A DNA stretch of 64,000 nt. Origin: Porphyra umbilicalis (lineage: Eukaryota > Rhodophyta > Bangiophyceae > Bangiales > Bangiaceae). The notes beneath the pieces were generated by a model that searched no databases, had not been told where the DNA came from, and saw only the letters and a list, made by a program, of their open reading frames with translations. Both the position numbers and the translations under genes were made by a program. Each line of letters opens with the position of its first letter. Positions within the stretch are counted from its first letter, which is position 1. The stretch is taken from NCBI GenBank assembly GCA_002049455.2, contig KV918849.1, forward strand, positions 124,001 to 188,000, written 5' to 3'. Positions 1-64,000 of this stretch are shown in pieces.

Positions 1-1573
1 AAAGGAGCCCCCGTCCTTGCCCGTGCGGCCGGCGTTTAGGCTCTCGGTTTTGGCGTCAAACGCTGCCGCCACCCGCGCTTGCACGGCGTCGGCAGCGGCC
101 GAGCCGCGGCCGGCGTCCGCCAGGTCGGCCTCCCCGACCCCCGAGATGGTGGGGAAGAATTGGCGGAGTTTGGCTTCCAGCCCCGCCCAGTTGGCCGCCT
201 CGGCCGTGCCCCCAGCGTCGGCGGTGACGTAGTTGGGCACAATCTCCGCCGCCGTATCCCGGCACCACTCGGCGTACATGGTGCCGATCGAGTCGTCGCC
301 CGCCGTCAGCAGCCGCCGCCGCTGCGAGTAGATGGCCGCCCGCTGCACCGACAGCACCTCGTCATACTCAAAGAGCTGCTTGCGGATTTCCGAGTAGTAG
401 GCCTCCACCGACGCTTGCGCGCTGTTGAGCGCATTCGTCACGGACTTGGCTTCGATGGGCGTGTCCTCGTCGACGCGGAAGGCGGTCAGCAGCTTTTGCA
501 GCTTGTCCCCGCCAAACGTTTTGAAGAGCTTGTCTTCGAGGGACACAAAGAAGCGGGACGCGCCGGAGTCGCCCTGCCGCCCCGACCGCCCGCGTAGCTG
601 GTTGTCGATCCGCCGCGACTCGTGGCGCTCCGTGCCAATCACGTAGAGGCCGCCGAGCTCCACCACCTCGTCCTGCTCCGCCGCGCAGACGGTCTTGAGT
701 TCCGACCTGGCGGCAGCCAGAGCGGCAGACAGCTGCTCAACGGCTTCAGACGAGGCGCCCGTCGACGACACGGCGTTGGCGTCAATGCCGTCGGCCGCAG
801 CGGCGGCGACCGACACGAGAGTGTCGATGCCCTCGGACGATTGCAGCGACCGAGGGGCCCCCTTAAACGCCGCCCCCGCCGCCGCGTCGAGCGCCTCCCG
901 TGTGGCTTCCGTCAAGCCGTCGCCCTCCCCGGGGATGACCGCGTCGTCAATGACGTAAAACCCAATGGGCCCCTCCCCGTCGCCCCCGTCGCCAGCCTCC
1001 TCTGCTTGAAGCGCCGTGGCCAGCCGGTTGGAGCGGCGGACGAGCGCCCGCCGCGCGAGCGCCCGCGCGTAGTACTCGGGGTTGCCCCCAAGCACAATGT
1101 CCGTGCCGCGACCGGCCATGTTGGTCGCAATGGTCACCGCGTACTTGCGGGCGGCCTGCGCGATAATCTCACCCTCCCGCTGAGCGGCGGCGGCCTTGGC
1201 GTTGAGGACCTCGTGTGGGACGCCGACTTCGGCGAGCAACTCGGACAGCTGCTCCGACGCCTCGACGGAGGTGGTGCCGAGGAGCATTGGCCGCCCCAGC
1301 GGGTGCACCCGCGCGACCTCCCGCATAACCGCCTTGTACTTGCCGGCGGGCGTCTTGAACACCGCATCCGGATAGTCCTTGCGCGCAATGGGCAGGGCGG
1401 TGGGGATGGGGACGACGCGGAGGCTGTAAATATCGCCGAGCTCCGTCGCCTCGGTCGCCGCCGTGCCCGTCATGCCTGCCAGGCGCGGGAAGAGGCGGAA
1501 AAAGGCTTGGTACGAGATGGAAGCGACGGTCGTGGCCTCATTGGCAACTTGAATTCCCTCAGCAGCTTCAACG

Positions 1574-1605
<32 letters not shown>

Positions 1606-2880
1606 TTCCATGGCGCGGCCCGTAAACTCGTCAATGATGACCACCTCCTTGTCGTCCCGCACCAGGTAGTTGGTGTCCCGCTTGAACAGTTCCTTGGCCT
1701 TGAGCGCGTTGATCAGGTAGGGCGCCCACGGGTCGGCGGGGTTGAATAGGTCCTCAATGCCGAGCGCCTTTTCGATGTCCTCATACCCCCGGTCGGTCAT
1801 GAGCACAGACTGCTCCTTGATGTTGGCGGTGTAGTGCACGCCAATGGTCAAGGCGGCGGCGACCTTGGCCGCCGCCGCGTACTTGCCGGCCGGCGCGGCG
1901 ACCGACTCGGAAATGATGAGCGGCGTGCGGGCCTCGTCAATCAGCACCGAGTCGGCCTCGTCGACGAGGCAGTAGTAAAACGGGCGCTCGAGCACAATCT
2001 CCTCGGCGGTCAACGCGAGGTTATCGCGGAGGTAATCAAAGCCGAGCTCCGAGTTGGTCACGTACGTCACGTCACACGCGTAGGCGGCGCGGCGCTCCGC
2101 GGGCGAGTCCCCCGCCTGCACCAGCCCGACGGACAAGCCGAGGGCGGCGTGGATGGGTTTCACAAACTCCGCGTCGCGGCGCGCCAGGTAGTCATTGACG
2201 GTGACGACGAGGACCGTGCCCCGCCCCGCCATGGCCGCCAGCGCCGTCGGCAGCACGGCCACGAGCGTTTTGCCCTCCCCCGTCGCCATTTCGGCCACGG
2301 CGCCGCGGTGGAGAGCCACCCCCCCCAGCAGCTGCACGTCGTACGGGCACAGGCCGACGGTGCGGTAGGCGGCTTCGCGGGCGAGCGCAAACGCTTCGCC
2401 GACGCCCGCGTCGAGGTCCGCCACGGACGCGCCGTCGGGGGTGGCGGCCGACAGGCGGGCCTTGAGGGCGGTGGCGGCGGCGAGGATGTCCGCGTCGCTC
2501 ATCTCTTCCGTTGCCTCAAAGCGGTCCGTGACCTGCGTGACCAGCTCCCCGTACTTGTCGAGCAGCCGCCCGTTGGCGGCCATGTCAATGGCGTCGCCCC
2601 CCGTCGCCGCGCCGGCGCGCTCGTCCGCGTCGGCGCCGTCGAGGGCGGCTTCTTCGGATGGCAAGCCGACCGCTTTTTTGAGCGAGTCAAAGAGGCCCAT
2701 GGTCGGGGGGGGCGCCGCCGCGAGGGGGGGGGCACGCCGCCCCACCCGCGACGGCCGGACGGTGGCCAGGCGGACGCCGGCAAAAGTGGACGTGGCCGCA
2801 GAGGCGCACGTGGAAGTGGTGGTGGCAGCGGCGACGGCGGCGCGGCCGCCCAGGGGGGCCGCGCTGACAAAGGCCGGCAT
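1..2880 (-). CDS. secA: SecA preprotein translocase ATPase, plastid-targeted, C-terminus off the window
   Basis: The minus frame is open from 2880 to the window edge (960 codons, no stop), so the C-terminus is missing. SecA is the ATPase motor that drives unfolded proteins through SecY/E; here it would act at thylakoid or inner-envelope membranes. Visible motifs: Walker A MATGEGKT at about residues 197-204, then VDEADSVLIDEARTPLIIS (DEAD box), MAGRGTDIVLGGN, and the closing helicase motif GTERHESRRIDNQLRGRSGR. The mature domain begins near GLFDSLKK (residue 61). The first 60 residues are rich in Ala, Ser, Thr and Arg, start MPAFVSAAP and contain FAGVRL, and no signal peptide precedes them. 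This is a transit peptide of the primary-plastid type with an N-terminal Phe. An alternative in-frame ATG lies at 2907. The frame stays open further upstream but has no other ATG. I am sure of the family. Whether it is SecA1 or SecA2 is open. Confidence 0.95.
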
Positions 2881-3537
2881 GGCCGCGGCCGCCGTGCGGA
2901 CGGGCATGGCGTCGACGAGGGGTGGCGGCCGGTTCGAGCAAGGCGCCGGCGGGGACGCGGGGCTCCACGCCGGCAGCAGCGTCGACAACAGGACAGACTG
3001 GCCGCGATGGCGGCCGCGATGGCGGCCTCGACGCAGACGCGCGGCGCCGCCGCCAAGTCGCGCGGCGGTGGCGGCCGGCGGTGGTGGTGGTGGCAGTAGT
3101 GGTGGTGGCAGTAGTGGCGGTGGCGGTGGCGGTGGCGGTGGCGGTGGCGGTGGCGGTGGCGGTAGCGGTGGCGGTGGCGGTGGCGGCGGTCTGCGGCACG
3201 GCCCTCTGGCGCATCTGTGGTGGGCAACGCGTCCCAGCGCTGTGCATTGCCCGCGGAGCGCCACGGAGATTGCAACCACAGACGATGGCAGTGGACTTGA
3301 TTCGCACAAATGCACACAAGTCGCCGGTCCAGTGGCTCGGATCAACTGCTCGTCGGCACGCGGACGGCGCCCCTGTGTTTTTCTCTCTTTGGTTGTTCTG
3401 CTTATGTTTGTGCTCCAGCGCCCCGCCCCCCCGCACCGCGACGCCCACCCTTGCTGCCACACCGCGGCGGTCCCCCCCCCTCCCCCTCTAGACCCTCCCC
3501 CTCTTGACCCCCCGCCCCCCCCCTGCACGGACCACCC
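2881..3537. other. Intergenic region between the divergent SecA and Nudix genes
   Basis: SecA (leftward) and Nudix (rightward) are divergent, so this stretch should hold both promoters. I see no clear TATA box. It contains the GGTGGC microsatellite and pyrimidine-rich sequence around 3360-3530 just ahead of the Nudix start. Long open frames here come from the simple repeats and are not credible genes. Confidence 0.5.
3079..3190. repeat. GGTGGC/GGT microsatellite
   Basis: Imperfect GGTGGTGGT followed by about ten GGTGGC hexamers, interrupted by single substitutions. It lies about 200 bp upstream of the SecA start. Translating it gives Val-Ala, Gly or His-Arg/Thr-Ala strings in different frames, which explains the spurious open frames. 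Confidence 0.9.
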
Positions 3538-4546
3538 ATGGGGGACCCCACCCCCCCCCCCGCCCCTACGCGCCCATCCGCGTCGGCGTGGCGGTCGTGG
3601 CGACCCGCCCCGACGGCGCGGTGCTCCTCGGCCGCCGCCTGTCCCGCCACGGCGGTGGTTCGTGGGGGCTCCCCGGCGGGCACCTCGAGCCGGGCGAGTC
3701 GTTTGACGCCTGCGCCCGCCGGGAGACGCTCGAAGAGACGGGTGCGTGCGTGGGCAGGCCGGGGGCGTGCCGCGCGCGGCCGCCCGTGGGCGTGTCGCGC
3801 GGGCGGGTGCCGCCGTGGCCCGCCTCGTGGGCGGTGGGGGGTGGGGGCGCGCATCTAACCGTTGCCGCATGATGGCCAATGTTGACCGTGTACCGCTGCG
3901 GTGCGTTTTTTTTCTCGTTTTTTTTTTTTTTTTTGCTTGGTCTGCTCGGGTCCGTTGCGGTCAGGCGTGCGCCTCGCCCCGCCGCTCGTGGCGCTGATCA
4001 CGGCGACCAACAACCTCTTCCCCGCTGAAGGGAAACACTCGGTCACCATTTTCGTGCGCGCCGCCGTCGCGCCGGGCGCCACGCCGCAGGTACGTTGTCC
4101 GTGTCGGCCGCCGCACGGGCGTGGCCCCGCCCGTCGGCCGCCGAGGGAGGGAGCGCGGCGCGGCGCCCGGTCCGCGCGTCTGGGCTGCAAACACTCACGC
4201 GCGTCGTGCGTTGCACCAACCCCTCCCCGTTGCGGCGTGTTGCCACATCCCGCCCTTTTTTGCTGGTGGTTTTGTTTGCCTCCCCTGCCCCCGCGTGCGG
4301 CTCGCTCCCCCCCCGCACCGCGGCGGCGCGTGCGCCGCCCGCCCGCCCGCGCCCGCTGCCGCGCGTCGGCTGCCCCCGCAGGTGTGCGAGCCGACCAAGG
4401 CGGCGGAGTGGGTGTGGGCGCCGTGGTTGGCCCTCGGGACGGGCGCCTACGCGCCGCTCTTCCAGCCGCTGCAGGTGCTCTACGACGGTGGCTACACGCC
4501 GGGGGGGGGGGGCGCCCCCCCTCCCCCGCCCCCACCCCAAAATTAA
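3538..4546 (+). CDS. Nudix hydrolase, NUDT15/NUDX1-like, three exons
   Basis: Inferred exons are 3538-3741, 3965-4089 and 4382-4546, all with GT-AG junctions and matching phases. Nudix enzymes hydrolyse nucleoside diphosphates linked to another moiety, such as oxidised or modified NTPs. Exon 1 holds the Nudix box [10 protein letters not shown]...RRETLEETG, with the metal-binding REtlEE core. Exon 2 encodes [20 protein letters not shown] and exon 3 AAEWVWAPW...PLFQPLQVL, both as in NUDT15 and plant NUDX1-like proteins. Splicing exon 1 to exon 2 restores E-T-G-V-R-L. Odd point: the only good ATG (3538) is out of frame with the Nudix box by one base across a run of 11 C (3551-3561); a twelfth C would fix it. 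An upstream exon is the alternative. The tail is Gly/Pro-rich and ends in TAA. Substrate unknown. Confidence 0.85.
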
Positions 4547-4575
4547 TATCCACGGCCCGTCACCGCCAGCAACCT

Positions 4576-4692
4576 GCCGTGTGCCACCCCCCCCCCCCTC
4601 CACCACCACCGCCACCGCCCGCCACCACCACCGCCACCGCCAGCGACCGCGACCACCGCCAACCCCCCCCCCCCCCACCACCACCGCCACCG
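4576..4692. repeat. CCACCACCGCCACCGCC-type low-complexity tract
   Basis: Runs of C and Pro/Thr-type codons (CCA, CCG, ACC) between the Nudix stop and the Hint domain. In the frame of the Hint domain it reads as poly-Pro and Ala-Thr linkers, so it may be a coding linker of the Hint protein or an intron. The sequence does not decide. Confidence 0.75.
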
Positions 4693-4993
4693 CCGGCGAC
4701 CGGCGCCGGCGGGGAGCCCACCCCCGAGGGGGAAAAGGAGACGACCATCAACCGGACGTGCTTCCCGGGCTCCGCGTCCGTCACACGATCCGACGGCACG
4801 GCGGTGGCATTGCGGGAGGTGGACACTGGCGACGCGCTCGTCGTCGACGCGGCGGGCGGCACGTCGCCCGTGTTCATGTTGTACCACCGGCTGCCCGCCG
4901 GCGAGTACCCATTCGTGCGCCTCCGCACCGCGTCGGGGGGAGCGCTCACCGCCTCGGCGGGGCACCTCATCTACGCGTCCCACCCACGTCGTG
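4693..4993 (+). CDS. Hint (hedgehog/intein-like autoprocessing) domain, partial
   Basis: The frame begins in a Gly/Pro linker, then CFPGSASVTRSDG, LREVDTGDALVVDA, SPVFMLYHRLPAGEYPF and a terminal G-HLIYAS. This is the A/B half of a Hint domain: catalytic N-terminal Cys (of CFPG), the G-D before a hydrophobic strand, and the HLIY motif that aligns with T-x-x-H-L-(V/I). Such domains cleave themselves N-terminal to the Cys and, in hedgehog proteins, attach a sterol. Neither a secreted N-terminal domain nor the second half of the Hint fold can be found. The coding character fades after about 4993, and the inverted duplication starts at 5076. The gene is either intron-split or truncated by that rearrangement. 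Start and end are approximate. Confidence 0.7.
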
Positions 4994-5075
4994 TCGACCT
5001 CCACGCGAACACCGGCGTGGCACGTGGCAAGCGCCAGTGCGCCCCAGACACAGACGCAGGCACGCAGGCCGTCCC

Positions 5076-7041
5076 GATGGGGAGGCAAACCCACCCCCGC
5101 TCCCGCCCCTCACACAATCATCCAAAGAAACGCTCAATCTTTGAAAGTCATCATACAGGTGAGGGTGCCCACAGGCGATTTTGGCCATTGTGACCAGTAC
5201 ATCCGATGACTCGGCTGAATGTAATAGCCCCTCTGGATTGCCGGGTGGAGAGCCCACGGAAATGTAATACAATGTCGTGCCCTGTACCACGGGCTGTTGT
5301 TGATGCTGTTCACCGCGGTCTCTTGTTGAAAGAGCTCCCGTACCTTTCAGAAGCTCTCTACAGCCGCCGGCGCGGAGTGTCCACGCCCGCGCCAGTCGCC
5401 ATCGTCCCGTACATGGCGGTACCCGCACGCCACCGCGTCCACGAGCCGAGGAGCAGCCGCCCCGCCATGAGCAGCGCGGTGGCGAGCAATAAGAGCCCCT
5501 TCACAAGGGATATCCCCCCGATGATCACAAGCGGCACAAAGAACCAGTTCATCGACCATCCACCGCCGTCGCCGTCGGTCGGCGTCATCGCAAACGACAA
5601 GGCACCGCCGCCAAAGAGGCCGCCCCAAGAAATAGGAAAACACGCGAGAAACACCCACACGAACACCGTGGCGCAGCTGTCCTCACGGACGGCGTCGGCA
5701 GTGGCACGACCACCGACACCGCCATTGGCGTCCCGCACGGCGAGCTCCCACTGCCGCACTTCGTCCGTCGACGAAAACGGGCGAAAGTTGTAGCTGCGGT
5801 GGCAGTTACCGCACGACACCGAGTCGCACCCGCCCTCGCGCACGGCGGGGGCGCCGCAGTAGGGGCACGCGCCGGCAACGCCAACAGCCCAGGCGACGTA
5901 CGCCGCCGACGCCGCGGGGTGTACGAGGGCCACCGCGCAGTCGCCGTCGTGGGCGGCCGCCCCGCAGCGGCCACACGTGAGTGCCGCGCAGCGGGGGCAC
6001 ACGACGGACGGCCACGCGGGGGGGGGACCCCCGCAGTGGCCGGCGGAACGACATTAGGGACGAGGGGGGGGGGCGACGGCAGCCGCGCAGCGTCAGCGGC
6101 CTGCGGCGGCGGGGGGGAGCGGTCCCCTCCACGGGTGCCCGTCGAGGGAAGACGGGCCGCCTCCTCGGCGACGGGGCCGCTACCCGGCGACGGCGACGGC
6201 AGCGGCGGCGGCGGCGGCGGCGCCGCGAGCGGTGGCAGCGGCTCCCAGCACCGCGGCGCGGCACACCAGAGCCCCTCGCCCGCCACGGTGCGCGTCGCTA
6301 GGCGACTGCGGAGGTAGGTAAGCCGCGCTGTCACGCGCAGCCCGACTATCGCCACCACATCATCGGTGGCGGCAACGGTCGGGCAGCCCGAAAAAAAACA
6401 GCCCGGGAAGGCCACCCCGTCAACCTCAATGGCGTGCGTCCAGTAGGCGCTGACGCAAGCGCGACAGCCGCGGTGAGCACACCCACGCGGGCCGGCCCAG
6501 CCAGCGCAGTCAACATCAAGCGTGCTGTCGAGGCAAATGGGGCATGTGGTGGGGGTCGAGGGGGGGGCACCTTCGCTGGGGACCGCGCCGGCAGAGAAGC
6601 TGGAGGCAGACATCAGGAAGCCAAACTCGGGGGACAAGACCAATGGGGACAGGCAAGGTTGGGCAAAGCCGGATGCGATGAGCACAGAAATAGCCGAGGG
6701 GCAGACCAAAGGTGGGGGGCACAGGTTAAGGCGGGCAGCGATGCCAGACGACGGCAGCCCGACTGTCACCAGCAGCGTACGAGGTCGGACACCTCGTCAT
6801 GGGTAGTCACCTCTCGTGTGCAGCAACCTGCAACTCGCCTGATCCGCACTGGTGCGGATCAGTTGAAAAAGGAAGGATGAGGGTAGATTATCGCACGATA
6901 CTGAATTTGTCGAAGATATATATATTTGGAAATAATCGAAACCATGGCCGAGCGAGATCGTCGGAAAAGTGGTGCACATGCTGATTTTCTGTCAGCCGCC
7001 CCTCCACCCGCCCGACGCGACGCCGCTACGCGCGCACCCTC
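5076..7041 (+). repeat. Left arm of a 2-kb inverted duplication
   Basis: The reverse complement matches 7203-9166 almost perfectly. Outer ends are sharp: identity begins at GATGGGGAGGC (5076) and ends at its complement (9166). Differences are a few substitutions (for example in the first membrane segment of the encoded RBR), single-base changes in two C/G runs, and a divergent AT-rich stretch near 6905-6945. The arms carry one RBR gene each, in divergent transcription away from the centre. Confidence 0.93.
5358..6613 (-). CDS. RBR-type (RING-IBR-RING2) E3 ubiquitin ligase with C-terminal membrane segments, left copy, frame-broken
   Basis: RBR ligases take ubiquitin from an E2 onto a RING2 cysteine and then onto substrate. 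From ATG 6613 the order is: RING1 (CPICLD ... CAHRGCRACV ... PGCFFSGC), a linker and IBR beginning WCAAPRC, a Pro-rich insert, a second Cys set CPRCAALTCGRCG, and RING2 CPYCGAPAVREGGCDSVSC with the catalytic Cys in the GGC motif. Two hydrophobic stretches follow (around VFVWVFLACFPISW and WFFVPLVIIGGI), so it is probably tail-anchored. The frame shifts in a run of nine G at 6018-6026. The mirror copy has ten there and stays in frame at that point. With ten bases at both runs the protein is one frame of about 420 residues. The same 1,256 bases recur at 7629-8884. Confidence 0.8.
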
Positions 7042-7202
7042 GGCCGCCCTTACAGTATTACCGCCCCAACCCCCCCGGGATGTAGAATCTGACGCACTCC
7101 CTTGTGACCAATGAGCAGTCGTATTTGAGGGAGGAGCCAATCCAGGGCCGCAGTTCGCTTGAAAACCCAGAAGAGCAGGAACACCGGGTCTTAACTAGGC
7201 GT
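7042..7202. mobile_element. Spacer of the inverted duplication, holding a truncated transposon end
   Basis: From about 7077 to 7202 it matches, in inverse orientation, 22123-22244, including GATGTAGAATCTGAC, CCAATGAGCAGTCG and the terminus CTTAACTAGGCGTG. This is the CACGCCTAGTTAAG end shared by other elements in the window. A 25-base stretch starting CAGTATTACCGCC (7053-7077) recurs at 41613-41637 beside the YeeE gene. So the duplication is centred on a patchwork of transposon debris. Confidence 0.75.
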
Positions 7203-9166
7203 GAGGGTGCGCGCGTAGCGGCGTCGCGTCGGGCGGGTGGAGGGGCGGATGACAGAAAATCAGCATGTGCACCACTTTTCCGACGATCTCGCTCGGCCAT
7301 GGTTTTGATAATTTCAAAATATATGGTTTCGACAATTTCAGTATCGTGCGATAATCTATCCTCATCCTTCCTTTTTCAACTGATCCGCACCAGTGCGGAT
7401 CAGGCGAGTTGCAGGTTGCTGCACACGAGAGGTGACTACCCATGACGAGGTGTCCGACCTCGTACGCTGCTGGTGACAGTCGGGCTGCCGTCGTCTGGCA
7501 TCGCTGCCCGCCTTAACCTGTGCCCCCCACCTTTGGTCTGCCCCTCGGCTATTTCTGTGCTCATCGCATCCGGCTTTGCCCAACCTTGCCTGTCCCCATT
7601 GGTCTTGTCCCCCGAGTTTGGCTTCCTGATGTCTGCCTCCAGCTTCTCTGCCGGCGCGGTCCCCAGCGAAGGTGCCCCCCCCTCGACCCCCACCACATGC
7701 CCCATTTGCCTCGACAGCACGCTTGATGTTGACTGCGCTGGCTGGGCCGGCCCGCGTGGGTGTGCTCACCGCGGCTGTCGCGCTTGCGTCAGCGCCTACT
7801 GGACGCACGCCATTGAGGTTGACGGGGTGGCCTTCCCGGGCTGTTTTTTTTCGGGCTGCCCGACCGTTGCCGCCACCGATGATGTGGTGGCGATAGTCGG
7901 GCTGCGCGTGACAGCGCGGCTTACCTACCTCCGCAGTCGCCTAGCGACGCGCACCGTGGCGGGCGAGGGGCTCTGGTGTGCCGCGCCGCGGTGCTGGGAG
8001 CCGCTGCCACCGCTCGCGGCGCCGCCGCCGCCGCCGCCGCTGCCGTCGCCGTCGCCGGGTAGCGGCCCCGTCGCCGAGGAGGCGGCCCGTCTTCCCTCGA
8101 CGGGCACCCGTGGAGGGGACCGCTCCCCCCCGCCGCCGCAGGCCGCTGACGCTGCGCGGCTGCCGTCGCCCCCCCCCTCGTCCCTAATGTCGTTCCGCCG
8201 GCCACTGCGGGGGTCCCCCCCCCCGCGTGGCCGTCCGTCGTGTGCCCCCGCTGCGCGGCACTCACGTGTGGCCGCTGCGGGGCGGCCGCCCACGACGGCG
8301 ACTGCGCGGTGGCCCTCGTACACCCCGCGGCGTCGGCGGCGTACGTCGCCTGGGCTGTTGGCGTTGCCGGCGCGTGCCCCTACTGCGGCGCCCCCGCCGT
8401 GCGCGAGGGCGGGTGCGACTCGGTGTCGTGCGGTAACTGCCACCGCAGCTACAACTTTCGCCCGTTTTCGTCGACGGACGAAGTGCGGCAGTGGGAGCTC
8501 GCCGTGCGGGACGCCAATGGCGGTGTCGGTGGTCGTGCCACTGCCGACGCCGTCCGTGAGGACAGCTGCGCCACGGTGATCGGGTGGGTGTCTCTCGCGT
8601 GTTTTCTTATTTCTTGGGGCGGCCTCTTTGGCGGCGGTGCCTTGTCGTTTGCGATGACGCCGACCGACGGCGACGGCGGTGGATGGTCGATGAACTGGTT
8701 CTTTGTGCCGCTTGTGATCATCGGGGGGATATCCCTTGTGAAGGGGCTCTTATTGCTCGCCACCGCGCTGCTCATGGCGGGGCGGCTGCTCCTCGGCTCG
8801 TGGACGCGGTGGCGTGCGGGTACCGCCATGTACGGGACGATGGCGACTGGCGCGGGCGTGGACACTCCGCGCCGGCGGCTGTAGAGAGCTTCTGAAAGGT
8901 ACGGGAGCTCTTTCAACAAGAGACCGCGGTGAACAGCATCAACAACAGCCCGTGGTACAGGGCACGACATTGTATTACATTTCCGTGGGCTCTCCACCCG
9001 GCAATCCAGAGGGGCTATTACATTCAGCCGAGTCATCGGATGTACTGGTCACAATGGCCAAAATCGCCTGTGGGCACCCTCACCTGTATGATGACTTTCA
9101 AAGATTGAGCGTTTCTTTGGATGATTGTGTGAGGGGCGGGAGCGGGGGTGGGTTTGCCTCCCCATC
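7203..9166 (-). repeat. Right arm of the 2-kb inverted duplication
   Basis: Mirror copy of 5076-7041. Its outer end abuts, after nine bases, the CACGCCTAG terminus of the 14.2-kb element (9176). A perfect GATCCGCAC / GTGCGGATC stem at 7382-7401 corresponds to a one-mismatch stem at 6841-6860 in the left arm. The open frame after the RBR stop (about 8885-9166) reads like protein in one frame but has no recognisable domain. Confidence 0.93.
7629..8884 (+). CDS. RBR-type E3 ubiquitin ligase with C-terminal membrane segments, right copy, frame-broken
   Basis: Mirror copy of the gene at 5358-6613, with the same RING1, IBR, RING2 (catalytic Cys in REGGCDSVSC) and two C-terminal hydrophobic segments. 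Here the break lies in a run of nine C at 8169-8177, where the left copy has ten. The second run (ten C near 8215-8224) is intact here. So each copy breaks in a different run, and the two breaks complement each other. The first membrane segment differs slightly (VIGWVSLACFLISW versus VFVWVFLACFPISW), which shows the copies are not one collapsed sequence. Frames upstream of ATG 7629 are open and could add residues. Confidence 0.8.
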
Positions 9167-9235
9167 ACGCCTAGTCACGCCTAGTTAAGCCTGCTCTTCT
9201 GGGTCTGAGCATTACACAGTCGTTTCGAAAGCTCC

Positions 9236-9480
9236 AGAGCGACGTGTTAGAAATCCAGTGGTCCGTAGAAAATTGGGTCGCGACCCAATTTTCGGAGACC
9301 TCCGTAGCCTCTGCGAGAGCACCTTCTGACGCCAGTGGATCAGCAGCTCTCCGAAGACGTGAGTCGTGGAAGCGACGGGTCGCGACCCAATTTTCAGAGG
9401 CCTGTGCAGGCTCTGTGAGAGGGCCTGTTGATCCGAATGGATCAGCAGCGGTCAAAAACGTGATCCAGGGCGGATCACGT
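9236..9480. repeat. Left subterminal palindrome/repeat block of the 14.2-kb element
   Basis: Contains a perfect 26-base palindrome centred on GGGTCG|CGACCC (9268-9293), and the half-site again at 9379-9396 followed by the same flank ACCCAATTTTC. GGATCAGCAG occurs twice, with spacing of about 100 bases between related units. Related motifs (GATCCGTCGGATCC, GTGAGAGGG, GGCCTCTACG) recur inverted near the right end. Such arrays are typical transposase-binding regions. Confidence 0.7.
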
Positions 9481-11051
9481 CTTGCTCGTGCTTCGTCGAT
9501 CCTGTTGCCTGCAGGCACTTGCATGACACCTTCGTCGTCACCGTGCGGTTGCTGTCTTTCTGTGGGGGGACACAATATGGCGGAAGCTGATGAAGGCCAG
9601 ACGTAAGTCAGGTCTGGGTGTGTTGCGAGTGCAGTAGGGCGCAATACAGGTGGGGAAGGGGTGGTGGGAGAAGACATCCTCGATAAATGTCATCATGAGA
9701 AAAACGTATTCACCCCTCCCCCCTTCGCTATGGCCGCACATGTCCACTGAAACGGCCCATGCAACCCCATACCACTTGGCATCGGAGATGTGTCAAGAAG
9801 GTCCGAAGAGGAATCCTCATAGTGACGACTGTAGGTGTCAGTTCGGGGCGCTTCTGCGGAAAAATGGCAGCTACGGAGTGCCTCTAGAGTATTCTGGAGA
9901 CGGAGTAGCAAAAACGCTGGCGAGAGAGAAGATAGGCCACGAGCTCTACCTGGTGAGCTTTTCTGCCTATAAGAGCAGACCCACCAATGTCGCATTCCGC
10001 AAATATTGGAGCCACGTGTCTAACGTGGCTAAACGTGGCAGCGTATGCAGAAAGCATCACACACAGCAATCCGTTCTATGCGGATCCGTCCACAAACGGA
10101 GGGTATCGACTTGTAAAACCGATAATATTCCACGATAAGTCCTTTCGAATAAAAATAATCAGGGTACATAGGCCTTTCGTAATCTGGGGCCCCGGTCTCC
10201 ATAGAGGGCCTCGATGTGGGCGTCGAGGCCATATTTCGAACGGATCCGAACCAATTTAGAGCCAATCTCATCGCTGGCACGACGTGCTGGAGGACTCGGA
10301 CGACCGCTGCGGTCACCACGTGTAGCCCCAATGATCCCGAATGATCGCATCTCGTTCTTGTCCGGAAGCGAGGGACGTCGCAGGCGGCGTGATTGTGCGG
10401 GAAACGTAGCCGCAGCACACGCGCAGGGGATTGAGGGCCTACAGGCGATCTGAAACGGCCGTAAGGACCTGCGAATGCTCGACCTCGAGAGTGAGCCACG
10501 CTGTTCAAATGTATTCACACCACCTCGCGCGTGCCCAGGCTCAGAAAACGAGGAGTGGAAGAGTCACGGCCGAGGAGGAGTGGAAGGAGAGTCATGGCCC
10601 GAGTCGAGCGCACACGGCGACCACGTGGCTCGCTCACAGCCATGCAGCGCTTGTTCCCACGATGTACACTGGACTGAGGCCCCGTTAGGGCCCACGGGGC
10701 CAACGAGGGTGGGAGCTCGCATGATCGGGCCGGACCCGCACTCGCGGGCCTGATTGGAGGAGATACACTGTGAGGTGGCCCCGTCAGGCGTGGTGGGGCT
10801 GGTGTCGCCGGGCTGCGCCCGCGTAAACGGGCCTGATTTGAGGGGGGGGGTGGGGGCCGCGCCACTGCCCTCCCCATTTCGTCACCCGTGGCCCAGCCGA
10901 CGGTCGCGACCGCACCCTCTCCCCACCGCACCCACCGTCGTGGCGACCGCTCCCGACCACCGTCGTCGTGCCCCCCACGTGCATTCACACCGTCGTGCTC
11001 ACCGTCTTCTTCCCCCTGTGCATTTTGTGGCCCATACCGGGCCCGCTCCCC
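9481..11051. other. Gene-poor stretch inside the 14.2-kb element
   Basis: I see no convincing coding sequence. Composition drops towards 50% GC. Short open frames here lack domains. The last 300 bases are the GC-rich leader ahead of the nuclease gene. Confidence 0.5.
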
Positions 11052-12575
11052 ATGGATGCTGTGGCGGCTGCCGATGGCTCATTTTACGACGATTTGGACG
11101 TGGCCGTGGTGCTTGGGTATGGGGCTGGCCTGCGCATCCGGAGGGCACTGCTGACCGTGCGCGGGCGGGTGGAGAAGCTCCCGTTTGGTGGTTCTCGCCC
11201 TGGCCGACGGCCGAACCGGGACCGCAACTTTGACCTGGGCGCGCACTCTATCATGCGTGACTACTTTGGGGTCGGCGGGGAGCCGCCCGTCTACAGCGAG
11301 CGAGATTTTGAGAAGCGCAATCGCATGCCGCGAGCAATTTTCAAGCGGCTCTACACGGCCGTGCGCAATGAGCCGTGGTGGCGACGCTCGATTAACGCGA
11401 CTGGGCGGCTGCAGTCGTACCCTATCCAGAAGCTGCTGGCGGCGTTGCGGGTGTTGGGCTACGGGGAGCCGTACGACCGTCCCGACGAGTATTGCCGCCT
11501 GTCGCCGTCTACCATCGCGGAGGCAACCCGGCGCCTCACCAACCTCATCGTCGACAAGTGGGAGGCGACGTACCTGCGCCGCCCGACCGAAGACGAACTC
11601 AAGCACATCCTCACCCGCAACGCGGCCCGTGGCATGCCGGGCTGCATCGGTTCTATTGACTGCACCCACTGGCAGTGGCTCAAGTGCCCCAAGGCTCTGG
11701 CCGGCCAGTACCATGACCGCAAGGGTAAGCGCTCCGTGGTGGTTGAGAGCATCTGCGATGAGGACACGTACATCTGGCACTTTTTTATTGGGGCTCCTGG
11801 CAGCTACAACGACATGAACGTGCTGGCGTGTTCCCCCCTGATGCTTGACGTGAACGCGGGTGTGTGGCCGCCGCGGAACATCAACTATACACTGAACGGC
11901 CGTACCCGTCGCTTGCTTTATTACACGGCCGACCAAGGATATCCCCGGTATGCTCTGTTTGCAATGACCCACCCCAACCCGGTCACCCCCAAGCGGCGCG
12001 TCTACAACAGGCTGCAGCAAGCTGTCCGGAAAGACGCTGAGCGCTTGTACGCCGTCATGCCGTCGCGCTTCAACATCATTCTACGACCAGCACGATTCAC
12101 GACGGTGTTGCGGATGATTAACACCGGCAAGGCGGTGGCCATCTTGCACAACATGGCCATTGAGTGTACGCGAGGCGACTTTTTGGCCCATCGGCGCATG
12201 AACGCGGATGCAGAGGTGCGACAAGCTGTTTCTGAGCTCCAAGGGCAGCGCCAAGGACCGGACAACCTGAGTTTGGGCTGTGGGAGCAATCCAGGGCGTC
12301 CTGCTTCTGCCCGCGCTGAGAATGAGCACCAACCGGCGTTTTTCATTGACGATGGACCAAGGGGCCCGGGTATCTGGGGGCCACCGCAGCCCGTGGAGTC
12401 CCTAGACGGCACGGTGGAGACCGGCACAGACCAAGACGTGGTCCCTGGCTCCCTACAGTACACCGACGGGGCCGAGTGCGAGGCCAAGGACCGTGACGCT
12501 CACTTTGCGCTTCTCCACGACCTCTCTGAGCACATCTTTGCGGACAGGGGCCGCCTACTGTTGCCCTACTCTTGA
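11052..12575 (+). CDS. PIF/Harbinger-type DDE transposase nuclease
   Basis: 507 residues from ATG 11052. The frame is open upstream to 10968, but this Met leads the conserved part. It is the nuclease subunit of PIF/Harbinger transposons (DDE_Tnp_4 family), which cuts at 3-bp TA-rich targets with the help of a Myb/SANT partner. Candidate catalytic residues: D203 in GSIDCTHWQW, D254 in GAPGSYNDMNVL, D294 in YYTADQGYP and E330 in RKDAERLYAVMPSRFNI. A helix-turn-helix-like region precedes them (about 120-175: KLLAALRVLGYG ... SPSTIAEATRRL). The C-terminal 130 residues are acidic, low in complexity and element-specific. The frame is intact with no internal stop, so the protein may still be active. 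It converges with the minus-strand Myb-like gene. Confidence 0.93.
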   Translation: MDAVAAADGSFYDDLDVAVVLGYGAGLRIRRALLTVRGRVEKLPFGGSRPGRRPNRDRNFDLGAHSIMRDYFGVGGEPPVYSERDFEKRNRMPRAIFKRLYTAVRNEPWWRRSINATGRLQSYPIQKLLAALRVLGYGEPYDRPDEYCRLSPSTIAEATRRLTNLIVDKWEATYLRRPTEDELKHILTRNAARGMPGCIGSIDCTHWQWLKCPKALAGQYHDRKGKRSVVVESICDEDTYIWHFFIGAPGSYNDMNVLACSPLMLDVNAGVWPPRNINYTLNGRTRRLLYYTADQGYPRYALFAMTHPNPVTPKRRVYNRLQQAVRKDAERLYAVMPSRFNIILRPARFTTVLRMINTGKAVAILHNMAIECTRGDFLAHRRMNADAEVRQAVSELQGQRQGPDNLSLGCGSNPGRPASARAENEHQPAFFIDDGPRGPGIWGPPQPVESLDGTVETGTDQDVVPGSLQYTDGAECEAKDRDAHFALLHDLSEHIFADRGRLLLPYS

Positions 12576-13539
12576 TTTTTGCCAGCTTTCCGGGGGCGGG
12601 TGTGTGTAGCGCGCGGCTTTCCTGCAAGAAACGGTTTTTTTTTCCCCGCTGGGCAGGGGTTTTTTTTTCCCCGCTGGGCAGGGGTTTTTTTTTCCTTGAC
12701 ACACATGTCTTTCCCTCCAGGGGGCGACGCCGAGCGTGAGTGACCAGTCAATCATTTGCCTTCGTCGTGTGCGTGGCGAGTGGTTATGGCCAGGGGAGCC
12801 ATGGCCAGTGAGTTGGTCGGGGCCGCAACGCGAGCGTGAGCCCAGTGCGTTGGCCGCAAAGCGAGCGTCAGCATAGTGCGTTGGCCGCACCACGAATGTG
12901 AATAAAGATACAAGTCTCCCCAGACACTTGCCAAGAATGATGGAGGAGAGATAGGGACGATCTTTGTGTGCTTTCTGCTTTGGGTTTTGGCCGTGTCGAT
13001 TCCTGTGGGTGGTCCATGTGATAGCGGCCTTTGCATGGCGGACATTCCGACATTGCCTGGCCTGGCCGTCATCATTTCTTTAGCCTGAGCTTGGGGTAGT
13101 TGCCAGCCCCTACTCCTGCGTCAGTCTACATCACATGTGGCTCATTCGTGGCTGCCTTCACCCCTTTGCCTCCCTTTTACTCCCTCTGCCAGCCATTGCC
13201 TAATTTTGCGTCCGTTGGCCTGGGCCTAGACCTTCGACACGACCCATAGTTCTCAGAGAACACTTCTTTCGGCTTTGTTGTAAAGATGTCGGCCCAAAGA
13301 GACAGGCCATTTGCTGTACAGCGCTTGACGCAAAGAAAAAGAAACAACACGCAGAAAACAAGCCCAATGCAAAGTGGTGGAGCAGGACAATAGAGAACGA
13401 GATACAAAAAAGAAACAAAGCAAGTACAAAAACAACAAGAGGCAAGTGGTGCAACGGACACTGCTGCCCCAGACAAGGTATCAGTCTCAGTGTGATGATA
13501 CGGCCGCGACACGCGGCCGTCCTCCTGTGCGGCATCGAT
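12576..13539. other. Intergenic region between convergent transposon genes
   Basis: Besides the T-tract hairpin repeats, it holds a degenerate repeat of about 35 bases at 12812-12895 (GCGTTGGCCGCA with GCGAGCGT). The rest is unremarkable 3' flank of two convergent genes. I see no coding sequence. Confidence 0.5.
12633..12693. repeat. Tandem repeat of about 26 bases, two to three units
   Basis: Units of CCCCGCTGGGCAGGGG followed by T8-9. Each unit is a self-complementary CCCC-TGGGCA-GGGG stem followed by a T tract. Placed about 60 bases after the transposase stop, they could act as strong RNA 3'-end structures; that is inference. Confidence 0.75.
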
Positions 13540-15618
13540 CTACGCGCCTTCTTCATCCGTGTAGCCCGAGTAGTCAACGGACACGGCCGGAGCCAAGGCC
13601 GGTGTTGAACAATGTTGCGGCGCCGGCCGCACTTGATGGTTTGGCGCGACCGCGTCGGCGTCGGCTGTATTGGCGCGACCGCGTCGGCGTCGGCCGTCCA
13701 CCTCAGAATCCAAGTCCTTGTCTGTCAGGGAACCGTCTTTGTCCACGCCGTCGCTGCTCCCGTCGTTGGCGCTGTCGCGCCTGAGAGCGCTTGCCACCAG
13801 CGCGGCGGCCGCGTCAGCGGCCGCCTCGACAGATGTGGTTGGCGCCACTTGCGAGCCGACAGGAGTCGGCGGTGGTACTTGGTGGTTGTCGTCCCCCATG
13901 TCGTGGATCTCATCGTCACTCTCATCGTCGTAGGGAGATGCAGGAACCTTCTTGGAACGACGCGGCCGGCTTAACGGTGGTGGAGATGGGGAGGCAGGCA
14001 TAGACAAAGTCGAAGAGGAAGAGGAAGAAGTCACCTCAGCAAAGTGCACCGTCCTCGTCCGCTTGCTCCGACGGCCGCGACTAGGGGCAACACAGCGGCC
14101 GCGTCCGCGGCCACGAAAGTTAGAAGGAGCCCGACCGCGGCCTCCACCACTGTGTGTCGCTTGCAGGTCCTCCTCCTCCTCATCGCCATGTGGAGCACCT
14201 TGGGGCTCAGCACGTGCACGGCGGCGTCCGACGCCGCGGCTTGGACCACCTCGGCCACGACGCGCCGGCGCCTCGGACATCTCAAAGTGACCCCCGTCTT
14301 GTGGGCGGCGCTCGTCCTTGTCCTTGTCCTCAGCATGCTTCAGGCGGCGGCGCATCTCAAGCTCCCACCATCTGCGGCCGCACTCCGAGTTGACCGCCGT
14401 CGGCGTCGACCAAAACGCCAAAGCCGTGCGCTGCGCCGCCGAGTCGGCCAGCGACTCCAGGGCGGCCGTGTTGGCGGCCGCCTCGCGCATGAGATGGACC
14501 TCAGCTCTTGTGGCGGCCTTGGCGGCCTTGCAACCTGTAGGCCGCGCTTGAAAAATACTCCGCTTGCCACGGGAGAAGGTGGAAGACAGCGGGGCGCTCC
14601 CGTCTCCATCGTCGTTGCCGTCGGTGGCAAGGTCAGCGTCCTCCCCGTCGTCATTGTTGCCAACTGATAGTGGATCTAAATCTGCAACCTCGGCCCGTGA
14701 GGTGCCCGGCGTTGTAGGGATGTGGCGCGCCGCCGCGCCCGCCAGCGCCACGACCGTCGCCCCACCACCAAAGCGGTCAATCTCCTTGATGATGCGCCAG
14801 TTGCTCAGTGGAGGGCACGGGAGCTTGTCCGACACAGACGGGTTGAGCCCATCATAAGGGTTCAGGCCATTGTACTTGGCCTTGGCCGCGCCAATGAGTT
14901 GCTCGGGCGTTGGGTGACCCGTCATCTTGAGCCTCAGCACCGCCAAGTAGCACTCCTTGAAGCGATTGACGCCGGGGAAGATGCCGTATCTGAGCTCCTT
15001 CATGATGGCAGGTGTTGAGCGTGCGCGCCGGCGCTGAACTTGGTTCATGTCGCCTGGAAGACGGCGGCGGAAGCGGTCAGACACGTCCTCGTCAAAGTTC
15101 TCCAGTGTCTGGTCCACACCCACGGCCGAGTTCAGCGTCGCCTCCTTGTAGACACAGGCGAGCACATTACGCTCGGCCTCGATCCAAGAAACGCCGCGCG
15201 TGCCGCGGCCGCAGCCGCCAGCATTGGCTCGGGGGTTGGCCTGCTGCTGTCGCTCTTCCAAGAGGCCGCGAGATGCGGCGGCCTCAGCACGGAGCCTGGT
15301 AACTTCGGCACGCAGCCGCTCCTCCTCAGACCGGGGTAACGTCCCCTCCAGTCGCCTAGGAACATGCCCGGCGAGCTCGGCGTTGACCCCCGCCGTTGCC
15401 CGCTCCTCTCGCTCCGGTCGGGTTGTCAATTCGGCCGCCGACCTTGATGAGGTGGGCCGTGCGGGTGGCGCCACAACCGGCGCGATCTCGTCCGCCGGCG
15501 CTGGATCTGTAACAGTATCCATCGGACCATCATTGCAGGTGAAGTCGGCCATGTGCTGGCCGTCTGAGTCGGCCATGTGTTGGCCGACAGACGTTGAAAA
15601 AGCAGAAGAAGATTGCAA
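13540..15618 (-). CDS. Myb/SANT-like transposon accessory protein (probable Harbinger DNA-binding partner)
   Basis: 692 residues from ATG 15618 to a stop at 13540. After a 90-residue disordered start comes a short charged coiled coil (about 95-125: SEEERLRAEVTRLRAEAAA). Next is a region that reads as a Myb/SANT-like DNA-binding domain (about 141-250): GVSWIEAERNVLACVYKEA ... FPGVNRFKECYLAVLRLKMTG, with the spaced Trp/Phe of a trihelix. The rest is acidic and Arg/Gly-rich, including stretches like GRGRGR that look like RNA- or nucleic-acid-binding tails and possible nuclear signals. PIF/Harbinger elements typically encode such a protein to bring the nuclease to the DNA ends. Here it converges with the nuclease gene. 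Family assignment is by pattern, not by search. Confidence 0.7.
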   Translation of the reverse strand: MQSSSAFSTSVGQHMADSDGQHMADFTCNDGPMDTVTDPAPADEIAPVVAPPARPTSSRSAAELTTRPEREERATAGVNAELAGHVPRRLEGTLPRSEEERLRAEVTRLRAEAAASRGLLEERQQQANPRANAGGCGRGTRGVSWIEAERNVLACVYKEATLNSAVGVDQTLENFDEDVSDRFRRRLPGDMNQVQRRRARSTPAIMKELRYGIFPGVNRFKECYLAVLRLKMTGHPTPEQLIGAAKAKYNGLNPYDGLNPSVSDKLPCPPLSNWRIIKEIDRFGGGATVVALAGAAARHIPTTPGTSRAEVADLDPLSVGNNDDGEDADLATDGNDDGDGSAPLSSTFSRGKRSIFQARPTGCKAAKAATRAEVHLMREAAANTAALESLADSAAQRTALAFWSTPTAVNSECGRRWWELEMRRRLKHAEDKDKDERRPQDGGHFEMSEAPARRGRGGPSRGVGRRRARAEPQGAPHGDEEEEDLQATHSGGGRGRAPSNFRGRGRGRCVAPSRGRRSKRTRTVHFAEVTSSSSSSTLSMPASPSPPPLSRPRRSKKVPASPYDDESDDEIHDMGDDNHQVPPPTPVGSQVAPTTSVEAAADAAAALVASALRRDSANDGSSDGVDKDGSLTDKDLDSEVDGRRRRGRANTADADAVAPNHQVRPAPQHCSTPALAPAVSVDYSGYTDEEGA

Positions 15619-15709
15619 TCGCCCTTAGTCTCGAGGTTGAGTGTAGGCGTCAACACGGACGGCGCGGCCGCAGTCACAGCGGCCGCCGTGAAAAAGTCGG
15701 AAAAGGCCG

Positions 15710-16660
15710 CTACTTGTCCCGAGGCAGAGGCAGTCTGCCCAAGGCCTTGGGCTCCCACCAGAGCGGCGGCTGGGGCAGGTTGAGGTTGACCCAGTGCTCC
15801 TCGCGCCGGCCCTCGGCGTTAGGCAGCGCGAGACGGCGCTCCCAGCGCGGCGGCTTGGCTCGTGCGGCCTCGACCTCGGCCTCGCGCTGCTGGGCCAGTC
15901 GACGCTGGTGGCCTTCCCAGTTGACGGTCTGCTCACGGCCCTTCTCGTCAGGGGGAATCCTGATCTCCGTCGGGGACGCCCAGGGGCAGGGGCACCACGG
16001 CGGACACGTCACGTGCTCGCTGCCAACAGACGCAGCGCACCGACACACGAAGCACATGCGGCGGTGCGCACGCCGCTCCTCCGTGCGGCTATAAAAGCCA
16101 CGGTCCCCCTGCGGGATCCACTGCCACCCCCAGCCCGGCTGCGCCGCGGGCCGAACAGCCCAGGGGCACGGGCACCCGCTAGGGCACATGGCGACGTTGG
16201 AACTCACCCGCTGCGACCGCTTACAAAGGGTGCAGATGCTGCGCAACCCGCGCTGCAGCTGCGACTTGGAGATGGTGGGGGCTCGGGGCCCATATCGCAC
16301 GCGGGGAGTGTACGCCGGGGAGTCGTCACGGGTGCCACTCCTCGGCCTCTGAGGCTCGGCCGCCGCGGGCTCAGTGTCAGCCGCCTCCGGCATCACCGCC
16401 GCAGCAGCAGGTCCCTCCGCAGGAGCTGGAGGCGAGCAACCATCGGCGCCGACAGTGTCGGAGCCGGCCGGCATCGGAAATGAGGGGTGAGGGCGCGCCG
16501 CCTCAGCTGCGTCACCAGGGGCTGGCGCCGACGCCGGCGAGGCTACGCGTGGCGGCGTCGGGGGGGGCGTCGTACGAAAAAGAGGGGGGGGGTAGCCATG
16601 TGGCCGGCCCGGGTTGAGTTCGGAAGGAGCCGTAGGGCGTTGTTGGCTCCGCTGTTCCAC
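15710..16660 (-). CDS. Twin Cys-module protein of unknown function
   Basis: 316 residues, intact, 92 bases upstream of and co-oriented with the Myb-like gene. The first 120 residues are disordered and Pro/Ala-rich. Two copies of C-x2-C-x12-C-x3-C-x-C-P-W follow (Cys 143, 146, 159, 163, 165 and Cys 203, 206, 219, 223, 225), each ending in CPCPW and spaced about 60 residues apart. Each copy could bind one zinc ion. The region after it is rich in Arg, Glu and Trp (PPRWERRLALPNAEGRREEHW). I do not recognise the family. Being inside the inverted termini and next to the DNA-binding gene suggests a role in the element, perhaps end binding or chromatin contact. A short intron joining it to the Myb-like frame was considered, but no junction keeps phase. 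Confidence 0.6.
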   Translation of the reverse strand: MEQRSQQRPTAPSELNPGRPHGYPPPLFRTTPPPTPPRVASPASAPAPGDAAEAARPHPSFPMPAGSDTVGADGCSPPAPAEGPAAAAVMPEAADTEPAAAEPQRPRSGTRDDSPAYTPRVRYGPRAPTISKSQLQRGLRSICTLCKRSQRVSSNVAMCPSGCPCPWAVRPAAQPGWGWQWIPQGDRGFYSRTEERRAHRRMCFVCRCAASVGSEHVTCPPWCPCPWASPTEIRIPPDEKGREQTVNWEGHQRRLAQQREAEVEAARAKPPRWERRLALPNAEGRREEHWVNLNLPQPPLWWEPKALGRLPLPRDK

Positions 16661-18799
16661 AAAACCGCAGCCACAGCGACGGGTAGGTGGCTAGGTGGCT
16701 GCCGCTCTCAGTGTAGACGTGATGGGAGGCGAGGCCGGCGACGGCCCGGAAGTGACCGCTGTAAAAAAAAAACGGCCGTCGCTCGCAAGCGGCCGACGCA
16801 GAGGTGGTGGCAGCGCAGCGCCTCGGAGGGGGTATAGGAACGGGGGTACAGGAGCACGGGGAGGGCACGTTGCGGGTGTGTGGTGTGGTAGCGGTAGTGC
16901 CGGCCAAGGGCACGTGGGCGGGGCCGAGGGGACGTGGGCGTGATGCCGTCACTCCTGGGCCCGATCATCCACTGCACTGGTGGAAAGCCGCAGGGCGCTG
17001 ACGGCCCCCTGCAAGCGGCAGGGTGCTGACGGCCCCCTGCAAGCGGCAGGGTGCTGACGGAGCCCTGCATGAGGCTTTCGACCCCTCGGCCAGAGCGCCA
17101 CAGAGAGGAGTTGGGCCCCAAATCGGTCCCCGCGCAGAGGGGGTGTGACTCAAACAGGGCCTAGCGGAGGGGGTGTGTGACTCAGAGGCCCGAAGCGAGG
17201 CGTGCAGGCCTGACGAGACTGGGCGAAATGAGGCTGGGAAATCTCTTTCGAGGCCCGGGAACAAGCGGCACGCCGTCGAGAGGCCTCCCAGAGGGTGCTG
17301 ATCGATCTCGCGCGAGAGGATGCTCGCCTCGTGGGCCTCAAATTGGGTGTCCCGCAATCCGGATTGCATGATCTGCCCAAGCTTACACTGCAATCGTCTG
17401 AGCCCCTAACAGGAAGGATCGGGAAGCCCCGCCCGAAGGATTGGCTGTCGAGTTCGGGCCAGCCTGTCTAGGTGTGTGATCTTTCAACTGTCCACGAGCA
17501 GCGCCGAAGGCCACCCTGACAGAGATGCGTATTAGGCCCGAGAGAGAATGGTGAATCACGTGAATGCATATGATGTTGGCATTCCTTGCTGTGTTTGCAG
17601 CGCAGCTGTAGACAGCAAGCGGGTGCCACCGAGGTCATCTCACGTGGCCCGACAAAGCAGGGGCAGCCACACATCTAAAAGCGTCTCGTGCGGCAACAGT
17701 GCGGAGATATCTGTGTGCAGGCCGTGGCCTGCCGCCATGCGGGGCCTGGCCAATCCCATCGGGCCCACCGTGTAAGAATCAGTGTGGCACAGGATCCTAT
17801 GGCCACGCCAAGAGCCCACCAAGTGCCACCAAGAAAGGCCGTGGCCACTGCCACTCCTCACGCTTCTCTGAACGCAAGAGTCGAGATCGGACGCAATGGC
17901 GGCCAAAACGCTCAGCTGTCCACGCACCAGGTCTTCCGTGCTGCCAATCAGAACCACCGCTTCCATGTACGGGCCGCCAACGATACTGGGCCACCTGCTG
18001 CCACGCGGCCGGGCCACCTGCTGCCCCACAAGTACGTGTCTCGATCGCGCATGATCCCGAGGCTGAGCATCCAGATCACGCGCAGCGCCCTCATGCGTAG
18101 GATCGTTAGTCGGCATTCTCATTGGACAGCTCTGCCCAATGACGGAAGGTGAGATCCAGGAAACGGAACGAGTGCGAAACGGTAGTTCTGACGCCTCCCG
18201 CTGTAAAGCCTGAAATATCTCAATGCGAAGATACACAAGGCGGGAGAAACGGCCGTGCGGGTGCCTCCCAAACCAAGTGTCTGACTCAGTCTCCGCCACA
18301 TCTCTAGCACTAGTACCTCACCAAGGAGAAGCTGCCTCCCTGGGAGCGGAGCCGCTGAGCGTAGAGGACCTGCCGCCGAGCCACTGAAAAAAAAAGGACC
18401 TGGCGCTCTCGGACCAAGCGGAGTTCTAGCATGCTCCTCGCGATATTGAGAACAAACGCACTGTGCCGACGCCCTCGTGACAGAGAGAAGCACAGAAAAT
18501 CCGGAAGATGGCGGCCCCGTACGGTGCGGCCGCCACATTCTATTACACGACAACAAAGCCACGACTAGTGCACAGCACTACACTACGCTTTCAACTGACG
18601 GCAGCAGAATCACCGCGGCCGCCACGTACAGGCGGCCGAACCAACCTCCCGAGGGCGGCCGCGTCGTACAGGCGGCCGCGCCAAACTCCCCATTGCGGCC
18701 ACGTCGTACAGGCGGTTCCGCGCTACCCTCCCCGCTGATCACCAAGTCCACAGACAGACCCTTCGCATCACCCAGAGTCCCTCTTTCGTCCAGATCTCC
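16661..18799. other. Repeat-bearing stretch without a recognised gene
   Basis: 16985-17070 holds a tandem repeat of about 30 bases (CCCCCTGCAAGCGGCAGGG with GTGCTGACGG, two to three units). 18615-18722 holds three units of about 39 bases built on GGCCGCGTCGTACAGGCGG. No open frame between them shows domain features. Confidence 0.55.
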
Positions 18800-20026
18800 C
18801 TATGAATCCGCCCACTCAGAATCGTCGTGCTCAGCATACCCATACCCGAGAACCCCAGCCTTGCCAGCAGCGGACGCCAACGCCGTAGGCAAGCTCGAAG
18901 CCGGCTCGGCCTTGGCCTTGACCTGCTCGGCCTTGGCCTTGACCTGCGTGGCCAGCGGATTGGCCAAAATCACCTTGACAATGACGACGTCGTCTGCGTC
19001 GTCGTCTTCAACAGGGGCCTCCACGGCCTTGGCCTTCCCCTTCCCCTTCCTGGACCCTTGAGCGGAGGCCGGACTGGCGTGCCCACCCATTGGCATCCCC
19101 GACACCCCCGCAGAGGCCGCAGCGGCGGCCTCGCCCTTGCCCGTCTCCGGCGAGCGGGCCGAGGCCGCGCCGGTCTTGAAAGGCCCCTTCTCCTGCACCA
19201 CCGACTCGGAGGCGGCAGTCGAGCGGATTGCGCGGATGGCGGCCGACGCGGCAGCCATAGCCGCGTCGGCCACCGCCACTTCCTCCTTCCCCACGCCGGT
19301 GTAGCCTTCGCGGATGGCCGTGCAATTCACGTAGGCCATGCCATGTGGCCCCGCGTCATCAACCGCCTTCTGGTACTCGACGCACTTGCGCCTCTCGGCC
19401 CAGTACAACTTGATGGCCGCCCACTGACGCATCTTGGCCGCGAACAAGCGCTCGGCCAACAGGTAGGCGACGGCACGCTGCTCAAGAGTGGCGCCGCGTA
19501 GTGCCGCCCGCTGCTGCCTCGTGGTCCACTGCAGGCCCAGAGTCTCAACGGCCGCGATAGCACGCTTGAAGTCACCGGCCAGGAACTTGTAGGTGGCCGT
19601 GAGCTGCTCCGCATGGGGAGTGGGGGAGGCCGACAAGGGCCCCAAAACCTTGGCCGCCTGAACGGCCACGTCTTTACCAGAGCCGACCTTGCGTAAATCT
19701 TCAACGTTCATCGCGGCAGCGTTGGTGTGCACCCGGCCCGTGGTCTCTCGGCGCTTCGCCACCTTGATGGCCTTACCAGCTGTGGCCGGATGCTCTACGG
19801 CCTTGCGCTTGCAGCGGCAGGACCCGGCCTCGTCAGAGGCTGCGCCTCCCGCCTTGGCCATCTTGTCCTTTATCGGGTTATCCACCGCGCCCGTCTCGGC
19901 GTTGCGGGTGTTACCGGCCTTGTCAAAGGCCGCTGACGACTCAACGTCCTTGTGGATGATAGTAATGATCTTCTTGGCCGCGTTCTGGCCACTCTTGGTC
20001 GCCTCGGCCATGTCGCGCTCGTACAT
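18800..20026 (-). CDS. Basic Ala/Lys-rich protein of unknown function
   Basis: 408 residues from ATG 20026 (MYERDMAEATKSG) to the stop at 18800. The frame stays open upstream, and an acceptor-like CTCCTGCGCAG (about 20065) suggests an earlier exon. Two parts: a helical core with SGQNAAKKIITIIHKDVES and AERLFAAKMRQWAAIKLYWAE, and a disordered tail with a tandem QVKAKAE duplication. There is a Lys-rich signal-like RKGKGKAKA. No domain recognised. Codon usage and lack of stops support it as real. Its place inside the 14.2-kb element makes it a candidate cargo or accessory gene. Confidence 0.55.
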   Translation of the reverse strand: MYERDMAEATKSGQNAAKKIITIIHKDVESSAAFDKAGNTRNAETGAVDNPIKDKMAKAGGAASDEAGSCRCKRKAVEHPATAGKAIKVAKRRETTGRVHTNAAAMNVEDLRKVGSGKDVAVQAAKVLGPLSASPTPHAEQLTATYKFLAGDFKRAIAAVETLGLQWTTRQQRAALRGATLEQRAVAYLLAERLFAAKMRQWAAIKLYWAERRKCVEYQKAVDDAGPHGMAYVNCTAIREGYTGVGKEEVAVADAAMAAASAAIRAIRSTAASESVVQEKGPFKTGAASARSPETGKGEAAAAASAGVSGMPMGGHASPASAQGSRKGKGKAKAVEAPVEDDDADDVVIVKVILANPLATQVKAKAEQVKAKAEPASSLPTALASAAGKAGVLGYGYAEHDDSEWADS

Positions 20027-22117
20027 GTCGAGCGAGCGCTGCGCGCGGAACGGCACGGCTGCGCAGGAGCCAGAGGGAGTCCGACCCCAACCGCTTGGCC
20101 TAGAGAGTGGCCAACCTCGCGATGAAGATCGCTGAAGCGATGGCCTGCGCGCAAAAGGGAGCAGCGCAGTTGACAGTCGTGATGGCCTTGTGGAACGAGG
20201 CCTCGTGCATACACGATGGCAGATGCACGGAGAGGTGCGAGTGGAAGGGAGGTGTGTGCGTGCGTGTTGGAGGTGAGCGAGAGGTGAGCGGGTGGGTGGT
20301 GTGGGGGGGCGAGCGAGGCGTGGGTGGGTAGGTATGGCACGGTGGTGAGCGCCGTTGTGGAAAACTGGTGAGCGCGCCGTTCGGAAGGCGTGGGAAACGG
20401 TCCGCTCCGCTGGCTGACCCGTTTTTGAGCGCCCCCTCTGTGGCCTGTGGCCTCCCGTCCCCAAAAGCACCGTGGGCCTTCGACAGGTTCCGTGCAGGCT
20501 CCCCAAGTACAGCGGCTGCGCGGACGGGCCACTAGGCTCCACAGCCTTTATGGCTGTCAGCTTTCTACGATGCTCGGAAGTTTGTTGTGATTGTGTTTTC
20601 TTCTCCGCACCCCTGCACGCTCCAACGACACCCGGAAGGAAGTCGAGTTGCCTGTTCCCCGCCCCCCTGCCGGCCCCCTAGAGGACAGCGCCTGCGCGAA
20701 TGGACCCCTCGAGAACACTGCTTGCGCCAATGCGATACGAGGCTCCACAGCCACGGCTGCCGCCAGGCTGCAACGATTCTTGTTCTGGATTGTTCTATGC
20801 CTGCAAACGTGACTATAAATGGAGGGCCATCTCGGACGCACGTGCAATGCTATCAGTGCTCAGATTCCGGGCATCGTGAGGTGCTGTCTGGATGTGTCAA
20901 CAACCACTGTGGGGCTGCGAAGAGGAGCTCTTCGACTGTTTTTCTGCGGCTCGCGCCTTGCTGGGCCTGCCAACAAAAAAGCTGCGCCACATCAGACTGG
21001 AGGGCGCAAAACAAGGACCCACCGACAGAGCTCCTACGGCTCGTACGTTGCGGCGTAGGCGGCGGAATGGGAACGTATCAGGGCCAGCTGTCGCCCGAGG
21101 GCCCTCAAGTGTGACAGGCGGCGGATATCGCCGCGTCTCGTGCGCTTCTGTCAGCGTCTCTCGGCAACGTAGCTCGGCCGACCGCAGCCTGCTGATGCCG
21201 GGAAAGGGTGTGGAAACGAGATCTTCACGACTCGTGCTCAGTTTGTGGATCCGTGAAGCAGCATCGCCAGGTCACCGGTCTTTTGGAAGTGTCGTCGTGA
21301 GTTTCTTACACAATCTGGCGACCTCAGATTGCGCCTGATGCCTGTGGGACACGTGGGGACCTGAAACGACGTCTCAAATGGCGGGACGATCGCTTCATAG
21401 CAGGCGATTTCTGGGCAAGTGGCCCTCTGCTCGGAGACGCTCGCCTCGAATTCAAAGCTGATCGCCTGCATATTCCATGCCAATCGCGCTACTCACACCT
21501 GGCACCTCGAGCGTCCCACAGAAGGCATCTGAGCCTGCCCCTTGTGGAACCGCAGAGCCAACAGTGAGGGTTCGGATTTCCACAAATGTTCATCTTGATT
21601 TGAAGACGTAGCCCCCTGTTATTCAACAAATACACCTCACCTGCTCACCTGTGTTGACATCAGGGTCGGATGAGGCTCGACACCCAATCATTTCTCTGCA
21701 CGTTTGAGTACGTGGCGCTGTTAAATCTGATGGGATGTGGACTCGATACGGATTGTTGGGTGTGCTCTAACGGGCCGGAATGTGGGTAGGAAGTGGTCAA
21801 GGCCTGTTTTTTCCGGCAGAATCGTACTCTGCACACCCTGTTTGAGTGGGCTGGTATAGGGGGAGCTCCCAGTCTTGATTCTCTCGGGAGCCGGCGACTC
21901 CCCCTTACGCCTGAGCAGGGGTCAGGTGGAGCCTGTCCGACAATCCTTGCTCCTGGCACCAGGTCATTGTCCACGTTGCATTCTGCGCGGGAAAGTGGAA
22001 GCCTGATCTGACACTTACCCTTTTGGCCAATGAGCTGTCCCATTTGAAGCACCAGCCAACCCGGTGCGACAACCCTGTTGAAAACCCAGAAGAGCAGGTA
22101 CACTGGCCCTTAACTAG
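20027..22117. other. Non-coding right part of the 14.2-kb element
   Basis: GC falls and open frames shorten. I find no domain. 21660-22118 contains another end of the CACGCCTAGTTAAG family (AACCCAGAAGAGCAGGTAC...CTTAACTAGGCGTG), probably a relic element next to the copy at 22123. Confidence 0.45.
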
Positions 22118-22118
22118 G

Positions 22119-22244
22119 CGTGTAGTTAAGACCCGGTGTTCCTGCTCTTCTGGGTTTTCAAGCGAACTGCGGCCCTGGATTGGCTCCTCCCTCAAATACG
22201 ACTGCTCATTGGTCACAAGGGAGAGTGTCAGATTCTACATCCAA
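22119..22244 (-). mobile_element. Fragment of the CACGCCTAGTTAAG-family transposon end
   Basis: GTTAAGACCCGGTGTTCCTG through GATTCTACATCC is the inverse of 7077-7202. It sits back to back with the 22118 end, separated only by TAACTAGGCGTGTAG, so two related ends meet head to head. Confidence 0.7.
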
Positions 22245-23114
22245 AGTTTCTTGAAGATTACAACGTGGACGAGGTCAACCGCTCTCATTGGCCCCGAGGG
22301 GACGTTACTGGTGTTCTTGTTTCAAGCTCCTTTCACGAAAATTGACATGCACCGAAGTGGCATCAGACCTGCTTCCGACAGGCACGGCCGAGATGCACAC
22401 CACACAAGGACAAGACATCCACAAATCCAACTGCGGTAATGCTCTCCGAGCGCTCTGTGGCTCATTTTCTTGCGCTGTGCACCCTTGTGCACGAACCGTC
22501 GACTCCTGAGCACTCTCTTTGACCAGCAAACAGGTAGCCGAGGGAGCAACATCTACATACAGATGGCCAGTGTCCCTCGGGAAGTGGTTCGGAAAAAAAA
22601 AGGACTGCAGATTCTGTCTCTCCTTCCCCGCTTGCCTAGACGAATGCACGGGGACCTGCTGGAAGCATTACATAACGCTGGCACACCCCCCCGACCATCA
22701 TTGCATATGAAGATGCGGGGCAGTCTTGATGCAGTAGTATGCCCACACTGTGCCTCGGAACGCGACGACAATGTTTGCTATGGTTGCCCTGTATTCGCAA
22801 AAGAGAAAAAGAACGAAAGAGTATCCGCGGGGAGGACACAGGGGTGACCAAATGAGCATATTTGCGGATAGGGGGGGAGGATGAGCGTTGTTTCCCGCCG
22901 TGTGTTTCGGACGTACGCGCGTCCCCCCTCCCCCCCACGCCCCCCCCCCTGCACTGACCCTACACTGACCCGTGCAACTACCGTACGACACAGCGTACGT
23001 CCGGTCTTTGTTTTCCTTTGCCATAGTGAGCCGCACCACTGAAAGACGGCAACGGCACAGCGATCACCCGGGCGCATACAAAATCGGCTGCGGACGACGG
23101 GCGCAGCAACGCGC

Positions 23115-23320
23115 GGGCAAGACGTGATCCGTCGGATCCAGTCACCGCCCACGGGTCATCCTGGATCGTCAGGCACCCCTCTCACAGAGCCTTCTCAGGC
23201 CGAAATTGAGACGGGTGTCACCCCCCTCACAGGGGTCGTAGAGGCCGAAACAGGGGACGTCCCCTGTTTCGGCCTCTACGACCTCTGTGAGAGGGCTAAT
23301 TCATATCTACCACTCATATT
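23115..23320. repeat. Right subterminal block with a 50-base perfect palindrome
   Basis: From 23234 to 23283 the sequence equals its own reverse complement (arms GGTCGTAGAGGCCGAAACAG, centre GGACGTCC), extended imperfectly by CTCACAGG/CTGTGAG outside. Related units (CCTCTCACAGAGCC, GAGGCCGAAA) flank it. It mirrors the palindrome block at 9236-9480 near the other terminus. Confidence 0.8.
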
Positions 23321-24094
23321 TCAGCACGTTGCAGCTTGTCTTTTCATCCCTGCCATGTAATGCTCAGACCCAGAAGAGCAGCCTTAACTAGGCGTGCCAT
23401 CGGCCGCCCTTACCGGGAGGTTGCCCAATCGTCAGCTAGGACCACTATCTGCGTCGAGGCCCCACCGACGGGCGTCGAGGCCAATCGGCGATCGACATCG
23501 GTTATCGGTAGTCCCGTCCGAGGGGCCTCGATGGGCCGATCGAGACCCCTGGTTCGATCGCCTTACAGATGTGACTGGAAGCAGGTTCATCGAAGGCTCG
23601 ATGAGGTGCGAGACACACGACTGCGCGTAACCGCTGCTCAGACGCGTTCTGGAGCGGCACTCGTGCCGGAGCAGCTGTCGCGTCCGACTGCCGCGTCTGG
23701 TACCCGCCGCTGGCAGCGGCGCCTTGGGCCTTGGCTCGGACTCACCCGCCCAGGTGGGAACGACCGGGGCGGTGGAGACTTTTGGAGCGGCGCGCCGAGT
23801 GGCGACGGCCCACCGACAAGAAAAAAAAAACAAGCAGAGCGTGGGAGGCGCGTGATATCTGAGACTTGGGGCCCGAGAAATGGAGAAAGCAGCTGTGGCT
23901 GCGGTCGCAGCCTCCAACAGTTGCTCAAGCACCGCGCAGAGGGGGACACTGGTCAAGCTCCGAGGCGGGTACTGGTCTAGCCAAGCGCGCGAAGGACCCC
24001 GACTGGTAGCAGAGCTGTGCCCGCAAAGTCGACAGACTAGAGCGAGAGGAAAGGTGTAAAAATAAAACAAGCAACAGCAGCAAGACAAAGTGAG

Positions 24095-24616
24095 CTACAC
24101 CCACGGATAAAAAGGATTGACAAAGAAACGCATGGCACGGTGCTCGTGGACCGCACCGTGGAGGCTGGGCGGCTCCGCGTTGATCCCCTTGCGAGCGAGC
24201 AAGTCGGCAAAGTCGGGCACGACGTGCACGAGGCGCTTGATGTGCGCTAATGGCACTTCACGGACGGCAGCGTCCGTGCTGTTCTCAGGGAAGGACCAGC
24301 ACAGACGTTGGCAGCCCCTCGCGCCCAGCGAGCAGCCCGGCTCGGCTTCAACGGGTGCCCACTCTCGGACGTACGCGTAGTCACCGTCTGGATGTCGTAC
24401 GATGGCATGGACCTCACCAATGCACAAATCCGCACTGTTCTTGCCGCCCGCACCGGCCATCTCACTTCGCTCACCGACAGACGAGCCCTCGGTGGGCGTC
24501 CCCTTGCTGCCAGAGTCTTCCGCTTCACCGTTGACGCCTGTCCCGTCGCCGCTGTGCACCCGATAGAGTACCGCGTCGTACCAGGGCGCGCCGCGGAAGC
24601 TAGGGTTGGATCTCAG
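24095..24616 (-). CDS. C-terminal exon of the large transposase (Plavaka/CACTA-like)
   Basis: An acceptor CTCTAGCAG ends at 24617. The exon then reads LRSNPSFRGAPWYDAVLYRV, a Ser/Gly linker, CIGEVHAIVRHPDGDYAYVREW, then LAHIKRLVHVVPDF and the end MRFFVNPFYPWV. The order (N-P-S-F-x-G-x-x-x-Y-D-A-V, G-E-V-x-A, R-x-V-H-V-V-P-D-F, F-F-V-N) is the usual C-terminal signature of Plavaka/KDZ-like transposase proteins as I know them. An upstream piece with FQVVGCGFDGAPHCVALKSL (about 24815-24895) may be the preceding exon. It lies about 8 kb from the next recognisable exon, and the nested element at 25639-31357 explains most of that gap. Confidence 0.65.
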   Translation of the reverse strand: MRSNPSFRGAPWYDAVLYRVHSGDGTGVNGEAEDSGSKGTPTEGSSVGERSEMAGAGGKNSADLCIGEVHAIVRHPDGDYAYVREWAPVEAEPGCSLGARGCQRLCWSFPENSTDAAVREVPLAHIKRLVHVVPDFADLLARKGINAEPPSLHGAVHEHRAMRFFVNPFYPWV

Positions 24617-25638
24617 CTGCTAGAGGACATGCGCGCCGCAGTCAAGCTCTGCAGTAATGGTCACCAACGACAGGACGGGAACCTTGGCCGCCAGCGGCAG
24701 TTGTAGCAATTCGGCCATCACTGCCATTCCTGGACGGCTGGCGAGCGCCGCCACCGGCGTCTTGGACAGGTACGTCGTCGTCGGCGGTTCTGCCATCGCG
24801 CTTCTTTGGTTACTTTCAAGCGATTTGAGGGCGACACAGTGTGGTGCCCCATCGAAACCGCAGCCTACGACTTGGAATGGCCGGTCGGGGATCTGGAGAC
24901 ACAATTATTCGGTTCGGATGGCATGTCCGACGGCTAAGACAACGAGAATCAAGCTCACACGGCCAAGTCCGAGGCTTGTGTATCACTGTAATGATGCAAT
25001 TTCACAAATTCAGGAGGGGCCTCGCCCCTGGTACACTCAGGCGAGATCACTGTCAGCGCGGAATGGTGAGGACAACAGCGACCGGCCTCGACGTCCGAGG
25101 TTGAGTGTTTCCGCCCTGCGGCGAGGTGTTTTGAGACGATATTCATTGGATCAGAGCCATGTCCGCATTGTTCTGCTCGTGTACCCGTGTGTTTCCAGTA
25201 ATATGATTGGTTGGCGGTCGCCACTTCTCCCATAAATGCCCCCAGAGCACGTGGGGGGGCGGGAGAGACCCCAACCGCCACTACCTATGCCGCGAAGGGC
25301 ACCCCTCGCGGCCGGCGGCAAACCCCCGCCCCCGCCGCCTGCGCGTTGGCACCAACTCTGGTCGCTGCCTGTGCGGTGGCGGTGGTGATGGCGGTGGCCA
25401 TGGCTTCGGAGGAGACGGCGGCGGCTGAGGGAGGGGGGGGGGGGGGGAGGCGGGGCGGCGGTGGGGGCGGCCGCTGTGGGTCGCGGCCAAGGCGGCGGAC
25501 ACGTCGGCGTCCGCTGGCGCCGCCGAAGAGTGGCGGCGGTGTCGGAGGCCACCGCCGGGACGGTAGCTTCGCCGGACCGGCGACGGCGGGGCGGCAAGCG
25601 TGGCTGCGGCAGGGCGCACCGGCGGCGGCCGCGGTTAA
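24617..25638. other. Intron or gap sequence left of the nested element
   Basis: 24815-24895 may hold a further transposase exon on the minus strand. 25250-25638 is GC-rich low complexity that resumes at 31361 on the other side of the nested element, consistent with one tract split by its insertion. Confidence 0.5.
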
Positions 25639-26229
25639 GAGCATTCCCACCAATGTCGGGCCAACGCCATATTGGGCACACGTTGCAGAAACGTGTCTCA
25701 AATTCGTCGTTGGCCAGTTCTCGGGGCGGGTAACAATGTCGAACGAGCACGCGGCGTTGCCAACGGAGGTCAAGCGAGTTAAAACGCGAATGTACTTGCG
25801 TCCGATTCGGGGTCGGAGCCGTTGGCCCCGGGGCCAACGAGTTGCCAACGGAGCCTCCGTTGGCAACTCGTTGGCCCTGGGGCCAACGGGTTCTGTGCTC
25901 TGATTGGTCTATCGCGGTTTCACGGGGTTAAATGAGTGACATGTGGCAGTTCATATTGTCCTCAGATTGCCCAATTTATCATATTTTTGTTTCGACAGCC
26001 ACCCACGGATGGAATATGGTACCTCTCGGAACTGGACGGCCGCGTGCCAGCTCGGCCCAAGGGTCCCGATCGTTGGAGCGTGTCACGTATGAATCATGCG
26101 GTGGCACGTGCCCGAACGTTGTGTCGGGCCTGTCAGACACGCGGCGCGTTCCCACTGACACTGGAAAACCCAGAGGATCGGCGCTAATGAGGGGGGACAC
26201 GAGGCGGGGCTGCGCCGAGCGGCCCCGCC

Positions 26230-28850
26230 TCAGGCCCTCCCCAGGCTGCGACGCGGCCGCTCAGGCCGCCACGCGTGCCCGCGTGGTGGCCGTGGCCAGC
26301 GCCGGTGCTCGCCCGCCCCCCCCCCCCGCACCAAACGGCAGTGGGGGTGGCCCACGGCAGTGCCCACGGCCGCCCTTACCACCGCCAGCACTGCACCAGC
26401 CACCCTTGCTCGCCCGCGGCCGGCGCCGCCACCCCACCCACCGCAATCCCCGCAGTCACCGCCGCCCCCGGCGCCGTCAGCTACGTCCCCCCCGGCTGCA
26501 GCCGCCCTCGCGGCTGTTGGTCGTCGCCGGCCGCGCCGCCCCCGGACCGGCGGCCTCCTCGTCGCCACCGATGTCGGCCGCCGCCGTTCCGTGTCCCGCC
26601 GGCGTCCGCAGCCGCCACCCCTGTCGTCCTCACCTCCGCAGCCGCCACCCGCTGCCGGCCCCTCCCCGGCAGCCCCCGCCACTGTTGTCCGCCACCGCCG
26701 GTGTCCGCGGTCGCCGGCCCCGCTGCCCCTGCCGCAGCCGCCGTCATCGGCCTCCCCCGTTGTCCCTGCCAACGCCGCCTGCTGCCGCCACGCTTCCCGC
26801 CGCCGACGTCCCCGCCCCCGCCGCCATCGGCCGCCGGCGCCGCCGCAACCCGCGCGGCCGTCTGGCGCTGGCCCCCCCACTACCACGCCCCCACCGCCGC
26901 CCCCGCCGTCGCTGCCTCCCCTGCCGCCGACGACCGCCGCCGCCACCGGCCCCGCCGACCACGGCTTCGGCCGAGTGTCGTCCCCGCCCCTGCCACAGTC
27001 CCCGCCGTAGGCGAGCACCGTCCCCGCCGTCGCCGCCCCCGCCGCCGCCTTCGCCGCCGCGGACCGCCGCCGCCCCCGTCCCGACCGTCGCCGCGCGCCC
27101 CCCCCGCCGCCGCCTCCGACCCTCGCCCCCGCCGTCGCCGCTGCCTCCTCCGCCGCAGACCGCCGACACCACCACCCCTGCCTTCCGCCGTCCCCGTTGA
27201 CCGCCTCCCCCGCCTCCTCCCTCATCATCGCCGACCCTTTCTGACCACGTTGAGGCCGTTGCCCTCCGCCCCCCCCGCCGCCGCCTCCGACCTTCGCCCC
27301 CGCCGTCGCCGCTGCCACCGCCGCCGCAGACCGCCGACACCACCACCCCTGCCTTCCGCCGTCCCCGTTGACCGCCTCCCCCGCCTCCTCCCTCATCATC
27401 GCCATCCCTCTCTGACCACGTTGAGGCCGTTGCCGTCCGCCCCCCGCACTGCAGCCGCCGACCGCCGCCCCAGCTCCCACCACCGCCGCCAACCCCGGCC
27501 TCGCCGACCGCCGCTACCTCCGTCCCGACCGTCGCCGCTCACCCCCCCCGCCGTAGCCTTCGACCGCCGCCCCCGCCGTCGCCGCTTCCACCGCCGCCGC
27601 AGACCGCCGCCGCCACCGCCCCCGCAGACTGCCGCCCCCGTCGACCGCGGCCCCCCACCCCGCCCCCGTCCCCCCCGCTGCAGCCAGAGACCGAATCCCC
27701 CGTCGGCGCCGCTCCCGTGGCCGCCACCACCTGCCGCCCTCCGCGCCCCCGCCGGCATCCCCGGAGCGGTCGACCACCGCCGCCGCCACATCCGGAGTCG
27801 ACCGCCGCCTCCCGCCCCGCTTCCGCCGACCACCGGGGCTCCTGACGCCACCGGCGCCCTTGACCGCCGTCCTCGCCCCAGCTGTCGCCCCCGCCGCGGC
27901 CGACCGCCGGCTCCGCCCTCCCCACAACCATAACAACCGCCGCTGACCGCCGCCGCCGCTTGCCCCGCTCCCCCGCCACAGACGCCGGAGTCGGCCGCTC
28001 CCGCCGTGTCTGCCGCCGGAGTCGTCCACCGCCGCCCGCGCCACAGCCGCCCCCACCTCCCCAGAGGCCGCCGCCACCGCTGCCGTCGGGCACCGCCGCA
28101 CCGCCGCCGATCCCGCCGCCGACGACCCTCGGCATCGCCGCCCCGGCCTCCGCCGCTGTTGGCTGGCACCGCCCCCGCCGCCCCTGCCGCCGTCAGTGCC
28201 GGCCTCCCCAACAGACGCCGCCAATTCCGCCGCCGTCGGCCCACCCCGCCGCCCCTGCCCCCGTCTCCAGCAGCCGCAGTCCCCCCGCCCTCCCCTCCGC
28301 ACCCGCCGCCGCCCTTCTTTCCGTCGCCGCCCCCTCCCCCTCAGCCACCGGCCGCCGCCAGACCCGCTCGCACCTGCCGCTGTCTGCAGCCGCCTCCGGC
28401 GGTCCCGCAGCTCTTGAAGCCCCCGCCGCCGTCGGGCAGTGCGCAGCCTGCCCCAGCGGCGGTTGGTCGCCTCCCCGCCCGTCACTGCCTCTTCGCCCAG
28501 CGACCGGCCTCAGCCTCCCATGTCAGCATTTCCTCCGTCTGCCCCCCCCCGCCGCCACCGTGCTCGCCCGAGCCGTCCCCACCGCTATCTGCGTCCGCCA
28601 TTGCCCCCGCCACCGCTGCCACCTCCCCAACACCCCTCGCCCCCGCCACACGCGTCGCACCGTCTCCTAGTGCCGCCAATCCGGCCCCCGGCGAAGTTTG
28701 CCGCTAGCCCAGCCGCCTTCACCGCCGTCGCTGGCCAACCCTACAGTCTCCGCGGACCCCGGATGCCGCCCCAGCGGATACCCCCGCCACAGGGCGGTTC
28801 CGCGCGCGCTGGCGTCGCCGATCCCCCCGCCAAACCCCAGTAAAGGGTGG
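26230..28850. repeat. CCG/CCGCC-rich low-complexity core of the nested element
   Basis: About 2.6 kb of imperfect CCGCC, CGCCGT and CCCCC motifs. Frames are open for hundreds of codons on both strands because stop codons are rare, giving Pro/Arg or Gly/Ala strings. A 171-base unit (with GACACCACCACCCCTGCC and TGACCACGTTGAGGCC) is tandemly duplicated at about 27098-27445 in a multiple of three. I do not accept any of these frames as a gene. Confidence 0.8.
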
Positions 28851-30129
28851 GCCTGTGAGTTCAAACGGAGCCTTCTGATTGTCAGAGAGTGCTCGCAATG
28901 ACGTGCCATTCTGTTGTTTTTTTCGCAGACCAGAGAGACAGAGAAGCAGACATTCCAGGCCGAACAAAGAGGGACACCCATGTTCAGTAGATGGTCTTTT
29001 TCTTCTTGTACGTTGTCATGCGTTTTTCTGTCACATAAGCTTGTCGCGTCCCTCTACCTTACGGCCTCTTAGTAGCCATAACACTGGAAAAATGGGGTTA
29101 TAACTTGGATATCGCCCCCCCCCTGCGGCGCAGAGGCACTCCCCCAGCGCGTCGGGGGCGGAGCCCTCGAGGCGGACGGCGCAGATACATGATGCGGCCA
29201 CGTCATTCAGCAGCGCCGCCGTGAGGGTGAGCGGGGCGGAGGGCGCTCGCGCGCACAGCCGGCGGGCTGTTCCCGACTCAGTGCGACGACTGCCGCCGTA
29301 GCGGCAGCCGCATCGACCGAAAGTGGCAACCCCCCCGCGTGTGGCCAAACGGAGGCTCTGCCGCGGGCCAGAGCGATCCCGCCTACCGCAGGCGGCCACC
29401 ACCCGGCGCTGTCCTCAGAGCGGAGGCGTCTGTTGCCCACCTGTCGGTGGCTGCGGGCTGTACCCCGGCTACCGGGACGCTGCTGTGTGGTTGCGGACGG
29501 GGTAACTGCGGGGGAGGGTCGCGGGGGCGGGTCAGGGGGCGGCGCTGGCAGGGTCAAGAGAAGTGTGGGCTCTGTATTGGCTGACAAGCGCCGATTGGAC
29601 GTCAAAGCCAGCAGCTACGTACATGCATTGACGAGCCAGTGCATGGGTCAACAGGGATCCTGGTGCCTGGCCTGTCAACGTTTCCCCTTCCACAGGTATC
29701 AAAAGTGCCCACAACAGCACGGAGCACCCACACCAGCGCACAAACACGCACTCAGAAGTGCCTGGATGTCGATCAGTGCCCTCTATTGACACTTTCTGGC
29801 CCTGCCTGGCTTGTTTTGGACAGCCCAGCCCCGTGACCGGGGTCCCAGCGCCTTCGAAACCGCCCCACTCAGCGTAAGGTGGAACGCACACAGTAGAGAG
29901 CGACACGCACACGGCTCTTGGGCCACTCGCTAGCGCAAATCAGCAGGCGACTGTGGCCGCAAACGACCGTTCGACCGGGATGACTCAGCTTCCAAGGCCT
30001 TGCACAACCTGAGGGGGTGCGACCGCAACACACGTCACGCACTCGTGCGGATTCGATCCAAATTGGTACCGAAAGGCCTCCACGTGTCTCGCTAGATTGC
30101 CTTGATTTGGGCGCTTTGGGCTCCGTTCA
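28851..30129. other. Non-coding stretch inside the nested Harbinger-type element
   Basis: Mixed composition. I see no gene and no strong repeat. Confidence 0.45.
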
Positions 30130-31071
30130 GGCCTGTTCTCAGTCGCGCTTCGTGTGACGGAACGCCGGATGTACCGCGATTCTATTGGTCGAGAAGCGAA
30201 ACACAGGGCTACAAGGCGCCACATTGTACGCCACATGAAGCAACCTACGTAAACGTTTCGCGTAGGTTGCTTCATGTGACCACATGTGGCGGCCGCCGCG
30301 GTCTCGCAATGCATTTCGAAACGGCTGTCACTTGCTGCGCAATTATGTGTGGATCGCACAAGAAATCCAAGGCTGTCAGTCACCCGCCAATTCAACTCTG
30401 ACGCTTCGCGACAAGACGCAAGCAGCGCCAGCATGCGTTGGTCCGAGCCACCCGTGCCAGGCACACCAACGGGTCCCAGCACCCCGCTCGTAGCGGCCAC
30501 CCCCGCTCTTGGCGGTCATCTCCGATCATCCCCCCCCCAACGCATTTCGCGCCCGCCCTGGCCGGCCGCAGCGTTCAAGATGCCACTCCTTCTTGTTCCA
30601 GCACGTGTGAGTCGCGGTGGTTCATAGCCGCGGACATTTTATGACGGTAGTGGTGCGGTGAACGAGATGCGAGACCCTGAAGGCCCTGGGATGCACCGGG
30701 TCGCTCGCCAGTCGAGTAGAAAGCGGTCCCCGGAGCAAGGAGCTTCACAATTTTTCGCTCCCCCCATCTCACATCAGCTACCACTCGCGCGCTCTTTGTC
30801 GCATATCCCTTTTTTCCCCCAGCCCGTCTTCCTCCTTCTCCCTCCTGCGTCGCTTCCTCCACTCCTCAAGCACGGCGCAGGCTTGGAACTGCCTGGGTGA
30901 ACCCGCATCAATCCGATCGTAGCTCAAGAGAACCATTCGAGTTGATTTGGACTTGTACATGTGTTTATAAAGTCACCTCAAAAGTGTCGTTCGTGTCTGC
31001 GCGCAGCATTCTCACTTCGCTGCGCCGTCACATGAATGTGGCGTCACACGAAGCGCGACTGAGAACGGGCC
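30130..31071. mobile_element. Small inverted-terminal element nested inside the Harbinger-type element
   Basis: GTTCTCAGTCGCGCTTCGTG at 30135 has a perfect 24-base inverse at 31043-31066, extended outward to GGCC on both sides with one mismatch. TCA flanks both ends and may be a target duplication. A hairpin with an 18-bp stem (CACATGAAGCAACCTACG) lies inside at 30232-30278. No coding sequence. Confidence 0.6.
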
Positions 31072-31360
31072 TCACACGCTTTCCGTGACATGTTCGGCAG
31101 CTATTCGACGGACGCCTCTTCATTTCGATACTGGCGACGACGCTGATACGTGTCCTTCGTTGGCAACCACCCACTGCGGCCACCAACGTCAAGGCCAACG
31201 GCGCTCAGATCTTCGAAAGGTAGCCCACTCTATTTCACCCATTACATTGCCCGTTGGCAACGCGTTGGCCCGTTGGCAACTGACCACTCGCAGGGCCACA
31301 CGTAGCGGTTTCATTTCACCGTTTCACACCGTTGGCCCGACATTGGTGGGAATGCTCTAA

Positions 31361-32400
31361 GCCGGCCCGCCGGGGCGGTCGGTCGCGCCGGCCTCTGGCG
31401 GCGGCACGGCGGCGGCGGGCGGCGGCGGGCGGCGGCGGTTCGGCGGCGACGTGTGGCAGCGGAGTGCCGGCGCGGTCCGCGGCCGGCTGCGGTTAGGAGG
31501 CAGGCAGCGGCGGCGGCGAGGAGCGGGATCGCGTCCGCGGCCTCCCGCCGCGGGGGGCCGTGGGGGGCAAACGTGCGGGGGGGTGCGCGGAGTCGGCGGC
31601 GGCGGCGGCAAGCCGCGGCGGTGTCGGGCGTTGCGGCGGCGTCGGCCGCCGCCGCCACGCGTCGCCGCCGCCACTGCTAATGCACAAGGCGGCGAAGGCG
31701 GCAAGGGGCGGCGGCGATGCGGCGGTCGGCGGCCGCGGCTACCGCGTTGTCGCTGCGGGGGGAAGGGCGGACTTGCTGGGGGGGTGCGTGGTGTCAGCGG
31801 CGGCAGCGCCAAGCCGCGGCGGTGTCGGGCGTTGCGCCGGCGTTGTCCGCCGCCGCCACGCGTCGCCACCGCCGCCACCAATGCACAAGGCGGCGGCGGC
31901 GGCAAGGGGCGGCGGCGATGAGACAGTCGGAAGCCGCAGCTGCCGCGTTGTCGGCGCGGGGAAGAGGGCGGACGTGCTGTGGCGGTGCGCGGTGTCGGTG
32001 GCGGCGGCGGCAAGCCGCGGCGGTGGGCGGCGAGAGCGACGCGGCAGCGGCGGTGGTCTTGGCGGCCAAGGAGGTGCGCGCGGCTGGGGGGGGGGGCGGC
32101 GTCGCCGGCGCCGCGTCGACCCCGGGTGGGGGGCGGGCGCCAGCGGCGGCAGGGGGCGGCGCCGCGGCGGCTGTCGCGGTTTTCGCGCCCGCGGGCGACA
32201 GGCACCCCGCGCGGGGGCGGCGCCGCGGCAGCCTACGGGGGCAGCGACTCGGCGGCGGCGACTCTGCGACGGTGCCTGGGCGCGGCCGGCAGCCGTCGGG
32301 CGACGGCGGGGCGACGGCGGCGGTTGCCGGCCGCAAGGTGGCGGGCTGCACCGGCGGTGGGGCGGCGGCGGGAAGCGCCGCCTCAACGAGTCCCCCTGAT
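31361..32400. repeat. GGC-rich low-complexity tract right of the nested element
   Basis: GGCGGCGG-based sequence with loosely repeated units of about 200 bases (GGTGTCGGGCGTTGCGGCGG, CCACGCGTCGCC, ATGCACAAGGCGGCG; at about 31618, 31825 and 31990). It is probably the continuation of 25250-25638, split by the insertion. The open frames on both strands are compositional. Confidence 0.7.
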
Positions 32401-32651
32401 ATGGTTGGTCGCGTGTCAATCATTGATTGGCACAAAATTGGATCAACAAATCTGCATCCGCCAAATAGTACTGAAACATATACCCAAAATCAGTGGTAAA
32501 TGTGTCTCGCAGATTATGCCTGAAATCGGACAAGCCGGTTAGCTATCCGTTTGCTTGGGTGTCCCCTTGGATCCACCGTATAACTCTCTTTGTAGCCCCC
32601 GTTGGCGACTTCTTGGCGACACAGCTCGCGCCTGTGTCGCCTCGAAGTTAC

Positions 32652-33797
32652 CAAGAAGTAACCCGAAAAATCGAGTGGGCAGAACCGCCGACGGTCTGCT
32701 TGGCGGCGCCCCTGGAAAACGCCACAGGCATCATCCCACTTGACGTGTTCGACGCGAGCGAGCCGCCCGAGTCCACCACCGGCGGTACCGCAGGCGACGA
32801 TACTGACGTCGGCGATGGCTCCCCGGTGGAGCTGGAGGCGACGACCGGCGCTTGTGCCGAGACAGGCGATGGCCTGAACGCGGGCGCCATGGCACCGCCC
32901 CCGGCGGCTGCCTCGTTGGCGGTCAAGACCGCCCGTGTCCCCTGGGAGCGCCTCACGAGTTGCTCCGTGAAGCTGCCGTGGCCCTTGTTGGTGCAGTTGT
33001 AAAACCCTTTGTCCATCTTGTGCTCCGTCTCGTTGCCCCCCGTGTTGCCATTTCGCAGGTTGCCGTGCATGCGAATCGCGTCCAGCACGTGCCTCAACAG
33101 CTTGTGCATCTTGGTGCTGTAGATTGGGCCGAGGATTGGGTTGACATAATCGGTCACAAACATGGAGGCCTGCTTGGAAATGGACTCTGCCCGGGATAGC
33201 GTCATGGGCGGGGCGGAGGAAGCGCCGACATGGTTGCTAATCCGCCCATAGAGCATTGCATACTCAGCAAACATGGCTGTCACCGCCACGTCCATCGGTG
33301 TGTCGCCGAAGGCAGCGTGATACGCGTCCCAGTCGTATTCGTAGCTGGCGCTGAGGCCCTCCCCTTCTTCGTCGACCACGTGGTCGGCAGCGCCCGCCGC
33401 CCCGCACGCCGCCGAGCCCACCGCCGAGCCCACCGCTTCGCCCGTCTCCTCGCCCACCGACGCACCCGCTGCCGCAGCCGCCCCCTCACCGGCCGCCTCG
33501 ACCGCCTCGGGACCAACCGCCGCCGCCGCCGCGGCACCAACCGCTTCGACCACCGCAGCACCTGCCGCCGCGACCGCCTCCGCGGCTGCCGGCGTGCTGG
33601 CCACCGCGGTTGCCACCACCTGAACGTTCCCAATATCGTGGGTCGCCACCCAGGGCACCGAGGCGGACGCACAAACTGCCATGTGCACCCACATCAGGCC
33701 AAAGATCCCAATGACCACAAAGGGAAGCATTGCCACACCCGCGCGCTGCTGCGCGCCCGTGAATGTGGCCTGTTTCTCATCAGGGCCAACAAAGTAC
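32652..33797 (-). CDS. Internal exon of the large transposase
   Basis: Bounded by an acceptor CCGACAG (exon from 33797) and a donor CTTG|GTAACT (after 32652). It joins in phase to the exon ending at 34008 across a 210-bp intron, giving ATAPG|YFVGPDEK. It reads FTGAQQRAGVAMLPFVVIGIFG, a long Ala/Glu/Val linker, then DYVNPILGPIYSTKMHKLLRHV, DAIRMHGNLRNGNT, NETEHKMDKGFYNCTNK and FTEQLVRRSQG. In Plavaka/KDZ-like transposases this K-x-H-x-L-x-R-H ... G-N-T-x-x-N-E-x-x-H-K block follows the catalytic core. Intact as an exon. Confidence 0.7.
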
Positions 33798-34007
33798 CTG
33801 TCGGAACACAAAGCGAGTCACATTGAGTAGAGAAGCGAGGCACATGACCGGATCACCAGAAATGGCAAAACAAAAGCCGCGGTAGAAGAAAAACACTGCA
33901 GTCAGTCAGAATCCATGCAAAGAGCTGGGAAATTGCTGGAGCCGCTGCGAGCTCATTCGAATGGATGGATGCGGCGAGAAGAAGAAACGGGAGGAACCTC
34001 AACTCAC

Positions 34008-36247
34008 CCTGGTGCCGTGGCTCGAGCGAGGCTACGCCGCCCCAGAGAGTCGAGTCGTCGCCGGGCTGCTCGCACGGCGGCGATAACGCTCTTGTGCAAA
34101 GGCTTGTTGCCCTTACACATGTACGGGTAGACGAGTACCAAACGCCGGGCAAGCATCTGGGTGACGCCGAGGTCGAGTACCTGCGCGTTGCACAGACGAA
34201 GAAGAGTAGCACGAGGATAGGTCATACCAAGCAATCTGGCTGAGGGGCGAAGTCGAGTCAGAGTCCAGGTCCAAAAGAAACGCGTGCACGCAACTGGCAC
34301 AACTTGCTTGCCCAACAGAAAAGCAAACAAAACTGTGGTTCCCCAGGTAACTAAACAGAACATAAAAGACACAGAGACAGGTGGAAAGCAAGCTCGGAAA
34401 CGTTCGTGTAGGATGTCAAAGCCAACCATCTTGTAGAGCAGGTTGGGGGCGGTACCGAGCCCGGCCATGGCGGCCAACGCAGGCACGGCACTATTGAGAC
34501 TGTGGCGCGCTTCAAGCAGCATCCGGCGCGGCGCCTCGCGGTGGTACCGCGCGTGCGCCGCCGACTCGAGGTGGTCATCCAATGTGTTGATGGCGTCGCG
34601 GTTCGCCGTGTCGAGAGCATCGGCCGACACCATGTCGGCGGCCGCCACGTAGCACCCAGAGCAAGGGCGGTGGCAGGAGCCTGCCTTCAGGCATAGGACC
34701 GCCCGCTCCTCGGGCTGGTCGCAAACGTAAAGCAGGATGCGCAAAAACGCCAACACTTTCCCGCACGCCCCTCCGTCAATCTGCACGCCTGCATGGCTGT
34801 CATGGATTGCCGTGCGAAAAACCATGTATGGGACCCGCTGCAAAACGCCACACCGCCGCTGCTTGCCGCGCTTGGCCGCGCTCGCCTCCTTCAGCGTCTG
34901 AACGATCGGGATGTACGCGACTGTAAACCACTCCACATCTCCTGTACTCGAACGGGATAAAGTTTGTGTGCTGCCGGCAGGGGGGAAGAAAAAGCGGGCC
35001 CAAAACGCAAACACGCGACGCGAGGAAGTAAAAACAAGGTTAGAATCTGGCACCCGGCCTCGGAACCACCAGCCCGCCGACTCCCACCTTTCTCCCAGGC
35101 AGCAGCCTCTCCCCTCCTCAGATGGCCGCCCTAGCGGCCGAAAAGTCATACCTCCAGACCATGAGATATGGGTGCTGTCGGAAAAGACGTGCAAACCAAG
35201 CACACAGCTTTTGCACAGCCGATCGCAAACCATCGCCTCGCATAACCTGAACGCTTCCCCATCCATCGGGGTCTCGCGGCGGTCAGAGGGCGGCGCGGGG
35301 CCCTCGTCACCTGACCAGAGCTTGACGACCCGCCGCCCATCCAGTAACGCCATCAGCACGTCCAGGACCGGCCGAAAGTATGCGTTGTAGGTCTCGCCCT
35401 CCTCCGTGACGGTCACCTTGCGCCACCCCTCGGCCATGACAGCGGCGTCCAGGTCGTCAACAATCGCCTGCTTGAAGGAGTTGAACGTCGGGAAGGTCTC
35501 GTTGACCGACGTGGACGCGCCCGTCGCCGCGTCGGCCTCGATCGAGCTGATCAGAGTGTAGAGCTTCTCCTGCGCAGCCACCTGCAGCCCCCCGCGGGTC
35601 GCGTCTAACACAAAGCGTTGCAGCTCACGCAGCTTGGGCGAGTTGAACATGCCTACGCGTGCGGCTTTGCGCAGCCGAACGAGCGGCTCTGACCTTTTGT
35701 TGTCACGCAGGTCCTCGAAGAATCCCCGCGCGTGCGCCGACACAGACGTGTACTTGTACTCTACGGGTACTGACGGGGCGGGTGAAGCCGCAGACTTGCG
35801 CTTGCGGGAGCGGTTGCCCGCCGGCGCCACCGTCTCCGAGGGAGCCCCCTTGACGGGGACTCGGCTCGCGGCCACAGCTGCAGCGATAGCCGCGTCCATT
35901 CTGCTGCCAACGCCATCGTCCTCGGGGTCGTCATTTTCCGCGCATGCCGGCAGTGGCTGCGGTGGGGGCGGTAGAGGCGGCGGCGGCGGTGGTGGTGGGG
36001 AGGGCGGCGGCGGCGAGGCGCTGCAACTTGGCACGGACGCCCGAGCCTCACCCGACGCGCGACCCGACGTGCAACCCGATGTGCCGCCACCAGAAACCGG
36101 CAGCTTGAGACGGCGGCGGAGCGAGAGCGTGCTCAGGATGACCCCGTGTTGGGCCTGGCGGTGCCACCGCAGGCCACGCAGATGCTGCCCCACCCACGGG
36201 CAGATCAAACATGCCAGCTCATTGTTCGAAAACGGCACGTCCGACAT
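34008..36247 (-). CDS. N-terminal and core part of the large transposase (Plavaka/CACTA-like)
   Basis: From ATG 36247: a C2H2-like finger (C13, C16, H29, H34 in ELACLICPWVGQHLRGLRWH), a disordered Pro/Ser region, LCEAMVCDRLCKSCVLGLHV and FSDSTHISWSG, where the Asp is a candidate first catalytic residue. Then come FTVAYIPIVQTLKEAS, HAGVQIDGGACGKVLAFLRI, DQPEERAVLCLKAGSCHRPCSGC and YKMVGFDILH ... VLDLGVTQML near the end. A D-x-P-E-x... C-x-P-C-x-x-C block and a D-I-L-H...L-D-L-G block are typical of Plavaka-type proteins. Introns probably lie at about 34200-34430 and 34980-35145, where coding character drops. Exact junctions are unsure, so part of the listed span is intron. The donor GGTGAGT ends this block at 34008. 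Confidence 0.7.
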
Positions 36248-37590
36248 GGCCGCGACGACTTGCGCGGCTGGTCGCAGTGGCCCCCGCGCGTGCCCAGCGC
36301 CGAGGCGGGGAAAAGAAGTGCCAGCGAACACGAGTGCGCGGCCTCGCCAGGGCTGGTAGGCGGGCGGAACGACCGAGAGTTCAACGGAGGGGAATGTGAG
36401 AGAGGGCAGGCGGGAGTGGGAGCGATGATGGGCCGGCGGCGGGCAGCTGGCTCTCAACAGCGACCCGCTCAAAGCACCAAACAACGATCCACACTGCCGA
36501 GGCACCGCGTCGCCCGCAGCCCAGCAGAAGCTCACGGACGTTAGCGAGGCCAGCACACCGAGACATCCGTGGGACAAATTGGAGGAGGCGCGAAGGACGG
36601 AGGACCGCAGTAAACGGCACCAGCAAAGGGGGGCTGTTGCCGAGCGCGCGTCTTGGGTGCCCTCCGAGCCCCTCTAGCGACGACACGATCATGGTGGCGG
36701 CAACCCACACTTAAGGGTGCCGTGGTGCGGATGGGGCTGCCACCCGCGAGTCGGTGGCGCCACCCACGGCGACCCACCACGACAAGAGCCACACGGAAAG
36801 GCTTGGTGGCGCTCCCCCCGCACGTCGCACACGAAAACACAGTGCGGTGGCCAAAGCCGTTGCGCCAAGCGGGACCAACGTCTACGGAGGGTGGCGGTGG
36901 CGGTGGGGGTGGCAGCCGCAGTCGGAGCTGTCGATCGTACCGACGGTTTGTCGATACCTAAAATCCTAATTCAAGTGACGTCACAGAGAGTACATTGAGG
37001 GTGCTGCGTAATTCTACCCCCCCTTCAAGCGGATCTAGAGGGCATTCACATGAGCAAGGGCGCATTTCCCCCGATCAAATTTCAAGTGTCAGCGAGGGAG
37101 CAGTGACTCCAATTCCGACAAGTCAGCGTTGCTCCACCCGACTTGGGTTCCCTCGTTGGTGTGTCGTTCCGCTACCGCCACCCTCCCCACGCCGCAACCG
37201 GCACGCCAACCCCTTGCCCCCCGTTTCCCGTGACCGTTCCGCGACGCTGGCTGTTGCCGTGCTGGCGACGCGGGCGGTGGTCGTTGTAGCTGCCGTTACC
37301 CCGCAACCTGTCCCGGCCCCGTCTTTTGTCATCAGGCAGAGGGCAGAGGAACCGTATCAGCTGCGGCATTTGTCGGGCCGACGGCTGACCCACGTTCCCA
37401 CCACCTCACTCTATCATGGAAAAGTACGTGCATCGCGCGGTCGCGTATTGTAGCGCTCGCTGTTGTCTGTTTTGGGGGGGTCAACACACACTCACACACT
37501 GCCGCATTGCCCCTTTTTTGTGCTCGGCTGGCGTCCTTGCGGGTGCTATTCCTGCACTCGTCTTCTCTGTTGGAATTTGGTCTCGCCAGG
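36248..37590. other. Intergenic region between the divergent transposase and the 37.6-39.5 kb gene
   Basis: No gene recognised. A GGTGGC microsatellite lies at about 36890-36920. This must hold the promoters of the leftward transposase gene and the rightward unknown gene. Confidence 0.45.
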
Positions 37591-39488
37591 AGCTGGGGAT
37601 CGGGACCAGGACCGAACACGCGCCGCGGGCGCAGGGGAGCAACAGTCAGCGCGACGGCAAGTGGTTGAGGGGCACGTGGGTGACGCACAGGTTGTGGCGG
37701 GCTGCCCGGACGGCCGACTTCTACTCTTGCAATCACACAGTTCGCCACAGGTGAGGCGGGGTGGTCCTCGCCAAGCGGGTACAAAGTCTCGCGGAACCTC
37801 GCGGTTTACCCTGGCTGTGCTGGCCACCACGACCATTCGCCTCCTGCCCGCAGGTTACCGTCGACCCCTCCTCCTCCTGTTTTCTCTGCGACAAAACGGT
37901 TGCTCACTTCCATTCCCCCTCCCACCCTTCGCCATCCTCGACATGGCCGGCGCCGCATCGCGCCGCGGCCGCGGCGCGTCCCGCGTCCTCCCCCCCCTCC
38001 GCAGGTCCCGTCGCTCTGGCACCCACGACGGAGGACCGCCAAGCCAAGGATGAGATGCGTGTCGACGCTGCCACGGCGGCGGCCTAGGCCGCGGCGGTAG
38101 CGGTCCTCTCGAATGGCTTCGTCGCGCCAGTCGTCGCGCCGGTCGTCGCGTCGATCCGTACATCGCCGGGCCCGCCCGAGGCGGTAAGCCTGACGGCTGC
38201 CGTCGGCGGCGTACAGCATTCGCTAACGCCATCCGAGTACGCGATCAATTTCGGGGCGGGCCCTTCATCGGCGGTCGCTTCGGTCAGCGCTGCCCCACCC
38301 TCGGCCGGCGCCGCTGCTGCGGCCACTCCCACGCCCGCTTCGGTGGTCGTCGGGGCGTCCATCCGCCAGCCGCCGCCGCTGCCGACCCGCAGCAGCCGTC
38401 AGGGCAAGGGACCCGCCCGACCGGCGGTTCCGGCCTCCAAGACCCCGGCCCGTCCGCCTCGCGCCACCTCCAGCAAGCCGGGAAGCTCAACTCCTGCCGC
38501 GACTGTGGCGGGCGGACGCTCGCCGACAGCGAACGCCACGGTGGCGGACATCCAGCTCGTCCTCGCCCACCTGAGCGCGCTGTCTCAGGTGGCCAGCGAC
38601 CTGAAGGACGATTTCTCGGCGATGCGTGGCTCGATGGACACCCATGGGCTGGTGGTGGCCGAGGTGCGCGAGACGACTGCGACGCTTAGCAACACGCTCG
38701 ACGCCAAGATTAGCGACATGACCTGCCGAGCGACGACGGGCGGCAACGGCAGCCAGCCCGCGGTCGACACCAAGGAGGAATGCGACGTGGAGGGCTACGA
38801 GCAGATGGAGTCAGTGCGCGTCGAGCTGCGAAACATCCTCATCCGCCAGCTCTCCAACGCCACGTCATCAGAGAGTGTCTACTCGAGCTCCGACGGCTAC
38901 CGCGACTCAATCCTCGAGGCGGTCAACAAGGTGCTCTCGCTCGGAGAGGAGGGCAGCCAGGCGTGGCTGACGGGGGTCATCACTACGCCGGCGCGACGCA
39001 GTGGTGGTTCTCCCGTGTTTGTCCGCCCGCTGATTCCGCTCCAGCGCGTGCGTGGCCACTACACGCAGGCGCTCAAGAAGCGCGTCACCGCCGCCTGGTG
39101 CAACGCGGCGGGGGAAAATGCCCGCACCATTGCTGTCGTCAGGGCGGGCGAGTGGCGCACGGAGAGCGCCTACCTCCAGACGACGGGCAGCTTCGAGGGC
39201 ATCGCGGCCGGCCTCAATGTCTTCTTTGTTATCATTGGAGCGACCGGCCGCATCAAGTCGCCCACCAAGACGGGCGAGGGCGTCGTGATCGAGGCGACGG
39301 CCGGCCATGTCGCGCTCGTGTCGGTCATGGTCCGCACCTTCCTCGAGCAGGCGACCCAAATGACGCCGAAAAACGCCGTCGGGGACGCCCTCCACCTCCA
39401 GTGGGTGGCCGAGACGGCGCGCGTCGAGGCGCACCTCCCGACCGATGGGGAGGTCCACGACGGGCTCCGCCTTCTGGCGGACAAGTAG
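37591..39488 (+). CDS. Unknown protein of the 16.6-kb element, spliced, with an in-frame TAG
   Basis: The clear part is the frame 38088-39488: a Pro/Ala-rich start, ATVADIQLVLAHLSALSQVA, DLKDDFSAMRGSMDTHGLVV (coiled-coil-like), VRVELRNILIRQLSNATSSE, HYTQALKKRVTAAWCN, GLNVFFVIIGATGRIKSP and HVALVSVMVRTFLEQ, ending LRLLADK and TAG at 39486. It has no good ATG at its start. The same frame continues upstream past a TAG (38085-38087) to an exon beginning at an acceptor (about 37855) with VTVDPSSSCFLCDKTVAHFH, a possible zinc-binding C-x2-C-x6-H-x-H. A further exon at 37591-37752 ends CACAG|GTGAGG. I do not know its function. It lies between the divergent transposase and the right terminus. Confidence 0.5.
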
Positions 39489-39995
39489 GCGGCATGCCGC
39501 TGAGCCACCCGCCCCGATGCGCGCCGAGGTGCAACCACGGCGACGCACACCGCCGCCGGGAGTGGCCGCATCCCCCCGCCGTTCTCTCTCGACCTGCTTA
39601 ATCTTCTCTGCTCCCTTCTTTTCGGTTCTTTTCTTTGCGTCTACGACGTGCCCGCTCTTGACCCACGTGCTCGTGTGCTTCGCTGCAGGCGCGCAAAACA
39701 GAGAAGCAACAGCGCCAGGAAAACACAGGCTGTCGTCCGTCCGCACGCAGCCAGCCGCCCTGTTCGCCAACAATCCTCCTTTTTCCCCTTTTTTGATTGG
39801 GCGAGTCGATGACGGTGTCGCGAGACGCCGACAGCCTCTCGTGAGTGGAGGCGCTCATCGAGGGACCGTCGACCCGCCGTCGATGGCTGGTGCTGTCAGC
39901 AGCATCGAGGCCACATCCATCTCCGTCGACAACCGTTCTCGATGGGGGCTCCGACGCGCATCTGGTGGCCATCGAACCCCGGGTCTCGGTGGGAA
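39489..39995. other. Right subterminal region of the 16.6-kb element
   Basis: GTCGAC, CATCGAGG and TCGATGG motifs recur about every 30 bases from 39800 to 39985, as in 23450-23660. No coding sequence. Confidence 0.5.
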
Positions 39996-40014
39996 AGTTG
40001 TCCTAGCTGACGAT

Positions 40015-40683
40015 AGAGAGCGTCGGCAAGTCGGGCGTGGGTATCAAAAGTGGGTAGAATGTGGGTCGCCGACCCAAGTCGGATGTACCCACATCTTACC
40101 CACATTTAGCGTCGGCAAGTGGCCAAATAACGGTCGACACGATTTGAGCTCTCCACATCTACCGCAACCGCACAGCAGCGACCTCTGTGCGAGCAACACC
40201 TTCCAATTGACCTCCACCCCCAGCACCATCACCCCTTCCCCCTTGGGGAAACGCCCCGGCCGACCATATGACAGGGCGGCGGTCGATGGAGATGGGATAC
40301 AGTGGGCATAGTGCGAGTTTTGGATGGAGGGGCGCCGACAGTTAAGGGCGCGGGGGGGGGGGGGGGTGACGGCATCGGGGGGGTATGGTGCCGGTTGACA
40401 AAGGCAGCTTGTACGGTGCAAGATGATGCGCCTTCTCGATACACCCGAAACTGGAGACACAAGCGCCCGTGGTGGGCGCCAAGCCCGGGCTGAGACGAGC
40501 GGTGGTGGCACCACTGGCGCCACGTGTGTGGCCACGTGGTCCTCGCCGACCGGTATTTGGCGTGGGTCGGATGACCCAGATAGCCACAAATGGGTTCCAA
40601 ATGTGGGTAGCCGCTGCTACGTGGCACGAAACGTGTCCTCGATCCACGCCGCCGACCCACATTCGACTTGCCGACGCTCTCTG
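40015..40683. mobile_element. Small inverted-terminal element abutting the 16.6-kb element
   Basis: AGAGAGCGTCGGCAAGTCG (40015-40033) has its perfect inverse at 40665-40683. The interior carries CCGACCCA/GTGGGTC repeats near both ends (40063-40110; 40565-40670) and no gene. It begins on the base after the terminus of the neighbouring large element. Confidence 0.65.
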
Positions 40684-41692
40684 ATGACTGACCGGGTGCC
40701 TAAAGACTGATCCGGCTGTAAGCAGTCGATTGCAGCTCCCTGAGCCACCTTTCTGCCTGCTTCGGACCAAGTCAACGGCAAGAAGGGGCAGAAATATAGA
40801 GTCTGCGCCGTCCAGACGACTGAGTAAAACAGACCTGGCATCTAGGGCTGAGCATAGGCCAAGCAGGGGCACATTACGGTCCTGTGTGAAGGTATGAGAT
40901 GATTGGCCTGAAGGACCAAGAAACTACACGTCCTTCACTCTGCATCATCGGGGGGCAATCCCACCAGGAGAGCGGCAACTGGTGTCGATATCGAGTCCCT
41001 GGAGCCAGGTGAATTGTGCCTTTGTCAAGGGGAGGTCTTCTTTGACAGTGGAGGGTGTCTGCGCACCCTCAGTGGCCCCTAAAAAACAGGGAGACACCAG
41101 CTTTTTGTCGATGGGCGGTGGAGGGGGGGGGGGAGGCGGGCGGTGTGGGGCCGGTAGACGGACTACTGAAAGTAAAGCATCCACTCAAGATACCGTTTAC
41201 AAGCGCAGCGAGCCGTCTGCCACTTTGTGGTTGTTTTTTTGGTAGCAGGAAGGTCACCACGCGCTACGATGGGCGCAACCCTGCAGGCTGTATGGCCTCA
41301 AGCAGTCGAATGAGGTTGGGAAGGAGGCGCAAAGATGTTGATCCGCACAAGAAAATGTGCCCTGACGGGGTTAGAAACGGGTGCTTACAGATCAGGTGTT
41401 GGGCACCGATCCGCCCGATTTTGGGCCTATATGGGAGACACAATGCCGCAATAAAAGAAAAAAACAGAGAGGCCAGGCAACGCTTTTCTTAACAGAACAT
41501 ATTCTGCTACGTCATCATCTTCATAAAAATACATCTTTTTCGCTATGGCTCGCCCACGCTCTGTTTCTCTGTGTTTGTTTGTTCATAAAAGGTCAGATGA
41601 TAGGCAACCTCCCAGTATTACCGCCCCAACCCCCCCGTGGCACCGTCACTCCCCCCCCGCTCCCTCCTCCGCTGCCCCCTGGGCGGGAGCCC
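40684..41692. other. Gene-poor stretch between transposons and YeeE
   Basis: No gene recognised. At 41613-41637 it holds a 25-base sequence (CAGTATTACCGCCCCAA...) also present at 7053-7077. Confidence 0.45.
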
Positions 41693-42767
41693 TCACAGCT
41701 GCCGCGCCACCCACAGCCCCGCACACAGCGCAGCGTCAAAGGCGGCGAGTCCCCGCGACCACCCCCCCCCCCCAACGCGGCGCCGGTCATGGCCAGGGCG
41801 GGCCCCGGACACACGCCCGCGGCCCCCCAGCCCGCCCCAAAGAGCGCCGCCCCCCCGAGCAGCCGCCCGTCGATCCGCCCCCCCGCCGGCAAGTCGTGCC
41901 CCTTGTCCCCGTGCGCCCCGTACAGCGCCCGCCCCCGCCCAGACGTTAACCGCCAAAACGCGGCGGCGGCGACGGGGAGGGCGCCGACAAACACAAAGGG
42001 GAGGCTCGCCTCCCCGGCCCCGCCCCCCGTCGACAGCCAGTCGAGAAAGGCAACGACTTTGGCCGCCCGCGTCATGCCCGCCACCGCCAAGCCGACGGAG
42101 AAGAGGCCCCCATACACGAAATGGAGGGCACGGCCCGCCCAGCCGCCCCCCGCGTCTGCCTTGGCCGCCCCCGCGGCCACGGCGGCGTCCACCTCACCCG
42201 CGCCGCCGCCGCCGCCGCCGCGGCGGCCGGCGGCCACGACCGCCGCCGGCAGCGCAGCCGCCACCGCCAAGGCGGCGAGCGCCGCCGCCACGGGCACGGG
42301 GGCGGCGGCGGCGGCGCCCCCCCCCCCACCCCCCCCGCCACCCCCACCGCCGACGCCGTCCGCGTCACGCGCGCAACGCCCGCCGCGGTCGCCATAAACA
42401 CCCCCACCGCCGCCACCGACCGCGGGGAGCCGCGCGCCACCCCACACACCCCGTGCCCCGAGGTGCACCCGTTGGCGAGCCCCGCCCCCAGGCCGACGGC
42501 GGCGCCCGCGGCGGCCGCGCGGAGGGGGCCCCCGAGGGACGGGGCGCCGTCAAAGGCGGCCGGCCACGCGGCAGCGGCGACGGCGCCGCCGACGAGCGCG
42601 CCGGCGGTGAAGCGGCGGCCGGCGCCGCCGTCATTGGCGGTGGCGGCGGTGAGGGCGCGGCCGAGGGACCCCGACACGCCCGTGACGCGCCCGTGGGTCG
42701 ACGCGTGCGCGGCGGCGACGGTGCCGAGAATGGCGCCGCCGAGCGTGGACGCGGCGGGGGTGAACAT
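41693..42767 (-). CDS. YeeE/YedE-family (TsuA-like) sulfur-compound transporter, frame-broken at two G runs
   Basis: The family imports thiosulfate or related sulfur compounds through a bundle of short membrane helices. From ATG 42767: FTPAASTLGGAILGTVAAA, GRVTGVSGSLGRAL, RFTAGALVGGAVAAAAW, then LANGCTSGHGVCGVARGSPRS (the conserved G-C-T-S-G-H-G-x-C-G motif with its key Cys). The second half reads KVVAFLDWLSTGG, ASLPFVFVGALPVA, GGRIDGRLLGGAALFGAGWG and GVCPGPAL (second key motif), ending GLAAFDAALCAGLWVARQL. Frame changes fall in runs of 11 (42317-42327) and 12 (41762-41773) C on the plus strand; one more base in each gives a single frame of about 358 residues. The 5' flank is the GGCGGTGGGG repeat. 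Bacterial in origin, probably an old transfer. Confidence 0.85.
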
Positions 42768-42777
42768 GGTCGCAAGG

Positions 42778-42868
42778 GGGGGCGGTGGGGGGCGGTGGGG
42801 GGCGGTGGGGGGCGGTGGGGGGCGGTGGGGGGCGGTGGGGGGCGGTAGGGGGGGGGGGGGGGGGGGAG
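42778..42868. repeat. GGCGGTGGGG decamer repeat and poly-G tract
   Basis: Seven tandem GGCGGTGGGG units followed by an interrupted run of about 20 G, just upstream of the YeeE start. On the gene's strand it is C-rich. It is a potential quadruplex-forming sequence in the 5' leader. Confidence 0.9.
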
Positions 42869-43177
42869 TTTCAGGCGACGGCAGGGGCGTGTCACGGCAG
42901 CGGGCGGATGGTCGAGTAAGGTGGAGAGAGGGAGGACGACGTCGGCCGGCGCAAAGCGGTGACGACTCGAAAACGGGCAGCCGTGAAGGGGACGACCGCG
43001 ACGGCGCGGCGGCGTGGCGTGGCACGCGCGCGGTTGCCGCTTTCGACACCCGTCGACGCGGCCGGCGCGCGCTTGCGGGCAGGGTGGTCTCCCCGCCTTT
43101 TTGAGTGGCACTGGCGGGGCGGTCGAGGGCGGCGCTTCGCACAGGCGGGCGGTCGTCACAGGCCTGTTCCAGCCGTA

Positions 43178-44382
43178 CTGTCCCTGACGCAATTCTGGAT
43201 CAAGAATACTGCTCTGGAGGATAGCGTTGTTGGATCTCATCGGAGGAAACATCTGAAGACAGATCTGAGAAGGCGCTGAGGAGAGCTTTCTTTCGTCTAC
43301 GGCATGTGCTGCCTTTTGTCTCGTTCTTCTTGTCCTTTTGGTAGCTTGAAGTTGTGTTTCATTGATGACCTTCCGTGACACGGGCGACGCAACTGTGGAT
43401 CACGGCGAATCGGATTGATTTCGTAGGCTACTTGGCAACTGTGGACGATCGTCAATTGGAGCAGGCGATCGTGTTCGATGCGTTGGTCGGTCGTGCTCGC
43501 CTCCCCATGCCTGTGCACACAGGACGCGTTGCCCCCGCGTCAGGACTACGCCATCACCCGAGCCGCCCCACCCCTCCCTGCGGCCAGGTTGGCGCGCCTC
43601 GGTGGCTCCTTCGCGGCGTCCGCGCCGCCCCAGCCTGCCACCACGCCGGCGCTCCTCGTCGTCGCCGTCGCGGCGGCCGCGCCACCCCACACTGCTACCA
43701 CGCTGGCACGCCTCGTCGGTGCCGTGGGGGCGGACGCGCCGCACTACCATACCACAGCACGGCGCTCGGTATTGTCGTGGCGGTCGCCCCGCCCCACCGT
43801 GCGACAACACCTGCGCGCGTCGTCGGTGCCGTCGCGGTAGCCGCGCCGCCCCACCCTGCCACCACGCCGGCGCGCGCCGTCGCGGCGGCCGCACCACCGC
43901 ACCTCACCACCTCGCAGGCCGCTGTCCCGGGCACAGACAGGGGGTGTTGACGGAAAGGGCGCGCGGGCTGGCACTTGGCAGCAACGAGTGCACGCGTCGG
44001 CGAGAAAGTGCGCGCTCGCGGATGAGTGCCATCCGTGCGGAGGGCCCCCGATCACTGCTCCGGATCACCGGTTTGTGATCCCGACCGCGATCGATCGGCC
44101 GGATCTGCAATGTTACGAGCACTTAGCGCCGAAAGGACGGCCTCCTTCCGCGCCACCCCGACCGTCTCCGTTTTTTTTCGAGCATACGAGCACCCTTGAC
44201 AGCAAAAGATGTGCCTTCCTCTGGGCTTTCTGTTGGTATGTTTTCTCCCCCACCGCTGTTTTATTTTTGTAGCAGCGCCGAAGAAGAGAGAAAAAGCAGT
44301 AAAAAGACGGGCAAATGAGCTGGAATCGACGATTCCGGTGATCCAGCTTTGCGTCGCTGATCCAGAATTGCGTCAGGGACAG
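43178..44382. mobile_element. 1205-bp inverted-terminal element, copy 1, TA target duplication
   Basis: Starts CTGTCCCTGACGCAATTCTG and ends with the inverse; at least 24 terminal bases match. TA lies on both sides (43176-43177; 44383-44384), as in Tc1/mariner-like elements. The interior holds Pro/Ala/His-rich open frames with repeated CCACCCTGCCACCACGCC-like units and nothing resembling a transposase, so it is probably non-autonomous. Confidence 0.85.
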
Positions 44383-44541
44383 TAAATGATCCGGTGGCCC
44401 ACAACGAGCGATCCAATCACGGCCCTCGATGCGATGAATCGACCACTCCCGTCTGCCCACGTGGGCCCCACGATCGCCCGTGCGATTGGGCGGGGCCCCG
44501 CGTTTCGTGCTGTGCCGACGCGGCCGACGGGCTTTGCGCTA

Positions 44542-45746
44542 CTGTCCCTGACGCAATTCTGGATCAAGAATACTGCTCTGGAGGATAGCGTTGTTGGATC
44601 TCATCGGAGGAAACATCTGAAGACAGATCTGAGAAGGCGCTGAGGAGAGCTTTCTTTCGTCTACGGCATGTGCTGCCTTTTGTCTCGTTCTTCTTGTCCT
44701 TTTGGTAGCTTGAAGTTGTGTTTCATTGATGACCTTCCGTGACACGGGCGACGCAACTGTGGATCACGGCGAATCGGATTGATTTCGTAGGCTACTTGGC
44801 AACTGTGGACGATCGTCAATTGGAGCAGGCGATCGTGTTCGATGCGTTGGTCGGTCGTGCTCGCCTCCCCATGCCTGTGCACACAGGACGCGTTGCCCCC
44901 GCGTCAGGACTACGCCATCACCCGAGCCGCCCCACCCCTCCCTGCGGCCAGGTTGGCGCGCCTCGGTGGCTCCTTCGCGGCGTCCGCGCCGCCCCAGCCT
45001 GCCACCACGCCGGCGCTCCTCGTCGTCGCCGTCGCGGCGGCCGCGCCACCCCACACTGCTACCACGCTGGCACGCCTCGTCGGTGCCGTGGGGGCGGACG
45101 CGCCGCACTACCATACCACAGCACGGCGCTCGGTATTGTCGTGGCGGTCGCCCCGCCCCACCGTGCGACAACACCTGCGCGCGTCGTCGGTGCCGTCGCG
45201 GTAGCCGCGCCGCCCCACCCTGCCACCACGCCGGCGCGCGCCGTCGCGGCGGCCGCACCACCGCACCTCACCACCTCGCAGGCCGCTGTCCCGGGCACAG
45301 ACAGGGGGTGTTGACGGAAAGGGCGCGCGGGCTGGCACTTGGCAGCAACGAGTGCACGCGTCGGCGAGAAAGTGCGCGCTCGCGGATGAGTGCCATCCGT
45401 GCGGAGGGCCCCCGATCACTGCTCCGGATCACCGGTTTGTGATCCCGACCGCGATCGATCGGCCGGATCTGCAATGTTACGAGCACTTAGCGCCGAAAGG
45501 ACGGCCTCCTTCCGCGCCACCCCGACCGTCTCCGTTTTTTTTCGAGCATACGAGCACCCTTGACAGCAAAAGATGTGCCTTCCTCTGGGCTTTCTGTTGG
45601 TATGTTTTCTCCCCCACCGCTGTTTTATTTTTGTAGCAGCGCCGAAGAAGAGAGAAAAAGCAGTAAAAAGACGGGCAAATGAGCTGGAATCGACGATTCC
45701 GGTGATCCAGCTTTGCGTCGCTGATCCAGAATTGCGTCAGGGACAG
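44542..45746. mobile_element. 1205-bp inverted-terminal element, copy 2, TA target duplication
   Basis: Same length and, as far as I can compare, the same sequence as 43178-44382, in the same orientation, 159 bp downstream. TA flanks it at 44540-44541 and 45747-45748. All open frames recur at an offset of exactly 1364, so there are no indels between copies. The flanking sequences differ, which favours two insertions over a tandem duplication. Confidence 0.85.
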
Positions 45747-45748
45747 TA

Positions 45749-47643
45749 CGGCGCCCCGCGGTGCCACGCGCTCGGCGCCACGCGCGGCGCTGACGTGCAG
45801 GCGGCGCTCGGCCGCGCCGCTCGCGCCACAACCGTCACGGGGGACGGGGGGTTTGAAGGGGCCTGCAGAGAGGGACCCCGTGACGCCCCACATACTGGGC
45901 GCCAGACGGGCAACGGAACCGGGGCGGACGCACGGACCGGGTCGGTGCGCGTGCGCGCACACGGCCGCCCGCAGGTCGTTGCGGTGGAGCGCCCGGGGGA
46001 GCGGGTGCGACCCGCGCGCGGCCGACGCGCCGCCCCCGCCCGCAAACGGCACCGCCGGTCGCACTGCCGCGGCGCGCGCCGCGGCCGCGCCGACGGACGG
46101 GTGCGTCCCCCACAGTGCCCCCCGACGCAATGCCGCGGGGCGATACGGTCGCCCCCCCGCTGTCGCCGCCGCTGCTGCCGCCGCGCAAGTGCAGGGCGTT
46201 GGTGAAGAAGCTCGGTCCAAGCGGCCGCCGCAAAGACAGCACCACCCGCGTGGTCGCCCGCGCTCGCACAGCGGCCTCGCGGTGCGCGTCCCGCCGCTTG
46301 TCCGCCAGCCCTGCCCAGCGCCAGCCGCTGGAGGCACCGCGACGACGCGCCCTCGGTGGGGGCCTCCATCCGACCCGTGGGTGAGATCGGGCCGCGATGC
46401 GCGCAGCCGCGCCACGCCAGGCCGTAGCGACCCTCCTCCAGGAGCGGGTGGTGCCGACTAAGGTCGTTGCATGCGTGTCTCCCTCAGAGGCGCGTCGCCA
46501 CAGTCCAGCAGCTTCACGGGTCGCCACCGCCGCCGCCCGGCGCGAGCGAGCGTCGCGGGGTCCTCCCCCACCGCCGCCGCCGTGAGCGTCGCCACGTGCG
46601 CCGCCGGGCGGGCGCGAGCCGCCCAGCCCGCCTGCCGCGGCCCCGTTGCCGTCGCCACTGCCGGTCGGGGGCCACCCGCCGCTGCCACCGCTGCCGGTAG
46701 GGACCCCCCCGCCGCCGCCACGGTCGGGGGCGCGGCCGACGCCCCGCCCGCGGGGGGGGGGAAACGGTCAGCCGAGGCCGCCGCCGTTGGGGGCTGGCCC
46801 GCAGGCGCGCCCACGGCCGCAGCTGGGGCGGCGCCGCGTGTCCACGGCGCGGACGACGCCGCATCCGTGGCGGCAACCGCCCGCGGCGGCCATGGCGCGG
46901 CGAGCAGGGACCGAGACGGAGGGGGGGGGCGGGGGGCACAAAGAGGCCAGCAGGCAGCGGGATGTCGGGTGGCGCGCAGGGTGGCAAGTGTGAAGGGGGG
47001 GGGGGGGGGTGCAGCCCAGCGGGAGGGTCTCAGAGACGCGGGGCGATCCACGGCCACCAGCGAACGGGTCCATCTTTCTGTTGGGGAGGCGTCCACTCGG
47101 CAGCGTCCACCCAGACAAGAGGGGCACGACGCATAAGGAAAAACGCGGTAGTCTGGAGGCCGGCGGGCAGCGGCAGCCACCCCGTCTGGGAGTCCACAGA
47201 ATCCCAATGGTGGATGAGCGGCCGCACGGTGCCCCCCAAACCCCTGCCCCCGCGTCCCCTGCACTGCAAGAGCGGGATGTACGGCCTTTTTCCGCTCGAT
47301 CGCCGCCCGCGGCGGTCCCTGCCCAAAGCCAATGGCGTGGCCGCTCCTCCCACACGCGCGCTGTCGTCCTCGGGCAGTGCCCCGGCACCATCTTCCCCCG
47401 CGGCGGTGTGGTATGGCCCGCGGAGGGCTAGGGCGCCGGGTGGACAGTGGGGACGGACGGGCGCCGCCTTGGCGAAACAGCAACCAACAAAACGGGCGAG
47501 GACGGCCCCAGTGGCAATCGCCTCGTCACCCACCGCGGTCCGTGGCCGCGCGGCCGCCACCACTACGCCCCAGGAGCGTCGCACAGCTCCCGCGTCTCGT
47601 TCCTCCCCACTCTCCCCCCCTGTGCGCGCCCCCACACCAACCA
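45749..47643. other. GC-rich stretch without a confident gene
   Basis: Open on most frames through composition. The most protein-like minus-strand piece is 47030-47290 (IPLLQCRGRGG ... LIHHWDSVDSQTGWLPLP ... APLVWVDAAEWTPP, then a stop), perhaps the last exon of a gene I cannot name. A second minus-strand piece near 46190-46280 (GPSFFTNALHLRGG) is weaker. Confidence 0.35.
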
Positions 47644-49163
47644 TCAGTCGAAACCGAACTCGTACCGCTGAAACTGCCTGTGGCGGCTGTGCCGCGAGGC
47701 CACCATGCGCTGGTTCCAAAACGCGGCCAGCACGCGGCGGGTCTCCACTGCGGTCGGCACGCCGCGGCCACCCCCGCCGCTGCCGCCGCCGCCGCCGCCG
47801 CCACCGCTGCCGCCGCCCGCGGGCGCGTCGGCCAGGAGGTCCGCTTCTGTGACCCCCCCGAGGCGCACCCGACACGCACAGTCGGTGGCCTTGGACCCAT
47901 AGTCCCCCGCCCACCCCCGATCATCCGCCCCCCGCAGGCAAATCACCACGTACCGCGCGGCAGGGGCAGGCCCGAGCTCGTGCGTCGCGGGCATCCAACA
48001 GTCGGCGGGGGCGGGCACCCGCCCCGTAGTGCGGTATTGCAGCTCCCCACACGCCCCGTCGTACAGCGCCGCTTCAAGCGTGTACCACGACGAGCAGTCG
48101 GTGCGGGCGGAAAAGGCGGCGGCCACGGACAAGACGACCTCGCCCGGCCGGCGCACGACAGCGGATAGGTCCACCACCTGCGCCATGACGCACGTGATAT
48201 AGGTGCTCACAAAGTTGCGGCGCACCCCCGGCGACAGCGGTACGGCCGAGGCCTCGGTAGACCAGGCTTGGCCGAGAGCCCGCAACACATGCCAGCCGGC
48301 CGTGCCCGCCGCCGCCGACGGGTTGACGAGCAGGTTGCGCGACGTGGCGGGGGCGGCGGCGGCGGCGGCGGCGCCCCCGCGCCCGCCGTCTTGCCCGCTC
48401 GACGTGCACGCGCCACACGCGTACAGCTGCTCGCACGCCGGGTCGGGCCCGTTGCGGTGGGTGCTCCGCCCCGCGGGCAGCGGTTGCACACACGCGGGCC
48501 GCCCCGCGCAGGCCACGGACACCGTCTCGGCGGGCGCGGCGGCCAGGCGCGCGTGGCACGGCGTGCAATAGTGGGTGCGCCCAAAGCATACGTGCGTGGC
48601 GGGGCTGCAGCACAGGCGACACTTCCAAACGTGGTACGGCGCGTGCGGCGGCGCCGCGCACGCTGCCGCGGTGCCGGCGGTCGGGGCGGCAGCGCCGGCG
48701 GCGCCCCCCCCCGCGCCCCCCCCCCCGCGCCCTGCCGCACGACACACGCGGGGCACACCCGCTCGTCGGGCGGCAGCGCGTCGCGGTCGTGCTCCCGCGC
48801 GCACGCGGCGGTCCCCCCGAAAAAGGGGGCCTCGCACGCGGAGCAGAGGTAAAAGGCCGCCTCGCGGCGCGCCGCGTCGAGGTCCGCGTCGGGCCCGAGG
48901 CGCTCGACAAGCAGGCGGTCCACCGCCTGCCGCACCGCCGCCGGCACCGCGGCCACGTCGCGGAGGGCGGGGTGCTCGGCCCACGCGCCGCACTTGGCGC
49001 ACGCGGTGCCGGCAAAGGCGAGGCGGCGGGCGGGGTCGGGCCGCGCGTGCGTCAACTGCGCCCGCACGCAGGCCGTGTGCCACACGTGGCCGCAGGGGAG
49101 GGTGATCACGGGGGCCTCGGCCAGGGGGGACAGGCAGATGGCGCAGTCGTCGGCGGTGTCGTT
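47644..49163 (-). CDS. RING + tandem-cysteine (MYCBP2/RCR-type) E3 ligase fused to an F-box-associated (FBA) domain
   Basis: From 49163 leftwards: RING (CAIC ... LPCGHVWHTAC ... CAKC), a helical linker, then the tandem-cysteine module YLCSACEAPFFGGTAAC ... VCPACVVRQ ... YHVWKCRLCCSPATHVCFGRT-HYCTPCH ... ACGACTSS. It aligns with MYCBP2 from memory: first relay Cys (C4520) = Cys of GGTAAC (48801-48803), esterification Cys (C4572) = Cys of HVCFG (48586-48588), with the following F and H of CFGRTHYCTPCH also kept. In MYCBP2 these relay ubiquitin onto threonine. The C-terminus is FBA-like: NLLVNPSAA, FVSTYITCVMAQVVDL, DCSSWYTLEAAL, GADDRGWAGDYGSKATD, as in FBXO2/NCCRP1 glycan-binding domains. The frame breaks in a run of 11 C (48716-48726) between the Cys halves; one more base joins it. 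A Gly-rich spacer precedes the end at 47644. The start is unresolved: the Met at 49221 is out of phase across three C runs. Confidence 0.82.
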
Positions 49164-50429
49164 AAAAGGGGGGGGGGCGGGGGGGAGGGCGGGGGGAAGG
49201 AGGTGCCTGGGGGCGGCTCATCGTGGAAGGGGCCAGGGGGATGGGGGTGGCAGCGCGAGGGGGAAGCGGCAGACGCAGCAGTGTGAGGGCGACGTCTTCA
49301 GCAGGGCACGAGGACGTGGCGGGGGGAAGTGGCATGGAAGCACAGCGCAACCGGTGCGGGGCGCGCTCTCAAACAACCCACGTGTGACCTCCTGCGAGGC
49401 CAAGCGCCCAGACCCCGACCCCGCCTCACCTGGACGTTTCCAGGGACGATGGACATGCATGCGCGGGTACACCCCCTTACACGGCGGTCGGACGCGTGCC
49501 ATCACGTGGCAGTCGTCAGTAGACGAAAAAAACTGAGGCCAGCGCGCGCACCACATGTGGCTCCATGAGGGAGTAAGCTGACCTCTGTTTCTTTCCCATG
49601 TATGCATACGGCACCCAGGGGTGCGGAACAGTCGGCCGTCGCCAACGTAAGGGCCGGAAGAAAAAGACGACGAAAAAACAAGTAGCTGCGGCCGATACGA
49701 GGCACCCACACGAAGACGAGGGTCTGACCCGACTGGCAGCGGTCGAGCAATGACTTGCCTGCCAGTGAAGGCTGACCCCGTGGCGTACAGTACGACCAGC
49801 AATGAAGAGAGCTGGGCACAGTCTCATGTTTTTGGGACATGAACTTTCGGACGTCCAATAGGAGAGCTCCTTTCATCTATCGACTCAGGACGCTCCTAAG
49901 TCTTTGACTCAGAAATGGTCCTGTCGACCAGCAATTTACCAGTAAACTTCGTCCAGGCGGACGACTATCTACAACAACTTTATGTGCACTTGTTTTGCGC
50001 ACTTGTTTCGCGAGAGCGGCTGGGCGCTTGGCCGCCGTGGTCGTAGCCGCCGCGACGCGGCCCCTTCGTACACTCCCAGCAGCGCAGTGGGGCTTAAACC
50101 GTGTACCTTACGGATCTGCTGATTCCGTGTTACAGGCTGTTGCAGGATCTCCACAGTCTGCCAAATGGCTGCTGGTCGGGCCATTTTGTGCTGGCAGCCT
50201 GCTGGTCTGCAAGCTTCTGGCAGATTAGCATGCAGAATTTCTGAAGGAACTCCGCTCATGCACTGTGTTTTCACACGGTCTCTGCAACATACGTTCAGTT
50301 TACCTGCTCACATCTCTGCTGGGAAGGTGCAGAAATCGTGCTTTTGTCGTCATCTGCGGCAGAACATGTGTGCGAAAGTGGGCAGAGACCGTGCTGGGCC
50401 GGTGCTTAGCCAGATTCCAGGAGGGCGAA
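49164..50429. other. Intergenic stretch
   Basis: 49164-49200 is G-rich leader of the E3 gene. I see nothing else that looks like a gene, and no paired termini. Confidence 0.4.
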
Positions 50430-51365
50430 ATGCATCGACTTGCTCTCTCGTTGATCGCTCGTGGTCGCTATGATGACGCTCGGACAATAACATGCCTTGC
50501 TCCTAGGTTCCACCGTCCCGGGCCAACCTCGAAGCCGGACGCTGTCATGGGCGCCGCCATCGCCGTTACCGTCACACCTCGGGCGGCTCTGTCTGCGCCG
50601 GAACTACCACGGCCGCCGCCGGGCGGCTGCGATAGTGGCGGGGGTCGGGGCAGCCCGCTCATCGGGGTGACGGTCTCGTCGTCTGGGACCGCGCCGATGG
50701 GGGGCGCGGCCAAGAGCGCCGCACCGCCGCCGGTGCTGCGTGGCCGCAAGGACGCCGATATGCGGGAGGGCTGGGTGGGGCGGCGGCGGTGACGGCGCCG
50801 CTGCCACGCGTTCTGCAACTGGCGGGCGGCCAAACCGGCGGCTGCCGAGGTCGTGCACCCGACATCGCCACCGCCGCCTCCACGGCCCACGTCGCCCCCA
50901 GTGTCGTCGCCGACTGTCCGCCGCGAGCCGCACCGGGACGCAGCCGCCACCTTTTCCGCGCCGCCGCGCCAGGTCTCGTCGCCGCCGTCCCCCTTTGTTG
51001 TGGGCGTCAAGAAGCCACCCCAGGAGTCGCCGGTCGTGACGCGAGCACCCAAGAGCCTGGCATTGACGCTCGTTACCCCCTACTCTCTTTCCGCCGACGG
51101 GCGGGTGCCCAAGTGTCGAGTGAACAGCCCACACGGCAGCACCGCGGAGGATGGCCAACTGTCACCTTGCTGCCGGGCGGGCTTGGGTGGAGACCCGCAC
51201 TCTATTCCCCAATCATGTTGGAAGGCTGAGGGGGGGCACGAGACGCCCGCCCTCAGGCGCCGCCGGCGAAAAACCGCAAGCACGGCAAAGCGGCAGTGCC
51301 TGTGGTTGCGGTGCGCGCAGTCTCGGCGGCAGCCAGGACGGGCGGGCCACGCGGCGCGACGGTAG
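50430..51365 (+). pseudogene. Pro/Ala-rich unknown reading frame interrupted by an in-frame TGA
   Basis: One phase reads MHRLALSLIARGRYDDART, then VMGAAIAVTVTPRAALS, GRKDADMREGWVGRRR, TGA (50790-50792), and continues in the same phase with RRRCHAFCNWRAAKPAAAEV, a Pro/Ser stretch, FVVGVKKPPQESPVVTRAPKS and LVTPYSLSADGRVP. A splice acceptor at about 50505 (CTTGCTCCTAG) could mark the true exon start. No domain recognised. The layout resembles the 37.6-39.5 kb gene (basic/Cys start, Pro-rich middle, stop codon in frame), but I cannot show homology. Confidence 0.35.
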
Positions 51366-51657
51366 GGTCTTCGGTGACCACGTGGGGAGCGGGCACGCAC
51401 GATCCTGTGGAAGTCGGGTGAGTTGAAGAGACAGCGCGGGTGTCCGTCGACGTTCGACCATCAGTCACGACAGACGGCGTGACGCTCCATCCAGATGGAA
51501 ATAACGAGGGCGTGCTGCATTCTGTTCTCCATCTGGAAGCCAGACTTGTATGGAAATACACATAGATGCAACTAGGCACGTCTCCGTTTACACAATCACG
51601 CAACAGACAAGCACACACAGTGCACTAAGCTCCAAACAGACAACCAGCGTGCGTTGG

Positions 51658-54040
51658 TCACCCGCGCACAACCTTTTTAGGCTGCTCAACAACAATAGGA
51701 TGCGCGGGATACAGAGCAATCAAGAAGTCCTGGTGCTGGCCTTTCCGTTCGCCGGCGGGCGTCAGGTCCAGCTCCTTGTCACAAGAAAAGATGACCTCCA
51801 CCGTCGTCGGGGGCGGGGGAGACGTCTTCACTGTTGTCATCATTAGGGTGTCGTTTGGTCCCAACTTGAGGTCGTCGTTGGTCAGACCCATCACAGACAT
51901 TATGGCACTATGAATGTCAGCCCCAATGGCATAGGCCTTGTTTAGAGGTGGCGGGGGGAAGACGAGAGATACCTCAGGGGATGATGCAAGCGGCTGCGTA
52001 GGCGTCGAGGCAATGTCGGCGACCGTCGCAGCCGCAGCGCCAGGAGACGCGGCCGTCGAGCCCGTAAGGTCGGGCGGCGGGTCCTCTTCCATGGTCGCAT
52101 TGTCCGAGGCCATCGGAGGTGCCCCGACAGCAGTTGGCGGGGAAGCAGCCGGAACGACAGGCGCAATACCACCAGTGGAACTCGGCGCCGTAGCGCCAGC
52201 GGTCGGAATCGGTGGGTAGTCCTCGGTTCCGGCCGGTGGAGCCCCGGGGGAGGCGGCCGGCACGGTGGCGGCGGCGGGCGCGGGGGGGGCGTCCGCAGAT
52301 CGTGGCCGTCGGGAACCACTATCGGGCAACAGCCGGACGACCGGGGCGACTTGCGATGGAGCTCTGGTTGCGACCAGCGGCCACGAGCCTGCAACAGGCA
52401 GAGCCGGGAAGGCATTCGGCGCGAGGGAATCAACGCCTTGACTGCCCGGGGACAGTTGGAAGGTGGTAGCGTAGGTGCCGCCCGCACCGGTATTGGTGAT
52501 GATCTTCTTTGTAGAGATCACCCATCCTGGCGGTGGCCCCGAGTCATTGAGGGAAAAGGGAAACTGCACCACGACCGCCACGCCCCCGGCCATCCAGACC
52601 TCGTGCGGGGGTACCGCGCGCACTGTATAGTACGGCTCCATGGTGTCCGCCTCAGCGTTCACGTCCAGGATGGCTTCTGCCGCGGCAGCTTGCATGTCGG
52701 CTAGCATTTGCTGCACGACAGGAGTATTCACACCACGCACTGACTTGGTGGTAGCCCCCCGGAGAGGATCGCCCGACTCCTTGGCGCCACCGCCTTTGAC
52801 GCGCTTCATCTTCTTCGGCGCCACCGGTGGAAGCGCAGCAGCAGAGCGTGCAGAAGCCGCCGCTGGAACTCTCCGCGCCGCTCCGTTTGGCTTGGCAGGC
52901 CCGGCGAGCAACGGCTTCCGCAGCGCTTTCAGCAGCGCCGTCGACGCCGGGTCCGGGTCAGTGGACTTCGCCCAGATGAACTGGAGCCCATTCACCGTAG
53001 GCGCCACGGAGAGAGTGGAAATGTCCAAGACCACGTCCTCCTCCTCTGGGTCCTCAGCCGCGACAAGGATGGCGCACGAGGCCGGAACCTGAACTCCAGA
53101 GTTCATCACCAGCTCGGAGACATGCTTGCCAATGTCGGCTGCCTCTTCCGCTGTGACACCCGTGGGGAACGCCGTCTCGGACATAGGGGACTTCAGCGAC
53201 ATCTTGACGCGCAGCAGGAAGTTGCGGCAGACGTAGTTAAACTTATACGCCGCGTCCGGGTTGGTCAGCTCCTTGACGGACTCGGCGATCAGGTGGCGAG
53301 GCTGGTTCATCACGTGCTTCGATGCCTATGTTGGAAAAACAAGCAACAAAGGAAGAAGGATCAAACTGCAAGGCGTACGCAAGACTGCAAGTCAGAATAC
53401 GAACAGAGGACAGGAACAGAGGCGCGACCATGACTTCTGCGGCCATGGAACCATTCACGACGCCGCGGGACGACGCTGCGGTAGCACAACCGCAAAAACA
53501 TCACAGCAAGTACACCGAATGCTGCAGCGCACGCAATACAACCGCACCAGCTGGTGCAGTGCTCCACACCACGGAGATACACAATGCTAACAATAAACGT
53601 ACCACAACACGGTCTTTGATGTCAATGCAAGCGGGGTCGACCTTCAAGGCGGTCGCGAAGATCTTGGCATACTCCTTCTCGTCCGGCGTCTCGAAGAGCT
53701 TCTGCAGGTACTGGGCCAGGCACCCCGTGTCCGCGGTCGAGTGCACTCGGACGATGTTGCGCAGGTGCATGACGGTGTGGAGGACGAATGAGACCGGCAC
53801 GAAGTTGCCACCGCCGATGTTCTTTGGCGTTACTTCAACAAAAAGGCGCATCACAGCGGAGAAGGTCTTTTCCGGCTCCATTGTAGGGGGTACGCCGATA
53901 ACACGCACAAGACGCGAGGCGGGTAGAAGGAGGGCAGCCAAGTCACAACGCAGCTCTGTCCCGATGAGGTGATGGCGGGAAGCGTCACCCTTTCCCCCCC
54001 TGCACTTAATGCTCTCCAAGCCCGAGGCCACCCAGCTCAC
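51658..54040 (-). CDS. Two-exon gene of unknown function
   Basis: Exon 1 (54040-53603) reads LRCDLAALLLPASRLVRVIG, EKTFSAVMRLFVEVTPKNIG, FVLHTVMHLRNIVRVHS, FETPDEKEYAKIFATALKVD and DIKDRVV, then a donor GTACGT. Exon 2 starts at 53316 after ATCGAAG and joins in phase: HVMNQPRHLIAESVKELTNP, YVCRNFLLRVKMSLKSPMSE, then a disordered Pro/Ala/Ser region and a C-terminal strand-rich part ending HPIVVEQPKKVVRG. The intron is 286 bp. Coding is intact over about 700 residues. I do not recognise it; the N-terminal half looks helical and globular. Repeat-rich surroundings suggest a transposon accessory gene. The start at 54040 is the furthest Met and may be too early. Confidence 0.6.
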
Positions 54041-55311
54041 GGCTCTTCAGGTCGATGCTGCCTCCTATCATCCCAGAATGGACGCATCAACATACTATTG
54101 AACGCAAAGCAGCCGTCGTGGTCACAGAAGGCGGTCTCAGCCCCGACCAGCGGCCAATGGGTCAGGCCCGGCTGCAGCCGGGCTCCGACAAGCAGGGCCG
54201 CTGGCGGACCGAGTCAAGCCTACAGCTGTCGTCGTGGCCATGACGTGGAGTGACGCCGAGGCCCCAAAGCGCAAGCAGCTACAGCTGCAGCTGCATCCGT
54301 CGCACGCATCGGCTTGCAGCTGCAGCTGCAGCTGCAGGAAGCTGCTGGCGCGGTCATCCGCAGCTGCCGCTGACTGCTGCAGCCCCGACGACGCGTGCCT
54401 CGGCAATGACTGAGCAGTTGCTGCAGAGGCGCTGTCCGTTGTCGACAGGACGCGACACTCAGCTGCAGTGGCAGAGCAGCGGTCGAGATTGCAGGCCCCA
54501 GCAGCTGCAGCGAGAATCTACTCGAATCCAGCGTTCGAATTTTCTCCCTCGAGCAATTGTCGGACTTCTGTCCCAGACACTCGCAGTGGTCCACCAGTGG
54601 GGTCACTGACGGGTGCTGGCGTAAATTGGACGCCAGAGATAGTAATTCGTTCCGTACTTGTCATCTGCGGGCCACCTGTGTGCATCTGATTGACGGTCAC
54701 ACGTCATTCACACAAGGAAGCGCGGGACGCCGCCGTCGCCATCGCCTACGAGCCCTCTGGCCGCCCCTTTCCAAAAGTCATAGCCGCTACAGAGCTCCAG
54801 CTGCATCTTCGATGAGGCCGAACCCCTCGTATGACCTCAGTCGGCGGGTGCTGACGTGGCAGTGATTGATATCGGGCAGCAGCCGGTCGCGGTACCGGTC
54901 CTCGAGGCAGTCGCGGTAGCCGAGGCTAGGCTGCGGCCACGGCCGCGGCCGTGGTCATGACAGTGACGGGCGCCGTGGCAGAGAGTGCTGCCGAGGCAGT
55001 GCCCGATGAAGCCTGAGGCTGCCGAGGGGACATGGCGCTCGGCGTGATTCCAACGTGCTCCCACGGTAGGCCCATTGCCCGTTGTGCCCCTTCCTTGCAG
55101 GCTGCCTCTTGCCGCTAGCCAACCCCCCTCGACGTCTTGTGCCCTTCTCGTGTTCCGCTTTTTTGAGCACGCTTCTCTCCCCATCTCCTTCCCTGTCTCT
55201 CTGTGTTTTCCAGTGCCCCCTCTTGTCCCCCCGTGTCCCCAGGCATTCCCGCGCGCTCCCTCTTCGCGGCAGCCCTCACGTCTCCTTTGCAACCCCCCTG
55301 TCGTCTAGACG
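54041..55311. other. CAGCTG-rich repeat region and pyrimidine-rich leader
   Basis: 54270-54510 is studded with CAGCTG/CTGCAG palindromes, including two short tandem (CAGCTG)n runs at 54281-54297 and 54316-54338. 55085-55310 is strongly pyrimidine-rich and precedes a small open frame. I see no gene in between. Confidence 0.6.
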
Positions 55312-55494
55312 ATGGCTCCCGCCCAAGCCGGCGTGGTCCTGCGCTACCGCACGCGCAGCCAGCGCCGTCGTCGCACCCCCACAACTTTGTGCCCCTTCTC
55401 CTGGTGCTGCCAGCAGAACAAGGGCTTCTCCTGTGCGGTTGGCGTGAACAAGGACGGCGGCCGCTGCCAGAAGAACAAGCCGCGCACGCTGTAG
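55312..55494 (+). CDS. Possible small Cys- and Arg/Lys-rich protein, 60 residues
   Basis: ATG in good context (GACGATGGCT) after a CT-rich leader, then LRYRTRSQRRRRTP, a central CPFSWCC and CAVGVNKDGGRCQKNKPRTL, stop at 55492-55494. Four Cys are arranged C-x4-C-C-x7-C, with a fifth near the end. It could be a small nucleic-acid-binding or secreted peptide, or chance. The start context and leader are the only support. Confidence 0.3.
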   Translation: MAPAQAGVVLRYRTRSQRRRRTPTTLCPFSWCCQQNKGFSCAVGVNKDGGRCQKNKPRTL

Positions 55495-57501
55495 CTCCGG
55501 CAACAGCTCAACGCACCCACGCAAGAGACCGACGCTCTATGTGTCTGTTGCTCGACGTGCTTGCTACGACCCTTGCTTGGACTGCACTTCATCCGCTGCA
55601 GCTCTGGGTGTGATGCGTGTATCTACTTGTCTTTGTTTGGATAGCACCGACATTGGCAACAGCCATCCAAATAACAAACACGTGCAGGCGCTTCCGCCAA
55701 CAACCCGTACTTGGTCACCATGCTACTCTCGCACTCGGCTGCATTCGAGCCGCTCCGAACTTGTCGCTCGACAGGCAGTGAGACAGCCACCGGCGGGAGC
55801 GGCAGGTGCGAACACCTGTCTCGACCACGTTCCGTTTCTACGTCCATCGCTGCCGCTAGCTCATTTCACACACCGCCGACCCACCCCCCCACCTTGGCAT
55901 GTCTCCCGGTCAAGACAAACACAGCCGGAAGAGCTACTCCTCACTCCGAATCCACACCGTCCGCCGCCACAACCCCGAGACGCCCGCCTTGGCGGCAGCC
56001 ACAGCGCCACCATCTCCCGAATCCCCAAAACACGTGGACGCGCACCGGCAGCGCAACTTGCCGCCTCGCGGGGGGCGCCTACGGCAGCAACAAAAACATC
56101 ACCGCCGCCAACAGGCGGAGCACCACGCACATGGGGGACGGGTAGGCGGTACCACTCGGCACTGGTGCCGCGGGTGGGAGAGGGAATGGACCGCTGCCCA
56201 CGCGGTGATCACTACCGAGTAAAGGTTGTGGGGGACGTGGCGGTGGCTGGGGAGGAGGCGTGCCATGGTGGCCGCGTAGAAGGTGGACACGTCAGAAGCA
56301 GGGATGGCGTGCTGGTACCGGGAGTAAGAGCCGTCTGTGGTGTCGACGCAGCCGTGGCCGTCGGCCGCGCACAGGTGGTCCAATACAACTTCGTGGCCGC
56401 CATTGCCACGGTCAGCGTCAAAGGGGGCGGCACCGGAAGGCGAAATGTCAGCCAAGCGCGTCAAACGGGACAGAGAAAGGGAGAGGTCCACAACAGCTGC
56501 TCAGGAGGCACGCCCAGGAGGGTTTCCTCAGACAAGTTGAGCGCACGTCGCGTGGCCATGGAAGTCATGTCAACGATACGGAGCGTAAGAGGGCAGCTGT
56601 CACCAAGAGGCCATGGCGTCGCTGCGTCGGGGGACGGAGGACCCGCTCAGATGTATCTCACGAAAGTGCCTGTCGTCCCGCCCCGTGATAGGCAAGTGAT
56701 CGGCGCGACTCAAGTCCACTCGACCGGAGCCCGGGGCGATATTCCTTTCATCCTATAGAGCGCGTAGCCCGCTGTTAGGGATCCTATCAAGCGTACAGAG
56801 GAATAGCTGGCTTCCAGGACGCTGTGGTAGTCTTGATAGTGTTCGTAAGGAGAAAATAGAGGACCCTTCGGCGTCTTGCGTGCTCGGACTGCAAAAGCTA
56901 GCAAAATGGGAACGCTCTGGGGACAGTTTCAGCCTTTACCCAAATCGCTTCCCAGTGCATTGTCAGCAGCTGAAGGGGAGCTCCGAATGCGCCGATGCCA
57001 CCGACAATCGGGAGAGTCGACCACCACACCATCGTGGAGACCTCCACACCAACGTCACCACCGTCGTGGATACCACCTTTGTGGCGACCACCATCGTCCT
57101 GACGACCGAGGTGTGCCAGGGCGGTCGCTACTCCGTACCCAGACTGCCCGGGCGGTCCCCATCCCTCCATTCCCTGCCGTTGTGGGTACAGTACGTTGTT
57201 GCGGCACGTTCATCTCGCTGGTTTTGGTAAATCGGTTTGTCGACGTGTCCAACGTCCCGGTGGTGGTTGTGCTGCTGTTGTGGGAACATCCGATTGTGGC
57301 GATTCCTCAAGCACTCCTCTGGCTGTGGGCGGCAGAGTGGCCGGCCGTTTTTTGTTTGGTGGAGTGCGGGGGGGCCCAGGTGGTCTCCACGTTCTTTTGA
57401 ACGCGTGCTAATTGTCAATACGACGCTTCTGCATCTGCACGAGTTTTGTGACTGCTTCTTCCTTCCCGCTGGGCTGCCTTCCAATACAGGAGTCGGGAGG
57501 C
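55495..57501. other. Stretch without a recognised gene
   Basis: Open frames are short and overlap in several phases without domain features. The last 30 bases include an acceptor-like CCAATACAG just before the methyltransferase ATG. Confidence 0.4.
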
Positions 57502-58293
57502 ATGGAGGACAGTGCGCCAGACCTTTTGGTGACGTGGCGCAAATGGTCCGATGAACGGCGGGCGGCTCGACTCGCGACTGTTTGGCAGCCGCAGCCGCTG
57601 GCTGTGCCCGTCAATGGCGTCGTCGCTCGCTGCCGTTTGGCGCGAGAGACCGCCGTCCGCCGTTTGGGCAGTTCCAGCGGTGGGGAGTACCACGAGGTGT
57701 CGTCCATGTTGGAGACGGACTTTTCCGCGGTTTGTGCTCCTGACCAATGCGCCCCCCGCACCTACGACGTCCTTGTCGTGGATCCTCCCTGGGCGGATGA
57801 GGGCGGCGTCTTCGTCGTCGACGACCTCCGTCGCATCCCGTTCAAGGCCTTGGTGCCCAACGGCGTGAGTTGTGTATGGGTTCACGGCGCCATATTTGCC
57901 GCGACTGTGCAGTGTATGTGCGACCTGGGCTTTCGACTCATTGACAGCTTTTGCTGGGTGCTGCACGACCAGCATCACTCGGAGGTTGTGCAGCGGGTGG
58001 TGCCTGGGAGCGACTTGCGAGAGAGCCACGTCACTCTGCTGGTCTTCCAAGATGGTATCGAGAGAGAGGGCACGGTACCCCTCACACCGCAGACGGTCGA
58101 CGTGACGATCGAGGACCAGATGTGGAGGCGTTCACGGGTCGACCTCATGTCTTCCTACGTGCGTGTGAAGCCGGACTGCGCGTACGATGCCGTCCGACTC
58201 ATGGCGGCGGCCTCTCCATGGACTCGGCTGTTGGAGCTGTGGGGACCTCCTGGGGAGCCGCGCTTCGGGTGGACTGTTTTTGTGGAGCGGTGA
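57502..58293 (+). CDS. MT-A70-family adenine N6-methyltransferase-like protein
   Basis: 263 residues from ATG 57502, frame intact. MT-A70 enzymes (METTL3/METTL4 group) methylate N6 of adenine in RNA or DNA using S-adenosylmethionine. Seen here: YDVLVVDPPWADEGG with the catalytic D-P-P-W at residues 94-97, then FKALVPNGVSCVWVHGA, CDLGFRLIDSFCWVLHD, SHVTLLVFQDG, SSYVRVKPDCAYDAVRLM and LLELWGPPGEPRFGWTVF. These follow the family order: DPPW, hydrophobic strand with W, G-F/Y and W-V, a glycine turn, K-P-D-x-x-Y and E-L-F/W...G-W. It is short and lacks METTL3's N-terminal zinc fingers. An upstream exon is possible. Substrate (mRNA, DNA of the element, or host DNA) unknown. Confidence 0.8.
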   Translation: MEDSAPDLLVTWRKWSDERRAARLATVWQPQPLAVPVNGVVARCRLARETAVRRLGSSSGGEYHEVSSMLETDFSAVCAPDQCAPRTYDVLVVDPPWADEGGVFVVDDLRRIPFKALVPNGVSCVWVHGAIFAATVQCMCDLGFRLIDSFCWVLHDQHHSEVVQRVVPGSDLRESHVTLLVFQDGIEREGTVPLTPQTVDVTIEDQMWRRSRVDLMSSYVRVKPDCAYDAVRLMAAASPWTRLLELWGPPGEPRFGWTVFVER

Positions 58294-58514
58294 CCTCGTA
58301 TTTCAGTGCTTATCCGTGGACTATTGTTCTCGTCGCTTCCTTGTTAATTTTATGCATTCTATTTATTCCTGGTCGAAGCAGCCGATACGGTGACGTCAGT
58401 GCAAGTTGTATTCGTATCCTTCACGGAAGAACACCGGGCTAGGGCGCCCCGTGTCGGTCCCCCTGTTAGCATCGCCCTACCTGGTCCCCACCGGCAGCCG
58501 CCGGCGCCGCCTGG

Positions 58515-58994
58515 GTGGGCCTGTTTCGAGACTGCAAGGAGCAGGCACCGAAGCCTGCCGGTACACAGTCACCACGAGGGGCACTCTGTACTAGATCGTT
58601 CGTGCGCAACCGGTCGATAGACGGAGCCGCCTTCTGCGCGTCCATACCGCTCCTCGCTTTGGCGCTAAAAGTTGCGACCGCCGCTGAGCCCCTTTCCTTG
58701 CCACCACTGCCCGCATCCACGACCATCCTGCCTACAGGGCACGCGCGCGCGCATGAGCCCACGCGGCATTCTTTGCCATGTGGTCAGCGCGCGCTGCGGG
58801 TGAGTGTCGCAGCCAACGCCGCCGAGCGCACCTCTGAGCGTCATGCCATTGTCACTAGTCCAGAGGACAGCGCATATCTCAACTCCATTGCGTCTGCAGA
58901 CCGGGATGCGGCACAACTCGCCACCGGCATCGCCGCACTCTTCCGTAAAGTTGCCAATGCGGTGATGGCCGTCGCGAACGCCGCAACCATATGA
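58515..58994 (+). CDS. Unknown open frame downstream of the MT-A70 gene
   Basis: The frame has no convincing ATG. Its last 60 residues (SPEDSAYLNSIASADRDAA, QLATGIAALFRKVANAVMA) look like an amphipathic helical protein end, while the first part is Pro/Arg-rich. It follows the methyltransferase by 220 bases on the same strand and might be a 3' exon of another transcript. Confidence 0.3.
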   Translation: MGLFRDCKEQAPKPAGTQSPRGALCTRSFVRNRSIDGAAFCASIPLLALALKVATAAEPLSLPPLPASTTILPTGHARAHEPTRHSLPCGQRALRVSVAANAAERTSERHAIVTSPEDSAYLNSIASADRDAAQLATGIAALFRKVANAVMAVANAATI

Positions 58995-59146
58995 ACAGTG
59001 GTCCGCCCTTGGCACGCCGACGACTGCCGGAGTACAGACGCACCTGTTTACTAGAAAATAGCATGGCACGCTTCGCATGAAGATACCCCAATGCAAAACA
59101 CAAGCGCCAATGGTGGCTTGTCCACAGATGGCAGGCGGCGCTCATC

Positions 59147-59772
59147 TCAAGGCTCTCGGAGCCAGCGCAAAAACCACCGTACTCGGCAAGCGGCACCGAA
59201 GGGAATGCTTCCTCTCCGCGTACGACGATGCGATGACAGGAGTTGGGCCACAAGCACCTCAATGTCCCCTTCTAGGGCCATGCGCCCTGTGATGCGCCCG
59301 TGCTCAGCAGCAAAGCACAAAGACTCCAGGAAGGCTTCGTTTTCAGGTCCCGCGTTCGCTCCGTACTTCTTCGCGATGGCGGCGGCGAGCTGGAGCGGTG
59401 CGGCATGCAAAATAGCGTCCCTGGTGCCGTCTTCGAGGAGGCACGAGACCGTGAAGACGGGAAGAGTGGATGACCGCATTGGGTCCGGGATTGGGAACAC
59501 CATGATGCCAGCGGGAAATTGGCCGACACCGCCGCCCCCCGCGGCGCGCAGCGCCACCGAAAACGCCGCCTGTGCCGGCCGAATCACCCCAGGCTGCGCA
59601 ACAGTGGCACCCGACCACTGCGACAACGGAGCTCCGGCACGGTCAGCAAGCCGGATTCCTCGGCCAGGCGTTACGCCGCCGCCGCCCCTGTTGCTGCCGC
59701 TGCTGATGGTGGTGACGCCGCTGACTCTGCCGGCCTTGCCACGTCGGCGACGTCCACTTGGTCAACTGGCGC
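59147..59772 (-). CDS. Unknown coding fragment
   Basis: Open from a stop at about 59773. Reads GVTPGRGIRLADRAGAPLSQ, QFPAGIMVFPIPDPMRSSTL, PVFTVSCLLEDGTRDAILHA, QLAAAIAKKYGANAGPENEA and RMALEGDIEVLVAQLLSSHR. This has a globular alpha/beta look and good codon bias, but I recognise no domain. It probably belongs to the same gene as 59938-60504. Confidence 0.35.
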
Positions 59773-59937
59773 TGGCTGGCGCCGGCCTCGTAGCTGCAGC
59801 GGCCGCCAGCTGGCGGCCTGAGGCGTCGACGCACGGCCGCCAGGACGCTGGCGCGGCGCCAGGACGCTGGCGGAGCCACGGCGCGCCCACTCTCACAACT
59901 GCCAACGGGCCCGCGGTGCCCCCAAAATGACCACTTG

Positions 59938-60504
59938 CTACTCGCGAACGTAGAGGCGAGCTTCGGTGAAGGCCTTTTGACAAATGATCGTCGCATCGAC
60001 AGTTCCTGCGTCATCTCTGCGGCCGTGGCAAAAAGACAGATGCCCAGCACCCAAATCCACGACCACTAATAAGCTGTCATCAAAAGAAATGCACCAGGCA
60101 ATCACCGAAACGTACACCCGATGCTTTGGGGCCCACATGAGGACAGTAGCGTCATGCGTCGCGTAGTCAGGATGCAGTTGCGGTGTCATGCGTGGTCTCG
60201 AAGCCTGGCTTCGCCGCACAGTCGCGGTGCTGGACTGAGGCAACCAGCAGCTGCAGACACTCGTATCCCTCAACAATAACTCCTCGGCAAGACACCCTGC
60301 CAGAATCCTGGCAACGAAAGCTACGTACCCGCACGTCCCACATGAGCCCCAGAACCGCAAGGGCCCAAAGTGAACGGGCCATGGCCAAACGTCGCCACGC
60401 CGAGACAACACCGTGCTCCTCAACCTACCTCCTGGGACGACAGTGTTGGTGAGCTGGAAACCTGCGGGTCCATCCTTCCACCTCATGTGCATTCGGGCCG
60501 GCAT
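59938..60504 (-). CDS. Unknown coding fragment, upstream partner of 59147-59772
   Basis: The strongest part is the end: HPDYATHDATVLMWAPKHRV, YVSVIAWCISFDDSLLVVVD, LGAGHLSFCHGRRDDAG and FTEARLYVRE, then a stop. A donor-like GGTAGG (about 60425) follows AGFQLTNTVVPGG upstream, so 60504-60426 may be a separate exon. No family recognised. Confidence 0.35.
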   Translation of the reverse strand: MPARMHMRWKDGPAGFQLTNTVVPGGRLRSTVLSRRGDVWPWPVHFGPLRFWGSCGTCGYVAFVARILAGCLAEELLLRDTSVCSCWLPQSSTATVRRSQASRPRMTPQLHPDYATHDATVLMWAPKHRVYVSVIAWCISFDDSLLVVVDLGAGHLSFCHGRRDDAGTVDATIICQKAFTEARLYVRE

Positions 60505-61563
60505 GGAGCTCCAGGAACGTGACCGCTATCGCGGCAGTGGTGGTCGACATGCGATGGACGCGAGGTGGAGAGCACGCGGACCGCGCGGTCGCGATTGCAC
60601 GCCCGCAGAGCGACAGCGAGCTGCAATGCATTGTCAGTCATGACAGGTTGACCGTCTCAGGTCACTTTTGAAAGATGTAGAAACTGGATAGGATGGCACT
60701 CGATAGAGCATCTGCTGGTGCGAAAACGCTAAAAAAACGCCCTAGCACCCCAAGCAGCGCCAAACGTTCGGGCGCAGAGCAGTAATCCGACCTCATGAGC
60801 TGGTTCACGACCCCTAGGTGTGATAGTCACGCCTAATGAGCGCCTAGGCGATACTAGGAGCTAGATGAACCTTTGAACCTCTCCACTCGACGAGGGACGT
60901 TGTATTTGGGGCATGCGTAATCTACACTTGTTTCGAAAGGAATCGGCAAACGCACCGCGCAGGCGACACGTCTGGGTGTCAAGCTCTGGCACGAGCTTGC
61001 CCAGGGATCGGAGCGGTGCTTGGTGGAGTCCTCCATGAAGCGGGACAGGTCTGTGCCTAGACGTTGGCGTTTGTTCCTGCATGAATGCGGTTTCTTCCTT
61101 GCAGCGGCGGCCGCGTTTTGAGTGCAGAGTGCTGTCATGCCAGGTCGGAACGTGGGACCTCGCTTGTTTTTCTGGACCAAGCCATGTGTCTGCCGTTGCT
61201 GGCACTCTTGCGTGGTTGCGTGTCCTCTGACGGCTTTTGGTGGACGAGGGGATGTCTAGAGAGTGGCGGGATAGTGAGAAAGGTGACTTGACACCGAAAC
61301 TGACCCGCGACGACACCACTGCGGCCACGCGGCCGCATGCGTTGGCCGCTGCGACACCGCAACGGTCGAGGCGACGAGATTCCGCCTCCGCGCTGTGGCC
61401 CCTCCAATGCGTCAACGTCCGAGCTCGACGATTGCGGTCGGGCGCTGTCCCGCTCGTGGTCCCGATAGCGGCGCTCAGGCCGTCTGCGCGACGACTGGGG
61501 AGGTCAACGGTGCTGATCACAACCCACCCGGGCGTGAGGTGCGCACATGCAGCCCGCTGTTGA
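60505..61563. other. Stretch without a recognised gene
   Basis: Holds short inverted motifs around 60815-60865 (TCACGCCTAATGAGCGCCTAGGCG) that recall, without matching, the CACGCCTAG ends. Possible 5' exons of the zinc-finger gene lie in 61240-61560, but I cannot place them. Confidence 0.35.
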
Positions 61564-62499
61564 CGCGTTTCCGCCTCGGCGGGGCTGTCGCAGGCCCCGG
61601 CGCGCGCCTTCAGCCACCGGCCCGCGCGGCAACTCGCGCCCTCCGTCAAGTACGACCGGGCATTGGCAGGTCCGTCTTCCACGGCGACGGCAAAGCCGCC
61701 AGGCAAGTTCAAGGTGCTCGAGGAGCCTCGGGCGGTTACAGTTGAGAACAACCCGCCGCTTCCGTCCGTCACCGTCATGGGCGAGCCACCGGCAGCGGCC
61801 GTCAGGAGCGAGCTGACTGACGTGTCCGATGCGCAGCAACTGGCGGCGCTTGACCAATGCGCCGTCCACTCGCGCGATGGTGCGCAGCGGGTGGCTGGGG
61901 GAAGTGCCGGTGGCGGCGTTGACGGCGCCGAGACCGAAGGGGCAGCGCCGATTTCCGCGGCGGACGAGATGTCTGCGGACGGCGCGGCGCTCGTCAACGT
62001 GGTACGGGTCGACCACACTACGGCTTCCCCGTTCTTCGCTTGCGAGGCGACACAACATCCAAGGACGCCCACGGTGCCGTCTCTCCTCTCCCCGCGGCCA
62101 AGTACCACGAAGGCGCACGCCGCGTGCGCGCCGAGGACGACTTTCGCACGCCCGAGCACAAGTGCTGATGTGACTTGCGACGTCGGTCCGTCGCACACAT
62201 CCGTCACTCCATTGTCGCCGACGGAGCCATGGGGAGGGGGTGGCGGCGGTCCCGCCACGTGCGCCGCACCGCGACCCTCGTCCCTGTTACCATTTAATGT
62301 GCGGGCTCCACCCTCGCCGCCAGCACCCTCCCTTGCCCCGCGGGTGCCCAACAACTTGTACGCCGTCCGCGTTTTGACGAAGACCCAGCGAATCAAGCGG
62401 TCATTCCCAGCCAAGCGCAAGTGCGACTTCTGTGGCGAGACGTTCTACACGAAGAAGGAGCGCGCGCAGCACCATAGCCGCAAGCACTCCTCTGACTAA
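61564..62499 (+). CDS. C2H2 zinc-finger protein, 5' end incomplete
   Basis: The frame opens after a TGA at 61561 and runs to TAA-type stop at 62497-62499. N-terminal half: QLAPSVKYDRALAGPSSTAT, KPPGKFKVLEEPRAVTVENN, then a long disordered Ala/Ser/Thr/Pro region and NNLYAVRVLTKTQRIKRSFP. The last 25 residues form one classical C2H2 finger: C-x2-C-x12-H-x4-H (KCDFCGETFYTKKERAQHH...KH). A single terminal finger after a disordered region suggests DNA binding or a transposon accessory role. No ATG starts the frame, so an upstream exon is likely. A longer antisense open frame covers the same bases but is compositional. Confidence 0.6.
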   Translation, partial: RVSASAGLSQAPARAFSHRPARQLAPSVKYDRALAGPSSTATAKPPGKFKVLEEPRAVTVENNPPLPSVTVMGEPPAAAVRSELTDVSDAQQLAALDQCAVHSRDGAQRVAGGSAGGGVDGAETEGAAPISAADEMSADGAALVNVVRVDHTTASPFFACEATQHPRTPTVPSLLSPRPSTTKAHAACAPRTTFARPSTSADVTCDVGPSHTSVTPLSPTEPWGGGGGGPATCAAPRPSSLLPFNVRAPPSPPAPSLAPRVPNNLYAVRVLTKTQRIKRSFPAKRKCDFCGETFYTKKERAQHHSRKHSSD

Positions 62500-62956
62500 G
62501 GACTGCCGCGGCCGACCGCCTCGCGCGCGCAGTTGTTTTGTGCTGGTGTGGGCCTTAGTGTGAGGCAAACGAGGCGCATCGGCCTTCACGCTGGGTGCGG
62601 TGCAGGCCCCGGCGGCGGCAGCAGTGACGACTTGTCTTCCCCCGAACCGACCCCGCTTGTGGAATGCCACAACGTATTGCGGGCCGCCGCCGCGTCGCTG
62701 TCACAGATGGACCCACGGCCATGAGGCCGGCCGTCGGGCCTAGAGGGGTTAAGGGGGAGCGTCACCGCAGGCGCTGCCATTGCTGTTACTTGAGAACCCG
62801 GTGGGCTCCTCCCTCCCCGTTCGCTGCCCACCGTATTGCTACAGCTGGAGGTGCGTAACACATGCTGCTGCTCGGGTTTCTTGCGGGCTCGTTGTTTTTT
62901 GTTGGCGTCGTCGATAAAAGAAACATCCCCCCATCTTTGAACACGTGCAATCGAGC
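62500..62956. other. Intergenic stretch between convergent genes
   Basis: Between the zinc-finger gene and the convergent MT-A70-like pseudogene. Nothing recognised. Confidence 0.4.
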
Positions 62957-63799
62957 TCACTTCTCACACGGCAGATGTTCCCCAATCGATACCCACCCCT
63001 CCCGCAACCCTTGCGCTGAAGCGAACAACTCGAGGCAGTGACCAGAGCCAGCAGCAGCCTCGGCCATCTTGTACAGCTCATCGGGCTTCTTGTTGTGCCC
63101 AGAGGTGTCCGTACCTGTGAGCACGTCGCCGAAACAGCGCAAAGCGTCCGCGCGGGGACCCTTGCGGGCCACCAGACACGTCTGCTTGGCTCGCTGGTTC
63201 TTTCGGGACTTTTCTTTGCCCCCGTGCAAGACAAGCATCTCGGGCTTGACCCACGTGAGGTTGCCCACGACCTTATAGCCCCACTGCTCTCAAGGGCCTC
63301 GATGGCAAGGGAGACCTTGTTCATGGGCACCCAGAGGAACAGGTAGCCGTGCTGCTGCAGCGTGGTGATGGGCAGTTCCAGGAAGTCTTCGTCAGAGAAC
63401 GGGTCGTGCGATCCTCCCGTCGGCCGGCCTTGTGGGTGTCGTCCTCCACGGGTAGTTGCAGATGACCGCCTGAAAATTGCCCACGGCCGCCATGAGCTTG
63501 TCCACGTCAAACGTACGGATGTCGGCGCGGATAGGAAGGCTTCCCGGAGGAAGGCTAGCGGAGGAGAAGAAGGGCGCATGACCCAGCGTTGCCGAGCTGC
63601 CGCTCCCGTCGTTCTCGTCCAGCTGCATGCATAGCACCTGTTGGGTGACAGAAGTCGGCGGCACCACCCGGCGCTTCGACGCACGCGCAGCCGATGAACC
63701 GTTCCCATAGGGGTAGCCTGCATCAAAGCAAGCGGAGTGAGCCGTGCGGCGTGTGCCGACGCGCGCAGAGCGCCCGCGATGCTTCTCGAGAGACTCCAT
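62957..63799 (-). pseudogene. MT-A70/METTL3-like methyltransferase, two frame breaks, altered catalytic motif
   Basis: Three phases in order make one MT-A70 domain. The first (63799-63430) ends AVGNFQAVICNYPWRTTP. The second (about 63425-63275) reads GGSHDPFSDEDFLELPITTL, QQHGYLFLWVPMNKVSLAIE. The third (about 63270-62957) reads GYKVVGNLTWVKPEMLVLHGG, QTCLVARKGPRAD, SGHNKKPDELYKMAEAA, LELFASAQGLREGWVSIG and a stop. The DPPW motif of active enzymes is NYPW here. Breaks lie near 63425 and 63275, not in homopolymers, and no GT-AG intron fits either gap. The first part has a disordered Ser/Arg-rich lead. It is more METTL3-like than the 57.5-kb gene. Probably decayed, possibly an inactive homologue if the breaks are sequencing errors. 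Confidence 0.75.
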
Positions 63800-64000
63800 G
63801 ATGATGTCAGTTGTAGACGTGCAACAAGCCGCTCAGGCCGTGGTCAGCCAAGTAGGTCAGACCACGACGCCGAGATGACGTCGCGCGGGGGAGTGAGCGG
63901 CTGCTAGAAGAGGCACAACCACGGTCTTGGTAGACTTTTTGCGCCCGCAATGCACCTGGCTCATCGACTGAGGGACCGAGTCGGAGAAGCCTGCTGACAA
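63800..64000. other. Right edge of the window
   Basis: 200 bases upstream of the MT-A70-like gene. No feature recognised. Confidence 0.3.

Follow-up and report, generated by a model that had tools for sequence, protein, structure and literature searches.

The window analysed here is a stretch of 64,000 nucleotides from the red alga Porphyra umbilicalis (contig KV918849.1, positions 124,001 to 188,000). Its minus strand encodes, within 47,644–49,221, three domains in succession: RING, MYCBP2-type tandem-cysteine (TC) and FBA (Table 1). The locus is that of NCBI protein BU14_0166s0036 (P0001), which matches its two translated frames at 96 and 100%: one minus-strand frame encodes the RING and the first TC half, and a second one encodes the second TC half and the FBA. 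The likely N-terminus, MSRPQAPPSPRPPP, lies in a third frame and resembles the N-terminus of the relative P0093 (MSHPEEPPLSPHPPF); the NCBI model starts at 49502 instead. Across the whole P. umbilicalis assembly (83.8 Mb, 665 contigs) there was one FBA match, and protein searches of the genome found no second TC/FBA gene beyond the locus itself, the residual matches falling, by position, on the Gly-rich tail or the FBA end (six) and on the RING part (eight).

Table 1. Features of the RING-TC-FBA locus, in window coordinates
Feature	Position	Strand	Basis or remark
Likely N-terminus MSRPQAPPSPRPPP...	49180..49221	(-)	Third frame, just upstream of RING
G homopolymer tracts, 10 and 7 bases	49168..49185 (49168-49177, 49179-49185)	(-)	Frame change nearby
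RING finger, CAIC ... CAKC	48990..49145	(-)	Pfam; alignment to MYCBP2 RING
First TC half	48744..48869	(-)	Relay Cys 1 48801-48803; presumed-triad Glu 48762-48764
C homopolymer tracts, 9 and 11 bases	48704..48726 (48704-48712, 48716-48726)	(-)	Gly/Ala-rich loop between TC zinc ligands
Stretch skipped by BU14_0166s0036, 218 bases, GT...AG	48526..48743	(-)	Model-to-window comparison
Second TC half, zinc ligands up to CGAC	48406..48660	(-)	MYCBP2 match; codon check
Relay Cys 2	48586-48588	(-)	Codon check
Phe	48583-48585	(-)	Codon check
Tyr for F4578	48568-48570	(-)	Codon check
His	48553-48555	(-)	Codon check
FBA domain, SRNLLVNP ... ACRVRL	47860..48342	(-)	PF04300 E 7.6e-15
C-terminal tail, charged after a Gly-rich part, without hydrophobic anchor	47644..47859	(-)	Stop codon 47644-47646

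The window protein matched zf-RING_11 (E 5.4e-9) and zf-RING_2 (E 7.5e-7) in the RING, both above the Pfam cut-offs, and PF04300 in the FBA (55.6 bits against a cut-off of 32.4), with no Pfam match to an F-box. Its TC domain was matched by no Pfam model, and an NCBIfam search gave nothing useful; the model search proposed in the initial annotation thus succeeded for the RING and the FBA, while the TC was found via MYCBP2 structures. A RING+TC query of 235 aa, joined from two relatives (the head of P0001 and P0002) and searched against all PDB sequences, had MYCBP2 (6t7f, 5o6c) as its sole match at E≤1e-5, with E 2.7e-19. The pieces of the window itself also reached MYCBP2 in the PDB, at E 8.7e-10 for RING/TC-1, where the RING contributes part of the score, and at E 1.3e-4 for TC-2/FBA. 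The window FBA piece matched FBXO44 (2.1e-10), FBXO2 (5.4e-10 to 9.2e-9) and FBXO6 (7.4e-6), its other PDB matches being mostly to the Gly-rich tail. With a family profile of 52 members, MYCBP2 was matched at E 2.2e-37 over the RING and most of the TC, and FBXO2 at 1.2e-24. Profile-profile comparison of the family with 20 MYCBP2-type sequences gave a probability of 100 and E 6.9e-39, with the relay cysteines and the His in register; this alignment and the best PDB stretch both end before the last TC zinc site. At the level of sequence, the RING-TC-FBA order, the homology and the residue conservation in the window are established. Pfam, PDB and alignment matches thereby bear out the initial claim of this order in one short protein that has no giant MYCBP2 N-terminus. 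Both relay cysteines, whose alignment to MYCBP2 had been set as the test, do align, and they are present in the window codons together with the claimed His and one active-site Phe, as is the Glu.

The reading frame of the locus is broken twice. The frames on either side of the C-tract loop differ, so that RING/TC-1 and TC-2/FBA are read separately and the frame change that had been proposed at 48716-48726 is real; a second change lies near the G tracts between the likely start and the RING. Both sit at G/C homopolymers 7 to 11 bases long, and the RING, TC and FBA frames are open in themselves. Two intron solutions were considered and rejected: i) in the TC loop, 0 GT-AG pairs of at least 20 bases left the CPAC ligands intact and led back into the second frame ahead of the following zinc ligands; ii) the NCBI intron (48526-48743) would delete conserved catalytic sequence. 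BU14_0166s0036 omits this second stretch and therefore is without relay Cys 2 and the catalytic His; the Thr codon just below it (48523-48525) is present in P0001. In the relative P0002 (469 aa, from a metagenome), which is without the first part of the RING but open from there on, a single frame crosses the TC loop and reaches the FBA end. Of the 115/121 members in which the loop was measured, P0002 has 39 aa and the other 114 have 16 to 24 aa. Two further Porphyra-type relatives are disturbed at the same GC-rich loop, P0003 beginning just past it and P0093 going astray after it. Slippage in GC runs during sequencing is thus the likely cause of the break, with a real slip signal at the loop as a conceivable alternative.

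The broken frame could also mean that the locus is an artefact or a decayed gene, i.e., a chance join of neighbours or a pseudogene, and the two frame changes together with the disturbed P0003 and P0093 would suit such a history. We regard it as highly improbable: the same domain order occurs in single open frames and transcripts of diatoms and Purpureofilum, which excludes an artefact for the family, P0002 is open through the TC loop, and the domain frames of the window are open with both changes at homopolymer runs. The idea that RING/TC and FBA belong to separate transcripts is likewise contradicted, for the relatives, by their single transcripts and open frames.

The wider family was collected with two profiles. 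The first, which combined the RING-TC of these sequences with that of human MYCBP2, gave 506 proteins; among the best 120 the named ones were mostly MYCBP2 or MYCBP2-like, with P0116 as a protein carrying RING and FBA. The second, built on the full-length fusion with a permitted protein length of 271-863, found 213 proteins, of which the best 120 all carry an FBA in the precomputed Pfam column, a count that is partly by design since the search profile contains the FBA; the TC was verified by alignment, there being no Pfam model for it. Within these best 120, the named members are the diatoms Cyclotella, Thalassiosira, Stephanocyclus, Skeletonema, Fragilaria, Cylindrotheca, Seminavis and Epithemia and the red alga Purpureofilum, Porphyra itself having been found by other searches; lengths are mostly 340-650 aa inside the search range. 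The Purpureofilum member answers the check, set at the outset, for the same fusion in other red algae. Six sequences from transcript collections (P0126, P0127, P0144, P0154, P0164 and P0217) hold RING and FBA in single sequences. A Pfam scan of 52 sampled members found FBA in 52/52, zf-RING_11 in 51/52 and an F-box in none. One of the 52, P0170 from Thalassiosira profunda, has an extra FKBP-type prolyl isomerase domain, which could be a gene-model join.

No viral relatives appeared in an IMG/VR scan with P0116, nor prokaryotic ones in the prokaryote contigs scanned with the family alignment A6. Automatic annotation has already picked up pieces of the fusion, as the Seminavis member is annotated as protein ligase MYCBP2 and some JGI entries as "F-box associated region/RING-like zinc finger". 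We found no description of a RING-TC-FBA fusion in open-licence PMC papers, judged by titles and abstract starts and partly through loose searches. The suggestion of a new single-chain architecture is in agreement with this, but the architecture is not peculiar to the Porphyra gene, as it is shared by a whole family of diatom and red-algal proteins.

The MYCBP2/PHR family (Highwire, RPM-1) is the founding RCR E3, with proteins of about 4,600 aa. For MYCBP2 we take C4520 and C4572 to be the relay cysteines, which are not zinc ligands, E4534 (three before C4537) to be the triad Glu, and F4573/F4578/F4586 to form the hydrophobic Thr pocket; Cys 4417 is not known to have a role. The accounts of MYCBP2 consulted describe an RCR active site with a Cys-His-Glu triad (PMC9527308) and a relay in which ubiquitin passes from the E2 to the first and then the second relay cysteine before forming an ester with Thr/Ser (PMC9527308, PMC10959754, PMC13270118).

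For the residue counts, human MYCBP2 was aligned with 121 members, namely the best 120 of 213 and P0001. Relay Cys 1 is kept in 120/121, the remaining row, P0003, being a gap as it starts downstream; the same count, 120/121, holds for relay Cys 2 and for the His, the remaining row here being P0001, whose model is without that stretch. The first RING ligand pair is kept in all 109 of the 121 members in which it is covered, and C4600, H4617, C4631 and C4634 are kept in 121/121. The acidic triad position is D in 59, E in 35 and another residue in 23 of the 117 members scored (94/117 acidic; 4/121 unscored). For MYCBP2-type proteins the corresponding count is 91 E and 8 D among 100 scored, with 16 unscored. 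The pocket positions have shifted: F4573 is Tyr in 111/121 and Phe in 3/121, F4578 is Phe in 110/121, and F4586 is Asn in 105/121. The window reads Cys, Glu, Cys, Phe, Tyr, His across the active-site series, i.e., with Phe at F4573 and Tyr at F4578. The Tyr and Asn replacements at F4573 and F4586 mean that the Thr pocket of the family differs from that of MYCBP2, and its specificity may therefore differ too.

That both cysteines and the His persist over so great a distance makes the relay likely. The opposing view, that the protein is an ordinary lysine-directed RING ligase whose TC is merely a structural zinc module, would accommodate the variable acidic triad position and Thr pocket. It is improbable in our judgement, since both relay cysteines are kept in every covering row at deep divergence, whereas the C4417 position has changed to Leu, Ile or Val.

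In FBXO2 the residues reported to stack on chitobiose are Phe177, Tyr279 and Trp280 (PMC4603797). The W280 position is kept in 119/121 family members, Y279 is F/Y in 108/121 and F177 is F/Y in 109/121, so that 97/121 have F/Y-F/Y-W at all three; the FBA start was located by pattern in 88/121 rows and the last 220 aa were used in the other 33, and some rows are therefore without the FBA start. The window reads Y-G-W, with Gly at the Y279 position, where P0002 and P0003 have Cys; the K281 position is Ala in Porphyra. Mutational data reported for FBXO2 show that T215P weakens sugar binding and that A217C alone does not (PMC4603797). The T215 position is occupied by Thr in 107 of 121 members, by Ser in 6 and by Pro in 1, with Thr in the window, and the A217 position by Cys in 120/121; the family is thus mostly of the sugar-binding type at 215, the position that mattered in FBXO2.

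On the other hand, the FBXO2 residue N159, to which T215 bonds, has no counterpart in the alignment (a gap in 121/121 members), and FBXO44, as described in the sources consulted, has the aromatic sugar residues yet binds no sugar (PMC4603797, PMC6389600), so that such residues alone make no sugar pocket. Hence the FBA of an RCR-type ligase could bind a peptide or another non-sugar ligand, as in FBXO44; we consider this less likely than a glycan ligand, with the missing N159, the Gly or Cys at Y279 in the window, P0002 and P0003, and the slightly higher FBXO44 score of the window FBA piece in its favour. Against it are the aromatic triad in most members and the prevalence of Thr over the FBXO44-type Pro at 215. 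The PDB score ranking does not discriminate between sugar and non-sugar binding: the window FBA piece puts FBXO44 slightly above FBXO2, the family profile puts FBXO2 above FBXO44, and FBXO6, a sugar binder, scores below FBXO44 with both.

Part of the family ends in a hydrophobic segment, defined as a mean Kyte-Doolittle value of at least 1.8 over 17 aa within the last 60 residues, which is a hydropathy threshold and not a trained predictor. Such a C-terminal segment occurs in 43/121 members, and one elsewhere in the chain in 2/121. In 110 members the tail after the FBA was cut out: 42 of the 59 tails with at least 40 aa contain the segment, whereas 200 shuffles gave it in 2.76 tails on average and in 8 at most, and none of the 51 shorter tails contains it. 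The segment is absent from P0001 (Porphyra), P0002, P0003 and P0217. In the 48-row tree described below, the 11 hydrophobic-tail rows among 32 fusion rows all fall in one clade of 20 (support 100/99), which contains the named diatoms and within which the tail needs at least 5 changes; thus either the tail comes and goes or the gene models miss it.

Two unrooted trees were built, a quick one of 64 rows, in which two Porphyra-type rows were badly cut, and a careful one of 48 rows, which is the better. In both, the fusion proteins and the MYCBP2-type proteins lie on opposite sides of a very long, fully supported branch (100/100 in the careful tree). Inheritance through the red-algal plastid endosymbiosis would fit an occurrence in red algae and diatoms; we offer it only tentatively, because Porphyra and Purpureofilum do not form a group on the tree.

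Taken as a whole, the domain order and the conserved residues suggest that the protein is probably a single-chain RCR-type ubiquitin ligase which chooses its substrates, plausibly N-glycoproteins, by its FBA and yields a Ser/Thr ester product; the relay chemistry, the ester product, the glycan ligand and the cell location are what we infer from these features. The RING would bind a ubiquitin-loaded E2, from which ubiquitin would move to relay Cys 1 and then to relay Cys 2; the latter, with the His and the acidic residue, would pass it to a Thr/Ser hydroxyl as an ester bond, the acceptor being Thr, Ser or, given the altered pocket, possibly another hydroxyl. The C-terminal FBA would bring the substrate in place of the MYCBP2 scaffold, and because it resides in the same chain as the E3, no F-box/Skp1/cullin docking would be needed. 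The most likely substrates would be N-glycoproteins that have left the ER, met plausibly at the cytosolic side of a membrane, and in the diatom subset the hydrophobic tail may hold the enzyme on that cytosolic face. Such a tail fits the cytosol-facing membrane site that an ERAD ligase needs; other membranes fit as well. The glycan-reading and ERAD role suggested in the initial annotation is a hypothesis, and in Porphyra one of the three sugar-stacking aromatics is replaced by Gly.

A more specific form of this proposal, which we put forward as speculative and rather doubtful, is that the FBA grips the N-glycan core of a retro-translocated glycoprotein while the TC relay oxyesterifies the Thr/Ser of the sequon (N-X-S/T) or a hydroxyl of the glycan stub. 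If so, red algae and diatoms would possess a lysine-independent ERAD branch built on a sugar-guided esterifying ligase, and one protein, membrane-anchored in some diatoms, would do the job of SCF-FBS2 plus ARIH1 in animals.

Compared with the MYCBP2/PHR proteins, the fusion shares the succession of RING and TC, both relay cysteines, the catalytic His, a mostly acidic residue and the same zinc-ligand pattern, but it is much shorter, has an FBA in place of the giant N-terminus, mostly carries Tyr for F4573 and stands on a separate side of the tree. A MYCBP2/PHR ortholog would have the giant scaffold N-terminus and a place in the animal clade; the fusion lacks the former and lies outside the latter. 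NCCRP1 has an FBA without an F-box and neither RING nor TC; the fusion resembles it in the first respect and adds RING and TC. With FBXO2/FBXO6/FBXO27 (Fbs) it shares the FBA by sequence, including the stacking aromatics in most members, but it is without an F-box and has its own E3 module in the same chain.

As reported for animals, SCF-FBS2 with ARIH1 places oxyester ubiquitin on the GlcNAc C6 hydroxyl and on sequon Ser/Thr of Nrf1 (PMC13270118), and FBA-guided hydroxyl ubiquitination thus has a precedent with separate proteins. FBA-directed hydroxyl ubiquitination is the outcome predicted for the fusion, although in the animal system lectin and hydroxyl-active E3 are distinct proteins of a cullin complex, whereas the fusion is one chain and RCR rather than RBR. 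Because an animal FBA protein has been linked to ubiquitin oxyesters close to N-glycans (PMC13270118), the fusion allows a direct test of sugar-guided, lysine-free ubiquitination.

In the literature consulted, MYCBP2 is the single protein for which RCR chemistry is described. A compact family of this kind, spanning red algae and diatoms, would show the relay to be older or more mobile than MYCBP2 alone suggests. It would also give small enzymes for structural and mechanistic work, and an RCR ligase whose recognition domain is built in and has a known fold.

Other short proteins, P0095 (Mercenaria), P0083 and P0089, join a Macro domain (PF01661) to RING-TC. Like the fusion, they are short and combine RING-TC with another recognition domain; they differ in that the Macro domain is N-terminal and in lying on the MYCBP2 side of the tree. 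They would form a further small RCR-like architecture, which, as a guess, is possibly aimed at ADP-ribosylated targets.

Elsewhere in the window, an MT-A70-like match at 57412-58290 on the plus strand falls slightly below its cut-off (22.2 versus 23.9 bits). A transposase-like open frame lies at 10842-12572 on the plus strand (Plant_tran PF04827, E 1.1e-51), and positions 1-3960 of the minus strand hold a 1,320 aa open frame with SecA domains (SecA_DEAD, E 2.6e-101) that continues past the window edge.
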